The notes under the pieces: generated by a model
Told to the model about the DNA's origin: nothing
The model's database searches: none
What the model saw: only the letters and a program-made list of their open reading frames with translations
Source of the DNA: Allobosea sp.
GTDB taxonomy: Bacteria > Pseudomonadota > Alphaproteobacteria > Rhizobiales > Beijerinckiaceae
Direction: 5' to 3'
DNA length: 64,000 bases
NCBI RefSeq assembly: GCF_017308015.1
Contig: NZ_JAFKFW010000005.1
Location: 186,001-250,000, forward strand
Part shown: positions 1 through 64,000 of the stretch, in pieces
Position numbering within the stretch: position 1 is the stretch's first letter
How the letters are laid out: each line of letters begins with the position of its first letter
Made by a program: the position numbers and the translations under genes

Positions 1-560
1 TCGACGACCTGTTCTTCGACCGACCCTATTACGTGACGCCGAGCACGCCGATCGCGACCGAGGCCTTCATCCTGATCCGCGACGTCATGGCGAGCCGCAA
101 GACAGCAGCCCTGGCGCGGACCGTGATCTTCCGGCGGATGCGCTCGATTCTGATACGGCCGCATGAAACCGGCTTGATCGCGACGACGCTCAATTTCGAC
201 TACGAGGTCCGCCCGGCGGAAAGCGCCTTCGACGACATCCCGAAGCTAAAGATCGAAGGCGAGATGTTGGAACTCGCCGAGCACATCATCCGCACCAAAG
301 CTGGCCGCTTCGACCCCGAGGCTTTCCACGACCGCTACGAGACTGCGCTGGCAGAACTGGTCAAGGCGAAGATCGAAGGACGCAAGATCAAGCCGGTGAA
401 GCGGCCGGAGCCGGCGAAGGTGGTCAATCTTCTCGATGCTCTCAGACAGAGCGCCAAGAGCGGTCAAGGCGATGGCAAATCGGCTGACAAACCCGCCAAG
501 AAGCGAAAATCCGCCCGCAAGACGGCCGCGAAGACCGAACCACAGCGCAAGGCGAGCTGA
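1..560 (+). CDS. ku: Ku DNA end-binding protein, 5'-truncated by window edge
   Basis: C-terminal part of a prokaryotic Ku, the homodimeric ring that binds double-strand breaks and recruits LigD for non-homologous end joining. The reading frame is open from base 3 with no start, so the gene begins upstream. The visible part contains the core stretch with PYYVTPS, the arm-like region LIRPHETGLIATTLNFDYEV and the helical segment ending the Ku core. It closes with a short Lys/Ala-rich tail (KPAKKRKSARKTAAK), typical of Ku proteins with DNA-binding extensions. Its stop codon abuts the stop of a second, convergent Ku gene with no spacer. The family call is firm. The pairing with the downstream LigD is inferred from position. 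Confidence 0.9.
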   Translation, partial: DDLFFDRPYYVTPSTPIATEAFILIRDVMASRKTAALARTVIFRRMRSILIRPHETGLIATTLNFDYEVRPAESAFDDIPKLKIEGEMLELAEHIIRTKAGRFDPEAFHDRYETALAELVKAKIEGRKIKPVKRPEPAKVVNLLDALRQSAKSGQGDGKSADKPAKKRKSARKTAAKTEPQRKAS

Positions 561-1346
561 TCACTTCCGCGGTTCGAGGCTGCGCTTGAGCGCATCCATG
601 ATGCTGATGACATTGCCCTCGCTGGCGGCAGGCTTGGTTTTCCGGGCCGGCTTGCGGCCTTTCTGCTTGGCCTTGATGAGATCGAGCAGTTCGTCCTGGA
701 CAGGGTCCTGCGCAAGCTCCGGCGACCAGTCCTTCGTGCGCGAGGTGATCAGCTTCTCCATGAGCGCGCGCATGTCGGGCTCGGACTTCGCCTTCCTGAT
801 ATCAGCGAAATAATCCTTCTCGTCGCGGACCTCGTCGCCATAGCGCAAGGTCCATAACACAATGCCCCTGTCGCGCGGCTCCAACAGGACGGCACGCTCG
901 CGCCGGTAGAGGACCACGCGAGAGATGCCGACCGTCCTGGTCGCCTTCATCGCCTCGCGAATAACGGAGAAGGCCTCGTCGCCGATCTTGCCGTCCGGCA
1001 CGAGGTAATGCGGCGTGTCGTACCAGATCCAGCCGACGGAGGAGCGCGGCGCGAACAGCTCGATATCGATTGTGCGCGTGCTCTCCAGCGCGACGGCGTC
1101 GAGCTCGTCATCCTCGAGCATGACGTAGTCGTCATCCCCCTTGGGATAGCCCTTGACCTCGTCGGAATCGGCGACCGGCTTCCCGGTGACGGCGTCGACG
1201 AAGCGGCTTTGGATGCGGTGCCCTGTCTTGCGGTTGAGCGTGTGAAAGCGGACCTTCTCGCTTTCGGAGCGCGCCGGCGTCATCGCGACGGGGCAAGTCA
1301 CGAGCGAGAGTTTGAGATAGCCTTTCCAGAATGTTCGCTGCGCCAT
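561..1346 (-). CDS. ku: Ku DNA end-binding protein (second copy)
   Basis: A complete Ku protein of 261 residues. The start was set at 1346 (MAQRTFWKGYLKLSL, the usual Ku N-terminus) because GGAG lies just upstream; a 22-residue extension in frame is unlikely. The N-terminal strand region, the central GWIWYDTPHYLVPDGK segment and a basic C-terminal tail (KQKGRKPARKTKP) are visible. It lies downstream of ligD in the same direction. Its own GGAAC-N16-CGTT element sits 25-49 bp upstream, which suggests stress-sigma control. It is convergent with and abuts the other Ku gene. Two Ku paralogs are common in rhizobia-related bacteria, where they may form homo- or heterodimers; which applies here cannot be read from the sequence. 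Confidence 0.93.
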   Translation of the reverse strand: MAQRTFWKGYLKLSLVTCPVAMTPARSESEKVRFHTLNRKTGHRIQSRFVDAVTGKPVADSDEVKGYPKGDDDYVMLEDDELDAVALESTRTIDIELFAPRSSVGWIWYDTPHYLVPDGKIGDEAFSVIREAMKATRTVGISRVVLYRRERAVLLEPRDRGIVLWTLRYGDEVRDEKDYFADIRKAKSEPDMRALMEKLITSRTKDWSPELAQDPVQDELLDLIKAKQKGRKPARKTKPAASEGNVISIMDALKRSLEPRK

Positions 1347-1370
1347 GGAAGCCTCTCCAATCGGACGCGA

Positions 1371-1395
1371 AACGCATCGACGGCCGATCCGTTCC
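1371..1395 (-). promoter_or_regulatory. EcfG-type promoter for ku
   Basis: On the minus strand this reads GGAAC, 16 bases, then CGTT, an exact match to the alphaproteobacterial EcfG consensus. It lies in the 66-base gap between ligD and ku and would start transcription about 18 bases before the ku start codon. Regulation by EcfG is inferred from the match. Confidence 0.7.
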
Positions 1396-1412
1396 GATGC
1401 TGCGGAGGTCAA

Positions 1413-4034
1413 TCAGGAACGGCCGAGCTTCCTGATCGCATGGGCTAGAGGCCGCTCGGCCTCGTCATAATCCGCCCAGGCCTTGCTTGCCGCCAGCAGC
1501 TTCGGAACGGTGCGGATGGTGTAGCGGGCGGGATCGAGACCTGCCTTCACCTGCGGCCAGGTCAGCGGCATCGAGGCATGCGCGCCGGGTCTCGCGCGGG
1601 GCGACACGGGTGCGACCGCCGTCGCCATACGGTCGTTGCGGAGATAATCGAGGAAGATGCGCCCTTGGCGCAGGCGCTTGGCCATGTTGACGACATAAAG
1701 CTCGGGCTCGGCGGCAGCGATCTCCGCGCAGACGCGGCGCGCGAAATCCTTGGCTGCCGGCCAGTCCGGGCCGCCCCGGCGGGGTTTTTCCAGCGGCGTC
1801 ACGACATGCAGCCCCTTGCCGCCGGTGGTCTTGCAGAAACTGACGAGGCCGAGAGCATCGAGCCGCTCCTTCATCGTCCTGGCCGCCGCGATCACGGCGT
1901 CGAAAGGAACGCCCGGGCCCGGATCGAGGTCGAAGACCAACCGCCCCGGAACCTCCGGCTCACCCGGCCGGCAATTCCAGGGATGTAGCTCGATCCCGCC
2001 GATCTGTGCGGTTGCGATCAGCGCCTCGATCCGGTCGATCTGGAGATAGGATTTCCTGTCGCCGGAAATCTTCACCAGCTCGAACAGGCTGGAAGTGCCG
2101 AAGCCGGCATGGCGCTGGAAGAAGACCTCGCCCTCGATCCCGTCGGGTGCCCGCAATAGCGAACAGGGCCGGCCCTGGATATGCGGCAGCAGCCAGGGCC
2201 CGACCGCTTCGAAATAGCGGGCGAGGTCGAGCTTCGTGACAGGCTTGCCATCCTCGGCATCGGGCCAGAGCGGCTTGTCGGGCTTGGACAGCGGCACGCC
2301 GAGCACATCGACCCGACCGCCACGTCCCGGCGCGGGCTTGGGCGGTTCTGTTTTCTCCGGTGGCGCCGGCAAATCGGTCTCGACCTCCGCCGCCGGCTTG
2401 TCCTCCCGCAAGCCTTTGAAGGCGGCCTGCCGAACCATGCCGTCGCCGGTCCAGCCCGCGAATTCGATCTCGGCGACGAGGACGGGCTCGACCCAATGCA
2501 CCCCCGGAGCTCGCCGGGGCGCGCCCTTGCCGGTGAAGGGGGAGGTCTTGGCCTCGCGTTCTTTCAGGTGCGGCAGCAGCTTCTCGACCGCGGCCGCGCC
2601 ATAGCCCGTACCGACCCGGCCGATATAGATGAAATGCGGACCGCGATGGACGCCGACGAGCAGTGAGCGAAACTTGCCCGCCGTGGTCGCCCAGCCACCG
2701 ATGACGACCTCGTGGCCCGCACGGCATTTCGCCTTGGTCCAGCTATCATTGCGGCCGGAAACATAGGGCGCATCGCCGCGCTTCGAGACGATGCCCTCCA
2801 GCGACAGGCGGCAAGCGGATTTCAGAACGGCGTCGCCGCCGGTCTCGAAATGCTCGACATAGCGCAGCGTGGCGCCATCGGCCGCGTCGTCCAGCAGCGC
2901 CTCCAGCCTTTGCTTGCGGGCCAGCAGCGGCTGCTCGCGCCAATCCTCTCCATCGAGGACCAGCAGGTCGAAGGCGAAGAAGACGAGGTTTTCGGTTTGC
3001 TCCTCGGATAAGGCCGCCTGCAGCGCGGCGAAATCGGGCGCGCCATGGTCGTCGAGCGCGACGATCTCGCCATCGATGACGCAGTCCGGCAGGCCCTTGA
3101 ACGCCTTGGCCACGGCCCCGAACCTCTTCGTCCAGTCGAGCCCCTTGCGCGTCTTCAATGTGACCTTGCCGGCAGCAACACGCGCCTGGATGCGATAGCC
3201 GTCGAATTTGATCTCATGGACCCAGCCGCTGCCCGCCGGCGGCCGCTCGACGCTCCGGCAGAGCTGCGGCGGAATGAATCCGGGCAGATCGGCGGTAGCG
3301 GCGCGGCTTGCTTTCGAGGGACGGCCTGTCGCCCTGGCCGGTTTCGGTCTTTCCGCGCGTGCCTCTGCCGCCATGCCCTGCTTGCTGTCCCAGACGGCAT
3401 CGGCATCGACGGCCTGCGCAGCCATCAGAAAAGGCCTGGGCGAGCGTCCTCGCCCGGCCGCGATCGCCTTCATCGTCCGGCCCGAGGCGACCGAGGCGTC
3501 GGCTTTCAGGACCGCATCGCCATCGGAATCGACCGCGTGATCGTCGCGATGCTTGATCAGGAGCCAGTTGGTGCGCTTGCCGCCGTCGCGGTCATGCTTC
3601 ATGCGCACCAGTACGAAGCTACCCTGCAGCCGCTTGCCATCTAGCGTGAACTTGAGGTCGCCCTTTTCGAGCTGGCGCTGCGGGCTGAGCTTGCCCTCCG
3701 GCTCCCAGTAGCCGCGGTCCCAGAGCTGAACGGTTCCGCCGCCATATTGGCCTCTCGGGATCGTGCCCTCGAAATCGCCATAGGCGAGCGGGTGATCCTC
3801 GACCTCGACCGCGAGGCGCTTGTCGCCGGGATCTAGCGACGGCCCCTTGGTCACGGCCCAGGACTTGAAGACGCCATCCAGCTCCAGCCGAAGGTCGTAA
3901 TGGAGCCGCGTCGCATCGTGCTTCTGGATGACGAAGCGCAGGCGGTTTGAAGGAGCCACCGCGATCGCGTCGCTCGGTTCCTTCGTCTTCTCGAAATCGC
4001 GTTTGGCGCGATAGGCTTGCAGCTTGCCGGCCAA
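1413..4034 (-). CDS. ligD: DNA ligase D (phosphoesterase-ligase-polymerase)
   Basis: The multifunctional end-joining ligase, 873 residues. The domain order is the common PE-LIG-POL. An N-terminal 3'-phosphoesterase (about 30-160) has [13 protein letters not shown] with His45 and Asp47. The central ATP-dependent ligase (about 250-530) has the nucleotidyl motif EIKFDGYR with Lys276, then DGEIVALD and EGIVSKR. The C-terminal primase-polymerase (about 580-860) has the metal-binding VFDLDPG and the TGGKGLHVV segment. It processes and seals broken ends held by Ku. It follows an SDR gene by 27 bases and precedes ku, so it is probably the end of a stress operon starting near 5.9 kb. All three catalytic signatures look intact. 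Confidence 0.97.
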
Positions 4035-4061
4035 GAATACGCCCTCGCCTGTCGGTTTGCC

Positions 4062-4919
4062 TCAGATGATCGGCCGGCCGCCGGTGACCGCGATGGTCGC
4101 GCCCGAGACATAGCTGGAGAGCGGATCGGCCAGCATGACATAGGCCGTCGCGAGTTCGGCCGGCTGGCCGGGACGCTGCATCGGCACCTGCTTGCCGAAC
4201 TGGCTGACGCTTTCCGGCGGCAGGGTCGACGGGATCAGCGGTGTCCAGATCGGTCCCGGCGCAACCGCATTGGCGCGGATATCCTTGTCGGCGAGCAATT
4301 GGGCGAGCCCGCCGGTGAAATTCTGGATGGCGCCCTTGGTCGCCGCATAGGCGAGCAGGCTGGGATTGGGCTTGTCCGCGTTCACCGAGGCCGTGTTGAT
4401 GATGCTGGAGCCCGGCTTCATATGGGGAACGGCGGCCTTGGTTAGGTAGAACATCGCGTGGATGTTCACCGCAAAGGTCAGTTGCCATTCCTCGTCCGAA
4501 ATCTCGTCGATCGTATCGAAGCTCGCCTGATGCGCGGCATTGTTGACGAGGATGTCGATGCAGCCGAACTCCTCGAGGGCCCGCTTGACGATGGCGCGGC
4601 AATGGGCGGGATGCTGGATGTCGCCGGGCATCAGCACCGCCTTCTGCCCGGCCTTCGTGATCCAGTCGGCCGTCTCGGCCGCGTCCTCGTCCTCGTTGAG
4701 ATACGAGACCAGGACATCCGCCCCCTCACGCGCGAAGGCGATGGCGACGGCCCGGCCGATGCCGCTGTCGCCGCCGGTGATGACGGCACGCCTGCCCTTG
4801 AGCCGCCCCGATCCGACATAGCTCGTCTCGCCATGGTCGGGCCGCGGCATCATCGCGTCTGTCTTGCCCGGCATCGGCTGTCGCTGTTCCGGGAACGGTG
4901 GCTCGAAACGCGCTGTCAT
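4062..4919 (-). CDS. SDR family oxidoreductase (YghA-like)
   Basis: Short-chain dehydrogenase of 285 residues with an N-terminal extension of about 40 residues, as in the YghA/general-stress group of SDRs. The nucleotide-binding motif GGDSGIGRAVA is near residue 50. NNAAH and the catalytic YAATKGA (Tyr-X3-Lys) follow, as does the APGPIWTPLI loop. Predicted to be a soluble NAD(P)-dependent dehydrogenase; the substrate cannot be assigned. It lies 48 bases downstream of a DUF3008 gene and 27 bases upstream of ligD in the same direction. Proteins of this type are often stress-induced, which fits the neighbours. Confidence 0.9.
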   Translation of the reverse strand: MTARFEPPFPEQRQPMPGKTDAMMPRPDHGETSYVGSGRLKGRRAVITGGDSGIGRAVAIAFAREGADVLVSYLNEDEDAAETADWITKAGQKAVLMPGDIQHPAHCRAIVKRALEEFGCIDILVNNAAHQASFDTIDEISDEEWQLTFAVNIHAMFYLTKAAVPHMKPGSSIINTASVNADKPNPSLLAYAATKGAIQNFTGGLAQLLADKDIRANAVAPGPIWTPLIPSTLPPESVSQFGKQVPMQRPGQPAELATAYVMLADPLSSYVSGATIAVTGGRPII

Positions 4920-4967
4920 GGCAACTCTCCTGCTTGCGGAAGCCGGTCGAGCCCCCGTCCGGTGGTA

Positions 4968-5156
4968 TCAGTGCTTGGAGGCGTGCTCCGGTTTGCCCTT
5001 GCGCTTGGTCGAAGCCATCTTCTCAAGCTCGGTCTCGCTCATCGACTTCTCCATCGATTTCGAGGCGCTCTTGAGCTCGCTCTTCTTCATGTCGCCGCGC
5101 TTGGCCGCCAATGCGGCGCCCGCGGCCTTCTGCTGTGCAGCTGATTTCGCAGGCAT
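4968..5156 (-). CDS. DUF3008 family small protein
   Basis: A 62-residue, very basic and Ala/Lys/Ser-rich protein of the DUF3008 type. It opens MPAKSAAQQKAAGAALAAKR and ends in a KRKGKPEHAS segment, both typical of the family. The start at 5156 is chosen because GGAGGA sits a few bases upstream; the longer frame beyond it is an artefact. Function is unknown. Length, charge and lack of a membrane segment suggest a small nucleic-acid-associated or intrinsically disordered stress protein, which is inference. It is 11 bases from the upstream VOC gene, so it is likely in the same operon. Confidence 0.85.
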   Translation of the reverse strand: MPAKSAAQQKAAGAALAAKRGDMKKSELKSASKSMEKSMSETELEKMASTKRKGKPEHASKH

Positions 5157-5167
5157 GGTATCCTCCT

Positions 5168-5545
5168 TCACTGGGACGATCGGGTGACGGCCTCGATCTT
5201 GTTGCCGTCGGGATCGAACACGAACGCCCCGAAATAGTGGGCGTCGTATTCGGGGCGAAGACCAGGCGCACCGGCATCGTGGCCACCATGGGCGAGAGCG
5301 ATGCGGTGGAACGTCTCGACGAGTTCGCGCCGACCAACCGCGAACGCGACATGCATGCCGTTGCCGCGCGTCGCCGGCCGGCCGTCGAGCGGCGTCTCCA
5401 CGCTGAACAGGATGCTCGCGACGCCGTAATCCGCCGAGTGCTCGTCGCTCTTCAGCAGCCGCAGGCCGATGCAGCCGAGGACACTGTCGTAGAAGGCACG
5501 AGCCCGCGCGATATCGCTGATGCCGACGGAGACGTGGTCGATCAT
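5168..5545 (-). CDS. VOC family (glyoxalase-like) protein
   Basis: A single-domain vicinal-oxygen-chelate protein of 125 residues made of two beta-alpha-beta-beta-beta halves. It starts MIDHVSVGISDIARARAFYD, the usual opening with an early His, and ends AFVFDPDGNKIEAV, the typical final strand with a Glu ligand. Such proteins dimerise and bind a metal or act as small-molecule isomerases, dioxygenases or resistance proteins; nothing visible fixes the substrate. Its first four bases overlap the end of the upstream GNAT gene (ATGA), so the two are probably translationally coupled. Confidence 0.9.
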   Translation of the reverse strand: MIDHVSVGISDIARARAFYDSVLGCIGLRLLKSDEHSADYGVASILFSVETPLDGRPATRGNGMHVAFAVGRRELVETFHRIALAHGGHDAGAPGLRPEYDAHYFGAFVFDPDGNKIEAVTRSSQ

Positions 5546-5856
5546 CGCCTCGCTCCCTCGCGGGCGGCGAGCACGTCATGGAATTCCGGGTGCCGATGCG
5601 CCCAGTCGGCGACGCAGCTGCAGGCGGGTACGAGGCGCTGCCCGCGCTCTCGCGCCAGGCGGAAGACCCCTTCGACGAGACGCTCGCCGATGCCCCGTCC
5701 GCGAAAGGTCGCGGGCACCTCGGTATGGGAGACGACGAGATAGTCGTCGAGCCTGCGATAGACGGCAAAGGCCTCGCCGCCCGGAAAGCTCATCACGAAA
5801 CGATTGGCGGCCGGATGATCGGCGATCGCCCAGTCCGGTTGGTCGAGCACCTGCAT
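5542..5856 (-). CDS. GNAT-type N-acetyltransferase (YjdJ-like)
   Basis: A compact 104-residue acetyltransferase. The start at 5856 is supported by AGGAG upstream; the longer open frame lacks such a site. The acetyl-CoA binding loop is seen as VPATFRGRGIGERLVEG near residues 50-65, followed by VPACSCVADWAHRHPEF. This is the pattern of the small YjdJ-like group of GNAT proteins, whose substrates are unknown. It is the first gene of a likely operon (GNAT-VOC-DUF3008-SDR-ligD), and an EcfG-like promoter lies about 37 bases upstream. Confidence 0.85.
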   Translation of the reverse strand: MQVLDQPDWAIADHPAANRFVMSFPGGEAFAVYRRLDDYLVVSHTEVPATFRGRGIGERLVEGVFRLARERGQRLVPACSCVADWAHRHPEFHDVLAAREGARR

Positions 5857-5892
5857 GGCCGCTCCTATCTCGATGGGGCTGATAGCGAGTCG

Positions 5893-5917
5893 AACACGCC
5901 GGCCGGCAGCAGGTTCC
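5893..5917 (-). promoter_or_regulatory. EcfG-like promoter for the GNAT-ligD operon
   Basis: On the minus strand: GGAAC, 16 bases, TGTT (one mismatch to CGTT). Predicted transcription would start near 5885, leaving a leader of about 30 bases before the GNAT start codon. If real, it would place ligD under general-stress control together with ku. Confidence 0.5.
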
Positions 5918-6016
5918 CGCTCGCCGGCTCGAATTGCGCGAGGTCGAGCAGCTCGCGCAGGCGAACTCGAAACGGCGATTGTGCGCGGCCGATGCCTGTT
6001 CCAAAAGTCTCGGCTC

Positions 6017-6205
6017 TCATTCGCCGACACCCGCCGCAGGCTTGTCGTCCGGCTTTACCCGCGGCTTGTCGGCGTCTCCGGTATCCTTCTCGGGATCGGG
6101 ATCAATTGAGACCTTCGTGGTGGCGTCCTTGCCCGGATCGCCTTGGATCGATTTGACGCGTTGCTGCTCTTCAGGGCTGAGCTTGTTGCCATCGCCGTCA
6201 CGCAT
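6017..6205 (-). CDS. Small hypothetical protein, hydrophilic
   Basis: A 62-residue hydrophilic protein, rich in Asp, Lys, Pro and Glu, with the segment MRDGDGNKLSPEEQQRVKSI at its start. No domain was recognised. The start at 6205 has GAGG about seven bases upstream, and an exact EcfG-type promoter lies 34-58 bases upstream; together these make a real gene more likely than the composition alone would. Likely an unstructured cytoplasmic stress-induced protein, by inference only. Confidence 0.6.
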   Translation of the reverse strand: MRDGDGNKLSPEEQQRVKSIQGDPGKDATTKVSIDPDPEKDTGDADKPRVKPDDKPAAGVGE

Positions 6206-6238
6206 GGGTGCCTCGCATCTGGATGCCCCCTGGAGGTG

Positions 6239-6263
6239 AACGGGCTTCCGCCCCAGCGGTTCC
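6239..6263 (-). promoter_or_regulatory. EcfG-type promoter (minus) for the 62-residue protein
   Basis: Exact GGAAC-N16-CGTT on the minus strand. It is the left member of a divergent promoter pair; the plus-strand partner begins at 6310. Confidence 0.65.
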
Positions 6264-6309
6264 GGTCTCACTCGCTGCTCGGCGCGATTTTCTCCGTTTG
6301 CTGCGGTTA

Positions 6310-6335
6310 GGAACCAATCCGCCCTGACCACGGTT
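6310..6335 (+). promoter_or_regulatory. EcfG-like promoter (plus) for the microprotein operon
   Basis: GGAAC, 17 bases, GGTT (one mismatch to CGTT). It lies about 35 bases before the GTG of the 24-residue membrane protein and diverges from the minus-strand element at 6239-6263. Confidence 0.5.
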
Positions 6336-6370
6336 TGCCTGTCACTTTCGCTCATCAACAGGAGGGGCTC

Positions 6371-6445
6371 GTGGACAGCATCATTTACCTCGTCGGTCTC
6401 GTGGTGGTCATCATGGCCATCCTGTCGTTCCTCGGTCTTCGATAG
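6371..6445 (+). CDS. 24-residue single-pass membrane microprotein
   Basis: A very short gene: GTG at 6371, stop TAG at 6443-6445. AGGAGG ends seven bases before the GTG, an ideal ribosome-binding site. The product is almost entirely hydrophobic (IIYLVGLVVVIMAILSFLGL) with a Asp near the N-terminus and one Arg at the C-terminus, so it should be a single transmembrane helix, possibly of the small stress-membrane-protein kind. It is nine bases upstream of a larger membrane protein and probably co-transcribed with it. The function is unknown. The ribosome site, composition and promoter together support a real gene. Confidence 0.75.
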   Translation: MDSIIYLVGLVVVIMAILSFLGLR

Positions 6446-6454
6446 GAATTCGCC

Positions 6455-7324
6455 ATGTCCATGTCTGGAACAGACGTCGTCGTCGCCCCGGTCACCGTGA
6501 ACAAGGAGAACCACTCCTATGTGCAATGGGGACCGATCATCGGCGGCGCGGTGATCGCGACCGCCATCTCCACCATCATGACGGTCTTCGGCTCGGCGAT
6601 CGGCCTGTCGATGGTCTCCGCCGATTTCGAGAAGAGTTCGAGCGCGACCGCCCTGGCGATTGCCGGCGCCCTCTGGGCGCTATGGGTCATGGTGTCCGCG
6701 ACGGTGGCGGGAGGCTATCTCGCGGGGCGCATGCGCCAGCCGAGCTTCGACGCCAACGGAGAGGAGCGCAAGGTGCGCGACGCAACGCACGGCCTGCTCG
6801 TCTGGGCAACCGGAGCGCTCCTGATCACCATCGTCGCGACATCCTCGCTCTTCAGCGCGGCAAAGACGGCGGCCAGCGGTGTCGCCAGCGCGAGCTCTGG
6901 GGTAGCCTCGCTGGTTTCCCAGAACATCGATCCAATGGCGATGGCGCTCGACAACATCATGCGCGCCAACGGCCAGCAGCCGCCGACCACCCAGGAACGC
7001 GAGGAAGCCTCCCGGATCTTCGTCAGCGCCCTCGCGAATGGCAGGATCGAACAGGGTGATCGGGACTATCTCGCCTCGCGTCTGGCCGCCCGCTCCGGGA
7101 TCAGCGAGCAGGATGCGCAGAAGCGGATCGACGACGCCTATGCGCGGATTTCGCAGGCCAAGGAGACCGCCAAGCAAGCGGCCGAGCGTGCCCGCAAGAC
7201 CGCGGTACTGACGGCGTTCCTGACGGCCGCAGCACTGCTCGTTGGCGCCGCGGCGGCCTCGTGGGCCGCCACATTGGGCGGGGAACATCGGGACGAGAAC
7301 CTCCGGGTCGAACCGACCCTCTGA
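6455..7324 (+). CDS. Conserved inner-membrane protein
   Basis: A 289-residue membrane protein. Predicted membrane segments lie near residues 27-50, 65-88, 115-135 and 250-272, with a soluble middle section (about 155-245) rich in charged and Ala residues that looks helical. GPIIGGAVIATAISTIMTVF opens the first segment. The type is common in Hyphomicrobiales but has no assigned function. It follows the 24-residue membrane protein by nine bases, and a strong hairpin terminator lies 26 bases after its stop, so the two form a compact transcription unit. Confidence 0.8.
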   Translation: MSMSGTDVVVAPVTVNKENHSYVQWGPIIGGAVIATAISTIMTVFGSAIGLSMVSADFEKSSSATALAIAGALWALWVMVSATVAGGYLAGRMRQPSFDANGEERKVRDATHGLLVWATGALLITIVATSSLFSAAKTAASGVASASSGVASLVSQNIDPMAMALDNIMRANGQQPPTTQEREEASRIFVSALANGRIEQGDRDYLASRLAARSGISEQDAQKRIDDAYARISQAKETAKQAAERARKTAVLTAFLTAAALLVGAAAASWAATLGGEHRDENLRVEPTL

Positions 7325-7350
7325 ACGGCTCCTCGATCAGGCAAGCCACC

Positions 7351-7380
7351 CTCGGCCCGCCGCGGCGGGCCGAGTCTTTT
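7351..7380 (+). terminator. Rho-independent terminator after the membrane-protein operon
   Basis: A perfect inverted repeat with arms CTCGGCCCGCCG/CGGCGGGCCGAG is followed by TCTTTT. It closes the operon starting at 6371. Confidence 0.85.
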
Positions 7381-7389
7381 CATCTCACC

Positions 7390-7415
7390 CGAACGGATCG
7401 CAGCGCGTCGGCGTT
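7390..7415 (+). promoter_or_regulatory. Possible EcfG-like promoter for the 58-residue protein
   Basis: CGAAC, 17 bases, CGTT: one mismatch in the -35 block. It is 31 bases before the ATG at 7447 and just after a terminator, the right place for a new promoter. Confidence 0.35.
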
Positions 7416-7446
7416 TCTCCAGCATCACGATCGGAAAGGACATGCG

Positions 7447-7623
7447 ATGAATGAGGAGCAACCCAAGAGAAAGGGCAGCACGAACGGCCCGACGGAACCC
7501 AATCAGCGGCCGCCCGAGCGACGCGAAGGCCCTGCGAAAGAGGCTGTGAAAGGACCGGCTGTGATTTCGGAGGGGAATGCCACACAGCGGGAGCGCGACG
7601 ATCGCCGGAAACGAGAAAGGTAA
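7447..7623 (+). CDS. Small hydrophilic hypothetical protein
   Basis: A 58-residue, highly charged protein (Glu, Arg, Lys, Pro, Asn-rich; MNEEQPKRKGSTNGPTEPNQ at the start and ERDDRRKRER at the end). It has no hydrophobic core, so it is probably disordered. AAGGA lies about nine bases before the ATG. It sits between a terminator and a convergent DUF2171 gene. No family was recognised; it resembles the short, disordered stress-associated proteins scattered through this window. Confidence 0.55.
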   Translation: MNEEQPKRKGSTNGPTEPNQRPPERREGPAKEAVKGPAVISEGNATQRERDDRRKRER

Positions 7624-7702
7624 GATCGAGGCCGGTCGGTAAGGCCGGCTTCGCGTAGCGGAGAGGGCCTCGACCTCCAGCGACATGATGATGGCGAGCG
7701 CG

Positions 7703-7940
7703 TTATTCCGCGGCTTCGGACCTGTGCTGCTTCGCTTCTGCCGCGGGAACCAGCAGCTTCGCCCGATTGCCCTCGATCGCGACGATCAGCCCGATATCGA
7801 GATAGTAGTGCGTGCCTCCGGATGACGGGTCTGACTTCTTGAGCTTGAGGAGCGTTCCGGACACCGCGTCGACCGTGCCGACATGCACGCCGTCCGAACC
7901 CACGATCTCACGACCTTCTCGAACCTGTTCGATGAATCAT
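7703..7940 (-). CDS. DUF2171 protein with out-of-frame start
   Basis: The body is a clear DUF2171 domain ([14 protein letters not shown], then [14 protein letters not shown]), a small beta-rich fold of unknown function often found in stress-related loci. The best initiation region, AAGGAG followed by ATG at 7940, is one base out of frame with the body: read from that ATG the frame closes after 10 codons, whereas the DUF2171 frame continues upstream as [15 protein letters not shown] and meets a TGA overlapping the ATG. A single extra base near 7931-7937 would explain this. Otherwise translation must start at the GTG at 7903, losing the usual first residues. Either a recent lesion or a consensus error. 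Confidence 0.7.
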
Positions 7941-8034
7941 GGCGATCTCCTTTGCTGGAATCGCAGCCCCTCCATCGCGGCTCTCCGAGCAATGACGGTC
8001 CGCTCCCTTCGAAACCGGCCCTTTGCCGCGTAGA

Positions 8035-8697
8035 TCAGGAGAGCTGTGGCCGTGAAAAGGCCGCGAGCCCCTTGCCGTCGATGACTTCGATCCGCGCCCG
8101 CGACGAGCGGATCAGACGCTCACCTTCGAGAACATGGAGCGCGACCGTCACGCCGGAGCGGCGCACGCCCAGCGTATGGGCGAGATCGTGATGAGTGATC
8201 GGAATGATGTCGCTCGCCAGGGTCTCGCCGCAGCGGGTGATCCAATGCGCAACGCGCCGCTCCAGCGACAGCGCCACCGTGCGAGCCGCTTCATCGAGAT
8301 ATCGGCCAGCAGCCCGCAGGGCATGGAACATCAGCCGCTCGCGCAATCCGCCATCCTCGCGCAGGAGACGCCGCAAGGTTTGAGGAGCGACGCAGATGAA
8401 ACTGCCGGATTTCAGAACCTTCGCGGACATGTCTGCGAACTCCGGAGCGAAGAGCTTCTGGATGCCGATCGCATCGCCACGACTACCGAAGCCGATCTGG
8501 AACCTCGCCTGCCCGCGCTGGAGCACCAGGGTCGCAATACCGTCGATCGGGAAATAGATTGCGTCGGCGAGCGGAAGCTCCGCGCCGGCCTCGAAGCGGA
8601 TACGCCGGGCAACCGGCCCCAGCAACTCATCCAGGCTTCGTTGCCGCGTATCGTCAATCTCGGCGTTTCGGGGGCTTTCCCGATAGCGAGCATTCAT
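8035..8697 (-). CDS. Crp/Fnr family transcriptional regulator
   Basis: A 220-residue regulator with an N-terminal cyclic-nucleotide-binding-type beta-barrel (about 20-110), a long dimer helix and a C-terminal winged helix (about 150-205). The recognition helix region reads LAHTLGVRRSGVTVALHVL. There is no Cys cluster for an iron-sulfur centre. The recognition helix differs clearly from those of the other three Crp/Fnr proteins in this window, so it may bind another sequence. A CTAAC-N4-GTTAG palindrome lies 52 bases upstream of the start, and a DUF6894 gene is next upstream in the same direction. Confidence 0.9.
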   Translation of the reverse strand: MNARYRESPRNAEIDDTRQRSLDELLGPVARRIRFEAGAELPLADAIYFPIDGIATLVLQRGQARFQIGFGSRGDAIGIQKLFAPEFADMSAKVLKSGSFICVAPQTLRRLLREDGGLRERLMFHALRAAGRYLDEAARTVALSLERRVAHWITRCGETLASDIIPITHHDLAHTLGVRRSGVTVALHVLEGERLIRSSRARIEVIDGKGLAAFSRPQLS

Positions 8698-8748
8698 GGG
8701 CGCCTCCGTTGGGAAGCGGCAGCGTCACCTGAACCAGACCCGATGGCA

Positions 8749-8762
8749 CTAACATGGGTTAG
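8749..8762. promoter_or_regulatory. Palindromic operator CTAAC-N4-GTTAG
   Basis: A perfect 5-4-5 inverted repeat (CTAAC ATGG GTTAG) upstream of the crp gene at 8035-8697. It is the best-matching member of a six-site family in the window. The size and spacing are those of a Crp/Fnr-family operator; the binding protein is inferred. Confidence 0.55.
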
Positions 8763-8837
8763 ATGACGAGAACCGCGCGGCTGCTCATCCCGGCCGCCCT
8801 CGCGATGGCTGATCAACGCAGCGCGAAACGAATAGGT

Positions 8838-9080
8838 TCAGTCGTCCCGGTCGAAGCTTTCGGAAAGATCGAGACGCAACGCATAGACGGTCTTTCCGTC
8901 GCGGTTGCGGACCGATACGCTGATCGGCCGGCTGCCGCCATCATCGGTATAGTCCCGGATCATGTCGCGGACCGCCCGCCGGGCTTCGGCACAGGCGCGG
9001 TCATAGGAGGCGAACTCAGTCCCGATGCCATCCCGGACGTCGAGCATCCCGTCAAAGGTATCGATGAAATAGCGTGTCAT
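8838..9080 (-). CDS. DUF6894 family protein
   Basis: An 80-residue protein of the DUF6894 type: opening MTRYFIDTFDG, a middle helix with repeated Ala/Arg, and the closing strand pattern ISVSVRNRDGKTVY. Function unknown. Two further copies occur in the window, each next to a Crp/Fnr gene. It is 28 bases downstream of a Crp/Fnr gene (9109-9834) and probably co-transcribed with it. Its Shine-Dalgarno sequence lies inside a small hairpin (9081-9097), which could modulate translation. Confidence 0.85.
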   Translation of the reverse strand: MTRYFIDTFDGMLDVRDGIGTEFASYDRACAEARRAVRDMIRDYTDDGGSRPISVSVRNRDGKTVYALRLDLSESFDRDD

Positions 9081-9097
9081 GGTGCAGCTCCTGCACC
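9081..9097 (-). promoter_or_regulatory. Hairpin enclosing the ribosome-binding site of the DUF6894 gene
   Basis: On the minus strand: GGTGCAG-GAG-CTGCACC immediately before ATG. The GGAG ribosome site falls in the loop and 5' arm of a perfect 7-bp stem. Sequestration is possible, but the 3-base loop also fits a plain hairpin. Confidence 0.4.
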
Positions 9098-9108
9098 TGT
9101 CTTGCGCC

Positions 9109-9834
9109 TCAGCGCGGTTCCTGGGTCAGGTTCAGATAAGTCTTGTCGAAGTCGCCCAGAGCGACCAACCGATCGAAGTCAATGATTTCGACCTGTTCGC
9201 CATTCCAGTCAACCACGCCGAGCCCGCGCAGCTCCTGGAGCGTCCGGTTCACGTGCACGGCCGACAGCCCGACGACATCCGCCAACTCGGCTTGCGTGAG
9301 GCGGAAGGGAAAGCTGTGGCCCGATACCAGGCCGACGATCTCCATCCGGGTCCAGAGCTCGCAAAAAAGATGAGCCATATGCTGCATGGCCGTGCTGCGG
9401 CCGAGACAGGCGATCCAGGCGCGCTGGATGGCGCCGTCGATTGTTGTCATCAGCCAGAACAGGCGCCCAAGATGCGGAGAGGCATCGATGATGCGCCGGA
9501 TTTCGGCATGGGGCACGAAAATGGCGGTAACCTCGGTCAGGGCGACGACAGCGTGGTCCATCCGCTTGAGCACGAAGCTATGCAGATCCACGAAATCGCC
9601 GGCGACGTGCAGGGCGCTGATCTGCCGCTTGCCCTCGGCCGTGACCATCTCGCGACCGGAAATGCCCTGGACCATCAGGCGGCTTTCGCCGGGCTGCGTC
9701 TTGGCCCGCACGATCTCCTGCCCGCGCCGGAAGCCCTGGACGCGCAGTTGCGCAGATGACAGCAACGCCAGCTCGTCGGGCGACAACCGGTCGCGCCGCT
9801 CCAAGGTTCGAATAAACGGTCGCAGCCTGTTCAT
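9109..9834 (-). CDS. Crp/Fnr family transcriptional regulator
   Basis: A 241-residue regulator: N-terminal effector domain (about 15-130) and C-terminal winged helix (about 170-220) with LADVVGLSAVHVNRTLQEL as the recognition region. This LSxVHxNxxL signature is shared with two other Crp/Fnr proteins here (50155 and 60178), so the three probably have similar target sites. No Fe-S cysteine pattern is visible. It is probably expressed with the DUF6894 gene downstream. A TTTAC-N4-GTTAG site lies about 83 bases upstream, between it and the divergent DUF72 gene. Confidence 0.92.
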   Translation of the reverse strand: MNRLRPFIRTLERRDRLSPDELALLSSAQLRVQGFRRGQEIVRAKTQPGESRLMVQGISGREMVTAEGKRQISALHVAGDFVDLHSFVLKRMDHAVVALTEVTAIFVPHAEIRRIIDASPHLGRLFWLMTTIDGAIQRAWIACLGRSTAMQHMAHLFCELWTRMEIVGLVSGHSFPFRLTQAELADVVGLSAVHVNRTLQELRGLGVVDWNGEQVEIIDFDRLVALGDFDKTYLNLTQEPR

Positions 9835-9916
9835 CGCACTTCCAATTCGGCGAATTCCGGCGGCGTGAACGACGCTGCCGTGAATCTCCGTATGGACGCA
9901 AAAAGCCGGCTGGGGA

Positions 9917-9930
9917 TTTACCTATGTTAG
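9917..9930. promoter_or_regulatory. Operator-like site between crp and the DUF72 gene
   Basis: Read on the minus strand it is CACTAACATAGGTAAA, sharing nine consecutive bases with the sites at 8749, 13796 and 30668. It lies in the divergent intergenic region between the Crp/Fnr gene and the DUF72 gene. Confidence 0.5.
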
Positions 9931-10037
9931 TGGATGGCGCCGTCTTCACAGGTGTCGGAAGGCGCACCGGAGCGGCTGCGAACGAAACCGGCGCGGGCGC
10001 GTTGCCGGGGAACGAGCACCTGTGGGAGCGCCGTTTC

Positions 10038-10958
10038 ATGCGAAAGGAAGATCGGCAGGACAAGAAGGTCCGGATCGGGCTGTCCGGCTGGACCTATGCG
10101 CCCTGGCGCGGGCATTTCTACCCGATAGGGCTGGTGCAGAAGCGCGAGCTTTCCTACGCAGCCGATCAGTTCCCGGCGCTGGAGGTCAACGGTACCTTCT
10201 ATGGCCTGCAGAAGCCCGAGGTTTTCGGGCGCTGGAAAGAGGCTGTGCCCGACGACTTCGTCTTTGCGATCAAGGGCTCGCGCTACATCACCCATGTGCT
10301 GCGGCTCCGGGATGTCGAGACGCCGCTGAGCAATTTCCTGGCATCCGGCCTGCTCCGCCTCGGCTCCAAGCTCGGGCCGCTGCTCTGGCAGTTTCCGCCG
10401 AGCTTTCGTTTCGATGCCGCGCTCATGGAAAAGTTTCTGAAGCTGCTTCCCAAAGATACGCAGGAAGCCGCTACACGCGCCAAGCGGCACGACGAGCATC
10501 TTGATGGCCGGGCCTGGGTCGAAACCGATAAGAAGCGCCCGCTACGGCATGCGGTCGAGATTCGACATGACAGCTTTCGCGATCCCGCTTTCATCGATCT
10601 GCTGCGCCGCTATGGAATCGCGCTCGTCTGCGCCGACACAGCCGACTGGCCGTTGCTGATGGATCTGACCGCCGACTTTGTCTATTGCCGGCTACACGGC
10701 TCCAAGGAGCTCTATCGGTCTCGTTATGACGAAGCTGACCTGGAGCGCTGGGCTGCGCGCATTCGTGCCTGGCGTTCAGGGCAACCGATGCGGGACGGCG
10801 ATTTCGCCGCAGATCAGAAGAGCGCCACCGATCAGCCACGCGACATCTACCTGTTCTTCGACAACACCGACAAGCGACATGCACCGCAGGACGCGGCTGT
10901 CTTGATGCGCATGCTCAGCATCGCCTGGCCCGAAGCGGCAAAGCCCAAGGCAGCATAA
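10038..10958 (+). CDS. DUF72 (YecE-like) domain protein
   Basis: A 306-residue protein with a DUF72 TIM-barrel fold: IGLSGWTYAPWRGHFYP near the N-terminus, FVFAIKGSRYITH, the strand FVYCRLHG, and the closing segment YLFFDNTDKRH. The family is widespread and lacks a firmly established activity; structures suggest a nuclease- or sugar-enzyme-like barrel. The start at 10038 (MRKEDRQDKKVRIGLSG) is preferred over an upstream in-frame start because it matches the family N-terminus and has GGGAG about 10 bases upstream. It is transcribed divergently from a Crp/Fnr gene and is convergent with pncC. Confidence 0.85.
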   Translation: MRKEDRQDKKVRIGLSGWTYAPWRGHFYPIGLVQKRELSYAADQFPALEVNGTFYGLQKPEVFGRWKEAVPDDFVFAIKGSRYITHVLRLRDVETPLSNFLASGLLRLGSKLGPLLWQFPPSFRFDAALMEKFLKLLPKDTQEAATRAKRHDEHLDGRAWVETDKKRPLRHAVEIRHDSFRDPAFIDLLRRYGIALVCADTADWPLLMDLTADFVYCRLHGSKELYRSRYDEADLERWAARIRAWRSGQPMRDGDFAADQKSATDQPRDIYLFFDNTDKRHAPQDAAVLMRMLSIAWPEAAKPKAA

Positions 10959-10964
10959 CGGGTT

Positions 10965-11528
10965 TCAGTCGCCGGCTCCGTGCAGAAGCCGGTGCGCCGC
11001 CGGGTCACTAAGCTGCGCCAGGGCGAATGTCAGCGCGGCCTGCACGGCAAGATGCGCCAACGCCGCCGGCGCAAGTTGCCCGAATTCACAATGGAGGCTC
11101 GAAGCATTCCCGGCCGCGGCGAGGCCGACGAACACCCGCCCGATGGGATTGCCGTCCTCGTCGGGCTCGGCACCGGTAACCCCGGTGATCGCCAGCGCCA
11201 GATCGGCACCGCCGCGCTCAAGCGCGCCCCTGGCCATCGCCTCGGCGACATCGGCATGAACGGCCGTGCATGCGGCGAGCAGCTCCGGCGATACGCCGAC
11301 CAACTGGGTTTTCGTAGACTTGGTGTAGGTGACGAAGCCGCCTGCCAGGACGGCGGCCGCTCCAACCGCTCGCGACAGGCGATGCGCGAGCATCCCGGCT
11401 GTGCAGGATTCGGCTGTGACCAGGCGAAGTCCACGGTTTGCCGCCAGCCCGATGAGCCGATCGGCCAGTGTTTCGATCTCCTCGAACCGAGCGGTCACTA
11501 CCTGTTCAAGATTGATGCTCTCTGACAT
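10965..11528 (-). CDS. pncC: CinA C-terminal / nicotinamide-nucleotide amidohydrolase
   Basis: Stand-alone CinA C-terminal domain (about 187 residues) of the PncC type, which deamidates nicotinamide mononucleotide to nicotinate mononucleotide in pyridine-nucleotide salvage. The hallmark TAESCTAGMLAHRLS is present, as is the second motif AITGVTGAEPDEDGNPIGRV. The start at 11528 (MSESINLEQ) is chosen; an in-frame ATG nine codons upstream is also possible. The first codons overlap the end of the DUF6766 gene by 23 bases, so the two are coupled. Last gene of the minus-strand stress operon beginning near 13.45 kb. Confidence 0.88.
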   Translation of the reverse strand: MSESINLEQVVTARFEEIETLADRLIGLAANRGLRLVTAESCTAGMLAHRLSRAVGAAAVLAGGFVTYTKSTKTQLVGVSPELLAACTAVHADVAEAMARGALERGGADLALAITGVTGAEPDEDGNPIGRVFVGLAAAGNASSLHCEFGQLAPAALAHLAVQAALTFALAQLSDPAAHRLLHGAGD

Positions 11529-11916
11529 AGCGATGGTCCGTATGGCGGCCGGCATAGTCGCGGTCGATCTCGTCGATCAGCCGATCGCCGCCATCCCGGT
11601 CGACCTTGCGCAGGATCGCATCGAGCTTGGCCTCCATGCGGTCGTCGCCCTCCTTCGATTGTGGCGAGCCGACATGCAGGAGCATCGCGAGCCCGGCGAC
11701 CTGCCAGATCAACTGCAGAAATTCGGACTGCCAGTTCTCCAGTGTGTCCCGCATCATCTCGATAAAATAGCCGTTGAACTCGGCGTTTTGGCCAAGAGCA
11801 CCCTGTTCCTGCGCGTAGGCGAACCAGCCGAAAATCCAGTGGCCGACAAGGCTGATCAGGAAAAAGCCGCCCGTGACCCAGACAAAGCCGTAGCGCGACC
11901 AGATCGTGCGTCCCAT
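11506..11916 (-). CDS. DUF6766 family membrane protein
   Basis: A 136-residue protein with two hydrophobic segments (about 10-32 and 75-90). It carries the family-typical NWQSEFLQ stretch between them and a charged C-terminal tail. The start at 11916 (MGRTIWSRYGF) has AAGGA nine bases upstream; the longer open frame is not preferred. Function is unknown. It is a common companion of YciE-type and stress genes, as here (YciE lies just upstream). Confidence 0.82.
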   Translation of the reverse strand: MGRTIWSRYGFVWVTGGFFLISLVGHWIFGWFAYAQEQGALGQNAEFNGYFIEMMRDTLENWQSEFLQLIWQVAGLAMLLHVGSPQSKEGDDRMEAKLDAILRKVDRDGGDRLIDEIDRDYAGRHTDHRYVREHQS

Positions 11917-12032
11917 CTCGCATTCCTTGCCTGCGGCAAACCGCCTGGCCGCTTGCCGTACCCTCCCTGCCGACAACGTGCCGCATCGCCGGCAGGGTGG
12001 CACCCAGCCTTAAGGCCAGATGCCGGCAATGG

Positions 12033-12527
12033 TTACGCCGCCTGCTTGTTGACGGAGGTCATGCCGAGCTTCGTGAGAAGCTGATCGGTCTTCTCCTCCT
12101 CAGTGAGCGTCTGATCGAGGAGCTTGACGGCATCCTTCAGCCCAAGTTGCTGCGCCCAGGCCTTGAGCGTGCCGTAGCGCGCGATCTCGTAATGCTCGAC
12201 GGCCTGGGCCGCGGCGACCAGGCCGGCATCAAGGGCCGGGCTGCCTTCGAATTCCTCGATGATGCCCTTGCCTTCCTCGATGATTCCGAGAATGGCGTCG
12301 CAAGTCTTGCCACGCGGCGCCTTGCCGATGGCCTCGAAGATTTCGGTCAGGCGCTCGACATGGCCCTCGGTCTGCTCGCGATGAGTCTCGAAGGCCTGCT
12401 TGAGCTCCGGCGCGTTCGCTGCCTTCGCCATCTTCGGCAGCGCCTTCAGGATCTGCTTTTCAGCGTAATAGATGTCCTTCAGCGTATCGAGGAAGAGATC
12501 GTCGAGGGTTTTCGGTTCGCTCGGCAT
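12033..12527 (-). CDS. yciE: YciE/DUF892 ferritin-like protein
   Basis: A 164-residue four-helix ferritin-like protein. The starting motif TLDDLFLDTLKDIYYAEKQI and the AAAQAVEHYEIARYGTL helix supply the Glu/His ligands expected for a di-iron site. The family is stress-induced; the reaction is not established. The start at 12527 (MPSEPK) has GGAG seven bases upstream and is preferred over an ATG six codons earlier. A second, divergent copy is at 49598 (about half the residues shared by eye). It lies between a general-stress-like gene and DUF6766. Confidence 0.92.
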   Translation of the reverse strand: MPSEPKTLDDLFLDTLKDIYYAEKQILKALPKMAKAANAPELKQAFETHREQTEGHVERLTEIFEAIGKAPRGKTCDAILGIIEEGKGIIEEFEGSPALDAGLVAAAQAVEHYEIARYGTLKAWAQQLGLKDAVKLLDQTLTEEEKTDQLLTKLGMTSVNKQAA

Positions 12528-12559
12528 GATGGTCTCCTGATCCATGAATTGCGGACGAA

Positions 12560-12579
12560 GCCCCGCCTTGCGGCGGGGC
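12560..12579. terminator. Stem-loop between the glycine-zipper stress gene and yciE
   Basis: GCCCCGCC-TTGC-GGCGGGGC, an 8-bp perfect stem with a 4-base loop but no T-run on either strand. It may attenuate transcription from 13130 into yciE or stabilise the 3' end of the upstream message. Confidence 0.45.
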
Positions 12580-12593
12580 CCGAAGCGAGGCGG

Positions 12594-13130
12594 CTAGACG
12601 ACCGGCGGCCGATAAGGCGCCGCGGTCTCGTCGAAGCGCGACCAGCCGCCAGCGCGGTATTCGGCGAGCCTCTCGTCGCGATTGATGGGTGTCGCGCCAT
12701 CGAGAATGGCCTGGACGGCGGGGACATCTTCGTCGGCGGTCCGCACCGAGACGACCGTTCCACCACGCCGCACCGTCTCCGCATAGTAATTGGCATCTTC
12801 CTCGCTATGTCCGGCACTGGTGAAGGCACCGATCAGGCCACCAACTGCCCCGCCGGCAACGGCGCCGGCCGCTGTCGCAGCGAGCCAGCCGGCTGCGACC
12901 ACGGGGCCGATACCGGGAATGGCGATCATCCCGATGCCGGCGAGCAGGCCGGCTGCGCCGCCGAGAGCCGCACCGATGCCGGCGCCCTCCCCGGCATTGC
13001 TGTCGTCGACCGACGCATGGCGGCCGACCACGCTGATATCGGCGGAACTCACGCCTTCGGCTTCCAGCGCTTCCACGACGGAGCGGGCGGTTTCGTAGCT
13101 GTCATAGGAACGGGTGAGTGTCTGGGTCAT
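12594..13130 (-). CDS. General-stress-protein-like glycine-zipper membrane protein
   Basis: A 178-residue protein. The first 45 residues form a ferredoxin-like half (YDSYETARSVVEALEAEGVS, then DISVVGR) as in YflT-like general stress proteins. A long Gly/Ala-rich stretch (about 50-105; GAALGGAAGLLAGIGMIAIP) looks like two glycine-zipper membrane helices. A C-terminal soluble part ends the protein. Probably membrane-associated with a stress role; no biochemical function is known. It is 17 bases after the secreted 100-residue gene and is in the same likely operon. Confidence 0.8.
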   Translation of the reverse strand: MTQTLTRSYDSYETARSVVEALEAEGVSSADISVVGRHASVDDSNAGEGAGIGAALGGAAGLLAGIGMIAIPGIGPVVAAGWLAATAAGAVAGGAVGGLIGAFTSAGHSEEDANYYAETVRRGGTVVSVRTADEDVPAVQAILDGATPINRDERLAEYRAGGWSRFDETAAPYRPPVV

Positions 13131-13147
13131 CTCGCTCTTCCTTTCGA

Positions 13148-13450
13148 TTACTGGCGGGTGATGTTGCCGCGATAGTCGACGCTGACATTGACCTGGGCGC
13201 CGCCATGCGTGGCCATCCCCCGCCAGACGCCGTTGTCATCCTTCTTCAGGCCGGTGACCTGCGAATAGCCGTTGGCTTCGAGGCGGCTTTTCGCCTGGCC
13301 TTCGGTGAAGCTGTTCGCGCCAGGCAGCGGTGCATTCTTGTCCGCTTCCGCACCGGGCGCCGGCTTCGGCGAGGTCGTGGAGGTCTGCGCGAACGCGCCG
13401 AACGAGGTCATCGCCGCCAGAAGCGACGTGAGCACGAGCTTTCTCATCAT
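13148..13450 (-). CDS. Secreted small protein with PepSY-like fold
   Basis: A 100-residue protein. The N-terminal MMRKLVLTSLLAAMTSFGAFA is a signal peptide with likely cleavage before Gln22. After a Pro/Ala-rich linker the mature part has FTEGQAKSRLEANGYSQVTG and then DNGVWRGMA and the closing VDYRGNI, a PepSY-like alpha/beta pattern. Probably periplasmic; role unknown. First gene of the minus-strand run to pncC, and an EcfG-like promoter lies about 50 bases upstream. Confidence 0.75.
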   Translation of the reverse strand: MMRKLVLTSLLAAMTSFGAFAQTSTTSPKPAPGAEADKNAPLPGANSFTEGQAKSRLEANGYSQVTGLKKDDNGVWRGMATHGGAQVNVSVDYRGNITRQ

Positions 13451-13497
13451 GATGTCCCTGAATGGAGAGCGGCTGGCGCCGCGGGATGCTCAATCGA

Positions 13498-13523
13498 ACA
13501 TCATCGCGAGCAATTCTGTTCCG
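13498..13523 (-). promoter_or_regulatory. EcfG-like promoter for the 13.4-11.0 kb operon
   Basis: Minus strand: GGAAC, 17 bases, TGTT (one mismatch to CGTT). It precedes the secreted protein, the glycine-zipper protein, yciE, DUF6766 and pncC, all on the minus strand with gaps of at most about 115 bases. Confidence 0.5.
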
Positions 13524-13628
13524 GCCTGGCGCAGCAGGTCAGCATGGCCACGCTCCTAATGCATTGATTTGCAACGAGAACCCAGCGCTCATCCGAGCCG
13601 GCGCGCTAGATATGTTCACTGATGGTTT

Positions 13629-13644
13629 TGTACGCTCGCGTACA
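13629..13644. promoter_or_regulatory. Palindrome TGTACG-N4-CGTACA
   Basis: TGTACGC-TC-GCGTACA, a perfect 7-bp inverted repeat. Its 16-base core has the same form (TGTACG-N4-CGTACA) as the centre of a larger inverted repeat at 50118-50147, upstream of another Crp/Fnr gene. Possible operator. Confidence 0.4.
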
Positions 13645-13795
13645 TCATCCAAATCCCAGGAACGGGGGCGGAACACAATGGTTGTGGCCCTCGCCCTATG
13701 GAGGGCCATGGCAGGGTCGATCTCCGGCCCATCATATCCTTCGAAACCGGGGAGCGACGGGTTCTCTCCAATCACGCGCGCTAGCTGCGGCGCCA

Positions 13796-13809
13796 CTAAC
13801 ATATGATAA
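13796..13809. promoter_or_regulatory. Operator-like site CTAAC-N4-GATAA
   Basis: CACTAACATATGATAA. It shares CACTAACAT with the sites at 8749, 9917 and 30668 and lies 33 bases before the 86-residue gene. Confidence 0.45.
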
Positions 13810-13842
13810 CGAAACTTGACTGGCGCGGACCTACAAAAATCC

Positions 13843-14103
13843 ATGCCGTTCAGTTTCGCATCACCTGAGGATCTGGTTCGTCTTGAGCGCGCGCTTGAAC
13901 GAGCCTGGGCGATCGTCGAGGCAAGACACGGCCACGATCCGCTCAAAGCCCCGGGTGAGAGGGAGCGGCTCGCCTACATCGTCGCAACGCTGTGGCGCCA
14001 GGGTGAGCAGGAAGATGTTCCAGCCAAGGCGGCGGAACAGTTCCAGACGACCGCTCCGCTTCTGCCGCCGCTCAGAACACCAAATAACGAGCCGTCTCCA
14101 TAA
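13843..14103 (+). CDS. Small hypothetical protein, paralog of the gene at 17259
   Basis: An 86-residue soluble protein: MPFSFASPEDLVRLERALER, then AWAIVEARHG and GERERLAYIVATLWRQGE. A second protein at 17259-17471 shares its pattern (MPFSxxxPxD-x-x-R, AW, ERxRLxxIxA), so this is a small duplicated family. No known domain. It looks all-helical, perhaps a small regulatory or DNA-binding protein. The start at 13843 follows that shared N-terminus; a longer start at 13816 is possible. A palindrome lies 33 bases upstream. Confidence 0.6.
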   Translation: MPFSFASPEDLVRLERALERAWAIVEARHGHDPLKAPGERERLAYIVATLWRQGEQEDVPAKAAEQFQTTAPLLPPLRTPNNEPSP

Positions 14104-14161
14104 GGAGGTCGCCTACGCCAATGTATTCCAATCCAATCGCATGGTGACCGCTGGCCCGCAG

Positions 14162-14187
14162 GGAACCGCATCATGCTGTCTTCTGTT
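14162..14187 (+). promoter_or_regulatory. EcfG-like promoter for the DUF1236 gene
   Basis: GGAAC, 17 bases, TGTT (one mismatch). It is 37 bases upstream of the ATG at 14225. Confidence 0.45.
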
Positions 14188-14224
14188 GTGATGGGAGACT
14201 GGGGGTTAATCGGGAGATTGACCT

Positions 14225-14638
14225 ATGAAGAAGACCGTACTTGCTGCTGCTGTCGTGCTAACCTCGACGATGGCATTCGCCCAGAATCCTGAAGGCGCAC
14301 GTGGGGGCGCTGCGGCGGGCGCCGCGACTGGCGCGGTTGGCGGAGCGATTGTGGGTGGTCCGGTCGGAGCCGTAGTGGGCGGCGTTGGAGGCGCCGTCGT
14401 CGGGGGCATCGCCGGCGACGCCACACCTCGTTTCAAGACCTATGTCCAAGCCCACGAAGTGCCGTCGTACACCTATCGCGAGGACGTGCGCGTCGGTGCG
14501 GTGCTCCCTGAGAGCGGGGTGACGTATCGCGAAGTCCCGACCGAGTTCGGTTCGCACGGCTATCGCTATACCGTGGTGAACGATCGGACTGTCATCGTCG
14601 AGCCGAAGACGCGCAAGATCATTCAGGTCATCGAATAA
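14225..14638 (+). CDS. DUF1236 domain secreted protein
   Basis: A 137-residue exported protein: signal peptide MKKTVLAAAVVLTSTMAFA with cleavage before Gln20, a Gly/Ala-rich glycine-zipper section (about 25-65; GAVGGAIVGGPVGAVVGGV) and a C-terminal DUF1236 domain (about 70-137) with the expected YREDVRVGAVLPESGVTYRE and VVNDRTVIVEPKTRKII segments. DUF1236 proteins are abundant in Hyphomicrobiales and are probably periplasmic or envelope-anchored; their function is unknown. Confidence 0.88.
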   Translation: MKKTVLAAAVVLTSTMAFAQNPEGARGGAAAGAATGAVGGAIVGGPVGAVVGGVGGAVVGGIAGDATPRFKTYVQAHEVPSYTYREDVRVGAVLPESGVTYREVPTEFGSHGYRYTVVNDRTVIVEPKTRKIIQVIE

Positions 14639-14689
14639 CGACGCCGGATTCACAGCTCAAGCTCATCATGTGAACCGCGTCGGAGATCC

Positions 14690-15165
14690 CGGCGGGGTTC
14701 TTCTGTGCTGGATGCGATGGAAGTCAGCGGGCAGGACGTGGAGGACGAAGCGGCGGAGGGGGCTAGTGCGCCGTCAGCGTCATGATCTTGTGCCAGATCT
14801 TTCCGGGTGAGCGAGCCTGATAATCCTTCCAGCGATCGTGATCCCCGTCCTCCCATGTCGACGAGGCGGCTGTTGGCGATGGCGACGCGCTGGGGATAGC
14901 GGTGAGGGTGAGATGTACCCGAAAGGCCTCGGCGCCATCGAGGGGCGGTGGCGTAGAGGGCCTAGTTTGCCCGCCACAACGGCACCCGCATGGCTGGGAA
15001 GGCGTCGGCTTCGGCGAGTGGAGCGAGGTCGCTATGGGAAGGCAAGCCGCTCAGACAACAGGCGCGAGAGCACGCACGAACAAGACGAAGCCGGGGCGAG
15101 GAAATTCAGCGCGCGCCGTCCGGCTACAGGCCGCCACCGGCGCGACGATCTGGAGATGGTAGGAT
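14690..15165 (-). pseudogene. Decayed IS91-family transposase fragment
   Basis: No open gene exists, but on the minus strand segments of an IS91-type transposase C-terminal half can be read in order and in shifting frames: HLQIVAPV at about 15140, RPGFVLFVRALA, then LAEADAF at about 15010, GAEAFRVHL, VAIANSRLVDMG at about 14870, WKDYQARSPGKIWHKIMTLT and finally RRFVLHVLPADFHRIQH near 14740. These follow the family order (zinc region, catalytic core, then the FHRIRH end). At least three frame changes and two in-frame stops break it. A remnant of a rolling-circle transposon. The boundaries are approximate. Confidence 0.8.
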
Positions 15166-15365
15166 ATCGCCGATCACTAGGCGCACTAGACGCCGGTGAA
15201 GCCGATGTGCTTGCCGTCATAGGACGCGAGGTGGACGTGCCGATACGGATCGCCGTAGCATTTAACCATATGAACTCGATCTCTGTTCGACGACGACGAA
15301 ATTATTCGTTCAACGGACGGATAACGGCCGACATAAAACCAATTGCAGTTCGTATTGCGTATCGA
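15166..15365. other. Lower-GC spacer beside the IS91 remnant
   Basis: Noticeably AT-richer than the surroundings (for example GAAATTATTCGTTCAACGG). A minus-strand open stretch of 27 codons ending near 15186 contains GDPYRHVHLASYDGKHIGF, which could be the tail of a lost gene. Otherwise nothing recognisable. Likely left by the transposon or foreign in origin. Confidence 0.4.
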
Positions 15366-15391
15366 GGAACACCCAGGCCACGAAGGACGTT
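15366..15391 (+). promoter_or_regulatory. EcfG-type promoter for the 89-residue secreted protein
   Basis: Exact GGAAC-N17-CGTT, ending 23 bases before the ATG at 15415. A GGAGGG ribosome site lies between them. Confidence 0.65.
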
Positions 15392-15414
15392 TCTCGGGAA
15401 AACCGGAGGGTGCG

Positions 15415-15684
15415 ATGCGAACTCGCCTGATTATCCTGGCCACATCTATCGCCCTGATTGGCGGGGCGGCAGCTCAGTCGATCCATCCACCGACAAGAGA
15501 GGGCTTCGGCGCCAAGCCGGATTCCGCTGAATCACAACGGGAGCGCATCCCGGAGCCTCCCGGCGCAAATCGGCCTGAAGCTCAGGGCGGGGCCAATTCC
15601 GAGCAGAACCGCGAATACGGGAAAGAAACCCAGCCGCGGAAGAAGGGGCTCGAAGAAGGGCTACCTCGCGGCTCTGCTCCATAG
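15415..15684 (+). CDS. Secreted small hydrophilic protein
   Basis: An 89-residue protein. MRTRLIILATSIALIGGAAA is a signal peptide; the mature part is hydrophilic, Pro/Glu/Arg/Asn-rich and without a recognisable fold. The start is fixed by GGAGGG six bases upstream and by the EcfG promoter. Probably a periplasmic stress-induced protein of unknown role. It is convergent with the HWE kinase at 15704. Confidence 0.65.
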   Translation: MRTRLIILATSIALIGGAAAQSIHPPTREGFGAKPDSAESQRERIPEPPGANRPEAQGGANSEQNREYGKETQPRKKGLEEGLPRGSAP

Positions 15685-15703
15685 TCCCGGCCAGGTTCCC
15701 CGG

Positions 15704-16720
15704 CTAAAACTGGATCTTGTTCGCGTCCATCTCGATCACGACAACCAAGCCTGGCGGTAGCCAGGCGAAATGGGTTTGCGCGCCCAGCTGAGACCTCAGT
15801 GCTCGATCGACAAGTTCGCTGCCAAAACCTCGCTTCAGCGGCTCGCCGACCACCAGCGGCCCACCAGTTTCCGCCCAGCGCAGAATGACGGTCTTGCCCG
15901 ATATGCGTGCATCGATTTCGACCGACCCTGCTGGACTCGACAGGGCACCGTGCTTGACTGCATTCGTCGCCAGCTCGTGAAGAACCAGAGCGATTGCCGT
16001 TGAGGCGGAACGGCCGACCTCGATGTGATCTCCAGCGACCGTCATGCGTGGGTTTAAACCGGAGTTATATGGCGCCACCAGCCTGCCGATGAGGTCCAGC
16101 AGATTGTCCGCTGGCCTTTTGCCGCTCTGATCCAGAACGATGCCGTGGGCTCGGTTCAAGGCTCGAATTCGTCCAACGGTCTCCTCCGCAAATTTTGCGG
16201 ATGCAGGCTCCGCGCGCGCCGCCATCGAGATCAGGCTGCCGATCACCGCGAAGATGTTTCCGATGCGGTGCTGCAATTCGCGGGCGATCAGCTCTCGCTG
16301 TTCTTCGGCAATACGCCGCGCTGTGATGTCGATATGCGCACCGACCAGCTTGATCGGCTTGCCCAGTTCATCGCGCTGGATTTCAGCCTTGGCAAGGATC
16401 CAACGAATTTCGCCGTCGGAAGGTCGGATGATCCGGTATTCCGCCTCGTACTCCGTGTCGGCGCCAAAGACGCTTCGATGAAACTGACTGACGACGCGAT
16501 CCCGGTCTTCCGGATGGATGCGCGCAACCCAAGCCTCATGAGTTTCGTTTGCGGCTTCCGGCGGTAGCCCATGAACAGCAAGATACTCAGGCGATCGGCT
16601 GTTCCGAAATGCCCCTTCCCGCAGGTCGACTTCAAGGCCGCCGATCTGTCCAATGCGCTGGACGCGAGCGAGTTCTTCCTCGCGCGAGCGTAGCTGCTTT
16701 AGTGCCTCGTTGAGCGGCAA
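15704..16720 (-). CDS. PAS domain HWE-type histidine kinase
   Basis: A 338-residue soluble sensor kinase. A PAS domain spans about residues 20-135 (PEYLAVHGLPPEAANETH, then EYRIIRPSDGEIRWI). The HWE dimerisation and phosphoacceptor region follows with RELQHRIGNIFAVIGS (His151), and the ATP-binding domain with LVLHELATNAVKHGAL near 250. HWE and HisKA_2 kinases in alphaproteobacteria often feed the PhyR-NepR-EcfG stress switch, so this is a candidate input, though no partner gene is adjacent. No membrane segment. Upstream bases carry no clear EcfG match on its strand. Confidence 0.9.
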   Translation of the reverse strand: MPLNEALKQLRSREEELARVQRIGQIGGLEVDLREGAFRNSRSPEYLAVHGLPPEAANETHEAWVARIHPEDRDRVVSQFHRSVFGADTEYEAEYRIIRPSDGEIRWILAKAEIQRDELGKPIKLVGAHIDITARRIAEEQRELIARELQHRIGNIFAVIGSLISMAARAEPASAKFAEETVGRIRALNRAHGIVLDQSGKRPADNLLDLIGRLVAPYNSGLNPRMTVAGDHIEVGRSASTAIALVLHELATNAVKHGALSSPAGSVEIDARISGKTVILRWAETGGPLVVGEPLKRGFGSELVDRALRSQLGAQTHFAWLPPGLVVVIEMDANKIQF

Positions 16721-17258
16721 GTTTCGGCCCCCAGCCTGACCGCGGAACTATCAGAACAACGATACGTGCATAGGGGCATCTGGTTCCTCGCCGTCGTCAT
16801 CTTTTTCACGCCCGGTGCAGCAATGTTAGCGATCCGGCGAGAAGTGGTCATTGTCGCTCCATTGTCGGCTCCGACGATGCCGTCATCCAGATTCCACCAC
16901 CGAGCGAGAGAGCTGCCAAACGCCCGTATGCGAGCTTCAAAAAGGCCCCTTTGTGTCGATCGTGAATTGAAAAGGGAGATGCCGGTTCAGCCGCGGCCTC
17001 TATCACCGGGTCGTCCGAGGTACCCATACGTGTTCAAGGCCTCGACCGGGAGCAGCCGGTACATCCGCGGCTCGCTCTCCGGTCGAAGGCGAAAGAAGCG
17101 AGCCGGCAGGCTGGGGGAATGATGCGCCGGCTCGCTTCTGGTGGTCATCTTGGCAGAGGGTCCACCGCTATCGTCGATGGGTGCAACGACGTAGCAGCTC
17201 TTAAACAGGCTCGTGCATCTTGAGTTCCGGCAGATCAAAAATAGTTCGCCGCCGCGCA
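16721..17258. other. Gene-poor spacer with a long inverted repeat
   Basis: About 540 bases with no convincing gene. The best candidates are a minus-strand frame ending at 16987 and a 47-codon plus-strand frame starting at 16979 with AAGGGAG abutting its ATG, so no normal spacer. Neither has a family match. A 14-bp inverted repeat lies at 17094-17139, and a near-match to the EcfG motif (GGAAC-N16-CGTG) at about 16744 has no obvious target. Confidence 0.5.
17094..17139. repeat. Perfect 14-bp inverted repeat with 18-base loop
   Basis: Arms AGAAGCGAGCCGGC and GCCGGCTCGCTTCT are separated by 18 bases. There is no T-run on either side, so a plain terminator is unlikely. A structured RNA end, a REP-like element or a protein site are all possible. 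Confidence 0.55.
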
Positions 17259-17471
17259 TCACCGCTGCCAGTAGCGCTCCCATGCTCGCTCGGCCAACTC
17301 CTCCTCATCGTAGGAAGCATGAGCAAGCGATGCGATGATGAACACAAGACGGGCGTGCTCGCGTTCGCGATCCTCCTCGATGACCAGCCGCTTGATACGA
17401 CTCCAGGCTATTTCGAAGGCGCCCTGAGCGCGGGCGATGTCGGCGGGGTCGCTGAAGGACGAGAAAGGCAT
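17259..17471 (-). CDS. Small hypothetical protein, paralog of the gene at 13843
   Basis: A 70-residue protein sharing with the 13843 gene the layout MPFSxxxDPADIARAQ, AW, then ER-HARLVFIIASLA and a closing acidic-aromatic segment. The start at 17471 is chosen to match that N-terminus; an in-frame ATG 20 codons upstream is less likely. A 7-bp inverted repeat (GGCTAGG/CCTAGCC, 17481-17506) lies just upstream and could be a regulatory site. Function unknown. Confidence 0.55.
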   Translation of the reverse strand: MPFSSFSDPADIARAQGAFEIAWSRIKRLVIEEDREREHARLVFIIASLAHASYDEEELAERAWERYWQR

Positions 17472-17583
17472 ATCGAACTCGGCTAGGCACAACATGCAAC
17501 CTAGCCGGGCATCAGGGACTCTCAATATCAAATGTTAATGCCCGGCGTCGCGGAATTGCAGGTCGCACGGAAATCCGAGCAGC

Positions 17584-17808
17584 TTACAACAGAAGCTTTG
17601 GCAAGACGTATCCGAGGAATGCGAATGCCAAGATTCCTGCAACCAGGATGAGAACGGCTGCAAGACGATTGAGCTTGGAGCGGGATGCATCCGCCTGCAC
17701 GAGCAACTTCAGCAACCCGCGCACGGGGCCGATCCGGCGAGGAGCCAGGGAGGCGCCTTCGGCGTCATCGGCGCTCGCGACCCTCTTCATCTCGTCGACG
17801 GCAGCCAT
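17584..17808 (-). CDS. Small membrane-anchored protein (C-terminal TM)
   Basis: A 74-residue protein with a basic, soluble N-terminal half and one C-terminal transmembrane helix (LAAVLILVAGILAFAFLGYV). It is therefore likely tail-anchored in the inner membrane with its N-terminus in the cytoplasm. No family was recognised. An exact EcfG-type promoter lies 64-88 bases upstream on the same strand. Confidence 0.6.
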   Translation of the reverse strand: MAAVDEMKRVASADDAEGASLAPRRIGPVRGLLKLLVQADASRSKLNRLAAVLILVAGILAFAFLGYVLPKLLL

Positions 17809-17871
17809 GCGGACCTCGTAGCGGTTCTCGGGCGGCCGCGGAGACCGTTCCCTCCATTCAATGGAGTCGCG

Positions 17872-17896
17872 AACGGTCCGTAGGCGGTTTCGTTCC
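17872..17896 (-). promoter_or_regulatory. Overlapping EcfG-type promoters in both directions
   Basis: Minus strand: exact GGAAC-N16-CGTT toward the 74-residue membrane protein. The same DNA read on the plus strand (17870-17894) gives CGAAC-N16-CGTT toward the 62-residue protein at 17962. The motif is thus nearly self-complementary here. A longer inverted repeat (GACCGTTC/GAACGGTC, 17843-17878) overlaps it. Confidence 0.6.
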
Positions 17897-17961
17897 TGCG
17901 ATCGCTGTCGTCATTCATCGCGATCCCCGGAACGAACCCCGGACTGTCCGGTTCAAGAGCC

Positions 17962-18150
17962 ATGTCCCACCTGACAATCCGTAACGAGCAGGACCTCCAA
18001 GCGGCTCTGCGGCGCGCACAGGACCTCATCGGCTGTATGGGCAGCGACAAGGAGCACGAGCTTGCCGAGCTGGAGGAAGCTCTTGACCTTTATGCCTGCT
18101 TGCTATGGGCGGAGGCTCATATCGCAAATGACAACAAGCCGAGCGATTGA
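17962..18150 (+). CDS. Small helical hypothetical protein
   Basis: A 62-residue, probably all-helical protein (LTIRNEQDLQAALRRAQDL, then AELEEALDLYACLLWAEA). It faintly resembles the N-terminal helices of HigA-type antitoxins, but no toxin gene is adjacent and the match is weak. A CGAAC-N16-CGTT element lies 67-91 bases upstream. Its 3' end overlaps a small minus-strand frame. Confidence 0.5.
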   Translation: MSHLTIRNEQDLQAALRRAQDLIGCMGSDKEHELAELEEALDLYACLLWAEAHIANDNKPSD

Positions 18151-18284
18151 TCCTGCTGGCCTCTAGCGCCCCTGCAGAGTGAAGCCTCGGAAATCGACAT
18201 AAGCGACGGCTTGAATTCTGCCTGAGCCTTTTCACGAGCCGCCTCGGCACGGGCCGGATCGATCGGGTCGATTGCAAAGGGCAT
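18117..18284 (-). CDS. Putative small protein (uncertain)
   Basis: A 55-codon minus-strand frame starting MPFAIDPIDPARAEAAREKA, with AGGGA about six bases before the ATG. The first half looks like a normal charged helix; the second half is less convincing. It overlaps the 62-residue gene by 34 bases at its 3' end. It may be a chance frame. Confidence 0.3.
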   Translation of the reverse strand: MPFAIDPIDPARAEAAREKAQAEFKPSLMSISEASLCRGARGQQDQSLGLLSFAI

Positions 18285-18463
18285 GGCTTCCCTCGGCGCG
18301 GCGGCGCCTTCGATCCTCAGTCGTTCATGCCGCCAGCAGGCATCGCTCTTCTGAGCTCCCCTCCCTGCGATCCGGCCCTTGGCGACGATGGGCTGATGCG
18401 GACTTTGGGCCGATACGACATCTCCGGGCGCTCGCCGCCGCCCGACGGAACAGACATCCAAAA

Positions 18464-18488
18464 GGAACTTCGGGCAATGCTCTCTGTT
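18464..18488 (+). promoter_or_regulatory. EcfG-like promoter for the TPP-enzyme gene
   Basis: GGAAC, 16 bases, TGTT (one mismatch), 94 bases before the chosen ATG at 18583. The rest of the 18285-18582 stretch has no other recognisable feature. Confidence 0.4.
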
Positions 18489-18582
18489 TTGCTTGGAACC
18501 GTGCCGCTGGGGGATCCATACGGCGCTACCTCCCAACGAGATCGATGTCTCGCGTGCGCTGTCCAATGCTCTGGAGCGCCTG

Positions 18583-20374
18583 ATGCCCGACACCGTCTCC
18601 GATTTCGTTTGGACCCGACTCCACCAATGGGGTGTCAGACGCGTCTACGGTTATCCGGGCGATGGTATCGGTGGATTGATCTCCGCCCTGCAGAGGCGCG
18701 AAAAGGATATCGAGTTCATCCAGGCTCGGCATGAGGAAATGGCGAGCCTGATGGCGTCGGGCGAGACGCGCGTCACGGGAAAGGTCGCGGTCTGCATCGC
18801 GACCTCGGGCCCCGGCGCGGTACACCTTCTCAACGGTCTTTATGATGCGCGGCTCGATCACCGGCCGGTTCTCGCCCTGGTTGGACAACAGGCTCGCTCG
18901 GCGATCGGCTCGCATTATCAGCAGGACCTCGATTTGCAATCGCTCTTCAAGGATGTTGCTGGCGCCTATGTCGAGACCGCATCCGTGCCGGCGCAGATAC
19001 CGCATCTGATTGATCGCGCGTTCCGGATCGCGCAGGCAGAGCGGCGCGTGACCTGCGTCATTCTGCCAAACGACCTGCAGCTCGAAACCATGGAAGAGCC
19101 GGCTCGGGAGCACGGCATGACGCATTCAGGTGTCGGCATCGACATCTCGCCGGTGGTTCCTGCCGAGCCGGCGCTGCAGCGTGCGGCCGATGTGCTCAAT
19201 GCAGGCGAAAAGGTCGCAATCCTGGTCGGTGCTGGGGCACTGGGCGCGACCGATGCCGTGATCGCCACTGCCGAGAAGCTGAAAGCGGGAGTTGCTAAGG
19301 CGCTGCTGGGGAAAGCTGCAGTCCCGGACGATGTCTCGTTCTGCACGGGGTCGATCGGGCTGCTCGGCACAAAGGCCAGTTGGGACTTGATGCAGGACTG
19401 CGACACGCTGCTGATGGTCGGTTCGGGCTTTCCATACACCGAGTTCCTGCCGAAGCCGGGACAGGCCCGCGGTGTCCAGATCGACATCGACGCAGGCATG
19501 CTGGGCCTCCGGTATCCGATGGAGGTCAATCTCATCGGCGACGCGGCGGCGACGCTGAAGACTCTCCTCCCTCTGCTGAAGCCCAAGGCGGACGGCGAAT
19601 GGAACGACGATCGAGGCGAATGTCAGCGAAGCCTGGCAGGAAGCCAGGGACAGCGCGCTCGTCGAAGCCTCGCCGATCAATCCGCAGCGTGTTGCATCGG
19701 AATTATCGGATCGCCTGCCGGACCACTGCATCGTCACCGCTGACAGTGGGACGACGACCGTCTGGTATGCTCGGCATCTCCGATTCCGGCGCGGGATGAT
19801 GGGGTCGGTTTCCGGCACTCTCGCCACGATGGGCTGCGCCGTTCCCTATGCCATCGCCGCGAAGTTCGCGCACCCTGACCGGCCTGCCATCGCGCTGGCG
19901 GGCGACGGCGCCATGCAGATGAACGGCATGTCCGAACTGGTGACCATCGCCAAATACTGGAAGCGATGGTCCGATCCCCGATTGATCGTCATGGTGCTGA
20001 ACAACCGCGAATTGGCCTATGTGACCTGGGAAGAGCGCATTCAGGCCGGCGATCCGAAATGGCCCACCAGCCAGGATCTCCCGGACATCCCTTACGCCGA
20101 TATCGCGAAGCTCATGGGACTGGGCGGTCGCCGCGTTGACGATCCCGAGCAGGTCGGTCCGGCCTGGGACGAGGCGCTCTCGGCCGATCGGCCCTTCGTT
20201 CTGGACATCGTGACCGACCCGAACGTCCCGCCGCTGCCGCCCCATATCACCTTCGCTCAGGCACGAGGCTTCGCCGGCGCACTGGCTAGCGGGGACCCCG
20301 AGGCCGGCAATGTGGTGACGAGCACCGCTCGCTCCCTCCTCGCAACGCTCCTGCCATCGCGGAAAGGCCGCTGA
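18583..20374 (+). pseudogene. TPP-dependent pyruvate oxidase-like enzyme, frameshifted
   Basis: Two frames together encode one thiamine-pyrophosphate enzyme of about 597 residues of the PoxB/acetolactate-synthase type. The N-terminal frame runs to about 19605 and includes GYPGDGIGGLISALQRREKD and the cofactor-activating Glu in QARHEEMASLMASG. The C-terminal frame continues from about 19610 (IEANVSEAWQEARDS) with the TPP motif GDGAMQMNGMSELVTIAKYW and ends at 20374. They join near 19603-19612, where one base must be dropped (or two added) to continue. There is no other lesion. The start at 18583 gives MPDTVSDFVWTRLHQWGV. Either a genuine pseudogene or an assembly error. Confidence 0.85.
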
Positions 20375-20429
20375 AACATGGCTGCGAGCCGTTGTAATCA
20401 CCAGCCTCAAACAAAGATTGGATCTGCAG

Positions 20430-21029
20430 ATGTCGCTCACGGTTCTGGCTCTCAATTGCACCTTGAAGCCCGATGGCGCGTCCTCGACCCAGCGCATCCT
20501 CGAACTGGCTTTGGGAGAGTTTCCGGACGACTGCGAGCGCGAGATCGTTCGTGTCGCTGCACTCGACCTCAAGCCAGGCGTCTCTTCGGATGAAGGCGAT
20601 GGCGACGACTGGCCCGCGCTCAGACGCAAGATCGACGCTTGCGATATCCTGCTGATCGGCACCCCTATCTGGCTGGGGCAGCCGTCGAGCGTGGCCAAAC
20701 GCGTACTGGAACGCATGGATGCCTTTCTCGACGAGTCGGATGATCAGAACCGAACGCCTGCCTATGGCAAGGTCGCAGCCATCGCCGTCGTCGGGAACGA
20801 GGACGGAGCCCATCACGTCTCCGCCGAAATCGGCCAAGCATTGTTCGATGTCGGGTTCACGATCGCCGCGGGAGGCCCGACCTACTGGGTCGGCGAAGCG
20901 ATGGGCAGCGTGAATTTCATCGACCTCGATCAGGTTCCCGAAACGACAGCGAAGACCAACCGCATGCTCGCCCGCAATGCGGCCCATCTTGCCGGGTTGC
21001 TCAAGCGGCATGCCTATCCTGGTTATTGA
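20430..21029 (+). CDS. Flavodoxin-like NAD(P)H-dependent FMN reductase family protein
   Basis: A 199-residue flavodoxin-fold protein. It opens with strand VLALNCTLKP and the phosphate-binding loop, then the segment IDACDILLIGTPIWLGQPSS typical of WrbA/NADPH-FMN reductases, and a final GGPTYWVGEAMGSVNF region. It probably binds FMN and reduces quinones, flavins or xenobiotics. The start at 20430 follows the family N-terminus; TTG at 20418 is less likely. It is 55 bases downstream of the TPP-enzyme gene and could share its transcript. Confidence 0.85.
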   Translation: MSLTVLALNCTLKPDGASSTQRILELALGEFPDDCEREIVRVAALDLKPGVSSDEGDGDDWPALRRKIDACDILLIGTPIWLGQPSSVAKRVLERMDAFLDESDDQNRTPAYGKVAAIAVVGNEDGAHHVSAEIGQALFDVGFTIAAGGPTYWVGEAMGSVNFIDLDQVPETTAKTNRMLARNAAHLAGLLKRHAYPGY

Positions 21030-21046
21030 GCGCGACCTCGCGACCT

Positions 21047-21991
21047 TCACTCCACGAGCCCGGCTCGCCGCTCGCGCCATGTCGCGGAGGTCTGCGGCTT
21101 CAAGAAGACCGAGACGATGTCCGAGCGGCGTTTTCGGAGCTTTGTTTCGATGCGTTCGACGCAATCCTCGATATCGGCGGTGGAGCGATCGTCCTTGAAT
21201 TCAAGGCTCAGAGCCACGACGATTTGATCCGGGCCGAGATGAACCGTGATCATGCCGTTGACCCGCTCGACATCGGGATCACCATCGACCGCCGCTCTGA
21301 TCTCCTCCTGCACCTGCGGCAGCGCAGCTTCTCCGATGAGCAGGGCCTTGCTCTCCCGCGCGAGGAGTATCGCCGTGGCGGCGAGGATGATGCCGATCAG
21401 GATCGAGGCGACGCCGTCGAGCTCGGGGCGCTCGAAATAGGCTGCTGCGGTGATGCCGATGAAGGCGATGAGCAGGCCCAATAGAGCTGCCGTATCCTCG
21501 AACAGCACCGTGAAGACGCTGGGATCCTTGCTTTGCCGCACGGCCGCGAAATAGCCCAGGGTACCCTTGGCGGCCTTGAACTCTTTCAACGCGACCCGCC
21601 AGGAATAGCCCTCGAACAGAGCCGAGAGGCCGAGCACCACATAGTTCGCGGTTAGGCTCGTCGCAGGATGTGGCGAGATGGCATGGGCGATGCCTTCATA
21701 GAGCGAGACGCCTGCGCCGACAGCGAAGACCAGCAGCGCAACGATGAAGCTCCAGAAATAGAGTTCGCGGCCGTGCCCGAACGGATGCGTGAGATCGGGC
21801 GGTCGGGCCGCCCGGTGCAGCCCGTAAAGCAGAAGTGCGCCATTGCCGGTGTCGACGAGGGAATGGATTCCTTCCGACAGCATGGCCGAGCTACCCGTCC
21901 AGGCTGCAGCGATGAACTTCGTCGCTGCGATCAGGAGATTTCCAACCAGCGCCGCATAGATGACCGTTCGTGATCCCGCATGCGCCGCCAT
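21047..21991 (-). CDS. Cation diffusion facilitator transporter
   Basis: A 314-residue CDF-family metal exporter. Membrane helices: about 10-32, 40-55 (with the metal-binding HSLVDTGN), 80-105, 115-135, 160-185 (EDTAALLGLLIAF with a second Asp pair) and 190-205, then a cytoplasmic C-terminal domain (about 210-300). Probably exports Zn2+, Fe2+ or a related divalent ion by proton antiport; the specificity cannot be read directly. The start at 21991 has GGAGAG upstream; the ATG at 22021 is less favoured. It is convergent with the flavodoxin gene. Confidence 0.9.
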   Translation of the reverse strand: MAAHAGSRTVIYAALVGNLLIAATKFIAAAWTGSSAMLSEGIHSLVDTGNGALLLYGLHRAARPPDLTHPFGHGRELYFWSFIVALLVFAVGAGVSLYEGIAHAISPHPATSLTANYVVLGLSALFEGYSWRVALKEFKAAKGTLGYFAAVRQSKDPSVFTVLFEDTAALLGLLIAFIGITAAAYFERPELDGVASILIGIILAATAILLARESKALLIGEAALPQVQEEIRAAVDGDPDVERVNGMITVHLGPDQIVVALSLEFKDDRSTADIEDCVERIETKLRKRRSDIVSVFLKPQTSATWRERRAGLVE

Positions 21992-22055
21992 TGGTTCTCT
22001 CCGCCTGGGCGCAACGAGCAATGCCCACGGGAGTTCCGGTACGGCTATGGCGTGC

Positions 22056-22478
22056 TTAGTCGGTGGACTTTCCGTTGGTGCTGTCGCGAGCGGATGAGGC
22101 CCTCTTACAGAAATCCTCGCGGATGAGGGCGAGGTCCTTCTCGTCTAGCTCCTCGAGGTCGAGCAATTCTTCGCGGGCACCTTCCAATCGCAGAATAAGC
22201 TCGTCGAGCTTGATCTGCATCGCAGCCGTGTCGCGATTCTGGCTGTTCTGGATGATGAAGACCATCAGGAAGGTGATGATCGTCGTGGAGGTGTTGATGA
22301 CGAGCTGCCAGGTGTCGTTGAAGCCGAAGATCGGTCCTGATGCAGCCCAGACCACGATCAGAGTCACGGCACCGAAGAAGGTGATCGGCTTGCCGGTCCA
22401 GGATGCGACCGACTGGGCCATGCGCGTGAACAAGGAAGCCTTGTTGCCCTTGTGAATGATATGATCGTAGCTCGACAT
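22056..22478 (-). CDS. Low-affinity iron permease family protein
   Basis: A 140-residue membrane protein with the motif FFGAVTLIVVWAASGPIFGF and then NTSTTIITFLMVFIIQNSQNRDT, the signature of the low-affinity iron/zinc permease family. Two membrane helices are visible, followed by a Glu/Leu-rich cytoplasmic coiled tail. The actual substrate is not established in bacteria. An EcfG-like promoter lies about 45 bases upstream. Confidence 0.9.
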   Translation of the reverse strand: MSSYDHIIHKGNKASLFTRMAQSVASWTGKPITFFGAVTLIVVWAASGPIFGFNDTWQLVINTSTTIITFLMVFIIQNSQNRDTAAMQIKLDELILRLEGAREELLDLEELDEKDLALIREDFCKRASSARDSTNGKSTD

Positions 22479-22522
22479 GACGCACCTCGGTCCCGCATTG
22501 CCTTCGCCCCGGCAAAGCCCTG

Positions 22523-22547
22523 AACCGCCCGGCCATTCGCGAGTTCC
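22523..22547 (-). promoter_or_regulatory. EcfG-like promoter for the iron-permease-like gene
   Basis: Minus strand: GGAAC, 16 bases, GGTT (one mismatch), ending about 45 bases before the ATG at 22478. Confidence 0.45.
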
Positions 22548-22635
22548 ACGAGAGATAAGATCGAGGAGCCTTGCAGCGATCGAACTGGTTCGGCGCGCTG
22601 GCTGCTGGCAGCGATCTCATGATCTGGATTAACGG

Positions 22636-23562
22636 ATGGGCGGCGAACTCAGTGACGTTCGGATCATGGAGGGGGACGATGGTCGGGGTGCAATCGTATC
22701 GTTTCCCTTTGATGCCGCATTCGTCGAGCGCTTCCGCATGGCATTTCCGCGCGCTCGCTGGAGCGACCGGCATCGGGCCTGGCGACTGCCGGGCACGACG
22801 GCCGCTCGACGCGTCACGCGTTGGCTTGACCGTGAACTCCCGGGAACGTTCACCAATGCCGATGAGCGCGGGCGGAATTCCTTCTCTTTCGAGCCCATCG
22901 TCAGCCCCTATCTCAGTACCGATAGCGAAATCATCGTTAGGACGCCCTATTCGCGCACCGTGGTCGCGGAATTGCGGGCCGTGCCCTGGGCTTGGTGGCA
23001 TGGTGAGGACAAGGCCTGGCACATCCCCTTCCGATCCGTCGACGCGCTGCGTGAGCGATGGGCTATTATCGAAGCGGCAGCTCAGCGCAACGAGCCAGAG
23101 GCGCGGAAGATGCGAAGCGCCGCTGCGAAATCCGCTCCCGAATATGAAGGCGCCAAAGCCAGGACGAACGAGCGGCGGCGGCAGCGTTATCCCGTTCCCG
23201 CCACCGCTTTGCCTCCGTTGGACAGGGTCCTGATGTCCCATGAGGGACCGCTCGTGGTTATGGACGTCACCGGTGAGATCGTGCCAGCCGAGATCGCCCG
23301 ACAGCACTATCCTTGGAGCGAGCTCCGGCGCGACGACCTGATCTGGGCACTATGGCGCCGCCCCACGCATGATGAGCTGATCAAGGCTTGGCCAGCTCGT
23401 CACCAGCCCGCCGCCGATGATTTCGCACAAGGTTGGTGGCAGCCGACTCTTTCCGAACTGCGCGATGCCAGAAGGGCCGCCCGCTCTCTCGAACGCGCTC
23501 TGGAGACGCGCAAGCAAGGGCGTTCTACCCCGGGCAAGGGAGCTAGAGATCGGAGCCCATGA
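22636..23562 (+). CDS. HARP-domain-like hypothetical protein
   Basis: A 308-residue protein. Two segments match the short HARP module known from annealing helicases such as SMARCAL1: VERFRMAFPRARWSDRHRAW near 35 and VVAELRAVPWAWWHGEDKAW near 110. The middle is a basic linker, and the C-terminal third has Trp-rich sequences (WALWRRPTHDELIKAW, then GWWQPTLSEL). No helicase motor is present. Its last four bases overlap the exonuclease III gene (ATGA), so the two are coupled and a DNA-binding or structure-recognition role is plausible. The start at 22636 is uncertain; ATG at 22666 is an alternative. Confidence 0.7.
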   Translation: MGGELSDVRIMEGDDGRGAIVSFPFDAAFVERFRMAFPRARWSDRHRAWRLPGTTAARRVTRWLDRELPGTFTNADERGRNSFSFEPIVSPYLSTDSEIIVRTPYSRTVVAELRAVPWAWWHGEDKAWHIPFRSVDALRERWAIIEAAAQRNEPEARKMRSAAAKSAPEYEGAKARTNERRRQRYPVPATALPPLDRVLMSHEGPLVVMDVTGEIVPAEIARQHYPWSELRRDDLIWALWRRPTHDELIKAWPARHQPAADDFAQGWWQPTLSELRDARRAARSLERALETRKQGRSTPGKGARDRSP

Positions 23563-24344
23563 GAATAGCGACCTTCAACATCAATGGCATCAATGGTCGC
23601 CTTCCCGTCCTCCTCCGGTGGTTGAGCGAGACCCAGCCGGACATCGTCTGCCTGCAGGAGCTGAAGGCTACGCAGGACAGGTTTCCGGAATCAGCGATCC
23701 GAGACGCCGGCTACGGCTGCATCTGGGCGGGCCAGAAGAGTTGGAACGGCGTCGCCCTCCTGGCACGCGGCAGCGATCCCATCGAGACCCGCCGCAGCCT
23801 GCCCGGCCATGCGGGCGACCAACAGAGCCGTTATATCGAAGCCGCCGTGCAAGGCGTGCTGATCGGTTGTCTCTACCTTCCGAACGGAAATCCGGCGCCA
23901 GGCCCGAAACTCGCGTACAAGCTGGACTGGCTCGCACGCCTCGCAGACCACGCCGCAGAGCTACTGGCGCATCGCGTTCCGGTCGCGCTCATTGGTGACT
24001 TCAATGTCATTCCGACCGAGCGAGACGTCTACAAGCCCGAGCGCTGGCTGGGCGATGCTCTATTTCGTCCCGAGGTCCGGCGCGCCTTCGAGGCGCTTCT
24101 CGCGCAAGGCTGGACGGACGCATTGCGCAAGCTTCACCCCGAAGACCGCATCTACACATTCTGGGATTATTTCAGAAACGCATGGGGACGCGATGCCGGC
24201 CTACGCCTCGACCATCTGCTTCTGAGCCCGGATCTGGCCGCGCGTCTGGAAGCGGCGGGTGTCGATCGCCACGTGCGTGGCTGGGACAAGGCCAGCGACC
24301 ATGCCCCCGCCTGGATTCGACTCGCGGCCATAGCGCTGCAGTAG
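23559..24344 (+). CDS. xthA: Exodeoxyribonuclease III
   Basis: A 261-residue AP endonuclease/3'-exonuclease of the ExoIII family for base-excision repair. The N-terminal MRIATFNINGINGRLP, the catalytic Glu in CLQELKAT, GDFNVIPTERDVYKP with the active Asp/Asn, and the C-terminal LDHLLLSPDL and SDHAPAW (catalytic Asp-His) are all present. Translation is coupled to the HARP-like gene by a four-base overlap. It is convergent with a DUF763 gene that ends 12 bases later. Confidence 0.95.
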   Translation: MRIATFNINGINGRLPVLLRWLSETQPDIVCLQELKATQDRFPESAIRDAGYGCIWAGQKSWNGVALLARGSDPIETRRSLPGHAGDQQSRYIEAAVQGVLIGCLYLPNGNPAPGPKLAYKLDWLARLADHAAELLAHRVPVALIGDFNVIPTERDVYKPERWLGDALFRPEVRRAFEALLAQGWTDALRKLHPEDRIYTFWDYFRNAWGRDAGLRLDHLLLSPDLAARLEAAGVDRHVRGWDKASDHAPAWIRLAAIALQ

Positions 24345-24356
24345 ACGAGGGGTATC

Positions 24357-25637
24357 CTACCGACGTCGGAATTTCGCCTCGTGGTCTTTTTCGCAGCCTC
24401 CATCCGGCCTCTCCCATCCGAAGACGCTTCGGCCGCCGTACTCCGGCGAGCGTCGGCGCTCCTCGGCGACATACTCGACGAGCGTCGGACCTGTCGCACT
24501 CTGTTCCAGCCGGCGACTCTCGCCGTCCAGCCGCGCGATCGCGGCAAGGCGATCCTCCTGACCGAGCTTCGCCCGGTCGACGGCCGAACGAAGGACACCG
24601 ATCGTCTGATCATAGACCTTGGTCGGTACGGCGAAGGGCTGGCGATCCTTGCCGCCATGCGCGAGCGAAAAGCGCGCGGGATCACTGAAACGGCATGGCG
24701 CACCATGCAGCACTTCCGCGACCATCGCGAGAGAGCGTACGGTACGCGCACCAATGCCGGGCACGAGCAGAAGCTCGGAAAAATCGCTCGGGCCCCGGTC
24801 GGCCGCGGCGGCGAGCGCACCATGAAGGCGGCGCGCCATGACGTCTTTGGGCCTCACATCATGATGCGAAGGCATCACGAGATGCGGCAGGGTCAGTTGC
24901 GGAGCCACTTGATCGGCGCAAGCGCGCTTCGGTTGGAGCGCAGCCAGCTCTCTGACGATCGCATCAGGCCCTTCGTCGCGAAGCATCGCGACCTGCGCCG
25001 TGCGGGCACGATCCGCGCGTGCATCCGTCAGGTTGACGATATTGCCGGTGCTGCGGCCTTCGATCGCCGCATGAGGCGCCTCGACGAAGCTGCCGAGCCC
25101 CTCGGAATGCCAGTGATAGCGCCGCGCCATCCCGCCATCGCCATTCATGCCCTGCTGCACGACCGTCCAGTGCCCGTCATCCGTCACGAAGAAGCCGTGC
25201 AGGTAGAGGTCGAAGCCGTCCTGCACCGCGGCGCTGTCGACCTTCGCGACGAGCCGGCTCGCCTGAGCCAGCGCCGCTCCGTCGAACCCGACCTTCCCAC
25301 CGATCTGCTCCAGCTCCGCCGGGGTGCGGCGGGACTGGTTGCCGCGTCCGCCGCAGACATGAAGCCCGAGCTCGCCGGCGAGCGGCGTCAGGCCGCGCTT
25401 CAAAGCCCCGATCACGCTGGTCGTGATGCCCGAGGAGTGCCAGTCCATTCCCATGATCGCGCCGAAGGACTGGAACCAGAAGGGATGCGCGAGCCGCCGG
25501 AGTAACTCGTCGCGACCGTAGTGCTGGATGATCGCCTCGCAGATCACACTGCCCAGCCTGGCCATGCGCTCGCCCAGCCAGGGCGGAACGCGGCCGTAAT
25601 GCAGGGGAAGATCAGCGCTGCCTGATCGGCGTGTCAT
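24357..25637 (-). CDS. DUF763 domain protein (putative DNA-related)
   Basis: A 426-residue DUF763 protein. The N-terminus reads MTRRSGSADLPLHYGRVPPW. A Cys/Gly region has GLHVCGGRGNQSRRTP, and the C-terminal half holds a helix-hairpin-helix (LLLVPGIGARTVRSLAMVAE), a common DNA-binding element. The family is rare and best known in thermophiles; its activity is not established. The HhH and the ExoIII neighbour suggest a role in DNA repair. The start at 25637 is chosen; five more residues in frame are possible. Confidence 0.82.
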   Translation of the reverse strand: MTRRSGSADLPLHYGRVPPWLGERMARLGSVICEAIIQHYGRDELLRRLAHPFWFQSFGAIMGMDWHSSGITTSVIGALKRGLTPLAGELGLHVCGGRGNQSRRTPAELEQIGGKVGFDGAALAQASRLVAKVDSAAVQDGFDLYLHGFFVTDDGHWTVVQQGMNGDGGMARRYHWHSEGLGSFVEAPHAAIEGRSTGNIVNLTDARADRARTAQVAMLRDEGPDAIVRELAALQPKRACADQVAPQLTLPHLVMPSHHDVRPKDVMARRLHGALAAAADRGPSDFSELLLVPGIGARTVRSLAMVAEVLHGAPCRFSDPARFSLAHGGKDRQPFAVPTKVYDQTIGVLRSAVDRAKLGQEDRLAAIARLDGESRRLEQSATGPTLVEYVAEERRRSPEYGGRSVFGWERPDGGCEKDHEAKFRRR

Positions 25638-25765
25638 GAAGTTCCGGAACAAATAAAGAACGATCAGTCGGTATAGGCTCTCGCAGGCTCTCGCGCCAGC
25701 CTGAATTCAGCCCGACGGCTTCGATGGGGCAAGCAACCGGTGCCCTTGAACAATCTGCAGGTGGT

Positions 25766-25790
25766 GGAACAGCGAGGCCGCTCGGGCGTC
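25766..25790 (+). promoter_or_regulatory. Weak EcfG-like promoter for the 61-residue protein
   Basis: GGAAC, 16 bases, CGTC (one mismatch at the last position), 56 bases before the ATG at 25847. Confidence 0.3.
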
Positions 25791-25846
25791 CTGTCTCTGG
25801 AGCCCTGAGGGGGCGATGACGATTCATTTGAGTGGAGACCACCAGC

Positions 25847-26032
25847 ATGGCCAATGGCAATAGCGAGGCACTCAACGACCAGATCGCTCTCCTGCGCCGG
25901 CAGGTTTCGGATTTGACCCAACTCGCGGCGGCCGCCTCCGGAGCGGCGCAGGAAGAAAACCTGCAGGAGCAGATCAACGCCAAGCAGGATCATCTCAACG
26001 AGCTCCTGAAGCTGCGTGGCGATGCGGGCTAG
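25847..26032 (+). CDS. Small coiled-coil hypothetical protein
   Basis: A 61-residue protein that looks like one long amphipathic helix or coiled coil (LNDQIALLRRQVSDLTQLAA, then EENLQEQINAKQDHL). GGAG lies nine bases before the ATG. No family assigned. It might be a small membrane-surface or oligomerisation protein. A weak EcfG-like promoter precedes it. Confidence 0.55.
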   Translation: MANGNSEALNDQIALLRRQVSDLTQLAAAASGAAQEENLQEQINAKQDHLNELLKLRGDAG

Positions 26033-26166
26033 CGATACGATCGCGATCGACGACGGTTCCACTCCCTGCTGGCCATGCTGGCGTGCAGGGACCGATGAGC
26101 GACTGCTGATGCGAAACCCGCCGGGTTCAGGTAGGATGGCTCATCCGCAGCGGAGACATCGTCCGC

Positions 26167-28530
26167 ATGGATAAGCCGATCGCACATCGCCAAGGTTTCC
26201 CCGACAGCTTCACGGCAAGCTTGGTCGCGCTCATGCCTGCGGCGGTCTATATTTGCGATGCTGCCGGCCGCCTCACCTTTTTCAACCGGAAAGCCGTCGA
26301 GATCTGGGGACGCGAGCCGCCGCTTGGGGACGATCAGGAACGATATTGCGGTTCGTTTCGCATGTGGACGCCGGACGGCCACCTGTTGAGGCATGAGGAC
26401 TGCCCCATGGCGGATGCGCTGCGGGATGGCCGAGCGGGGCGTGATCTGGAGGTGGTGATCGAGCAGCCGGACGGCACGCGTCTGATCGCCAACGTGAATA
26501 TTGACCCGATCTTTGACGATGCCGGCAACATAACGGGCGCAATCAACGTCTTCGTGGACGTCACGGATCGCAAGCGCAACGAGGCGCTGCTGGGGAGCCA
26601 GCGAGAGGCTCTCGAATGCGCCTTGAACGGAGAGCCTCTCACGGCATCATTAGGCGTTTTGGGAGGTGCGGTAACAGCTCAGTACGGTTGCGGCACCCGC
26701 TTCGCGTTTTATCTTGCCAATGACGAGAGAACGTCGCTCCGGCACGTCGTCGGCATGTCGGAGGACTATGCCGCGGCCGTGGATGGCTTCCTGATCGGGC
26801 AGGATTCGCTCGCCTGCGGCCTTGCAACCGCCACAGGCGAAGCGGTTCTGACGACCGATGTCGAGGAGGAAGTGCGCTGGAAGCCATGGCACGAGATGGC
26901 CCGTCGCTTCCAGTATCGCGGCTGCTGGAGCTTTCCGATCCATTCCCGCAAAGGGGAATTTGTCGGCACGTTCGCTCTTTACTGGCCGCAGCCGGCAAAA
27001 GCGGGCTCCTTGGATATCGAGGTTGCAAACCTCGTCACCAACACGGCCGGCATCATCATCGGTCGCGACCTCGAAGCGAGGCATCGCAGGGCTGCCGAAG
27101 CGTCGCTTCGCGAAAGCGAGGAGCGCTTCCAGCAGCTAGGCGCCTCCTCTTCGGATGCCATCTGGGTCAGAAATGCCCATAGCTGGGACTTTGAATATGT
27201 CAGCCCGGCAGTGCAGACGATCTATGGCGTCACCCCGCAGGGTGTGCTCGCCGACGCCAGGCTGCTCAACGCCCTGATTATCCCTGAAGAACGTGATGAA
27301 GCTTCGAGGAATGTCGAGCGCGTCAGCGCTGGCGAGGTCGTCGTCCAGGAATACCGTATTCAGCGGGCGGGCGACCTGGCGTTTCGCTGGATCCGAAGCA
27401 CCGGATTTCCGCTTTACGGTGGCGACGGCGACATCCAGCGCATCGGCTCGATTGCGCAGGACATTACCGAAGCGAAACTTGCGGCCGGACACCAGGCCAC
27501 TCTGCTCGCCGAGCTCCAGCACCGCGTGCGCAATGTCCTGGCCATCGTGCGTTCGGTCACTGTGCGAACCGGCGAACGAGCCTCAAGCGTGCAGGATTAC
27601 ACCGACATCCTCTCTGGCCGGCTCCTGGCTCTGGCGCGGGTCCAGGCCCTCCTCACACGCGGCGCCAATCTCAGCGTGAATATCAGAGATGTCGTTCATG
27701 ACGAGGTCAGCGTGCAGGCACAGCACGAGGGGCAGTATCGGATCGAAGGGCCGGACATTTCCCTCTCTCCCAAAGCGGCGGAGATCCTGACGCTGGCGGT
27801 TCATGAGCTGGGCACCAACGCCATGAAGTACGGCGCCCTGTCCGTAGCCGACGGGAGGGTCAAGGTGGAATGGGCCACCTTCGTCAAACGCGGCATCCCC
27901 TGGCTCCGCTTCGTATGGACGGAAAGCGGATCAGCCGCAGCGCCAGTCGCCGCGGCAACAGTGCCGCGACGACGAGGATTTGGCCGCGAGCTGATCGAAG
28001 CTCGCGTACCCTACGAACTAGGCGGGCAGGGGAGCGTTGTCATCGAAGCAGGCAAAGTGCAGTGCCATCTGGAGTTTCCGCTGGCTGACGGTGCGAGCGT
28101 CTTCGAGACGGGAGCACCGCAGAGATTGACCGTATTTGGAGGAGCACTCGACATGACGGGGGCACCAGATCTCCACGGCTACCGTATTCTGATCGTGGAG
28201 GACGAGTACTACATCGCCACCGATACCGCGCGCGCACTTCAGGGGGCCGGCGCGACGGTTATCGGTCCTTGCGGAAACGAAATGGCGGCTCAGGCGGAAT
28301 TGGCCATGCAAACGCCGGATGCCGTGGTCCTTGATATCAATCTCGGTCATGGTGCGTCGTTCAAGCTCGCCGAGCATCTGCAGGAAAACGGCATTCCCTT
28401 CGTTTTTGTCACCGGCTACGACGCCGATATCATTCCTCCCGACTTCACAGGCGTCGAGAGGCTGGTGAAACCGCTGCAACTTCGGCAAGTCGTGGGAGCG
28501 ATTTCGCGCTTGCTGCAGGCAACAGTCTGA
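26167..28530 (+). CDS. PAS-GAF-PAS HWE histidine kinase with receiver domain
   Basis: A 787-residue soluble hybrid kinase. Domain order: PAS (about 20-140; AGRLTFFNRKAVEIWGREP), GAF-like (about 150-305), second PAS (about 315-430), HWE kinase core with LLAELQHRVRNVLAIVRS (His452) and AVHELGTNAMKYGALS, and a C-terminal receiver (about 675-785) with VVLDINLGHG (Asp723) and VTGYD. Such hybrid HWE proteins act in stress or light signalling. The window also contains three other HWE-type kinases, consistent with a PhyR-linked input network, though PhyR is not here. No EcfG match was seen upstream. Confidence 0.93.
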   Translation: MDKPIAHRQGFPDSFTASLVALMPAAVYICDAAGRLTFFNRKAVEIWGREPPLGDDQERYCGSFRMWTPDGHLLRHEDCPMADALRDGRAGRDLEVVIEQPDGTRLIANVNIDPIFDDAGNITGAINVFVDVTDRKRNEALLGSQREALECALNGEPLTASLGVLGGAVTAQYGCGTRFAFYLANDERTSLRHVVGMSEDYAAAVDGFLIGQDSLACGLATATGEAVLTTDVEEEVRWKPWHEMARRFQYRGCWSFPIHSRKGEFVGTFALYWPQPAKAGSLDIEVANLVTNTAGIIIGRDLEARHRRAAEASLRESEERFQQLGASSSDAIWVRNAHSWDFEYVSPAVQTIYGVTPQGVLADARLLNALIIPEERDEASRNVERVSAGEVVVQEYRIQRAGDLAFRWIRSTGFPLYGGDGDIQRIGSIAQDITEAKLAAGHQATLLAELQHRVRNVLAIVRSVTVRTGERASSVQDYTDILSGRLLALARVQALLTRGANLSVNIRDVVHDEVSVQAQHEGQYRIEGPDISLSPKAAEILTLAVHELGTNAMKYGALSVADGRVKVEWATFVKRGIPWLRFVWTESGSAAAPVAAATVPRRRGFGRELIEARVPYELGGQGSVVIEAGKVQCHLEFPLADGASVFETGAPQRLTVFGGALDMTGAPDLHGYRILIVEDEYYIATDTARALQGAGATVIGPCGNEMAAQAELAMQTPDAVVLDINLGHGASFKLAEHLQENGIPFVFVTGYDADIIPPDFTGVERLVKPLQLRQVVGAISRLLQATV

Positions 28531-28583
28531 CGCACCAACGACGATCGCCGTTGCAGGCTTCGCCCTCGGCGCAGAGAGACAGG

Positions 28584-29144
28584 ATGCTTGGAATTTCCAC
28601 GGGGCTGTCGACGCTGAATGCGCTCGAACTCGCCCCTCGCCTCATCGGTATGGAGCTTCTCGTCGAAGGCGTGGGTGGGACGATCGTCGAAACCGAGGCC
28701 TATCTCGCCGACGACCCCGCCTCGCATAGCTTCCGCGGGCCGACGAGGACCAACGCGGCAATGTTTGGCCCTGCCTGGCACGCTTACGTCTACCGGTCCT
28801 ATGGCCTTCACTGGTGCTTCAACGTCGTGGCGACCGGGAATGGCGCCGTGCTGATCCGGTCGCTGGAGCCGCGACACGGCATCGAGATCATGCGGACCCG
28901 CCGCGGCGCGATGATCCAGCTTTGCAACGGCCCGGGCCGGCTGACGCAGGCGCTCGGCTTGTCCGGCATTCATGACGGCAAGAGCCTCGCCTTACCTCCG
29001 TTCACCCTCATCGAGCGTCCTTGCGAGCCCGGCATCATCTGTGGTCCGCGGATCGGGATCTCGAAGGCGGCCGATTATCCCTGGCGCTTCGGGCTTGCCG
29101 GCTCACGCTTCCTGAGCCGACCCTTCGCTCCCATGAGCGGATAA
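28584..29144 (+). CDS. mpg: DNA-3-methyladenine glycosylase
   Basis: A 186-residue alkyladenine-glycosylase family enzyme that removes 3-methyladenine and similar alkylated bases. RLIGMELLVEG is followed by VETEAYLADDPASHSF (catalytic Glu region), RTNAAMFGPAWHAYVYRSYG and GPGRLTQALGL, all family hallmarks. ATG at 28584 is chosen; a TTG at 28551 would add 11 residues. It is slightly shorter than some family members but all core motifs are present. It adds to the DNA-repair content around ExoIII. Confidence 0.9.
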   Translation: MLGISTGLSTLNALELAPRLIGMELLVEGVGGTIVETEAYLADDPASHSFRGPTRTNAAMFGPAWHAYVYRSYGLHWCFNVVATGNGAVLIRSLEPRHGIEIMRTRRGAMIQLCNGPGRLTQALGLSGIHDGKSLALPPFTLIERPCEPGIICGPRIGISKAADYPWRFGLAGSRFLSRPFAPMSG

Positions 29145-29146
29145 TT

Positions 29147-29500
29147 CTATCGCTTCGGCCTGACCAGGCGTTTCAGCCGCGCGATGTTCACCTTAACCCA
29201 CTCTCTCCGTGGCGCCTTGAGACGCCCGGCGGGGATTCGCCCGACGATATAGCGCCGTTCGATACTGATCTTTGCCGGCGCGATCATCCGGGACGCGTCG
29301 TCTATCGCCGCATCGAAAGCGCGGTGAGCATCTTCCAGATCGCGGAAATCGCCGATCGAGGTCGAAGCAGGGAGCTGCGCCGGTTGACCGGCGATCAGGA
29401 GCATATTCGACCAGCCGCGCGCAAAGGCAGCTTCAACGAAGCGCGCGCGAGGCTCCCCGGGCGTCGTCTCGATGTCGAAGGTCGCAATAAAATGCTTCAT
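29147..29500 (-). CDS. Hypothetical protein with ferredoxin-like pattern
   Basis: A 117-residue protein. MKHFIATFDIETTPGEPRAR suggests an initial beta strand, followed by helix (VEAAFARGWS) and strand; the alternation hints at a small ferredoxin-like alpha/beta fold. The C-terminus is basic (VNIARLKRLVRPKR). The start at 29500 fits this layout better than the longer in-frame option at 29551. Function not assigned. It lies 28 bases downstream of the 68-residue gene and ends two bases from the stop of mpg. Confidence 0.55.
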   Translation of the reverse strand: MKHFIATFDIETTPGEPRARFVEAAFARGWSNMLLIAGQPAQLPASTSIGDFRDLEDAHRAFDAAIDDASRMIAPAKISIERRYIVGRIPAGRLKAPRREWVKVNIARLKRLVRPKR

Positions 29501-29528
29501 ATCGCAGGTTTGCCTGACCGGGATACGT

Positions 29529-29735
29529 CTAGCGCTTTTCGCAATGTTCAAGCGTCAAGGCATTCCGCGCGGCTCTCGCAGCTTTGCTCATCTCCCGCAA
29601 TTGCTGCATCAGAACGGGACCTTCGATCTGGCTAGAGTTGTATCCCTCTTCCTGAAGTCTTCGCCGAAGTTCCCGGATTTTCTGGAAGCCACCTGTTCTC
29701 GCCAGCTCGAAAGCACGCTCGAGTACCGTTTTCAT
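29529..29735 (-). CDS. Small hypothetical protein (HTH-like helices)
   Basis: A 68-residue helical protein: MKTVLERAFELARTGGFQKI followed by IRELRRRLQEEGYNSSQIEG and a basic C-terminal helix. Proteins with this arrangement are frequent in rhizobia and look like a short helix-turn-helix. The third of three tandem ATGs (29735) is preferred because AGGA lies about seven bases upstream of it. A TTAAC-N4-GTTAC palindrome lies 51-64 bases upstream of the first ATG. Confidence 0.6.
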   Translation of the reverse strand: MKTVLERAFELARTGGFQKIRELRRRLQEEGYNSSQIEGPVLMQQLREMSKAARAARNALTLEHCEKR

Positions 29736-29791
29736 CATCATTCCTGCGCCTTGATACGCAAGCTAGGCTATGCTCCAGCTCCTCCAACGCA

Positions 29792-29805
29792 TTAACGTAT
29801 GTTAC
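29792..29805. promoter_or_regulatory. Operator-like site TTAAC-N4-GTTAC
   Basis: TTAAC GTAT GTTAC: an almost symmetric 5-4-5 palindrome related to the CTAAC-N4-GTTAG sites, upstream of the minus-strand 68-residue gene. Confidence 0.45.
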
Positions 29806-29846
29806 CGGCTTCGGAGCCGCTCGCTTGAGGTCATATGTTCCGCAAC

Positions 29847-29872
29847 TGGAACCGATCTCATCGATGGAACGT
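29847..29872 (+). promoter_or_regulatory. EcfG-type promoter with no gene downstream, drives ncRNA candidate
   Basis: Exact GGAAC-N17-CGTT on the plus strand. No ribosome site plus coding frame follows; instead three stem-loops and a terminator end 91 bases later. Confidence 0.6.
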
Positions 29873-29879
29873 TGAGCAG

Positions 29880-29963
29880 GCGGAATTCACGGTAGTGCTC
29901 GTCGCATCGGCGAGCAAAGGGCTGGAAGCCCACAAAACCCCGCCGGCAACCCGGCGGGGTTTT
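29880..29963 (+). ncRNA. Candidate stress-induced small RNA
   Basis: A predicted transcript of about 84 bases between an exact EcfG-type promoter and a strong rho-independent terminator. Three consecutive stem-loops are visible: TGCTCGTCG/CGGCGAGCA (29896-29916, one G-U pair), GGGCT-GGA-AGCCC (29919-29931) and the terminator AAAACCCCGCCGG/CCGGCGGGGTTTT. The end is shared with a minus-strand gene, so the terminator could serve only that gene; the promoter and the two extra hairpins argue otherwise. No target can be predicted by eye. Confidence 0.5.
29934..29963. terminator. Bidirectional rho-independent terminator
   Basis: Perfect 13-bp stem AAAACCCCGCCGG/CCGGCGGGGTTTT with loop CAAC. T-runs in both directions let it end the plus-strand RNA and the minus-strand gene at 29986-30225. 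Confidence 0.88.
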
Positions 29964-29985
29964 GTATTTGGCGCGTGTCCCTTGC

Positions 29986-30225
29986 CTAATCCCCGCACCG
30001 CGACAGTATCCTCCCGTCCGGCAAGGCGAAACGGCACTGATCTTCATAGTGAACCGGAGTTCCGTCCTCGAGGGTATATGAAGTCAATGGAGAGCCCGGC
30101 CAATCGCGCCAGACGACGACATGGTACAGCATGCCGTCTTCGTCCCGGCACCGCTCGGTGTAGAGCACGCGCTTGACGGGACTCGGACTTCGCGTCGGAC
30201 CAGGCTCCCTCCAGATTGCGACCAT
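29986..30225 (-). CDS. Small hypothetical protein
   Basis: A 79-residue soluble protein with beta-strand-like segments (VVWRDWPGSPLTSYTLEDGT, then HYEDQCRFALPDGRIL) and three cysteines. GAGGTG lies seven bases before the ATG. No family recognised. It is followed by a strong terminator and preceded by an EcfG-like promoter. Confidence 0.65.
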   Translation of the reverse strand: MVAIWREPGPTRSPSPVKRVLYTERCRDEDGMLYHVVVWRDWPGSPLTSYTLEDGTPVHYEDQCRFALPDGRILSRCGD

Positions 30226-30260
30226 GGCGGCACCTCACGCAACGCATCGATTACGCCGTC

Positions 30261-30286
30261 AACCCGCCGCGCCGAAGCCGAGTTCC
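30261..30286 (-). promoter_or_regulatory. EcfG-like promoter for the 79-residue protein
   Basis: Minus strand: GGAAC, 17 bases, GGTT (one mismatch), ending 36 bases before the ATG at 30225. Confidence 0.45.
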
Positions 30287-30306
30287 ACTTCGTTCGAGTA
30301 CTCTGC

Positions 30307-30651
30307 TCACGCAGCGGTCGGCAAAACGCGTCCGGTCACAGCCAAATATCGGTCGCTGGAATGCATGACCGCAACCACGAGGTCGCTACCGTCCTCGCAT
30401 TCGAGATTCAGCAAACCAAGCAAGGCTGCCGGGTCGAGGTCGCCGGTGTTGCAGAGCAAATAGCCCCCACGTGTGTCGCCGAAATCGTTGCTGAACTGAA
30501 AACTGATGGGAAGCCTGCGACCATCGCGCAGGATCAAAGAGCCTTTTCCGCTATGCATGACAGGTCTCCGACTGGGCAGCGTCAATGCGCACCGCCAGCG
30601 GTCATTTCCAAGGATCGGCATGGAGACAACTGCCTGACCATTGACGCGCAT
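30307..30651 (-). CDS. Conserved hypothetical protein (PilZ-like fold possible)
   Basis: A 114-residue protein, beta-rich: GSLILRDGRRLPISFQFSND, then GGYLLCNTGDLDPAALLGLL and VVAVMHSSDRYLAVTGRVL at the end. A single-domain cytoplasmic protein. The overall strand pattern is reminiscent of PilZ or small beta-barrel proteins but lacks the diagnostic RxxxR, so the fold is a guess. The start at 30651 is tentative because no good ribosome site is visible. The 30668 palindrome is 17 bases upstream. Confidence 0.6.
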   Translation of the reverse strand: MRVNGQAVVSMPILGNDRWRCALTLPSRRPVMHSGKGSLILRDGRRLPISFQFSNDFGDTRGGYLLCNTGDLDPAALLGLLNLECEDGSDLVVAVMHSSDRYLAVTGRVLPTAA

Positions 30652-30667
30652 TCTCAGGCGGAGCGCA

Positions 30668-30681
30668 CTAACATACGCTAG
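30668..30681. promoter_or_regulatory. Operator-like site CTAAC-N4-GCTAG
   Basis: CACTAACATACGCTAG: shares nine consecutive bases (CACTAACAT) with three other sites in the window, and lies immediately upstream of the 114-residue gene. Confidence 0.45.
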
Positions 30682-30706
30682 CCGCGCCAACACTCCGGCC
30701 ACAGCG

Positions 30707-31021
30707 CTACGCCGGAGGTTTTCCGAGGCCGCTTTCCTGCGGCAATTCCGATGCCGACTTAGCCGCGATGCGCCCCACGATCAGATCGACGAGTTGCCGG
30801 ACGCTGCGGCAGGCTTTCATCTCGTCATCCGGAACCATGTCGCAATCGAACTCCCGTTCGACCGCATTCCCGATCAAGGTGAGGTCGTCCAGCGACAGCC
30901 CGAGATCGGCTTCCAGCGATGCGCCAGGATCGAGCCGCTCGGGATGAACGAGACCTTCGGTCGCAATGATCTCGACGAGGCGTTTGACGAGAACCGCTTC
31001 GTCCGCGCTGAGATCGCCCAT
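30707..31021 (-). CDS. Acyl-carrier-protein-like protein
   Basis: A 104-residue acidic protein with an ACP-like layout. Helix 1 is MGDLSADEAVLVKRLVEIIA. The attachment region reads ADLGLSLDDLTLIGNAVERE, with Ser43 in the position of the phosphopantetheine serine (usual DSL becomes LSL). A disordered tail of about 20 residues follows. The start at 31021 removes a doubtful 15-residue extension. No ACP synthase, ketosynthase or other partner is near, so its pathway is unknown; the missing Asp before Ser casts doubt on whether it is modified. Confidence 0.6.
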   Translation of the reverse strand: MGDLSADEAVLVKRLVEIIATEGLVHPERLDPGASLEADLGLSLDDLTLIGNAVEREFDCDMVPDDEMKACRSVRQLVDLIVGRIAAKSASELPQESGLGKPPA

Positions 31022-31032
31022 CTCAGCCTCGG

Positions 31033-31245
31033 CTAGTGCAACGCGTCGGCATTGGATCGCTCCCACGCCAGGATGGCTTTGACCAAAGCGGCAAGCTCCA
31101 TGGCTTCGGCGGTCCCTTCCGGGTAATCGGACAACTGGCGCGCCCGCGCTGCCGCCGCCGCGTATTGCTCACGATCTTCGATTGCGACCGGGCGCCCGCG
31201 CCGGGCGCTCCGCTTGCCCCCTGCGATAATCGGCTCGATCGTCAT
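31033..31245 (-). CDS. Small hypothetical protein
   Basis: A 70-residue protein: MTIEPIIAGGKRSARRGRPV, then YAAAAARARQLSDYPEGTAEAM and a closing helix. GGAGG lies seven bases before the ATG at 31245, which decides the start. No family assigned. Probably expressed with the ACP-like gene 11 bases downstream. Confidence 0.55.
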   Translation of the reverse strand: MTIEPIIAGGKRSARRGRPVAIEDREQYAAAAARARQLSDYPEGTAEAMELAALVKAILAWERSNADALH

Positions 31246-31334
31246 GACGGGACCTCCTCTGTGCACCCCGGCGCAACCGGCTTCGAGGCGGCATGGTTCC
31301 GTCATCCTCGCGGCAAGCGTCGACTTCGCAATAT

Positions 31335-31460
31335 TCAGCCCGCTGGCGGCTTCCCGCCATTCCAGACCGCGCGCTCGGCCTCAGGCGTGAGTTGAACTCC
31401 GGTGCCCTCGCGCCGGGCGAGCCGCTGGGCCGCCTCCATCGTCTCGCCGATGTCACTCAT
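31335..31460 (-). CDS. Possible 41-residue microprotein
   Basis: A 41-codon minus-strand frame (MSDIGETMEAAQRLARREGT, then QLTPEAERAVWNGG) with normal protein-like composition. No clear ribosome site is visible before the ATG, which lowers confidence. An exact EcfG-type promoter lies about 100 bases upstream on the same strand. Confidence 0.35.
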   Translation of the reverse strand: MSDIGETMEAAQRLARREGTGVQLTPEAERAVWNGGKPPAG

Positions 31461-31559
31461 GGGTCGGACCGGTCACGTCCGGAACGGCCCAATTCGTTCC
31501 CATCCGAAGACGGGCAGCGTTTGAGCAATTTCAGAGGTTTCCGGATCCCGACAGGTGGG

Positions 31560-31584
31560 AACGCCGGACTATTCCGCTTGTTCC
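31560..31584 (-). promoter_or_regulatory. Overlapping EcfG-type promoters in both directions
   Basis: Minus strand: exact GGAAC-N16-CGTT toward the small minus-strand genes. The same segment on the plus strand (31558-31582) reads GGAAC-N16-TGTT toward glgP. A further GGAACG-N8-CGTTCC palindrome is at 31481-31500, but its spacing does not fit a promoter. Confidence 0.6.
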
Positions 31585-31606
31585 TTGGTCCCCGTGCATC
31601 CCAGGC

Positions 31607-34147
31607 GTGTCAGGCCAAGCCTTGATGTGGCCACCGCATTACGAGATCGTGCCCATGCGGATTCCAGCCTGGGACTTTCCTTTGTCAGCTCTTTCTCGCG
31701 AGACCTCTGTTCATTACGAGCCCGACGAGCAGGTCGAGCGCATCAAGGCGGAGGTGGTGCGCAAGCTCACCTACTCGCTCGGTAAAAGCCCGGCGGTCGC
31801 GCAGCCCCATGACTGGCTGACAGCAGCGATCCTCGCGGCTCGCGATCACGTCATCGATGTCTGGCAGAAGTCGACCCGGGAGAGCTACGCCACCGGCAGG
31901 AAGCGCGTCTATTACCTCTCCCTGGAGTTTTTGATCGGGCGCTCACTCGCCGACGCGCTGAACAATCTCGGCCTGACCGATTCCATGGCGCAGGCACTGC
32001 GCGAACTCGGTGTCGACCTGGCCGGGATCGAGAATCTCGAACCTGACGCCGCCCTCGGCAATGGCGGCCTGGGCCGCCTCGCCGCCTGCTACATGGAAGC
32101 CATGGCGTCGACCGGCGTGCCGGCGCTCGGCTACGGCATCCGCTACGATCACGGTCTGTTCAAGCAGCGCATTGATGGCGGACGGCAGATCGAGGTTCCC
32201 GAGGACTGGCTGTCCTTCCGCAATCCCTGGGAGTTCGAACGACGCGAGAGCGCCTACAGGATCGGCTTTGGCGGTACCGTGGCTGCGGGCGGGAAGCCCG
32301 GGCAGGTGTTCTGGGCGCCGGAGGAGACCATCTTCGCCGTCGCCTATGATACGCCTGTCGTCGGCTGGCAGGGGCGCGACGCCAACACCTTGCGGCTTTG
32401 GCGCGCAAGGGCGATGCATCCCCTGTCGCTGGATGCCTTCAATCAAGGCGATCTGGTCGGGGCTGTCGCCGAGCGCAACCGCGCCGAAGCGATCTCGAAG
32501 GTGCTCTATCCCAACGACTCGACGCCGGTCGGGCAGGAATTGCGCCTGCGGCAGGAGTTCTTCTTCACCTCCGCCTCGCTTCAGGATCTGGTCCGACGCC
32601 ACCATCGCCAATTCGGAACGCTAAACAACCTCGCAGAAAAGGCCGCAATCCAACTCAACGACACCCATCCCTCGCTTGCGGTCGCAGAGCTCATGCGGTT
32701 GCTGATCGATGAGCATGAGGTCGAATGGGAGCGAGCCTGGGAGATCACGACGGCGACGATCTCCTACACCAACCACACGCTGCTGCCGGAAGCGCTGGAG
32801 ACCTGGCCGGTCGCCCTGATGGAGCGGCTCCTGCCGCGCCATATGCAGATCATCTTCGGCATCAATGCCCGCTTCCTCGACGGCGTCCGCCGCGACGCGC
32901 CCGATGCCGACCTCTCCGCGCTTTCTCTGATCGACGAATATCACGGGCGACGGGTCCGGATGGCGCATCTCGCCTTTGTCGGCTCGCATAAGGTCAATGG
33001 CGTCTCCGCGCTCCATTCCAACCTGATGAAGGAAACGGTGTTCGCACCACTGCATCATGTCTTCCCGGACCGGATCACGAATGTCACCAACGGCATCACG
33101 CCGCGCCGCTGGCTTCTCAACGCGAATCCGGGTCTGACGAACCTCCTCAAGGAAACTTGCGGGGAGAAGGTCACGAATGATGTCGGGCTGATCCGCCAGT
33201 TCGGCAAACACGCCGACGACACGACGGTCCACGACCGGCTGGCCGCGATCCGGCGCGAGAACAAGCTCAGGCTCGCGACAATCATCCGTCAGGACTGCGG
33301 CGTCATCGTCGATCCATCCGCTCTCTTCGACGTGCAGATCAAGCGCATCCACGAATACAAGCGCCAGTTGCTCAACATCCTCGAGACGATCGCGCTCTAC
33401 GACGCCATCCGCTCCGAGCCCTATCGCGACTGGGCCCCGCGCGTGAAGATATTCGCCGGTAAGGCCGCGTCGAACTACGTGACCGCCAAATCGATCATCA
33501 ACCTCATCAATGATGTCGCCGCCGTGGTGAACAACGACATCACGACGCGAGACCGGCTCAAGGTGGTGTTCCTGCCGAACTACAACGTCAGCCTCGCCGA
33601 GACGATCATCCCGGCCGCCGATCTGTCCGAACAGATATCGACGGCCGGCATGGAGGCGTCCGGCACCGGCAATATGAAATTCGCGCTGAACGGAGCCATC
33701 ACCATCGGCACGCTCGACGGCGCCAATATCGAAATCGGCGAGCGTGTCGGGGCCGACAATATCGCGATCTTCGGCATGACGGCGGAAGAGGTCGAGGCGG
33801 CGCGACGCGATCCCCGCCCGAGCGCCGACATCATCCATGCCTCGGCTCATCTCGAAGGCGTGCTCGATGCGGTCGCCGGCGGCGCCTACTCCCCCCGCGA
33901 TCGCGACCGCTATGCCGGGCTCGTGGAAGGCCTCCTCGCCAACGATTGGTTCATGGTGCTCAACGATTTCGAGAGCTACCGCCTCACCCAGCGCCGGATC
34001 GACAGCCTGTGGGCGGATCAGGCGCGGTGGTGGCACATGTCCGTGAACAATACGGCCCATTGCGCCTGGTTCAGCGCCGACCGCGCCATCCGCGAATATG
34101 CGCAGCGTATCTGGAATCTGCCCGCCGCGGCACCGGGAGAAGGCTGA
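31607..34147 (+). CDS. glgP: Glycogen phosphorylase
   Basis: An 846-residue glycogen/alpha-glucan phosphorylase that releases glucose-1-phosphate from glycogen ends. Visible hallmarks: YLSLEFLIGRSLADALNNLG, GNGGLGRLAACYMEA, KRIHEYKRQ, and the pyridoxal-phosphate site ASGTGNMKFALNGA with the Schiff-base Lys. The start is uncertain: GTG at 31607 is used here, but ATG at 31625 or 31655 is possible and none has a strong ribosome site. It is first in a tight run with a debranching enzyme (13-base gap), so debranching and phosphorolysis are likely co-expressed. An EcfG-like element precedes it. Confidence 0.96.
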   Translation: MSGQALMWPPHYEIVPMRIPAWDFPLSALSRETSVHYEPDEQVERIKAEVVRKLTYSLGKSPAVAQPHDWLTAAILAARDHVIDVWQKSTRESYATGRKRVYYLSLEFLIGRSLADALNNLGLTDSMAQALRELGVDLAGIENLEPDAALGNGGLGRLAACYMEAMASTGVPALGYGIRYDHGLFKQRIDGGRQIEVPEDWLSFRNPWEFERRESAYRIGFGGTVAAGGKPGQVFWAPEETIFAVAYDTPVVGWQGRDANTLRLWRARAMHPLSLDAFNQGDLVGAVAERNRAEAISKVLYPNDSTPVGQELRLRQEFFFTSASLQDLVRRHHRQFGTLNNLAEKAAIQLNDTHPSLAVAELMRLLIDEHEVEWERAWEITTATISYTNHTLLPEALETWPVALMERLLPRHMQIIFGINARFLDGVRRDAPDADLSALSLIDEYHGRRVRMAHLAFVGSHKVNGVSALHSNLMKETVFAPLHHVFPDRITNVTNGITPRRWLLNANPGLTNLLKETCGEKVTNDVGLIRQFGKHADDTTVHDRLAAIRRENKLRLATIIRQDCGVIVDPSALFDVQIKRIHEYKRQLLNILETIALYDAIRSEPYRDWAPRVKIFAGKAASNYVTAKSIINLINDVAAVVNNDITTRDRLKVVFLPNYNVSLAETIIPAADLSEQISTAGMEASGTGNMKFALNGAITIGTLDGANIEIGERVGADNIAIFGMTAEEVEAARRDPRPSADIIHASAHLEGVLDAVAGGAYSPRDRDRYAGLVEGLLANDWFMVLNDFESYRLTQRRIDSLWADQARWWHMSVNNTAHCAWFSADRAIREYAQRIWNLPAAAPGEG

Positions 34148-34160
34148 GGCGTTGGCTCCG

Positions 34161-36116
34161 ATGCAGCGGATCATTCCCTGCGCGCGCCCGCTAAGCATCG
34201 GTGCGTCCCTTGTGGACGACGGAGTCTGCTTCGCAGTCTTCTCGCGCCACGGCACCCGCGTCTTCGTCTGCCTTTTCGACGAGGCCGGCGAGACGGAGCT
34301 GGCATTGCTGCCGCTGCCTTGCCGTGATGGCGACATCCATTATGGCTTGCTGGAGGGTGCCGGCGCGGGGATGCGCTACGGCCTGCGCGTCGAGGGGCCA
34401 TGGCAGCCCGAGCGGGGCCATCGGTTCGACCCGACGAAGCTGCTCGTCGACCCCTATGCGACGCTGATCGATCGCCCCTTCCGCTGGGATCCGGCGCTCG
34501 CCCGCCATGGCGCGGAAACAGCGGCGCTCGTGCCGCGCTGCATCGTGCAGCCTCTCCCCGTCTCCGGCGAGGTCCGGGCTTCCGAAGCGACGCCGCCGAC
34601 CTTCCTCTACGAGCTCGGCGTCCGATCCTTCAGCATGCGCCACCCGGCCGTCCCGCCGCCCTTGCGGGGAACACTTGTCGCCCTGCGTGAACCATCCGTC
34701 ATCGCGCATCTGCAGAGGCTCGGCGTCAGCCATGTCGAGCTGATGCCGGTCGCAGCCTGGATGGACGAGCGCCACTTGCCGCCGCTCGGGCTCGCCAATG
34801 CCTGGGGCTACAATCCCGTTAACTTCTTCGCGCTCGACCCGCGGCTCGCGCCTGGCGGGCCGGTCGATCTTGCAGCACTCTGCGCCGCCTATGCCGAGGC
34901 AGGCATCGGCGTGATCCTCGACATCGTGCTGAACCACACAGCCGAAAGCGATGAATTCGGCGGCACGGTCAGCCTGCGCGGCCTCGACAATGCCGTCTAT
35001 TACCGCCATGCCGCCGACGATCCCGCCCGCCTCGTCAACGATACCGGCTGCGGCCATACGCTGGCGCTCAATCGCGCTCCGGTGCTGCGTCTGGCGATGG
35101 ACGCAATGCGGCACTGGCTGCGCCTCGGCATCGCCGGCTTCCGCTTCGATCTCGGCACGGTGATGGGACGCACGGAGACCGGATTTACGCCCGATGCACC
35201 GCTTTTCGGCGCCATCCTGCAGGATCCGGAACTCGCGCACGCCATCCTGATCGCCGAGCCCTGGGATATCGGCCCTGGCGGCTATCGCCTCGGCGATTTC
35301 CCCGCTCCTTTCGCCGAATGGAACGGGCGCTATCGCGACGACATTCGCCGTTACTGGCGCGGCGATGCCGGGATGGCCGGCGCGCTGGCGACGCGGTTGG
35401 CCGGCTCGTCGGACCTCTTCGCCAACAAACATCGCGGCCCGCAAGCCAGCATCAATTTCATCGCCGCCCATGACGGCTTCACGCTGCGCGACCTCGTCTC
35501 TTACGAGCGCAAGCACAACGAGGCCAATGGCGAGGGGAACCGCGACGGCGACAATGACAGCCATAGCTGGAACTGCGGCATCGAAGGCCCGACGCGCGAC
35601 GCATCGATCGAAGCCGTGCGCGGTCGCGACGTCCGAGCGCTACTCGCGACGCTCTTCCTGTCACGCGGTATTCCGATGTTGACGGCGGGCGACGAGTTCG
35701 GGCGGACCCAGCACGGCAACAACAATGCCTACGCGCAGGACAATCCGACCTCCTGGCTGGACTGGGAGCGGGCCGACGATGAACTGACCGCCCTGGTCGC
35801 CGCGCTCGCAGCACTGCGTCGTCGGCACACGCTTCTAGCCGCCGATACCTTTCTGACCGGCACGGGAGAGCCGCCGGATGCGCGCTGGCTGAAAGCCGAC
35901 GCGACAGCGATCGCCGATCAGGACTGGGCCGGTCTCGATGCCTTCTGCTTGCTGCTGCACGGCGCCACAGAGAGCCTGCTGATCGCGCTCAACCGTAGTA
36001 TGCATGCGGCCGCGATGACGCTTCCCGCCGGCCGATGGGAGCAGATATTCACCTCCGACGGCCGAATGGAGGGCATGCTGCCCGCCCGCAGCGTCACACT
36101 GTGGCGGAAAGTCTGA
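34161..36116 (+). CDS. Glycogen debranching enzyme, GlgX/TreX-like (short copy)
   Basis: A 651-residue isoamylase-type enzyme (GH13) that cleaves alpha-1,6 branches. An N-terminal carbohydrate-binding module (about 10-110), the (beta/alpha)8 barrel and a short C-terminal domain are visible. Catalytic regions: GFRFDLGTVMGRT (nucleophile Asp), IAEPWDIGPGGYRLG (acid Glu) and FIAAHDGFTLRDLVSY. A second copy (36117-38189) is convergent and abuts it. The presence of treY and treZ nearby suggests that one of the two could act as TreX in the trehalose route; which one cannot be told. The start at 34161 follows the glgP stop by 13 bases. Confidence 0.92.
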   Translation: MQRIIPCARPLSIGASLVDDGVCFAVFSRHGTRVFVCLFDEAGETELALLPLPCRDGDIHYGLLEGAGAGMRYGLRVEGPWQPERGHRFDPTKLLVDPYATLIDRPFRWDPALARHGAETAALVPRCIVQPLPVSGEVRASEATPPTFLYELGVRSFSMRHPAVPPPLRGTLVALREPSVIAHLQRLGVSHVELMPVAAWMDERHLPPLGLANAWGYNPVNFFALDPRLAPGGPVDLAALCAAYAEAGIGVILDIVLNHTAESDEFGGTVSLRGLDNAVYYRHAADDPARLVNDTGCGHTLALNRAPVLRLAMDAMRHWLRLGIAGFRFDLGTVMGRTETGFTPDAPLFGAILQDPELAHAILIAEPWDIGPGGYRLGDFPAPFAEWNGRYRDDIRRYWRGDAGMAGALATRLAGSSDLFANKHRGPQASINFIAAHDGFTLRDLVSYERKHNEANGEGNRDGDNDSHSWNCGIEGPTRDASIEAVRGRDVRALLATLFLSRGIPMLTAGDEFGRTQHGNNNAYAQDNPTSWLDWERADDELTALVAALAALRRRHTLLAADTFLTGTGEPPDARWLKADATAIADQDWAGLDAFCLLLHGATESLLIALNRSMHAAAMTLPAGRWEQIFTSDGRMEGMLPARSVTLWRKV

Positions 36117-38189
36117 TCACATCAGCACGATCAAGGACCGCGGCGAAAGTGAGATTTCCTGGTCCGCCTTCAGTCCCTTGCGGCCCTCGTCCGAATTCGG
36201 GCCGGTCTCCGTATCCAGCACGACCGACCACGAACCGGACTTCACCCGCGGCGGTATCTTGAACACGACCTCGCCGTCAAAGGCGTTGAACAGGATCAGG
36301 GCCTCGTCGCCGCCGGCCTCGACATCCGGCATATGCATCAGCAGGCCGATCGCGAGCACGCCGGGATCGTCCCAGTGCTCTTCCTGCTGGTCGCCTCCAG
36401 CCGGGTTGACCCAGCGCAGCAGGCAGCCGTCGCGGAAGGACGTCCGCCTAAAGATCGGGTGCTCGTTGCGCAAGGCGATGACGCGCCGGACGAAGCCGGC
36501 GAGTGCCTCGTCGCGCCGCGTGATCTCGTCCCAGCGCATCCAGGCAGTCTCGTTGTCCTGGGCGTAGACATTGTTGTTGCCGCGGTTGGAATGGCCGTGC
36601 TCGTCGCCGGCAAGCAGCATCGGCGTGCCATGGGACAGAAGCAGCGTCGCCAGCAGATTGCGCTTCTGCCGCTGACGCACCGCAAGGATGCCTTCGTGCT
36701 CGGTCGGTCCCTCGGCGCCGTGGTTGAAGGACAGGTTATGGCCGTGGCCGTCCTTGTTGTCCTCGCCGTTCGCCTCGTTGTGCTTATCGTTGTAGGAGAC
36801 GAGGTCCGCCAGGGTGAAGCCGTCATGAGCGGTGATGAAGTTCACGCTGGCCCAGGGCCGGCGGCCGCGCTGGTCATAGACGTCGCCCGAACCGGTGATG
36901 CGGGCAGCGAGGTCGCGGATGATGCCCTCTTCGCCCTTCCAATAGGCACGGATCGTGTCGCGGTACTTGTCGTTCCACTCGGCCCAGCCCGGCGGGAAGC
37001 CGCCAACCTGATAGCCGCCTGGCCCGATATCCCAGGGCTCGCCCACAAGCTTGACCTTGCGCAGGACGGGGTCTTGCCCCATCGCGTCGAAGAAGCCGCC
37101 GCGTGGATCGAAGCCGTGCGGCTCACGCCCGAGGATGGTACCGAGGTCGAAGCGGAAGCCGTCCACCTCCATCACCTCGACCCAGTAGCGCAGCGAGTCC
37201 ATCACCATCTGGAGCACGCGCGGATGGGACGTGTTGACCGTATTCCCGGTACCGGTGTCGTTGACATAGTAGCGCGGCTCGCCCGGCATTGTCCGGTAAT
37301 AGGAGAAGTTGTCGATCCCCTTGAACGACAGCGTCGGGCCGAGCTCGTTCCCCTCGGCCGTGTGGTTGTAGACGACGTCCAGGACGACCTCGAGCCCCGC
37401 ATCGTGGAAGCGGCGGACCATGTCGCGGAACGAGGAAAGGCCGGCCCGCCCGAGATAGCGCTGCATCGGCGCGAAAAAGCCGATCGTGTTGTAGCCCCAG
37501 TAGTTGGACAGGCCCTTGGCGACGAGGTGATGGTCGTCGAGATAGGCATGCACGGGCAGGAGCTCGACGGTGCTGACTCCAAGGCTCTTGATGTAGTCGA
37601 TCACGGCCGGCTCGGCGAGGCCGTCGAAGGTGCCGCGGCGGGCTTCGGGCACAGCTGGGTGCAGTTGCGTGAAGCCGCGCACATGCGTCTCGTAGAAGAT
37701 GGTCCGGTCCCAGCCGATACCGGGCGCGCCGGGACGCTGCGGATCGGCTTGCCAGTCCACAACAACGCATTTCGGCATGTAGGACGCGCTGTCGAGTTCG
37801 CTGAAGCTGAGATCGCGGTCTTCCCCGGCACCAATCTCGTAGCCGTAATGCGCATCGTTCCAGTCGACCGCTCCTGAAAACTCCCGCGCATACGGATCCA
37901 GGAGAAGCTTGTTCGGGTTGAAGCGATGCCCCTCCTCCGGGGCGAATCGGCCATGGACGCGATAGCCGTAGCGCTGCCCTGGCCCCACGCCCGGCAGGTA
38001 GCCGTGGAAGATCTCGTCCGTGTATTCCGGCAAAGTGATGCGCGCAGTCTCGGTCTCTCCGCTCTCGTCGAACAGGCACAACTCGACGCGCTCGGCATGA
38101 GCCGAGAACAGGGCGAAGTTGGTTCCCTCGCCATCGAACACAGCGCCGAGTTCGGAAGCCCGGCCGGCCTTGATCTCAAAACCCGCCAT
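36117..38189 (-). CDS. glgX: Glycogen debranching enzyme GlgX
   Basis: A 690-residue GH13 debranching enzyme. N-terminal module, then VELLPVHAYLDDHHL, GFRFDLGTILGRE (nucleophile Asp), VGEPWDIGPGGYQVGGF (acid Glu) and FITAHDGFTLADLVSYNDKHN, all as in GlgX. It removes short branches left by the phosphorylase. Its stop codon and that of the short copy form a shared TGATCA with no spacer. An exact EcfG-type promoter lies about 95 bases upstream. It is transcribed divergently from glgA. Confidence 0.95.
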   Translation of the reverse strand: MAGFEIKAGRASELGAVFDGEGTNFALFSAHAERVELCLFDESGETETARITLPEYTDEIFHGYLPGVGPGQRYGYRVHGRFAPEEGHRFNPNKLLLDPYAREFSGAVDWNDAHYGYEIGAGEDRDLSFSELDSASYMPKCVVVDWQADPQRPGAPGIGWDRTIFYETHVRGFTQLHPAVPEARRGTFDGLAEPAVIDYIKSLGVSTVELLPVHAYLDDHHLVAKGLSNYWGYNTIGFFAPMQRYLGRAGLSSFRDMVRRFHDAGLEVVLDVVYNHTAEGNELGPTLSFKGIDNFSYYRTMPGEPRYYVNDTGTGNTVNTSHPRVLQMVMDSLRYWVEVMEVDGFRFDLGTILGREPHGFDPRGGFFDAMGQDPVLRKVKLVGEPWDIGPGGYQVGGFPPGWAEWNDKYRDTIRAYWKGEEGIIRDLAARITGSGDVYDQRGRRPWASVNFITAHDGFTLADLVSYNDKHNEANGEDNKDGHGHNLSFNHGAEGPTEHEGILAVRQRQKRNLLATLLLSHGTPMLLAGDEHGHSNRGNNNVYAQDNETAWMRWDEITRRDEALAGFVRRVIALRNEHPIFRRTSFRDGCLLRWVNPAGGDQQEEHWDDPGVLAIGLLMHMPDVEAGGDEALILFNAFDGEVVFKIPPRVKSGSWSVVLDTETGPNSDEGRKGLKADQEISLSPRSLIVLM

Positions 38190-38284
38190 GTCTTACTCCC
38201 GCCATGTCACAGCACCTTCGTGTCCAGCGTGCAGAAAGGACTATCGTCGCTGCGAGGCTGCCTCGCTTCCGTCGCGATGGCAGC

Positions 38285-38309
38285 AACGTGCTGCAGCAAC
38301 AGCAGTTCC
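38285..38309 (-). promoter_or_regulatory. EcfG-type promoter for glgX
   Basis: Minus strand: exact GGAAC-N16-CGTT, 96 bases upstream of the glgX start. Forms a divergent pair with the glgA promoter at 38355. Confidence 0.65.
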
Positions 38310-38354
38310 GGACCGCTGGCCTCGATCTTGCCTGAAATATTTCGCTGCGAGGCA

Positions 38355-38380
38355 GGAACTCGGGGATCGGCGGACCTGTT
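38355..38380 (+). promoter_or_regulatory. EcfG-like promoter for glgA
   Basis: GGAAC, 17 bases, TGTT (one mismatch), 30 bases before the glgA ATG, giving a leader of about 20 bases. Confidence 0.5.
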
Positions 38381-38409
38381 GTGCTTCGCGGGATGCCAAG
38401 GGCGTGACG

Positions 38410-39942
38410 ATGACAAATGTTTTGGAGCTGGCCGAAATTGCAGGCGCCCCCGCTACGTCAGGCCACGCTTTGCATTATGCCCCCGCCGTCAAGGACGACA
38501 TCGCCGACCAGCCATCACCGATCGCCGCGACCACAAAACTGCTGTTCGTGACGTCCGAGATGGGCGACTTCATTAAGGCCGGCGGCCTTGGCGAGGTCTC
38601 GACGGCGCTGCCCCGCCAACTCCGCAAGTTTTGCGAGGTGCGCGTCCTGCTGCCCGGCTTTCGCCAGGTCCGCAAGGCCAAACCCGCCATGGACGTCGTC
38701 CGGCAGATGCCGCGCGTCGCCGGCCTGCCGCCATGGTCGCTCGGCCGTTTCACCACGAGCGACGGCCTGATCGTCTACACCGTGCTTTGCGACGAGCTCT
38801 ATGATCGCGACGGCTCGCCCTATGGGCCCTTCGGCGGAGGCGATTTCGGTGACAACGATGTCCGCTTCGGGCGGCTCTCGCTCGCCGCCGCGGAGATCGC
38901 CGCCGGCGAGGCCGACCCGAACTGGAAGCCGGACGTCGTCCATGTCAACGACTGGCCGTCTGCTCTCGCGCCCGGCTACATGCGCTGGAAGGGGCTGGAG
39001 ACGCCCTCGATCCTGACGATCCACAATCTCGCTTATCAGGGCCTGTATCATCCGCAGCGCATGCGGCTGCTGGGCATTCCCGATCAGGCTTTCAACATCA
39101 ACGGCTCAGAATTTCACGGCAAGATCTCGTTCCTGAAGAGCGGCATCTTCTATGGCTCGCATGTCACCACCGTGAGCGAGACCTATGCCAACGAGATCAC
39201 CACGGCCGAGCACGGCTGCGGCCTCGATGGTCTCCTCAAAACGCGAATGGGGGAAGGCAGGTTGACCGGCATCGTCAACGGCATCGACGACAGCTGGAAT
39301 GCGCTGATCGAAGGCGGCCGCTCCGGAGACCAGATCATCCGGCAGTGGAAGCGGCGCAACGCCGCCGACATCCGCCGGACATTCGACCTGCCGGAGTCGC
39401 GGGGCCCGCTCTTCTCAATCGTATCCCGTCTGGTCCATCAGAAGGGCATAGATCTGTCGCTGGAGGCTGCCGAGACGATCGTGGCGCAGGGCGGCCAGCT
39501 CGTTGTGACGGGACGCGGCGAGCCGCGCATCGAGGAAGCCGTCGAGAAGCTGGCGCGCCGATATCCCCGCGCCGTCGCTGCGCGGATCGGCTTCGACGAC
39601 GGTGAAGCCCGCCGTCTGTTCGCCGCCAGCGATTTCCTGCTGATGCCCTCGCGCTTCGAGCCATGCGGGCTCAGTCAGATGTATGCGCAGCGCTCCGGCG
39701 CGCTGCCGATCGCCTATCGGACGGGCGGCCTGGTCGATACGATCGAAGACGGATTGTCGGGCTTCCTATTCTCCAATCTGACGGGCGCCGGCTTGACAGG
39801 GGCCGTCGCCCGCGCGCTCGAAGCCTTCCGCTCCAAGCGCACGTTCCGGCAGATGCGGGACCATGCCATGGCCAAGCGCTTCGACTGGCGCCGGCCCAGC
39901 TTCCGCTATGCAGATGTCTATGCCCGCGCGCTCGCCGCCTGA
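38410..39942 (+). CDS. glgA: Glycogen synthase (ADP-glucose)
   Basis: A 510-residue GT5 glycogen synthase. The start at 38410 (MTNVLELAEIAG) is the first ATG with a ribosome-like AAGGGCG; the open frame extends further upstream but without family similarity. An unusual N-terminal extension of about 40 residues precedes the core. ADP-glucose-binding KAGGLGEVSTALP is at about 55-67, and FEPCGLSQMYAQRSG and RTGGLVDTIED mark the C-terminal domain. It elongates glycogen; the substrate ADP-glucose would need glgC, which is not in the window. Confidence 0.96.
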   Translation: MTNVLELAEIAGAPATSGHALHYAPAVKDDIADQPSPIAATTKLLFVTSEMGDFIKAGGLGEVSTALPRQLRKFCEVRVLLPGFRQVRKAKPAMDVVRQMPRVAGLPPWSLGRFTTSDGLIVYTVLCDELYDRDGSPYGPFGGGDFGDNDVRFGRLSLAAAEIAAGEADPNWKPDVVHVNDWPSALAPGYMRWKGLETPSILTIHNLAYQGLYHPQRMRLLGIPDQAFNINGSEFHGKISFLKSGIFYGSHVTTVSETYANEITTAEHGCGLDGLLKTRMGEGRLTGIVNGIDDSWNALIEGGRSGDQIIRQWKRRNAADIRRTFDLPESRGPLFSIVSRLVHQKGIDLSLEAAETIVAQGGQLVVTGRGEPRIEEAVEKLARRYPRAVAARIGFDDGEARRLFAASDFLLMPSRFEPCGLSQMYAQRSGALPIAYRTGGLVDTIEDGLSGFLFSNLTGAGLTGAVARALEAFRSKRTFRQMRDHAMAKRFDWRRPSFRYADVYARALAA

Positions 39943-39957
39943 TCATGGTGATCAGGC
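39937..39957. terminator. Hairpin overlapping the glgA stop
   Basis: GCCTGATCA-TGG-TGATCAGGC, perfect 9-bp arms, containing the glgA stop. No T-run follows, so it may be a weak or bidirectional end between glgA and the convergent DUF2934 gene. Confidence 0.4.
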
Positions 39958-39995
39958 CGAACACGACGCACGCAGCATCTTCGGCAGAACAGCAC

Positions 39996-40262
39996 TCAGC
40001 CCTTGGCCTTCGGGGCGGATTTCCGCGCGCCCGCATTCCCCGTCGCCGCCTTCTTGACCGGAACCGTCGCCTTCGGCTTGTCGTCCACGGTCGCCGAAAC
40101 CCTGCCCTTCAGAGGCTTCGCTGCCTTGCCGGTTTTACCGGTGCTGGCCGTGACCCGCTCCTCGGCGAGGCGCCAGTGCTCGGCATCGCGGCCCTCGGGC
40201 TTACCTTCGGCTTCCCAGATCGCATAGGCGGTATCGCGGACGATCTGTTCCCGGCTCATCAT
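39996..40262 (-). CDS. DUF2934 family protein
   Basis: An 88-residue protein of the DUF2934 type. The conserved part is N-terminal: REQIVRDTAYAIWEAEGKPEG followed by HWRLAEERV. The rest is a long basic, Lys/Ala-rich, disordered tail. Function unknown. The first of two ATGs (40262) follows AGGAG by about five bases. An EcfG-like promoter lies 36-60 bases upstream. Confidence 0.82.
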   Translation of the reverse strand: MMSREQIVRDTAYAIWEAEGKPEGRDAEHWRLAEERVTASTGKTGKAAKPLKGRVSATVDDKPKATVPVKKAATGNAGARKSAPKAKG

Positions 40263-40297
40263 CTATCTCCTCGAAAGGCGCTGAAGCGCGCTGGATG

Positions 40298-40322
40298 AAC
40301 TGCATGCCGAATGGTGGGTTCC
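40298..40322 (-). promoter_or_regulatory. EcfG-like promoter for the DUF2934 gene
   Basis: Minus strand: GGAAC, 16 bases, AGTT (one mismatch). It diverges from the glgB promoter at 40360. Confidence 0.45.
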
Positions 40323-40359
40323 GACAGATGATCTTGCATGGTCGCGATGGCGGCGAAGC

Positions 40360-40385
40360 GGAACGGGGACCCCTTCTGCTGCGTT
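40360..40385 (+). promoter_or_regulatory. EcfG-type promoter for glgB
   Basis: Exact GGAAC-N17-CGTT, 61 bases before the glgB ATG at 40446. Confidence 0.65.
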
Positions 40386-40445
40386 GCATCATGGCCGATT
40401 CTACCGCCCGGGCGGAATACCTCTAGTCTTCGGAACAGCCCGCTT

Positions 40446-42656
40446 ATGCGCCAGTCTGCATCTTCTCTGCCCGCCTTGGCCCAGCATGATCTGGTGTTAC
40501 TGGAGGAAGGGCGCCATCCCGACCCCTTCGCCGTTCTCGGCCGGCATGGCTTCGCCGGCGGCAGCTTCGTGCGCGCCTTCCTGCCCGGCTGCAACTATGC
40601 CGAACTCGTCACCGGAGAGGATGAGGAGCGCAACGCGGTGCCGATGGTCACGAACGGCGACGGCGTCTTCCAGGCGCCTGCGCCGGCGGATATCCCCTAC
40701 CGCCTCCGCATCTCCTGGCCGGATGGCATCGTCGAGGCGGCTGACCCCTATGCCTTCGGTCTGTCGCTGTCCGAGGACGATATCTATCTCTTCGCCGAGG
40801 GGCGGCATTTCGACCTCGCGACACGGCTCGGCGCGAATCCGCGCAGCTTCGACGGCATCGACGGCGTGCTTTTCGCCGTCTGGGCGCCTAATGCCTCCCA
40901 GGTGGCCGTTGTCGGCAATTTCAACGGCTGGGACGTCCGCCGCCACCCTATGCGCCGCCGGCTCGGACCGGGGATCTGGGAGCTGTTCATTCCCGGCATC
41001 GGCCCGGGCGCCGTTTACAAATACGCGATCACCGGGTCGAACGGCGAAAAGCTCCCCTGGAAGGCCGACCCGCTTGGCCGTCGGCACGAGGAACCGCCGC
41101 GCACCGGCTCGATCGTCTCCGCCGCCCCCGATTTTGAATGGGACGACGCCAGATGGCTGAAGAGACGCGAGCGGGCCAATCCGATGGCGGAGCCGCTCGC
41201 CATCTACGAGGTTCATGTCGGCTCATGGCTCAGGACGGAATGGGGCAGGATGGGCAGTTGGGAAGAGGCCTGCGACAGGCTGATCCCCTATCTCGAATAC
41301 ATGGGCTTCAGCCATGTCGAGCTCCTGCCGATCACCGAGCATCCCTTCGGCGGCTCATGGGGCTATCAGCCGCTCGGCCTCTTCGCTCCGACCGCGAGGC
41401 TCGGACCGCCCGAAGCCTTCGCCCGCTTCGTCGACCGCTGCCATGCCGCCGGCATCGGCGTGATCCTGGACTGGGTGCCGGCCCATTTCCCCTCGGACGA
41501 GCATGGCCTCGCCCGCTTCGACGGCACGGCTCTCTACGAGCATGAGGACCCTCGCCAGGGCTTCCATCGCGACTGGAACACGCTGATCTACAATGTCGGC
41601 CGGCGCGAGGTCCGCGGCTTCCTGATCGCATCGGCGCTATGGTGGTTGGAGACTTTCCATCTCGATGGCCTGCGCGTCGATGCGGTCGCTTCTATGCTTT
41701 ATCGAGACTACAGCCGCGAGCCTGGAGAATGGGTGCCGAACCATCTCGGCGGTCGCGAGAACCTAGAGGCGATCTCCTTCTTCCAGGAACTCAACACTCT
41801 GGTCGGCGCACGCGGGCGCGGCGCCATCACGATCGCAGAGGAATCGACGGCTTGGCCTGGCGTCACCGCGCCGGTCCATCACGGCGGACTCGGCTTCCAT
41901 TTCAAATGGAACATGGGCTGGATGCACGACACCCTGCGCTATTTCGCGCGGGATCCAATCCACCGCGGCTATCACGGCGACGACGTCACCTTCGGATTGA
42001 TCTACGCCTTCTCCGAGAACTTCGTGCTGCCGATCTCGCATGACGAGGTCGTCCACGGCAAAGGCTCGCTCATCGCCCGGATGCCGGGCGACGACTGGCA
42101 GCGCTTCGCCAATCTGCGGCTGTGCCTCTCCTTGATGTGGACCCATCCGGGCAAGAAGCTGCTCTTCATGGGCTGCGAGTTTGGCCAGGAGGAAGAATGG
42201 AATGTCGATGCGCCCTTCCCCTGGCCTGCCGACGACGACGTTCGCCGACGCGGCACAATGCAGCTCGTGCGCGATCTCAACGCCCTCTATCGCGGACACC
42301 CCGCGCTTCACCGCCTCGACCATCAGGCGGAAGGTTTCGGCTGGGTGATCGCGGACGATCAGGCCAACGCCGTCTTCGCCTTCACCCGCTCGGCCAGCGA
42401 CGGCAGGCACCCGCTGCTGGTGATCGCGAACATGACGCCGGTGCCGCGCCACGACTATCGCATCGGCGTCGCAGCCGCGGGGCTTTGGGCAGAGCGGCTC
42501 AATAGCGATGCCGAAATCTACGGAGGTTCCGGGCTCGGCAATGGCGGTCAGGCTGCGACGACGCCCCTCGCTTCCCACGGGCAAGCACAATCGCTTTCGC
42601 TGACCCTTCCGCCGCTCGCGCTTCTGGTGCTGGAGCATGCGGGAGCGGGCGAATGA
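40446..42656 (+). CDS. glgB: 1,4-alpha-glucan branching enzyme
   Basis: A 736-residue GH13 branching enzyme creating alpha-1,6 links in glycogen. N1 and N2 modules (about 10-210), then the barrel with [36 protein letters not shown] (nucleophile Asp), [11 protein letters not shown] (acid Glu) and [13 protein letters not shown], and a C-terminal beta domain. The start at 40446 gives the usual family length; the frame is open further upstream, but the exact EcfG promoter lies within that extension. Its last four bases overlap malQ (ATGA). Confidence 0.97.
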
Positions 42657-44695
42657 CCGACGACATCTTGCGCCAGCTCGCTGCCCGCGCCGGCATCGCG
42701 CCCGAATGGACCGACCAGACCGGCGCCTTGCGACAGGTCTCGCCGGACAGTCTGCGCGCGATCCTGCTCGCGCTCGGCCTGCCCAGCGACACCACCGGAG
42801 CTCTGCGCAATTCGCTCGCCGCCGTCGAGGCGCTTCCCCTATCGGGCTCCGCGCGTTTCCTGACCGCCCGCGTGGGGCAGCCGATTGACATGCCCGCGAC
42901 CGGCAATGACGCCGGCGAATTCGAAGCCGAACTGGAGAACGGCACTCGCCGCATTCTCAAGGCAGAACGAGCGAGCGATCGCCTCGTTCTGCCGGCCTTC
43001 GACGCGCCCGGCTATCACACCCTCCATGTTGGCGAAGAGGCTATCACGCTCGCCGTCGCCCCGGCGCGCTGCGTCACCTTTGCCGATCTGTCGGGAGGCC
43101 GGACGGGCTGGGGTCTGGCCGCGCAGATCTATTCCCTGCGCAGCGCCGGTGACGGCGGGATCGGCAATTTCGCCGGCGTGGCCGCGCTCGGCCGGGCGGC
43201 GGCCCGCCTCGGCGCCGATACCTTGGCGATCAGTCCGGTCCATGCCCTCTATGGCGCCCTGCCCGGTCAGTTCAGCCCCTATTCGCCCTCGACCCGGCTC
43301 TTCTACAACCCGCTCCATGCCGATCCCGCCGCGGCTCTGCCCGACGCCCTGATCCGCGACGTCGTCGCGCGCGAGGGATTGGCGGCGGAGATGGAGCGGC
43401 TCTCCGGCCTCGACCGGATCGACTGGTTCGCCGCGACGCCACTCCGGCACCGCTTCCTGCGCGCGCTCTTCGATCAGTTGGTCCAGGCCGGAGAGAGCCG
43501 AGACGCCTTCGAACGCCATGCCGCGGAAGCCTCGCCGCTGCTGCGTTCCCATGCGATCTTCGAGGTCCTGCATGCGGCCGAGCTCGCGCGCGACCCCACC
43601 TTGCGAAGCTGGCGCGACTGGCAGCCGGGCTATCGCGACCCTGACAGCGCCAAAGTGAAGGCCTTCGCCAAGGCGCATGCGCGGGACGTCCGCTATCAGC
43701 TCTTCCTGCAATGGCTGACGAGCCACTCCTATGGCGCCGCTCAACGCGCCTGCAAGGACGCCGGCATGACCGTCGGGCTCATCGCCGATCTCGCCATCGG
43801 CATGGACGGCGCCGGCAGCCACGCCTGGAGCCGTCAGGACGAGGTCCTGCACGGGCTGAGCATCGGAGCGCCGCCGGACTATTACGCGGCCGATGGCCAG
43901 AACTGGGCGCTGACCACCTTCTCGCCGCGCGGTCTCGCGTCCAGCGGCTATGCGCCCTTCATCGAGACCTTGCGGGCTAGCCTGCGTCATGTCGGCGGGA
44001 TCCGGATCGACCACGTTATGGGGATGAGCCGGCTCTGGCTGATCCCGGAAGGCGCCGGCGCGCTCGACGGCGCCTATGTCAGCTTTCCCTCCGAGACGCT
44101 GTTCCGCCTGATCGCGCTCGAGTCTTGGCGCCATCGCGCCATCGTCATCGGCGAAGATCTCGGCACCCTGCCCTATGGCTTCCGCGACTACCTGCGCGAG
44201 CAGGGCGTGGCGGGACTGCGCGTCCTGCGCTTCGAACGGACCCAGTATGGCTATGTCCGGCCATGGGATTGGGATCGCGATGCGGTAGCTCTGACCAGCA
44301 CCCATGACCTCGTGCCGACTGCCGGCTGGTGGGCGGGTTCCGATCTCGACGCGCCGGGTGAGACAGGCGAAGCCGAGAATGTCAGGGCCTGGGATCGCGG
44401 CGTGCTCTGGGGCGCATTCAGGGATGCCGGGCTGGCGGAAGGCGAGCGGCCGACGCCGGAGGATACCGCTCCTGTCGTCGATGCAACGATCCGCTATGTC
44501 GCGGCGACGCCCTGCACCCTGAAGATCGTGCCGATCGAGGACGCCCTCGGCCTGCGCGTACAGCCCAATGTCCCCGGCACGACTGTCGAGAGGCCGAACT
44601 GGCGCCACCGTCTGGAAGGCAACGCCGCCCGGGTGCTCGATGGCGAGGGTCTCCGCGATCGATTGGCGCCGCTGGGAGACAACCGCTCAAATTGA
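42653..44695 (+). CDS. malQ: 4-alpha-glucanotransferase (amylomaltase)
   Basis: A 680-residue GH77 enzyme that disproportionates malto-oligosaccharides. The N-terminal extension (about 1-150) precedes the core with [13 protein letters not shown]-like opening (here [20 protein letters not shown]), [19 protein letters not shown] (catalytic region), [11 protein letters not shown] and the late [13 protein letters not shown]. It is coupled to glgB by a four-base overlap. Together with treY it could lead glycogen-derived maltodextrin into trehalose. It ends four bases before the stop of a convergent small gene. Confidence 0.95.
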
Positions 44696-44699
44696 TCAT

Positions 44700-44903
44700 T
44701 CAGGCGTGAGACGGCCTGACGACACCTAGCGGCCGCCGAGACAGATCCAGCGTTTCCGTAACGCAGCGGTAATGCTCGATAGCATCGCGCAAGGCAGCGC
44801 TCTCGATCTCGTCTGAGGAGCCGGGCGTGCATGCGCCCAGCATCTTCAGGCGGGATTGCGCGCGCAGCATGTCGATCGGGGAACGGATCGGAGCAACTTG
44901 CAT
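44700..44903 (-). CDS. Small hypothetical protein
   Basis: A 67-residue helical protein (SPIDMLRAQSRLKMLGACTP, then SAALRDAIEHYRCVTETLDL) with two Cys. GGAGG lies six bases before the ATG. An exact EcfG-type promoter lies 20-44 bases upstream. No family assigned; a stress-induced small protein by context. Confidence 0.6.
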   Translation of the reverse strand: MQVAPIRSPIDMLRAQSRLKMLGACTPGSSDEIESAALRDAIEHYRCVTETLDLSRRPLGVVRPSHA

Positions 44904-44922
44904 GGTTCACCTCCGGCGGCTG

Positions 44923-44947
44923 AACGCGCCTCGATATGCCGGGTTCC
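44923..44947 (-). promoter_or_regulatory. EcfG-type promoter for the 67-residue protein
   Basis: Minus strand: exact GGAAC-N16-CGTT, 20 bases upstream of the ATG at 44903. Confidence 0.65.
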
Positions 44948-45082
44948 GCAGACGAGCTGCGATGTTCCGACGCATCCTTTTCTGAGCGCTGGGCGTGATC
45001 GCTAGGCTGCGAAACCCAAAGCCTCGAAAGCGCGTTGGATTGGCGGCGGCTGCTCGGATCGGCCGGCGGAAACGGGGGTATC

Positions 45083-47647
45083 GTGACGCAGGCCTATTCG
45101 GTGCTGGCGACCTATCGGCTGCAGTTCCACAAAGACTTTCCCTTCGCGCGCGGCGCGGCGCTGGCCGGATACCTGCGCAGGCTCGGGATCAGCCATGCCT
45201 ATGCTTCGCCGATCCTGGCCGCCCGCGCCGGCTCGCTGCATGGCTACGACGTCATCAGCTATGACGAGGTCAACCCGGAGCTCGGTGGGATGGACGGGTT
45301 CCTGTCCATGGCCGAGGCGCTTCGCGCCGAAGGGATCGGCATCGTCCTCGACATCGTGCCGAACCATGTCGCCGTCGGCGGCGACGACAATGCGATGTGG
45401 CTCGACCTGCTCAAGAACGGGCGCGGCAGTCGCTATGCAGACTGGTTCGACATCGACTTCGACGATGCCGATCCGCTACTCGACGGACGGATCCACGCGC
45501 CTTTCCTCGGGGAACCCTTCGAGGAGGCACTTGCCGCTGGGAAGATCATGCTGGAGGAGGATCCCCAGCGGAGTGGTTTCGCCCTGCGCTATGGCGAGCA
45601 TCTCTTTCCGATCCGGCCGGAGGATGACGCCGAGCTGCGCGGTTACTTCCCAGAGGCCCGGCGCGATCCTGACGCCCTGCGTGCTCTGATCGAACGACAG
45701 CATTTTCATCTGGACTACTGGCGCAATGCCGGCGACCGGCTCAACTGGCGTCGCTTCTTCGATATCACCCAGCTTGCCGGCATGCGGATGGAGCGACGGG
45801 ACGCGTTCGAGGCGGCCCATCGCCTTGCCTTCTCGCTTTACGAAGGGGGCTGGATCGACGGCCTGCGTATCGATCATGTCGACGGCTTGGCCGATCCTGC
45901 CGGCTATTGCAGGGCTCTGCGAGCCCGTCTCTCGGCGCTGGCACCGCGACGCCCGGACTGGGCTGCACCCGGTCCAGCCTGGATCGTGGTCGAGAAAATC
46001 CTGGCATCCGGCGAGGCACTTCCCTCGGACTGGCAAACCGATGGAACGACGGGCTACGACTTCATGGATCAGGCCAGCGCGGTTCTGCATGCAGCAGATG
46101 AAGAGAACAGGCTCGGCCTGTTCTGGTCAGAGCTCAGCGGCCGGCCCGCGAACTTCGACGACGAGGAAATCGCGGCACGCCGCGAGATGCTGGACCATGC
46201 TTTCGACGGGCAGCTTGAAGCGATTACGGGCCGCCTGATGATGCTTTCCCAGGCTGCAGGCCGCGAGGCCGACATCCCTCGCGGCGCGATGAAGCGGGCC
46301 CTCGCAGCTATCACCTGCCACATGCGTTGCTATCGCACCTATCTGACCGGCGGCTGCGCCCCGGAAGATCCCGGTTCCGGCTTCAACGAGGCTGTGGCCG
46401 CCGCACGCGCGCAACCGCAGGCCGAGCTGCTCGCGATCGACTTCATCGAGGCCGTTTTGACCGGAATGGAGATGACTTTAGAACCGCGTGCCAGGCGCGC
46501 GGTGATCCGGCGCTTCAACCAGCTGACCTCGCCGCTCGCCGCCCGCAGCGTCGAGGATACGGCCTTCTATCGTTATGGACGGCTGCTCTCTCGCAACGAT
46601 GTCGGCTTCGATGCTGCGCGGTTGACACTGCCCGTCGAAGAATTCCACCGGGCGATGGCCGAGCGGGCTCATCTCCAGCCTGCCGCCATGCTCGCCTTGT
46701 CGACGCACGATCACAAGCGCGGCGCCGACGTCCGCGCCCGCCTCGCGACGATCAGCCGGGACCCGCAGTCCTGGATGGACGAGGTGCAAGGCTGGTTTGC
46801 AATCAACGCGACGATCCGGCCGGACGGCTTGGACCGGGGCGACGAATACATGCTCTACCAGATGCTCATCGGCACATGGCCGGCTAATGGGATCGCCGGT
46901 GACTACGCCGACCGCATCGGTGGGTGGTGGCGCAAGGCCTTGCGCGAGGCAAAGCTGCGCACCGGCTGGGCCGCGCCCAATCAGGCCTATGAACAGCTCG
47001 CCGAGGATTTCCTGCATGCCCTCCTCGACCCGCGCGGCAACCGGGGCTTCCACGATACGCTCAAGCGCTATCTCGCGCAGATCGGCCCGGCCGGCGCTCT
47101 CAATGGTCTCGCGCAGACCGTGCTCCAGTGCACCGCTCCAGGCGTCCCGGATATCTACCAGGGCAGCGAGTTCTGGGACCTGAGCATGGTGGATCCGGAC
47201 AACCGACGCCCTGTGGATTTTGCAGCGCGCGAGACAGCACTGCTGCAAGGCATCGATGAAGATCGCCTCCGCGCCGCCTGGAAAGACGGACGGATCAAGC
47301 AATTTCTTCTGGAGCGGCTCCTGAGGGCGCGGCGGCGCCATCCCGCATTGTTCAAGCGCGGCAGCTATCACCCTCTTTCCGTGAGAGGGCCACGGGCCGG
47401 CGACGCGATCGCATTCTGCCGCGAAACGGAGGAAGCGGTGCTCGCGGTCGTCTTGCCGATCGGCTGCGCAGCAGCGGATGTCGATGAAGCGCTTTCTCTG
47501 CGCGGGGAACGGTGGGGCGATACCGGCGTCACATTGCCGGCGACGGCCTCGCACTGGGAGCCGCTCCTCGGGCCACCGGCTTCGGAGAGACAGGTAAAGC
47601 TCGCGGATCGGGGGCTCGGCTGCCGCGTGCTGCTGGGCCATCGCTGA
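45083..47647 (+). CDS. treY: Maltooligosyltrehalose synthase
   Basis: An 854-residue GH13 enzyme that turns the reducing end of maltodextrin into a trehalosyl unit. The start is GTG at 45083 (GGGGG six bases upstream) because VTQAYSVLATYRLQFHKDF is the family N-terminus. Visible hallmarks: GISHAYASPILAARAGSLHG, DIVPNHVAVGGDDN, GLRIDHVDGLADPAGYCR (nucleophile Asp) and the unusual insertions of TreY. With treZ (convergent, 13 bases away) it forms the two-step trehalose pathway from glycogen. Confidence 0.96.
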   Translation: MTQAYSVLATYRLQFHKDFPFARGAALAGYLRRLGISHAYASPILAARAGSLHGYDVISYDEVNPELGGMDGFLSMAEALRAEGIGIVLDIVPNHVAVGGDDNAMWLDLLKNGRGSRYADWFDIDFDDADPLLDGRIHAPFLGEPFEEALAAGKIMLEEDPQRSGFALRYGEHLFPIRPEDDAELRGYFPEARRDPDALRALIERQHFHLDYWRNAGDRLNWRRFFDITQLAGMRMERRDAFEAAHRLAFSLYEGGWIDGLRIDHVDGLADPAGYCRALRARLSALAPRRPDWAAPGPAWIVVEKILASGEALPSDWQTDGTTGYDFMDQASAVLHAADEENRLGLFWSELSGRPANFDDEEIAARREMLDHAFDGQLEAITGRLMMLSQAAGREADIPRGAMKRALAAITCHMRCYRTYLTGGCAPEDPGSGFNEAVAAARAQPQAELLAIDFIEAVLTGMEMTLEPRARRAVIRRFNQLTSPLAARSVEDTAFYRYGRLLSRNDVGFDAARLTLPVEEFHRAMAERAHLQPAAMLALSTHDHKRGADVRARLATISRDPQSWMDEVQGWFAINATIRPDGLDRGDEYMLYQMLIGTWPANGIAGDYADRIGGWWRKALREAKLRTGWAAPNQAYEQLAEDFLHALLDPRGNRGFHDTLKRYLAQIGPAGALNGLAQTVLQCTAPGVPDIYQGSEFWDLSMVDPDNRRPVDFAARETALLQGIDEDRLRAAWKDGRIKQFLLERLLRARRRHPALFKRGSYHPLSVRGPRAGDAIAFCRETEEAVLAVVLPIGCAAADVDEALSLRGERWGDTGVTLPATASHWEPLLGPPASERQVKLADRGLGCRVLLGHR

Positions 47648-47660
47648 GCAGGTAACCGCC

Positions 47661-49379
47661 CTACGACAGGAAGGCGCGGAACGACCTGGGCCCGAGGCGC
47701 AGGCCGTCCGCTCCATTTTCCACCTCGCCCAGAGCGAAGATCGCCGCGCCGTCCGCCAGGCCACCGGCCACAGCATCGTCGCCGAAATTCGCCATGAGCG
47801 TCAAAATCCCTCCGCCAAGGGCCCAGGATGCGCGAACCGCGGATGGGCCGAGTGCTGCCGCGCCCGTGCTGCGACAGCCGTCGAGATAAGGGGCGACCCG
47901 GTCGCGCCTGAGCATGATGAGCTGCCGGTAGAAAGCCCTCCATCCCGCGCCATCGTCGGCGGCGACAGGCTTGCTGGCAGCGAAGGTTGCCGCGGCATTG
48001 GGATCGAAAAGCGGTCGCTCCCTTTCGGGATCGACATGGGCGAATTCGTGCCTGCGACCTTCCCTGACAGCTTGGGCGAGCTCCTCGTGATGATCGGTGA
48101 AATACAGGAAGGGAGCGCGGCTGCCCGCCTCCTCGCCCATGAAGATCAGGGGGATTTGTGGGGTCAGCAGCAGCAGCGCGACGGCGACCCTGACCGCGGC
48201 CGGATCGGCCAAAGCCAGCAAGCGTTCGCCGAACAGGCGGTTGCCGATCTGGTCATGGTTCTGCAGGCAGTTGACGAAGCGAGTGGGCGTCAAATGTGCG
48301 CTCGGCCGCCCGCGTGGCTCGCCGCTGAAGGAAGCGGTCTCGCCCTGGAACGCGAAGCCTTCCGCCAGCACACGCGCAAGATGGCGGGCCGGTTCGGTGG
48401 CGAAGCTGCCGTAATAGGTGGTGGCCTCGCCCGTCAGCAGGACATGGACGGCGTGATGGAAATCGTCGTTCCACTGCGCGTCGAAATGCGAGAGCAACCG
48501 GGAGTCGTTGGCATCGTTCTCAACAACGAGCTGGATATCGCGCTCCGCCGGGATGGCATTGCGGACCTCCCGCTCGAACTCCATGAGGAAATCGAGCGAG
48601 GGAATGGCATGGACGGCGTCTAGCCGCAGCCCATCGAACCGGTATTCGTCAAGCCATTGGATCGCGCAGGCGATAAAATAAGCGCGGACCTCCGGGCGAT
48701 CGAAGTCGATCGCCGCACCCCAAGGCGTATGGCTGCCGCGGCGGAAGAATTGCGGCGCATAAGCGTGCAGATAGCAGCCATCCGGGCCGAAATGATTGAA
48801 AACGACGTCGAGATGGACAGCGAGTCCGAGTTCATGCGCCTGATCGACCAGTCGCTTCAATTCGCTGGGAGATCCGTAGGCGGCGGCCGGCGCGAAAGGT
48901 AGAACGCCGTCATAACCCCATGACCGCTCGCCCGGGAAATCGGCGATGGGCATCAGCTCGACGGCCGTGACGCCCAATTCGGCGAGACGCGGCAATTCCG
49001 CGGCTATCCCTGCGAAGCCGCCGGCAAGGCCGGGATGAATTTCGTATAGTACAGTCTCACGCCAAGGCCTGCCGCACCAGCCGCCGCAGCGCCAGGAATA
49101 AGCCGAGTCAGTAAGGACGCTCCAGCCATGAACCCCGCCCTTCTGCTGGCGCGAGGCGGGGTCCGGGAAGGTCAGCCCGTCCGGAGAGCGATAGCGGTAA
49201 CGGGTTCCGAACGGCAGATCGGCGCGGTGCTCGAACCAGCCGCCGCCGGTCGCGGCCATCGGAAGGCTAACCGGTTCTCCGTCGATGTCGATCGAAACCG
49301 TCGCGAGCGCGGGCGCCCATAACCTGAACGTCGCAGCCGAGCCAGTCCTCCAGGCGCCGAAGCGAAAGATCCCCGTCAT
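47661..49379 (-). CDS. treZ: Malto-oligosyltrehalose trehalohydrolase
   Basis: A 572-residue GH13 enzyme releasing trehalose from the TreY product. The start at 49379 (MTGIFRFGAWRTGSAATFRLW) matches the family N-terminal module; the open frame upstream has no similarity. Barrel motifs: AVHLDVVFNHFGPDGCYLHA, GLRLDAVHAIPSLDFL (nucleophile Asp), VVENDANDSRLL (acid Glu) and FVNCLQNHDQIGNRLFGERL. It is convergent with treY, so the two are not one operon. An EcfG-like promoter lies 82-107 bases upstream. Confidence 0.95.
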   Translation of the reverse strand: MTGIFRFGAWRTGSAATFRLWAPALATVSIDIDGEPVSLPMAATGGGWFEHRADLPFGTRYRYRSPDGLTFPDPASRQQKGGVHGWSVLTDSAYSWRCGGWCGRPWRETVLYEIHPGLAGGFAGIAAELPRLAELGVTAVELMPIADFPGERSWGYDGVLPFAPAAAYGSPSELKRLVDQAHELGLAVHLDVVFNHFGPDGCYLHAYAPQFFRRGSHTPWGAAIDFDRPEVRAYFIACAIQWLDEYRFDGLRLDAVHAIPSLDFLMEFEREVRNAIPAERDIQLVVENDANDSRLLSHFDAQWNDDFHHAVHVLLTGEATTYYGSFATEPARHLARVLAEGFAFQGETASFSGEPRGRPSAHLTPTRFVNCLQNHDQIGNRLFGERLLALADPAAVRVAVALLLLTPQIPLIFMGEEAGSRAPFLYFTDHHEELAQAVREGRRHEFAHVDPERERPLFDPNAAATFAASKPVAADDGAGWRAFYRQLIMLRRDRVAPYLDGCRSTGAAALGPSAVRASWALGGGILTLMANFGDDAVAGGLADGAAIFALGEVENGADGLRLGPRSFRAFLS

Positions 49380-49460
49380 CGACAAGTATCGCGTCGGGGA
49401 CGCCGGTATCTGCACGCCATGCCTATTCCCTGCCGTCGCCATCTGTTGTGCCGGGTCGCA

Positions 49461-49486
49461 AACCGGCAACGCACCTCCGAAGTTCC
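49461..49486 (-). promoter_or_regulatory. EcfG-like promoter for treZ
   Basis: Minus strand: GGAAC, 17 bases, GGTT (one mismatch), 82 bases upstream of treZ. Divergent partner of the exact site at 49537. Confidence 0.4.
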
Positions 49487-49536
49487 GGCTTTTTCTCGTA
49501 ATTTGTACGCATTGGAACAATCGGCGCGGGACAAAG

Positions 49537-49561
49537 GGAACGCCTGCGGCGCCGTCCCGTT
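49537..49561 (+). promoter_or_regulatory. EcfG-type promoter for yciE2
   Basis: Exact GGAAC-N16-CGTT, 36 bases before the ATG at 49598. A half-like TGTACG-N4-GGAACA sequence (49504-49519) lies further upstream. Confidence 0.65.
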
Positions 49562-49597
49562 TTGTGGGAATACGCAACCCCAAAACGGGAGATGACG

Positions 49598-50101
49598 ATG
49601 GGTTGGTTTTCAAAGGACATCGCAACGATGGACGACCTCTTCGTCCACACGCTTCAGGACATCTATTATGCGGAGAACCAGATCAGGAAGTCGCTTCCCG
49701 ACATGATCGCGAAGGCGACGAACTCCGAGCTGAAAAGCGGGTTCGAAACGCACCTTCGTCAGACCGACGGGCATATCGACCGGCTCAAACAGGTCTTTCG
49801 CCTGCACGGCGCGGAGGAAAAGGGGGTCACCTGTCCCGCGATCGACGGCATTCTCGAAGAAGCCAGCGATATTGCCGGAGACGTGGCCGACAAGCAGGTG
49901 CTGGATGCCGCATTGATCGCCGCCGCACAGGCCGTCGAGCATTACGAGATCACGCGCTACGGCACCCTGGTTGCCTGGGCCAAGCAACTCGGCCGCGAGG
50001 ATTGCGCCTCCCTCCTGCAGCAGACGCTCGATGAGGAGGACGCCACCGACAAGAAGCTGTCGAAGCTCGCCCTAAGCGGCGTCAATCGAAAAGCGGCCTG
50101 A
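49598..50101 (+). CDS. YciE/DUF892 ferritin-like protein (second copy)
   Basis: A 167-residue four-helix ferritin-like protein: TMDDLFVHTLQDIYYAENQI, then AAAQAVEHYEITRYGTLVAW near residue 110, providing the Glu and His metal ligands. ATG at 49598 is six bases from GGGAG and is preferred over the ATG at 49592. A paralog of the gene at 12033. It ends 17 bases before a 30-base palindrome and 53 bases before a Crp/Fnr gene. Confidence 0.93.
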   Translation: MGWFSKDIATMDDLFVHTLQDIYYAENQIRKSLPDMIAKATNSELKSGFETHLRQTDGHIDRLKQVFRLHGAEEKGVTCPAIDGILEEASDIAGDVADKQVLDAALIAAAQAVEHYEITRYGTLVAWAKQLGREDCASLLQQTLDEEDATDKKLSKLALSGVNRKAA

Positions 50102-50117
50102 GCGAGCCGACAACGAC

Positions 50118-50147
50118 CCGCCACTGTACGGCTCCGTACAGTGGCGG
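50118..50147. promoter_or_regulatory. Perfect 14-bp inverted repeat with TGTACG-N4-CGTACA core
   Basis: Arms CCGCCACTGTACGG and CCGTACAGTGGCGG with a CT centre lie between yciE2 and the crp gene. No T-run, so it fits an operator or a processed end better than a terminator. The core matches the 13629-13644 palindrome. Confidence 0.5.
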
Positions 50148-50154
50148 AACGCTC

Positions 50155-50925
50155 ATGCCATTCGATCGTTTTGCGCTGATGGCGGAGCATCATGACTTTT
50201 TTCTAAGAAAGCTCAGTCTCGGCACCGAGCTGTCGCCGGAAGACCGTTCCGCGCTGGTCGGGCTTTGCACGCCCGCTCGGCGGGTCGAGCCGCGGACTGA
50301 TCTCGCAGACGAGGGCAGCCCACGCGGCGGCCTCATCCTGGTTCTGAGCGGCTGGGCCTGCCGCTATCGCGTTCTGGCAAATGGCAATCGCCAAATCACG
50401 GGCCTCCTGCTTCCGGGCGATTTTTCTCAGCCTTTCGGCATCACGCCGCAGAGATGGTCCTGCTCGCTGATGGCTCTGACGCCAGCCACGGTCTGCGAGC
50501 TTTCGCCGCGAGCGCTACGCTCTCTTGCCCTGGCTCACCCAACCATCGAGGATGCGCTTTGGCTTGACCTTTATCTTGAGCGTGACTTCGCCAGCGAACT
50601 TATCGTCAGTCTCGGCCGGCGTAGTGCGAGCGAACGCCTCGCCTGCATGCTGTGCGAGATTTACTCCAGATTGAAAGCCGTTGGGTTGGTCGATGAACGG
50701 AGTTTCGACCTGCCGGTCACACAAGCCGATCTGGCGGACCTGCTGGGATTATCGGCCGTCCACATCAATAGATCGCTCATGGATCTGCGTCGGCGCCGGC
50801 TCATCACCTGGCATGGCCGTCGCTTCGAAATCCTACGCCTGCACGAACTGCTCGATCTTGCCCAGGTCGAACCGGTTTATTCTGCTTCCTTGTTGTCCGG
50901 GACCCCGGAGGTAGCTCATGGATGA
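50155..50925 (+). CDS. Crp/Fnr family transcriptional regulator
   Basis: A 256-residue regulator. Effector domain about 15-130 and winged helix about 185-235 with LADLLGLSAVHINRSLMDL, which shares the LSxVHxNxxL recognition pattern with the regulators at 9109 and 60178. No Fe-S cysteine pattern. Its last eight bases overlap the start of an HWE kinase, so kinase and regulator are translationally coupled. A 30-base palindrome ends eight bases upstream and may be its autoregulatory site. Confidence 0.92.
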   Translation: MPFDRFALMAEHHDFFLRKLSLGTELSPEDRSALVGLCTPARRVEPRTDLADEGSPRGGLILVLSGWACRYRVLANGNRQITGLLLPGDFSQPFGITPQRWSCSLMALTPATVCELSPRALRSLALAHPTIEDALWLDLYLERDFASELIVSLGRRSASERLACMLCEIYSRLKAVGLVDERSFDLPVTQADLADLLGLSAVHINRSLMDLRRRRLITWHGRRFEILRLHELLDLAQVEPVYSASLLSGTPEVAHG

Positions 50926-51619
50926 ACGGGTCCTCCTACAGGAAGAAATTCAGCGGTTGCGCGTCGACAACAGACGCCTCCGCCGCCTGCTGGAAGCTGC
51001 CAACGCGCCGGCCGAGCTACGCCACCGTATGCGCTCGACCATCGCACTGTTGCTGCAGGTCATAAGGCAGTCGGCCCATCGCGCAACGAGCATCGACAGC
51101 TATGCTGCGCATCTCGCCGAGCGCGTCGAAGCCATCTCCCGAGCTCAGGCTGCTGCCGACGATCAGGGCTCGATCGACCTGCATTCGCTCCTGTCGGAGG
51201 AGCTGACCCGGTTTCGTGTGCTGGAAGGCGAGCGACTGGAGCTCTCAGGGCCCGCCGTGCGCTTCAATGCCAGGCCAGGACAGAGCATCGCTCTTGCGTT
51301 TCATGAACTCGCGCTCAATGCCATCGAACACGGCCCCCTGGGCTTGGATGACGGAAGACTCCGTATCCGATGGCATTTTGAAGACAAATCGCAGCACCAT
51401 GTGCTTGTGCTGGAATGGCAGGAAAGCGGCGCTGAATCATGCCCATCGTCGGAAGCAGGTTTCGGAACACAGACTTTGACAGCAATGCTGTTTCACGAAC
51501 TCGGGGCGCAGACCTCGCTATTCCATCATCAGCGCGGCACATCCTGCACGATCCGAATTCCATGGAACGAGGGACTGGGCTCGGTTCTCGACGAACAGCT
51601 CGTGCCGTTGTTCCGTTGA
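50918..51619 (+). CDS. Small HWE/HisKA_2-type histidine kinase
   Basis: A 233-residue soluble kinase with no sensor domain: a coiled-coil N-terminus (about 1-30), the phosphoacceptor region ELRHRMRSTIALLLQVIRQS (His36 in place of the HWE His) and an ATP-binding part with LAFHELALNAIEHGPLGL. Very short for the class, so its signal must come from another protein or by heteromerisation. It is coupled to the Crp/Fnr gene upstream, an uncommon pairing, and is convergent with a DUF6894 gene. Confidence 0.85.
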   Translation: MDERVLLQEEIQRLRVDNRRLRRLLEAANAPAELRHRMRSTIALLLQVIRQSAHRATSIDSYAAHLAERVEAISRAQAAADDQGSIDLHSLLSEELTRFRVLEGERLELSGPAVRFNARPGQSIALAFHELALNAIEHGPLGLDDGRLRIRWHFEDKSQHHVLVLEWQESGAESCPSSEAGFGTQTLTAMLFHELGAQTSLFHHQRGTSCTIRIPWNEGLGSVLDEQLVPLFR

Positions 51620-51679
51620 TCGCCGCGACCGGCGATCCGGCGCATCACGCGCCGCTCACGCAAAGCGTATTTCGGCCGC

Positions 51680-51922
51680 TTAACGGCAATTGTGCCAATG
51701 GCCTTCAAGCATCAGCTTGGCGCTGTAGATAGCCTTGCCGCTGGTGTCGCGCACGGAAACCGCGAAAGTCCTGTGATCTCCATTCGGCAGCTCGTCCCTC
51801 GCCATGTCGGGCAGGGCGTCGAGCGCGGCCCTCCGTGCTGCCTCCGCGTCGGGGAACTCCTGCCCAACGTTGTCGATGAGCGGTCGCTGCCCGTCGGATG
51901 TGTCGATGAAGTAGCGTGGCAT
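51680..51922 (-). CDS. DUF6894 family protein (second copy)
   Basis: An 80-residue protein: MPRYFIDTSDGQRPLIDNVG, DAEAARRAALDALPDMA and the closing segment HRTFAVSVRDTSGKAIYSAKL, as in the other DUF6894 genes. The start at 51922 matches that N-terminus; the frame further upstream is an artefact. An exact EcfG-type promoter lies 33-58 bases upstream. It is convergent with the Crp-coupled kinase. Confidence 0.85.
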   Translation of the reverse strand: MPRYFIDTSDGQRPLIDNVGQEFPDAEAARRAALDALPDMARDELPNGDHRTFAVSVRDTSGKAIYSAKLMLEGHWHNCR

Positions 51923-51954
51923 GGTGCGGGTCCTGATCGGGCAAGCCCCCTCGA

Positions 51955-51980
51955 AACGGCCCCGCTTGCCAGCCGGTTCC
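51955..51980 (-). promoter_or_regulatory. EcfG-type promoter for the DUF6894 gene
   Basis: Minus strand: exact GGAAC-N17-CGTT, 33 bases upstream of the ATG at 51922. Confidence 0.65.
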
Positions 51981-52054
51981 ATCACACCGCCACAGCCTGA
52001 GCAACATGGCCTTTCGCATCACAGGTTAATGATATCGGCGAAATCCCGCGAAAA

Positions 52055-52068
52055 CTAACCTGGGTAAA
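52055..52068. promoter_or_regulatory. Operator-like site CTAAC-N4-GTAAA
   Basis: AACTAACCTGGGTAAA: the weakest member of the CTAAC family, 47 bases before the ATG at 52115. Confidence 0.35.
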
Positions 52069-52114
52069 GGCGGATGGCGCCCGACAAGGACAGGCTCAAG
52101 CAGGAGGTCATGCC

Positions 52115-52406
52115 ATGCAGAGCCCGACCGATCGCCTCGACCGAACGTTTTCCCTGGATGTCATCGTCACGCCGGAGCAGTTTCGCGACGCGCTGTCACG
52201 CCTCAGGGGACTGGAAATCGAAGGAGAGGATTCTCCGCGAAGCCGCGAGCGGGCCGCGCTTGGATATGGACTTGCCGGAGCAGATCGCCGAGGCAGGCCG
52301 GCAGATACTCGAAAAGAATTCGGAGTTGCCTTTCGGCAAGGCCGATATCGACGATCTTCCGATGGCTGGCGTGCCGGAATTTCTCGGCAAGCTGCACAAG
52401 GATTGA
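52115..52406 (+). CDS. Small hypothetical protein, frameshifted
   Basis: The start region (AGGAGG six bases before ATG at 52115; MQSPTDRLDRTFSLDVIVTP then FRDALSRLRGLEIEGE) is in one frame, and the sensible continuation (RILREAASGPRLDMDLPEQI, then LPFGKADIDDLPMAG) is in another. The switch is near 52228-52235, where one extra base separates the two. Joined, the protein would be about 97 residues, with no family match. Either a frameshift mutation or a sequence error. Confidence 0.55.
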
Positions 52407-52418
52407 AGCAAAGGGCTT

Positions 52419-52643
52419 TTATCCCGACTTCGACCCCTTGGTATCGCGCTCACGCCCGTGACCTTCGCCTTGCGTCGCGTCGCCCGATCCTGAGAGCACC
52501 ACCGGGTTGGCGCTGACCAGGCCGCCTGCGTTCGGCTCGGCTTCCGTCGGAGCGAACTGGCCTTTCGCATCACGTTGCGCGGCCTTTCCCGTCTTCACCT
52601 GCTGATCCAGCTTCTCGTCCAGCTTGTTCCCGCGTGTGGGCAT
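52419..52643 (-). CDS. Small hydrophilic hypothetical protein
   Basis: A 74-residue disordered, hydrophilic protein (MPTRGNKLDEKLDQQVKTGK, then AQRDAKGQFAPTEAEPNAGG and a Gly/Asp/Lys tail). The start at 52643 has GAGGAA seven bases upstream; the longer open frame is not preferred. Its sequence resembles stress-associated hydrophilins in composition only. Nothing was recognised in the 52644-52805 stretch upstream. Confidence 0.5.
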   Translation of the reverse strand: MPTRGNKLDEKLDQQVKTGKAAQRDAKGQFAPTEAEPNAGGLVSANPVVLSGSGDATQGEGHGRERDTKGSKSG

Positions 52644-52805
52644 TGCGTTTCCTCGCTTTGTGAAGTGGCTCTGGACCATCAAAGCCGCCTTCTCTTCAAC
52701 CCGGCGGGCGACCGATGGTTTCCGATTCACAGCCCGGCCGGCAGGGAGCGTTCGGCACAGCACGGTCGGAAGCTGAGCGCGGGCGCCGCCATCCGATTCC
52801 ACGTG

Positions 52806-52831
52806 GGAACTGGCCGTAGGGCTCGCGAGTT
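52806..52831 (+). promoter_or_regulatory. EcfG-like promoter for the ClpP-like gene
   Basis: GGAAC, 17 bases, AGTT (one mismatch), 28 bases before the ATG at 52859. Confidence 0.4.
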
Positions 52832-52858
52832 TCGGCGCCAAATCAATCGATTGATGGA

Positions 52859-53476
52859 ATGAGAATGAGCCTGTCCCTATCCACCGGGCCCGACGATGCC
52901 TCGCCCGACCTCTTCCGCCCGCTGCAGGCTCGGGATTTCCTGAACCCGCCGATCCTGCTGGCCGGCGTCGTCGATAACCTGATGTATGCCTTCTTCCGGG
53001 ATCGTCTGATGACGGCGCCGCTGGAAGGTGTCGTCGTCATCGAGCTCAGCACCTTGGGAGGCGACCCAGAGGTGGCACGGATGATGGGAGAGGATATCCG
53101 ATTCCACAGCGAGCAGGAACCGAACCGGCGCTTCGTCTTCCTCGGCAAGGCTGCAATCTACTCGGCCGGCGCCACATTCATGAGCTTCTTCGCCCGCCCG
53201 AACCGTTACCTGACGCGCGGCACACGGCTCATGATCCACGAGCGCAAGCTGCAGGCCACCGTCACGCTCGACGGCCCGCTGACCATGTGCATCGCCAACC
53301 TCAAGGCGAAGCTCAACGAGATCGAGCAGTCGATCCAGATCCAGAACGAAGGGTTCCAGAATCTCATCGCCGGCTCATCGGTCACCATGGAGCAAGTGCT
53401 CAAGCTGGCGCCCGAGAACTGGTATATCGAGGCCAACGAGGCGATGAATCTTGGCCTCATCGAAGGCGTCATCTGA
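52859..53476 (+). CDS. ClpP-like (crotonase-fold) serine peptidase
   Basis: A 205-residue protein of the ClpP/Ser-peptidase fold without a signal peptide. LGGDPEVARMMGEDIRFHS matches the ClpP oligomerisation/oxyanion region. Ser102 in GKAAIYSAGATFMSFF and His127 in GTRLMIHERK are in the positions of the catalytic pair. It lacks a recognised Clp adaptor segment and no ClpX or ClpA gene is adjacent, so it may be a stand-alone peptidase or inactive homolog. An EcfG-like promoter lies just upstream. Confidence 0.75.
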   Translation: MRMSLSLSTGPDDASPDLFRPLQARDFLNPPILLAGVVDNLMYAFFRDRLMTAPLEGVVVIELSTLGGDPEVARMMGEDIRFHSEQEPNRRFVFLGKAAIYSAGATFMSFFARPNRYLTRGTRLMIHERKLQATVTLDGPLTMCIANLKAKLNEIEQSIQIQNEGFQNLIAGSSVTMEQVLKLAPENWYIEANEAMNLGLIEGVI

Positions 53477-53580
53477 GAAGCGGGAGCTGCGCACGGCCGC
53501 TGGCGTGATGCTCGACCGTCTCCCCTTTAGATGCCCGCGCTCGAATAAATCCACGAGGATACGGTTCGACCTGGCGGCGT

Positions 53581-53604
53581 ACTCGGTGCGTTAGCGCACC
53601 GAGT
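53581..53604. terminator. Hairpin downstream of the ClpP-like gene
   Basis: ACTCGGTGCG-TTAG-CGCACCGAGT, perfect 10-bp arms, 105 bases after the ClpP-like stop, followed by TCC, not a T-run. Possible terminator or structured spacer. The rest of 53477-53693 has no gene. Confidence 0.45.
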
Positions 53605-53693
53605 TCCACGGCCCTCGAACATCTGAAGGCCTCCATCGGTTCCTCTCCCGAGCCTTCGGGTTCTCCCAGCAACCGAACAATTGGAGGTTTGCC

Positions 53694-53996
53694 ATGGCAA
53701 ACAACAACGACCAGCGCGGCTTCGGCTCCATGGATGAGGACAAGCAGCGCGATATCGCGTCGAAGGGCGGCCAGAGCGTGCCGGCCGAGAAGCGCAGCTT
53801 CTCGCAGGATCACGACCTCGCCTCCGAGGCCGGCCGCAAGGGCGGCGAAAACAGTGGCGGCGGCGACCGTCAGCAGCAGGCGAGCGGCAACGACCGCAGC
53901 CAGCAAGGCGGCGATGGCAACCGCGGCGGTTCCGGCAACTTCGCCAACGATCGCGAGCGCGCCTCCGAGGCCGGCCGCAAGGGCGGCCAGAGCTGA
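53694..53996 (+). CDS. KGG-repeat stress protein
   Basis: A 100-residue very hydrophilic protein of the KGG/con-10/GsiB type. Three copies of the repeat are visible: [40 protein letters not shown] and [20 protein letters not shown], separated by Gly/Asn/Gln linkers. Such proteins are stress-induced hydrophilins thought to protect during drying or starvation. GGAGG lies seven bases before the ATG. A strong hairpin ends the transcript after the stop. Confidence 0.88.
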
Positions 53997-54005
53997 TCTG
54001 GCGGT

Positions 54006-54032
54006 GGCTGTCCCGCTTTCGGCGGGACAGCC
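54006..54032 (+). terminator. Terminator after the KGG gene
   Basis: GGCTGTCCCGC-TTTCG-GCGGGACAGCC, perfect 11-bp arms, starting 10 bases after the KGG stop. The T-run is short. Confidence 0.65.
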
Positions 54033-54057
54033 AGTTCCATCTCATCGGGAGGGTACC

Positions 54058-55227
54058 GTGAAGGCTCTGGTTTGGCATGGAAAGAACGACATACGCTGCG
54101 AGGCGGTGCCTGATCCCGCGATCGAGCACCCGCGCGATGCCATCATCAAGGTCACGGCCTGCGCCATCTGCGGTTCCGATCTTCATATATTCGACGGCGT
54201 CATCCCGCAGATGAAAAGCGGAGACGTGATCGGCCATGAGACGATGGGCGAAGTCGTCGAAGTCGGTTCCCAGAACAGCAAACTGAAGGTCGGTGACCGT
54301 GTCGTCGTGCCCTTCACGATCTCCTGCGGCGAATGCTTCTTCTGCCAGCGCGGCTATTTCTCCGGCTGCGAACGCTCGAACCCCGACCGGGAAAAGGCCG
54401 CCAAGCTCTGGGGCAATTCGCCGGCTGGGCTGTTCGGCTACTCGCATCTGCTCGGCGGTTATTCGGGCGGCCAGGCGGAATATCTGCGTGTGCCCTATGC
54501 CGATATCGGCCCCCTTAAAGTCCCGTCAGGCCTCTCCGACGAGCAGGTCCTGTTCCTCTCCGACATCTTTCCGACCGGATACATGGCAGCCGAGTTCTGC
54601 GATATCCAAGGCGGCGAGACCATCGCGATCTGGGGCTGCGGGCCGGTCGGGCAATTCGCGATCAAAAGCGCCTTTCTGCTCGGCGCCGAGCGGGTGATCG
54701 CCATCGACACGGTGCCTGAACGCCTCGAACTGGCGCGCCGGAGCGGCGCACTCACGCTCGATTTCATGAGTGAGGATATCTACGAACGCATCATGGAATT
54801 GACCGCCGGGCGCGGCGCCGATGCCTGCATCGATGCTGTCGGCACCGAGCCGGAAACCATGGCAAGCGCCGATTCGATCCTCGATCGGATCAAGGTCGCG
54901 ACCTTCATGGGCACGGACAGGCCGCATGTGCTGCGCCAGGCTATCCACTGCTGTCGCAATTTCGGCGTCGTCTCGATCGTCGGCGTCTATGGCGGCTTTC
55001 TCGACAAGATACCGATGGGATCGGCGATCAATCGCGGCCTGACCTTCCGCATGGCCCAGACACCGGTTCAGCACTACATGCCGAAGCTGCTCCAGCTGAT
55101 CGAGGACGGGAAGATCGACCCCGGCTTCGTCATCACACACCGGGCTTCGCTTCAGGAAGGCCCCGAGCTCTACAAGACATTTCGCGCCAAGCAGGACGGC
55201 TGCATCAAGGCCATCATGACCCCGTGA
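54058..55227 (+). CDS. Zinc-dependent alcohol dehydrogenase
   Basis: A 389-residue zinc medium-chain dehydrogenase. GTG at 54058 with GGGAGGG upstream sets the start. [11 protein letters not shown] and [12 protein letters not shown] carry catalytic-zinc ligands; the [15 protein letters not shown] loop supplies the four structural-zinc cysteines. The cofactor loop reads [13 protein letters not shown]. The long structural-zinc loop resembles the formaldehyde/threonine-dehydrogenase group, but the substrate is not certain. It is 12 bases before an SDR gene and probably expressed with it. Confidence 0.92.
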
Positions 55228-55239
55228 AAGGAGGATTCC

Positions 55240-56034
55240 ATGGGACAGGCAACGCCAACGACCAAGCTCGCCGTGGTCACCGGCGCATCCTCGGGCATCG
55301 GCTATGAACTCGCCGTGCAATGTGCCGGGCAAGGCTTCGACCTGATCATCGCCGCCGACGAGGCGGAGATCGACCAGGCCGGCGACAAGTTGCGCCGGAT
55401 GGGCGTGGCCGTGGAGGCTCTCGAAGCCAATCTCGCGACGACCGAAGGCTGCGACAAGCTCTACGCCGCCCTTCAGGGCCGCCCTGTCGATGCCTTGCTC
55501 GCCAATGCAGGGCGGGGCCTCGGCCGTGCCTTCGTCGATCAAGACTGGCAGGATATCCGCTATGTCATCGACACGAACGTCACCGGCACCGTCTATCTGA
55601 TCCAGAAGATCGCCCGCGACATGCGCGATCGCGGTGCCGGCCGTATTCTGATCACCGGCTCGATCGCCGGCTTCATGCCGGGTACTTTCCAGGCCGTCTA
55701 TAACGGCACGAAGGCGTTCCTCGATTCCTTCTCCTTTGCGATCCGTGCCGAACTTGCCGAGACCGGCGTGACCGTCACCTGCCTGATGCCGGGCGCGACG
55801 GAAACCGAGTTCTTCGAACGCGCCGACATGCTCGACACCAAGGTCGGCACCGACGCGAAGGACGACCCTGCCGAGGTCGCGAAGACGGGGTTCGACGCGA
55901 TGATGGCGGGAGAAGGCGATGTCGTCAGCGGCTGGTACAACAAGCTTCAGTCCGCGATCGCAAATGTAACTCCGGCCAGCGTCCTGGCCGAGCAGCACCG
56001 CAAGATGGCCGCTCCCGGCACCGCGAAGCGCTGA
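55240..56034 (+). CDS. SDR family oxidoreductase
   Basis: A 264-residue short-chain dehydrogenase. VVTGASSGIGYELAVQCAGQ is the cofactor site, ANAGRG follows, and the catalytic Tyr-X3-Lys is in YNGTKAFLDSFSF. The GSIAGFMPGTFQAV segment supplies the active Ser. Predicted to be NADP(H)-dependent, substrate unknown. In an operon with the alcohol dehydrogenase upstream and a 70-residue gene downstream (27 bases). Confidence 0.92.
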   Translation: MGQATPTTKLAVVTGASSGIGYELAVQCAGQGFDLIIAADEAEIDQAGDKLRRMGVAVEALEANLATTEGCDKLYAALQGRPVDALLANAGRGLGRAFVDQDWQDIRYVIDTNVTGTVYLIQKIARDMRDRGAGRILITGSIAGFMPGTFQAVYNGTKAFLDSFSFAIRAELAETGVTVTCLMPGATETEFFERADMLDTKVGTDAKDDPAEVAKTGFDAMMAGEGDVVSGWYNKLQSAIANVTPASVLAEQHRKMAAPGTAKR

Positions 56035-56061
56035 GCGGGCCAAGAGCGCGAGGAGCAAACG

Positions 56062-56274
56062 ATGTCTGGACGCCAGAAGACAGAGACTGCTTTCGACCGA
56101 GCCCGCGAGCGGGTCGAGAGCCACCTGTCTGATAGGGATGGAAAGGGCGACAAGCTGACACCGCCAGCTGGCCCACACTCCAGCGAAGAGACGACGGACG
56201 AGGCGAAGACCCCGGGAAGCGGCGCGCTATCACCGCCCCGGCCGCGTCATGATATCGAGACGGGCACGGGCTGA
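56062..56274 (+). CDS. Small hydrophilic hypothetical protein
   Basis: A 70-residue disordered protein (MSGRQKTETAFDRARERVES, then GDKLTPPAGPHSSEETTDEA). GAGGAG lies seven bases before the ATG. It belongs to the last position of the dehydrogenase operon. No family assigned. Confidence 0.55.
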   Translation: MSGRQKTETAFDRARERVESHLSDRDGKGDKLTPPAGPHSSEETTDEAKTPGSGALSPPRPRHDIETGTG

Positions 56275-56303
56275 GGCACGCATTCTTAGACTAAACAGTT
56301 TCG

Positions 56304-56579
56304 TTAGCCCTGCTTGTCGAGGTCGACAATCTTGATCGTTCCGCTCGGCTTGCGTTCTTGCGCCTCCCTCTGCTGTCCTCCCCCGACTTCCGAATGATGC
56401 TTTTCGGCCGCGAAGTCTTCGGGGTCATCCGCTTCATAGGGCGCATGAGGTCCCGTCGGGTGCGTCGAGCGTGGGCTAGGACCTGCGCGATTCTCGTTTT
56501 CTTCACCCGGCTGCCCAGGCCTGCGCGCGGTATTGTAGGCGGCCGACGCATCCGTAGCTTTGTTGGGAACCTTGTTCAT
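56304..56579 (-). CDS. Small hydrophilic hypothetical protein
   Basis: A 91-residue Glu/Gln/Pro-rich hydrophilic protein (MNKVPNKATDASAAYNTARR, then GPHAPYEADDPEDFAAEKHH and KPSGTIKIVDLDKQG at the end). AGGAGG is eight bases before the ATG, a strong start. No domain. Convergent with the dehydrogenase operon. Confidence 0.6.
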   Translation of the reverse strand: MNKVPNKATDASAAYNTARRPGQPGEENENRAGPSPRSTHPTGPHAPYEADDPEDFAAEKHHSEVGGGQQREAQERKPSGTIKIVDLDKQG

Positions 56580-56633
56580 TGATCTATCCTCCTGTGAGGT
56601 AAATGTCCTCCACCGGGAAGCTCGAGCCGCCCA

Positions 56634-56849
56634 CTACTGGCGAGGGGCAGGCAGCTTTTGAAGATCAGTCGGGCTTTTCGGCGCGTCCTGCGGATCGACA
56701 TGCCCGGACCGCTGCTCGCGCAGTGTGTCTGCATGGTAGAGATTGAAGCCTACGAAGATCACGACGATCATCGCGGCGATGACGGCAACGTTCATCAAAG
56801 CGGCTCTTCCGGCCTTGCGTGGCGGCGGCGGTACACGATTTGCGGTCAT
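56634..56849 (-). CDS. Small single-pass membrane protein
   Basis: A 71-residue protein with one N-terminal membrane helix (MNVAVIAAMIVVIFVGFNLY, about 19-38) after a basic head, then a hydrophilic tail (EQRSGHVDPQDAPKSPTDL). It is probably anchored in the inner membrane with the tail outside, on positive-inside grounds. No strong ribosome site. Function unknown. Confidence 0.55.
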   Translation of the reverse strand: MTANRVPPPPRKAGRAALMNVAVIAAMIVVIFVGFNLYHADTLREQRSGHVDPQDAPKSPTDLQKLPAPRQ

Positions 56850-56976
56850 GAGGGTCCGACTTCGGCATAATCGGTGATCTTGATCGAACGCGAGCCGGCC
56901 CGGCGCGTTCCCTCGATCGAGAATCCGCCGATCTCGAAGAAGGCCGTTTTCCTCTTTGATCGTCCGGCCAAGCGCG

Positions 56977-57002
56977 GGAACCGGGCTCGTCTTGGTGGTG
57001 TT
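56977..57002 (+). promoter_or_regulatory. EcfG-like promoter for the glucan synthesis gene
   Basis: GGAAC, 17 bases, TGTT (one mismatch), 51 bases before the TTG start at 57053. Confidence 0.4.
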
Positions 57003-57052
57003 CTAGAAGCGCCCGCCTGTGGAGGCCGGCCGCCAATCCGGGGGATTCAACC

Positions 57053-58657
57053 TTGTCCGCACCGTCTCGTCGCGCGATGCTCGCCCTGTTATCCGGCGCC
57101 TGCATGTTCGGGAACAGTTCGGCGCGGGCCCAGGTGCCCGCTGGATCCAAGAAAGGCTTCGGCTACGACGACGTCGTCCAGCGGGCGACGGCGCTGGCGA
57201 AGCAACCCTTCGATGCCGAAAGCGCGAAGATCCCGGCCGAGCTCTCGAGCCTGACCTATGACAGCTATCGTGAAATCCGGTTTCGCCGCGACAAGGCCTT
57301 CTGGCGCGAGGGCGGCTCGGATTTCCGCCTGCTGCCCTTCCATCTGGGCTTTCTGCACAACAAGCCGGTCCAGGTTCACATCATCAGCCACGGCAACGCG
57401 GTCCCGATTCCCTTCACGACAGGTCTGTTCGAATACGGCAAGGTTCCCATCCCCAAGGGACTTTCACCGGCGCTCGGCTTCGCGGGCTTTGCGGTGACCA
57501 CCAACCTGAACGACCCGAAGGTCCAGGACGAAGTCATCTCCTTCCTGGGCGCGAGCTATTTCCGGCTGATCGGGCGGGGGCATCGCTATGGGCTGTCGGC
57601 GCGCTCACTCGCGCTGGATGTCGGTGGCGAAGGGCCCGAGGAGTTCCCGTTCATGCGGGCGCTATGGGTCGAGGAGCCCTCTCGCGACTCGACCGAGCTG
57701 GTGATCTACGCCCTGCTCGATTCCCCGTCGGTCGCAGGCGCCTTTCGCTATGTCGTGCGCCCAGGGCGCGACACCTCCATGGACGTCACGGCAACCATCA
57801 TCCCGCGCCGGGAGATTGCACGGATCGGCATCGCGCCGCTGACCTCGATGTTCCAGGCCGGAGAAGGCGATCTCGGTCAACGAACCGATTTCCGTCCCGA
57901 AATCCACGATTCGGACGGGCTGATGATGCAAGCCGGCAGCGGCGAGTGGATCTGGCGTCCCATTCGCAACCCCAAGGCGCTGCGCATATCGAGCTTCGGC
58001 GACAAGAACCCGCGCGGCTTCGGACTGATGCAGCGCGACCGCGACTTTGGCAGCTATCAGGATCTCGAAGCGCGCTACGATGCACGGCCAGGCTACTGGG
58101 TGCAGCCTCAGGGCGACTGGGGCGAGGGCCGGGTCGACCTCATCGAGATACCGACGAATAACGAAGCCTTCGACAACATCGTCGCCTGCTGGACGCCCGG
58201 CAAGCCGCTGCCCGTCGGAGAACCCGCCGAATTCGGCTACCGCATCTCGGCACTGTCGACGACTTGGCACCTGCACCCCTACGCGCAGGTGCAGCAGAGC
58301 TTCAACGGCTCCGATATCGAGGACGGCGTCTCCCAAGGGCAAGGCACGAAACGCTTTATCGTCGATTTCGCCGGCGGCGACCTCGCCTATTACCAGCGTG
58401 AGCCCGACCGCTTGGAGCTCGTCGCGACGACGACGGCCGGCGCCATCACTACGAAGATCCTGACGTTCAATGCGCCGCTGAAAGGTGTGCGCGCCATCGT
58501 CGACGCAACGCTGCCGGACGGCCAGTCGGCTGAGCTTCGCCTGTTCCTGAAATCGCGCAATCGCACCTTGAGCGAGACCTGGACGGCGACCTGGTCGGTA
58601 CCGGCGGGCGACTCCGCCAAGCTACAGCCTTCGAAGATCGAACCGGCACGCAACTGA
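57053..58657 (+). CDS. Periplasmic glucan biosynthesis protein (OpgG/OpgD family)
   Basis: A 534-residue MdoG-family protein involved in osmoregulated periplasmic glucan synthesis. The N-terminus (SAPSRRAMLALLSGACMFGN) has twin Arg and a hydrophobic run, so Tat export to the periplasm is likely, as for OpgD. Family segments follow: FGYDDVVQRATALAKQPFDA, SYREIRFRRDKAFW and the second beta-domain. TTG at 57053 is used with GGGGG upstream; an internal ATG nine codons later is an alternative. The membrane glucosyltransferase OpgH is not in the window. Confidence 0.93.
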   Translation: MSAPSRRAMLALLSGACMFGNSSARAQVPAGSKKGFGYDDVVQRATALAKQPFDAESAKIPAELSSLTYDSYREIRFRRDKAFWREGGSDFRLLPFHLGFLHNKPVQVHIISHGNAVPIPFTTGLFEYGKVPIPKGLSPALGFAGFAVTTNLNDPKVQDEVISFLGASYFRLIGRGHRYGLSARSLALDVGGEGPEEFPFMRALWVEEPSRDSTELVIYALLDSPSVAGAFRYVVRPGRDTSMDVTATIIPRREIARIGIAPLTSMFQAGEGDLGQRTDFRPEIHDSDGLMMQAGSGEWIWRPIRNPKALRISSFGDKNPRGFGLMQRDRDFGSYQDLEARYDARPGYWVQPQGDWGEGRVDLIEIPTNNEAFDNIVACWTPGKPLPVGEPAEFGYRISALSTTWHLHPYAQVQQSFNGSDIEDGVSQGQGTKRFIVDFAGGDLAYYQREPDRLELVATTTAGAITTKILTFNAPLKGVRAIVDATLPDGQSAELRLFLKSRNRTLSETWTATWSVPAGDSAKLQPSKIEPARN

Positions 58658-58679
58658 TGCCTCTGCCCTTCATTCCGAT

Positions 58680-59966
58680 ATGCTTATGACGCTCCGACAG
58701 CACCCTCTCGTCATCGCGCTCGTCTCGGCCGTTCTGGGTATCGTGGGCTGTCTCGTCGTCGGCAACCTGCTGCCGGAGCCGCAGGAGCTGAAGCAACCGC
58801 TTCCACATCACCTCGCCTCGTCGGATCGTCAGCTCAGGACGTCGATGGGCGCTCTCTTCGGCTCGAACTACGTGCCCGGCAACAAGGTCGAGACGCTGGT
58901 CAACGGGATCAGGATCTTCCCCGCGATGCTGACAGCCATTCGCGAGGCGCGGCAGACGATCAGCTTCGAGACCTATATCTACTGGCGCGGCGCCATTGCC
59001 GAGGAATTTGCCGATGCCCTCTCGGCAAAGGCACGGGATGGATTGAGCGTGAAGGTGCTGCTCGACTGGGTCGGGAGCCTCCCGATGGACGAGCAGCTTA
59101 TCCAGCGGATGCAAGACGCCGGCGTCGAGGTTGTCCGGTTTCGCCCCGTCACCTGGTATACGCTCGACCGCGTCAACAACCGCACCCATCGGAAGCTGCT
59201 TGTCGTCGACGGGCGTGTGGGTTTCACCGGTGGGGTCGGGATCGCCGATGAATGGAACGGCGATGCGCGCACGCCGAACGAATGGCGCGACACTCACTAT
59301 CGCATCGAAGGACCAGCCGTGGCGGAATTCCAAGCTGCCTTTGCCGAGCACTGGATCGAGGCGACCGGGGAGCTGCTCTTGGGCGACCGCTTCTTTCCGG
59401 AGATCGCCCCGGCAGGCGACCACGCCGCGCAGGTCGTCGTCAGCTCGACCCATCAGCGCAATACCCTGCATCTCATGCTGATGACGGCGCTCGCCGCCGC
59501 GCAGAAGAGCATTCGCATCGCGACGCCCTATTTCGTTCCCGACGAACTGACGCGCCAGCAGCTTCTCGAGGCCCGCAAGCGCGGCGTCGAGATCGAGATC
59601 ATCGTGCCGGGGCCTCGCACGGATGCACGTATCGTCAGGAAGGCGTCGCGACACCTCTGGGGCGACCTGCTCCAGGCCGGCGTAAGGATCAGCGAGTATC
59701 AACCGACCTTCTTTCACTGCAAGCTCGTCATCGTCGACGATGTCTGGGCCTCCGTCGGCTCGACGAATATCGACGACCGCGCTCTCAGGCTGAACGACGA
59801 AGCCAACATCAACCTGTTCGATCGGGACTTCGCCAGAACCCAGACGGCCTTGTTCGACAAGGATGCCGCAGCCTCCCGCCCCTATACCTTCTCTGACTGG
59901 CAAAGCCGTTCACCGAGCGAGAAATTCTCGGACTGGCTCTCCAGCCTCGCTCGATCGCAGATTTGA
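58680..59966 (+). CDS. Phospholipase D-type cardiolipin synthase
   Basis: A 428-residue PLD-superfamily protein. One N-terminal membrane helix (PLVIALVSAVLGIVGCLVVG) is followed by two HKD motifs: NRTHRKLLVVDGRVGFTGG and FHCKLVIVDDVWASVGSTN. It probably condenses phosphatidylglycerol to cardiolipin (ClsB-like), or is a related phospholipase; the single TM and the two HKDs suit the former. It starts 22 bases after the glucan gene. The 59967-60177 gap holds a CTAAC half-site and no gene. Confidence 0.9.
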   Translation: MLMTLRQHPLVIALVSAVLGIVGCLVVGNLLPEPQELKQPLPHHLASSDRQLRTSMGALFGSNYVPGNKVETLVNGIRIFPAMLTAIREARQTISFETYIYWRGAIAEEFADALSAKARDGLSVKVLLDWVGSLPMDEQLIQRMQDAGVEVVRFRPVTWYTLDRVNNRTHRKLLVVDGRVGFTGGVGIADEWNGDARTPNEWRDTHYRIEGPAVAEFQAAFAEHWIEATGELLLGDRFFPEIAPAGDHAAQVVVSSTHQRNTLHLMLMTALAAAQKSIRIATPYFVPDELTRQQLLEARKRGVEIEIIVPGPRTDARIVRKASRHLWGDLLQAGVRISEYQPTFFHCKLVIVDDVWASVGSTNIDDRALRLNDEANINLFDRDFARTQTALFDKDAAASRPYTFSDWQSRSPSEKFSDWLSSLARSQI

Positions 59967-60177
59967 CGTCGCACACAAGCCCATTTGTCGAACGGTGCTC
60001 GTCACAACCAAGCCATCGAACACATCGCCGTGCCAGTGACAGGCAGCTCCACTAACCGATCATGCCGAAATCAGAATCGAGAGCTTTCATAACGCTTCGG
60101 CTCATATAGCATTTGATGCAGCGCGAGACGGAACGATCTCATATCTGCGAGACGTCATCCGACGTGGCAGGAAACGA

Positions 60178-60927
60178 ATGGACAAGCAGCACTATCTAGA
60201 ACGGCTCGTTCTCAAGCTGGAAACCCATGTCCCCCTGCCCCCGACCGAGCGGGAGAGGCTGCTGCAACTGCCGCTCACCTTGAAGCGCCTGGAAGCCAAT
60301 CACGACATTGTCCGCGAAGGAGAACTTACGCAGCAGTGTTGCCTCGTCGCCGAAGGGCTGGTCTGTCGTTATAAGATCGTTGGCGACGGTGCGCGGCAGA
60401 TATTGTCGCTCCACCTTCCCGGCGACATTCCGGATATCCACTCGCTCCTGATCGAGCGCATGGATCATTGCCTGGGAACGCTGACGCCGGCGGTGGTCGG
60501 TCTCATCCCGCACGAAGCGGTCCGGTCGCTTACGCGGGCTTCCTATCGGATATCGGAAGCGTTCTGGCGCGAAACGCTCATCGAAGCCTCGATTTATCGT
60601 GAGTGGATGGTCGGTATCGGGCGCCGGGCGGCGCCGAGCCGGATCGCCCATCTGCTCTGCGAGTTCATCACCAAGATGACGGCGATCGGCTTGTCCGACG
60701 GCGTGATCTGCAATTTGCCTTTGACGCAACCCGAGATCGCCGATGCGCTTGGCCTGTCAACGGTTCACATGAACAAGAAGCTCCGGGAAATCCGAGAGGC
60801 CAGACTTGTTCGGATCAGGGCCAATCGACTGACGGTTCTGGACTGGAAAGGCCTTTGCAGTTTGGCTGAGTTCGATCCGGATTATTTGCATCTCCAACCC
60901 GGCGCCGCCAAAATCAAAGACGATTGA
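60178..60927 (+). CDS. Crp/Fnr family transcriptional regulator
   Basis: A 249-residue regulator with effector domain about 15-130 and winged helix about 175-225 (IADALGLSTVHMNKKLREI), again with the LSxVHxNxxL pattern. No cluster cysteine pattern beyond a Cys pair near residue 57 that is not the FNR arrangement. The DUF6894 gene 33 bases downstream is probably co-transcribed. A lone CTAAC half-site lies about 130 bases upstream. Confidence 0.92.
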   Translation: MDKQHYLERLVLKLETHVPLPPTERERLLQLPLTLKRLEANHDIVREGELTQQCCLVAEGLVCRYKIVGDGARQILSLHLPGDIPDIHSLLIERMDHCLGTLTPAVVGLIPHEAVRSLTRASYRISEAFWRETLIEASIYREWMVGIGRRAAPSRIAHLLCEFITKMTAIGLSDGVICNLPLTQPEIADALGLSTVHMNKKLREIREARLVRIRANRLTVLDWKGLCSLAEFDPDYLHLQPGAAKIKDD

Positions 60928-60960
60928 GGAACAGGTTTGCCTTGGCTGCATTAGGCAGGC

Positions 60961-61233
60961 ATGCCCAGCTATTTCTTTCACACGCGCGATGGACAGAAGC
61001 TCGAAATCGACGAGGAGGGTACGGATTTACCCGACGACCAAAGCGCGCGAAATGCCGCGAAGGAACTACTAGCGGCCCTGAATCGCGAAAAGCTGCCCAA
61101 CGGTGATCACATGTCCCTTTCAGTCACCGTGCAGAATGACGAGGGCGTTGACATTTACGTGGTAAACTTGCGGCTTGATGGCGCCTCCGCTGACATTCCG
61201 CCCAGTCCGAAGATCAGGAAGCCGGATCGATAA
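60961..61233 (+). CDS. DUF6894 family protein (third copy)
   Basis: A 90-residue protein: MPSYFFHTRDGQKLEIDEEG, then LPDDQSARNAAKELLAALNR and MSLSVTVQNDEGVDIYVVNL. It matches the other two DUF6894 copies and adds a short basic tail. Function unknown. It follows a Crp/Fnr gene, repeating the pairing seen at 8.8-9.8 kb. Confidence 0.87.
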   Translation: MPSYFFHTRDGQKLEIDEEGTDLPDDQSARNAAKELLAALNREKLPNGDHMSLSVTVQNDEGVDIYVVNLRLDGASADIPPSPKIRKPDR

Positions 61234-61394
61234 AACGGGCTGGCGGCGGTTTCATGCTGATGCTTCGCTGAGGCAATCGACCGCATCGCAGACTGCGGCC
61301 ATGCACAGGGAGGAGCGAGGCGCAATAGCATTTGTTATTGCTCCCAGAGCTTTGATCGTTGCAGAGAAGTGCGTCTCTCCAGCTGGTTCCGTGC

Positions 61395-62891
61395 ATGCCT
61401 ATCTCCCAGGCGTTCTTCCGACGCTCGAACGCCCTGCTTTTGGCCATCGGCATCGCGGTGCTGGTCGTTATCGTGGCGACGTCGCTATGGCTGACGAGCG
61501 CGAGCGAACGCTATTTCGGCGAGGTCACGGCTGCCCGCGCGGTCCGGAGCGCGACCGCAGACCTGTTGTCACTGGTGCAGGATGCCGAAACTGGCCAGCG
61601 CGGCTTTCTGCTGACACGAGAAGAAGCCTATCTCGAGCCTTACAACATCGCGGTCTCGAAACTGGCGGCTCAGCGGGCGAATCTGGAGCGAGCCGCGGCC
61701 AAGCTGCGCGAGATCGGACCGTTGCTTCAGCGCGTCACGAGCGAGCTCGATCAGAAGATGGCGGAGCTTGCTGCAACGGTCGAGGCGACGCGCAGAGGCG
61801 ACATCGAGACCGCCATGCGGATGGTCCGCAGCGGAACCGGCAAGCGGCTTATGGACGATCTGCGGACCGACCTGAACGCCATTCTGACCAATTCTGAAGC
61901 GGAGCTGAGGGAAGCGATCGATGCGCAGCTCACCGCCTCGACGCGGCTGCGCTGGACGACGATCATCGGCGCGATCCTGATCCTCGCCATGGCTGGAGCA
62001 GCGAGCTGGACGATCGTCAGCTACACCCGCGAACTCGTCGCGGCTCGTCGCGAGGTCGAAACGCTGAATGTCGGGCTTGAGGAACGCGTTCGCGAACGAA
62101 CCGATGCGCTCATCAAGGCCAATGAGGAGGTTCAGCGCTTCGCCTATATCGTGACGCATGACCTGCGCGCGCCGCTGGTGAACATCATGGGCTTCACCAG
62201 CGAGCTGGAGGCGATGTTCAAACCGATCGACACCTATGTCGCCGCGGGAAATGCAGCTTCCCCAGAGCAGAAGTCGGCTGCCGAAGAGGCTCTGCGGGTC
62301 GATGTTGCCGAGGCGATCGGCTTCATCCGGTCGTCTACGCGAAAGATGGACGGGCTCATCAACGCGATCCTCAAAATCTCCCGCGAGGGGCGGCGCGAGT
62401 TGCGGGCCGAGAGCGTCGACCTTGCCGCGCTCATCGAGACGGCCGCAGCGGCGGTCCACCATCAGGCCAGTGCGGAGGAAGGTGGCGGGATCGAGATCGA
62501 CTCGCAGGTTCCCCGCATTACGAGCGATCGCCTCTCGCTTGATCAGGTCATGGGCAATCTCCTGGACAACGCCATCAAGTACAGGGCGCCGGAGCGCCCG
62601 ATCCGGATCGCCGTCCGCACGCGCAGGGAGCGCCGCGGCTGGGTGAAAATCGAGATCGAAGACAATGGCCGCGGCATCGCGGCGACGGATCACGAGCGCA
62701 TCTTCGAGCTGTTCCGGCGCTCCGGCACTCAGAACACGGCAGGCGAAGGCATCGGCCTCGCCCATGTCCGCACGATGGTGCGCAATCTCGGCGGCGACAT
62801 CGCCGTGCGCTCAGAACTCGGGAAGGGCACGACCTTTACCGTGACCCTGCCCCCCGACCTCGCGGCCTACAGACGGAGTGCCGAAGCGTGA
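61395..62891 (+). CDS. CHASE3 domain sensor histidine kinase
   Basis: A 498-residue membrane kinase. The first membrane helix is ALLLAIGIAVLVVIVATSLW, then a periplasmic CHASE3 domain (about 30-185; DAETGQRGFLLTREEAYLEP), the second helix (about 195-215), a coiled coil and HisKA with FAYIVTHDLRAPLVNIMGF (His255) followed by the HATPase (NLLDNAIKYRAPERPIR). ATG at 61395 is chosen over the ATG 12 codons upstream. The final bases overlap the response-regulator gene, forming a three-gene phosphorelay. Confidence 0.92.
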   Translation: MPISQAFFRRSNALLLAIGIAVLVVIVATSLWLTSASERYFGEVTAARAVRSATADLLSLVQDAETGQRGFLLTREEAYLEPYNIAVSKLAAQRANLERAAAKLREIGPLLQRVTSELDQKMAELAATVEATRRGDIETAMRMVRSGTGKRLMDDLRTDLNAILTNSEAELREAIDAQLTASTRLRWTTIIGAILILAMAGAASWTIVSYTRELVAARREVETLNVGLEERVRERTDALIKANEEVQRFAYIVTHDLRAPLVNIMGFTSELEAMFKPIDTYVAAGNAASPEQKSAAEEALRVDVAEAIGFIRSSTRKMDGLINAILKISREGRRELRAESVDLAALIETAAAAVHHQASAEEGGGIEIDSQVPRITSDRLSLDQVMGNLLDNAIKYRAPERPIRIAVRTRRERRGWVKIEIEDNGRGIAATDHERIFELFRRSGTQNTAGEGIGLAHVRTMVRNLGGDIAVRSELGKGTTFTVTLPPDLAAYRRSAEA

Positions 62892-63331
62892 CCAATGGAA
62901 AGCCCGTCTCGATCATCATGATCGAGGATGATGAAGGCCATGCCCGCCTCATCGAGAAGAACATCCGCCGCGCCGGCGTCAGCAACGAGATCATCCCCTT
63001 CGCCAACGGCACGGATGCGCTGAATTATCTGTTCGGCTCCGATGGTTCCGGTGCCGTGAGCGCCGGCCGCCAGCTCCTGATCCTGCTCGATCTCAACCTG
63101 CCCGATATGGGCGGCGTCGACATCCTCGAGAAGGTGAAAGCGAACACGCATACCAAGCGCTCGCCGGTGGTCGTGCTCACCACGACCGACGACAGCCGCG
63201 AGATCCAGCGCTGCTACGATCTCGGCGCCAATGTCTATATCACCAAGCCGGTGGACTATGACGGCTTCGCCAACGCGATCCGCCAGCTCGGGCTGTTCTT
63301 CTCCGTGATACAGGTTCCGGAAACGCCATGA
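62888..63331 (+). CDS. Single-domain response regulator (Rcp1-like)
   Basis: A 147-residue CheY-like receiver of the Rcp1 type. Acidic patch IIMIEDDEGHARLIEKNI, phosphoacceptor LLDLNLPDMGGVD (Asp68), VVVLTTTDDSREIQ and the Lys in NVYITKPVDYDG are all present. It has no output domain, so it probably relays phosphate from the CHASE3 kinase to another protein. GTG start at 62888 overlaps the kinase stop. Confidence 0.93.
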   Translation: MTNGKPVSIIMIEDDEGHARLIEKNIRRAGVSNEIIPFANGTDALNYLFGSDGSGAVSAGRQLLILLDLNLPDMGGVDILEKVKANTHTKRSPVVVLTTTDDSREIQRCYDLGANVYITKPVDYDGFANAIRQLGLFFSVIQVPETP

Positions 63332-63353
63332 TCGGCTTGCGTGGCCGCAGCTG

Positions 63354-64000
63354 ATGCCGAACCGGCCGATCAACGTCCTCTATATCGACGACGACGCCAC
63401 GCTGGGGCGGCTCGTGCAGCGCATGCTCGCGCGCCACAACTATGTCGTGGAGCATGTCGAAACCGCCGATGCGGGGCTCGCGCGCGCAGAAGCGGGCGGC
63501 ATGGACGTCATCATCCTCGACCACGATCTCGGGACGGCGTCTGGGCTCGATGTCCTTTCGGTGTTGTCCAAAGACGCGGCGTCTCCCGCAGTCATCTATG
63601 TGACCGCATCATCGGAGCTGTCGATCGCGGTGACCGCGCTCAAGGCCGGCGCCATGGACTATGTCGTCAAGACGGTCGGTGAGGATTTCGAGATCCTGCT
63701 ACGGGCGGCTCTGGAGCATGCGGTCGTCAAGACGCGGCTAACCCGCGCCCGTGAACAGGCCGAGCAGGAAGTCCGGGCCGCACGTGACCGGGCCGTGACG
63801 CTACTGGCGGAAGTGAATCACCGCGTCGCCAACAGCCTGTCGCTGGTCGGCTCGCTCGTCAGGATGCAGGCCAATTCGGTCGAGGATCCGGGCGCCAAGG
63901 CGGCGCTGGCTGAGACGCAGGCGCGTATCACGGCGATCGGCAACCTGCATCGCAGCCTTTACACCTCGGACGATGTCCGTGCCGTCGATCTCGCCGGTTA
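63354..64000 (+). CDS. Response regulator-HisKA_2 histidine kinase, 3' truncated by window edge
   Basis: Open from ATG at 63354 to the window end with no stop. The N-terminal receiver (about 5-125) has VLYIDDDATLGRLVQRMLAR and ILDHDLGTASGLDVLS (Asp56). A coiled linker follows, then the HisKA_2 dimerisation segment TLLAEVNHRVANSLSLVGSL (phosphoacceptor His near residue 150). The ATP-binding domain lies beyond the window. Such RR-kinase fusions typically form the next stage of a phosphorelay with the two genes upstream. Confidence 0.9.
   Translation, partial: MPNRPINVLYIDDDATLGRLVQRMLARHNYVVEHVETADAGLARAEAGGMDVIILDHDLGTASGLDVLSVLSKDAASPAVIYVTASSELSIAVTALKAGAMDYVVKTVGEDFEILLRAALEHAVVKTRLTRAREQAEQEVRAARDRAVTLLAEVNHRVANSLSLVGSLVRMQANSVEDPGAKAALAETQARITAIGNLHRSLYTSDDVRAVDLAG

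Follow-up and report, generated by a model that had tools for sequence, protein, structure and literature searches.

Among the sRNAs placed under general stress sigma factors, GsrN of Caulobacter is an RNA of ~100 nt whose transcription depends on an EcfG-type sigma factor; its 5′ region is structured, with a loop that pairs with the katG mRNA, and it ends in an intrinsic terminator (PMC5869019). The same paper describes the 5′ loop as cytosine-rich, places the gene typically near ecfG–nepR–phyR outside C. crescentus, gives BLASTn homologues limited to the Caulobacteraceae, and makes the case that sRNAs under EcfG control are widespread in the Alphaproteobacteria. In Sinorhizobium meliloti, RpoE2 is reported to activate seven sRNAs, their regulatory impact being stated as unknown in PMC6180224, where the listed RpoE2 promoters agree with the EcfG consensus used here. 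A search of the open-access literature found no work on sRNAs of Bosea or Allobosea.

The window analysed here, a whole stretch of 64 kb of Allobosea DNA, very probably contains an EcfG-started sRNA gene belonging to a Bosea family with three paralogous types and most likely acting in trans (Table 1). An earlier note on this DNA had claimed an exact EcfG-type promoter and a product of ~84 bases, and both claims stood: on sequence inspection, GGAAC at 29848–29852 and CGTT at 29870–29873 are separated by a spacer of 17 nt, and the predicted extent, from ~29880 to ~29964, is about 85 nt. The GGAAC...GTT-type consensus is taken here to denote promoters of EcfG, the general stress sigma factor, and ‘stress-induced’ is read from the promoter.

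Table 1. Predicted features of the sRNA locus and its flanks (window coordinates)
Feature	Position	Strand	Remarks
EcfG-type promoter, GGAAC-N17-CGTT	29848–29873	+	Exact match
sRNA gene, type A, ~85 nt	29880–29964	+	Start inferred from promoter spacing, end from terminator
Conserved 5′ segment, GCGGAATTCACGGTAG	29880–29895	+	Proposed pairing (seed) region
Hairpin P1, TGCTC ... GAGCA	29896–29916	+	Compensatory changes
Hairpin P2, GGGC-TGGAA-GCCC	29919–29931	+	Complementary, nearly invariant
Intrinsic terminator, ~15 bp	29932–29965	+	TTTT on 3′ side; folds
Convergent 79-aa gene	29986–30225	−	No Pfam match; could share sRNA terminator
Small ORF, 70 aa	29529–29741	−	No Pfam match; relatives at 3/14 loci given (tblastn)
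ORF, 113 aa	29835–30176	+	Runs through sRNA; no Pfam match
ORF, 81 aa	29802–30047	−	Runs through sRNA

The 85-nt segment from ~29880 folds at −50.7 kcal/mol, compared with −30.1 ± 3.6 kcal/mol for shuffled sequences (z = −5.69; 0/200 shuffles equal), and the 53 nt without the terminator give z = −2.69 (4/200 equal). Both stem-loops of the earlier note can form, and its 13-bp terminator with T-runs is better described as a hairpin of ~15 bp with TTTT; the folding that it had called for supports a structured RNA, although the second hairpin is absent from the minimum-energy fold of the window copy, where the P2 sequence instead pairs with the 5′ segment and 7 of the first 16 nt are unpaired. A terminator scan of the window detects the hairpin at 29932–29965, and since it returns 2 sites in total, against 2.1 in shuffles, the terminator alone is no evidence.

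BLASTN of the locus against 150 related genomes recovered long homologues in the own genus, one of them a second own-genome copy on contig C8 (81%), while the best non-genus match among those listed covered 32 bases of rplL (E 1.2e-5). R1, a covariance model trained on 11 copies, of types A and B only, found divergent type C copies, including a third own-genome copy on C21; seven type C matches, scoring 35–55 bits in R1, had a correctly placed GGAAC, accompanied by TGTT in six and by CATT in genome G051, the promoter lying outside this model and its successor alike. That successor, R2, built from 20 copies, yields 21 members at 64.7–88.9 bits in 14 of 67 genomes of the genus, the next match scoring 36.0 bits; 20 of these members went into R2 and so match by construction, the remaining one (G029) being independent at 64.7 bits. 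The window copy scores 93.2 bits in R1 and 85.5 bits in R2, being itself included in both. Types A, B and C number nine, four and eight copies, respectively, and the own genome has all three, on contigs C55, C8 (type B) and C21 (type C). Gene contexts of type A differ, except between the window and G012; type C adjoins two tRNA genes at both loci scanned, near pcm and tolC-like genes, and G020 has a type B and a type C copy separated by 3 kb.

Type C was also sought at 30 loci around the neighbouring pcm gene, two of them too short to reach the place; a strict promoter with the RNA occurred at four (G044, G012, G060 and G000), all among the 21 members, and the promoter in G051 was non-strict. 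Two places with a GGAAC..GTT..GGAWTT arrangement (L037:9578 and L092:1501) were rejected as unrelated to the family. Below the R2 score gap lie 31 genus matches, of which 12 were inspected and 11 had no EcfG promoter. At G021:C15:229113–229198 (29 bits), a type C place carries a weakened promoter and terminator, and from its sequence looks like a decayed type C copy.

Beyond the genus, samples of 298 family and 397 order genomes were searched, genus members included, with filters that lose weak matches. Outside the genus, the family-level search gave 14 weak matches of at most 35.4 bits, six of them inspected and none with an EcfG promoter, and the order-level search gave two, at 38.7 and 37 bits, both without one; an exact-pattern contig scan returned 11 stretches, five of them titled as Bosea, Boseaceae, Rhizobiales or Hyphomicrobiales and the six from other organisms all lacking the promoter, and plasmid records gave no match to a 136-base query. 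No convincing member was thus found outside the genus among the sampled genomes and, as far as sampled, the family is limited to part of Bosea; NCBI taxonomy equates Bosea thiooxidans with Allobosea thiooxidans, in the Alloboseaceae. At gathering scores, Rfam 15 gave no sRNA match across the window and the seven further member loci scanned, only tRNAs, near type C. The best weak Rfam match, rnk_pseudo (RF01772), likewise a structured leader with a GC-rich hairpin, covers 29896–29968 with 27.7 bits, where the gathering score is 55, and was taken as chance. To judge from its sequence, the family looks previously uncatalogued and its locus a real gene of ~85 bases.

Conservation falls on the promoter and the RNA body. 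A GGAAC-N16/17-NGTT promoter ends 6–7 nt ahead of the RNA in 14 of the 21 members; G035A2 has GGAGC (a −35 mismatch), G051C has GGAAC with CATT, and no EcfG promoter was recognisable in G005A and in all four type B copies, whose upstream region is largely conserved without a recognised promoter. Upstream of type B, a GC-rich inverted repeat, GAAGCGAGCCGGC ... GCCGGCTCGCTTC (seen at locus L036), is conserved in three of the four genomes, and all four share a GCGAGCCGCGGA block. Among type A copies (five of nine), column identity drops from 86% in the RNA to 68% in the promoter and 55–57% in the flanks; the figures for type C copies (seven of eight) are 90% for the RNA, 85% for the promoter, 67% upstream and 77% downstream. 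The first 20 positions, covering the 5′ segment, reach 94% in the five of nine type A copies with unrelated flanks; the window–G012 pair is uninformative because nearly everything is conserved between them.

The earlier note had staked its reading on conservation of the stems outside the terminator, and this was found: across the 21-member family, P1 changes from U–A to C–G at two positions, pair 1 being U–A in 12 members, U–G in six, C–G in two and unpaired in one, and pair 4 U–A in 11, C–G in nine and U–G in one, while pair 5 fails in four. The covariation search that it had proposed thus bore out P1, with its compensatory changes, and left P2, complementary in 19–20 of 21 members and nearly invariant, without covariation support. 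In the terminator, pair 5 is G–C in 12 members, A–U in eight and unpaired in one; these pair counts derive from hand-anchored pairing, which leans towards structure. A MAFFT alignment with its own RNAalifold structure (A1) gave both-sided changes in five of the 13 terminator pairs, and P1, its helix 1, has 94.3% of cells paired. Overall, in tests that are inflated by related rows and by a structure derived from the same alignment, 95.4% of cells pair (91.4% in shuffles, 34–53% in slid versions) and both-sided changes occur in seven pairs against 2.1 in shuffles, 0/500 reaching seven; further pair types, one of five measures, were not unusual (15 versus 13.4; 68/500 shuffles equal).

In minimum-energy folds, P1 (at least four of five outer pairs) forms in 18 of 21 members, missing in G035A2, G005A and G029C, and P2 forms in 15. 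The six without P2 comprise the window copy, G012A and G066A, in which its sequence pairs with the 5′ segment, and G035A2, G005A and G029C, which fold otherwise. Five members leave the first 16 nt entirely unpaired, and the other 16 pair them in part. Conservation of stems and promoter thus bore out the arrangement claimed by the earlier note; that the RNA is regulatory is read from its architecture. What the sequences themselves show is the promoter, the structure, the existence of a family and the retention of both promoter and stems within it.

The genomic setting is that of a general-stress gene island, with Ku, LigD, HWE kinases, glycogen enzymes and many small ORFs. Strict EcfG sites number 14 in the window against 0.72 expected, and 117 genome-wide against 83 for a reversed control, which marks the window as EcfG-rich. 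The sRNA locus is flanked on one side by a PAS-GAF-HWE histidine kinase with a receiver domain and a methylpurine glycosylase, and on the other by glycogen phosphorylase; more distant are Ku, LigD, a second HWE kinase, glycogen branching and debranching type enzymes, 4-alpha-glucanotransferase and other alpha-amylase-family enzymes. Genes of the Ku, LigD, HWE kinase and glycogen-enzyme type are common in general stress regulons. Scanning the window and four other stretches of the same genome for an EcfG promoter followed by a strong terminator returned three places, namely the window sRNA, its sister of type C and a weak hairpin of 8 bp preceding an ORF of 289 aa.

Further EcfG-like arrangements were observed in passing. 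At 6310–6335 on the plus strand, an EcfG-like GGAAC..GGTT is followed by a terminator-like hairpin of 8 bp and, at 6455, by the ORF of 289 aa, an arrangement that might be the leader of a stress gene with an attenuator. At 31558–31584, between glgP (+) and an ORF of 90 aa (−), two EcfG-like promoters overlap on opposite strands. A second dense cluster of EcfG sites occurs in the own genome at C8:70000–99500 (loci L212 and L036), which also contains the type B sRNA. On the minus strand of locus L174 (~140–300; G020, near pcm), an EcfG promoter is followed ~60 nt on by a terminator-like hairpin and T-run; this element is not a member of the Bosea family and is a possible unrelated stress sRNA.

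The hairpin could be merely the terminator of the convergent minus-strand gene at 30225–29986, with the promoter match arising by chance. Its A-rich 5′ side possibly makes the terminator usable on the minus strand too, so that it could serve both strands; the reverse strand scores weakly in homology searches, and the 79-aa gene is real, tblastn matches at 9 of the 14 sRNA loci given identifying its product as a conserved small protein. Most of these relatives do not adjoin the RNA, however: the gene lies directly beside it only in the window and the near-identical G012 copy, a relative in G020 is convergent at ~290 nt, elsewhere the distance is ~1 kb or more, and five of the 14 loci gave no tblastn match (G047A, G035A and G066A2 among them), whereas conservation of the 5′ segment, P1 and promoter does not depend on where the 79-aa gene lies. 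Such an origin of the hairpin is therefore extremely improbable, and the 79-aa protein, recurring within a few kb of sRNA copies, is by its sequence a candidate stress-island protein. That the RNA is a short mRNA, or a leader, for a small protein is also very unlikely. In the window copy, a stop-free frame within the RNA begins with a GTG at RNA position 16, and the claim that the locus has no coding frame did not hold literally, given that ORFs of 113 aa and 81 aa cross it. A common reading frame sought in 20 members (G029C left out) was not found, start codons and frames varying and early stops occurring in several, and the plus-strand ORF has no Pfam match. The 5′ segment does resemble the EFTVVL codons of ribosomal protein L7/L12 in other genera, whose rplL genes match it at E 1.5e-5 and 6e-4 (loci L011 and L016), with a similar sense match in what a motif suggests is a fliN gene; but in the own genus none of ten rplL loci, that of the own genome among them, matches the segment. 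With frames not kept either, a ribosomal-protein origin was rejected, and the rplL/fliN resemblance is judged a coincidence of codon use.

Of another kind is the possibility that the RNA sequesters a protein rather than pairing with mRNA, for example through a GGA in the P2 loop in the manner of CsrA-binding RNAs. Such a loop is carried by most type A and B members, in which P2 is nearly invariant, and in most folds the 5′ segment is not free of pairing; against this, several type C loops lack GGA (e.g. TCAAG, TTGAAA and TTCGAA) and each RNA offers just one GGA loop site, which leaves sequestration unlikely. The preferred reading remains that of a trans-acting sRNA family, for which we infer transcription, EcfG dependence, use of Hfq and a seed role for the 5′ segment. 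The EcfG general stress sigma factor would start transcription at a predicted ~29880 and the terminator would stop it at ~29965; the RNA would accumulate under stress, shielded by its hairpins and terminator and probably with Hfq (hfq is present in the own genome), and the conserved 5′ segment, by analogy with the 5′ loop of GsrN, would pair with target mRNAs, altering their translation or stability in trans. Within the sRNA-family reading, pairing through the 5′ segment has, on the present analysis, roughly an even chance of being correct, and in the window copy it would need rearrangement, because only 5 of 21 members have all of the first 16 nt unpaired.

Candidate targets were sought as complements of the 5′ segment, allowing two mismatches, in six type A genomes; 13 places were found, of which seven are the sRNA itself and six lie elsewhere, against four for a reversed control. 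One near-complement, in G049 (locus L208, around 1483), lies at the very beginning of a small gene encoding a protein that starts with MGRKFIDCREFPSE; 25/500 shuffles pair with the RNA equally well, the MGRKFIDCREFPSE motif was absent from the other loci examined, and the sequence match makes this small gene a weak lead as a target.

More tentatively, the types may be sibling sRNAs under split control, with A and C under EcfG and B carrying the same body under another promoter, the three sharing targets and type A constituting a mobile cassette. Were this so, the same set of targets would respond both to stress and to a second signal, and type A would move between stress-gene islands as a promoter–RNA–terminator cassette.

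Set against the described systems, the Bosea RNA has the features of an EcfG-dependent sRNA: a promoter at transcription-start distance (in the window copy and 13 others, type B excepted) and a non-coding, structured body with its own terminator. A new family of a known kind is thus indicated, because EcfG-regulated sRNAs are argued, in PMC5869019, to be prevalent in the Alphaproteobacteria. By description, not sequence, it can be likened to the RpoE2-activated sRNAs of S. meliloti, being non-coding and assigned to an EcfG-type sigma factor as those are in PMC6180224. With GsrN it shares an EcfG-type promoter, structure and its own terminator; unlike GsrN, it shows by eye no C-rich unpaired 5′ loop in the folds of 21 members, its 5′ segment being GGAATTCACGGTAG or variants. 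Nor does its position correspond to the one given for GsrN, the Bosea sRNAs lying on contigs C55, C8 and C21 and the only nepR match found at G000:C23:86932, with no promoter-plus-terminator pair in C23:79000–92000, and up to three paralogues occur per genome, again unlike GsrN. These features of loop and position, rather than sequence, set the two apart and suggest that the Bosea family is unrelated to GsrN. The analysis adds a further EcfG sRNA family, with defined promoter, structure and paralogues in Bosea, exact coordinates and a reusable family model; if it is unrelated to the others, general-stress sRNAs would have arisen more than once in the Alphaproteobacteria.
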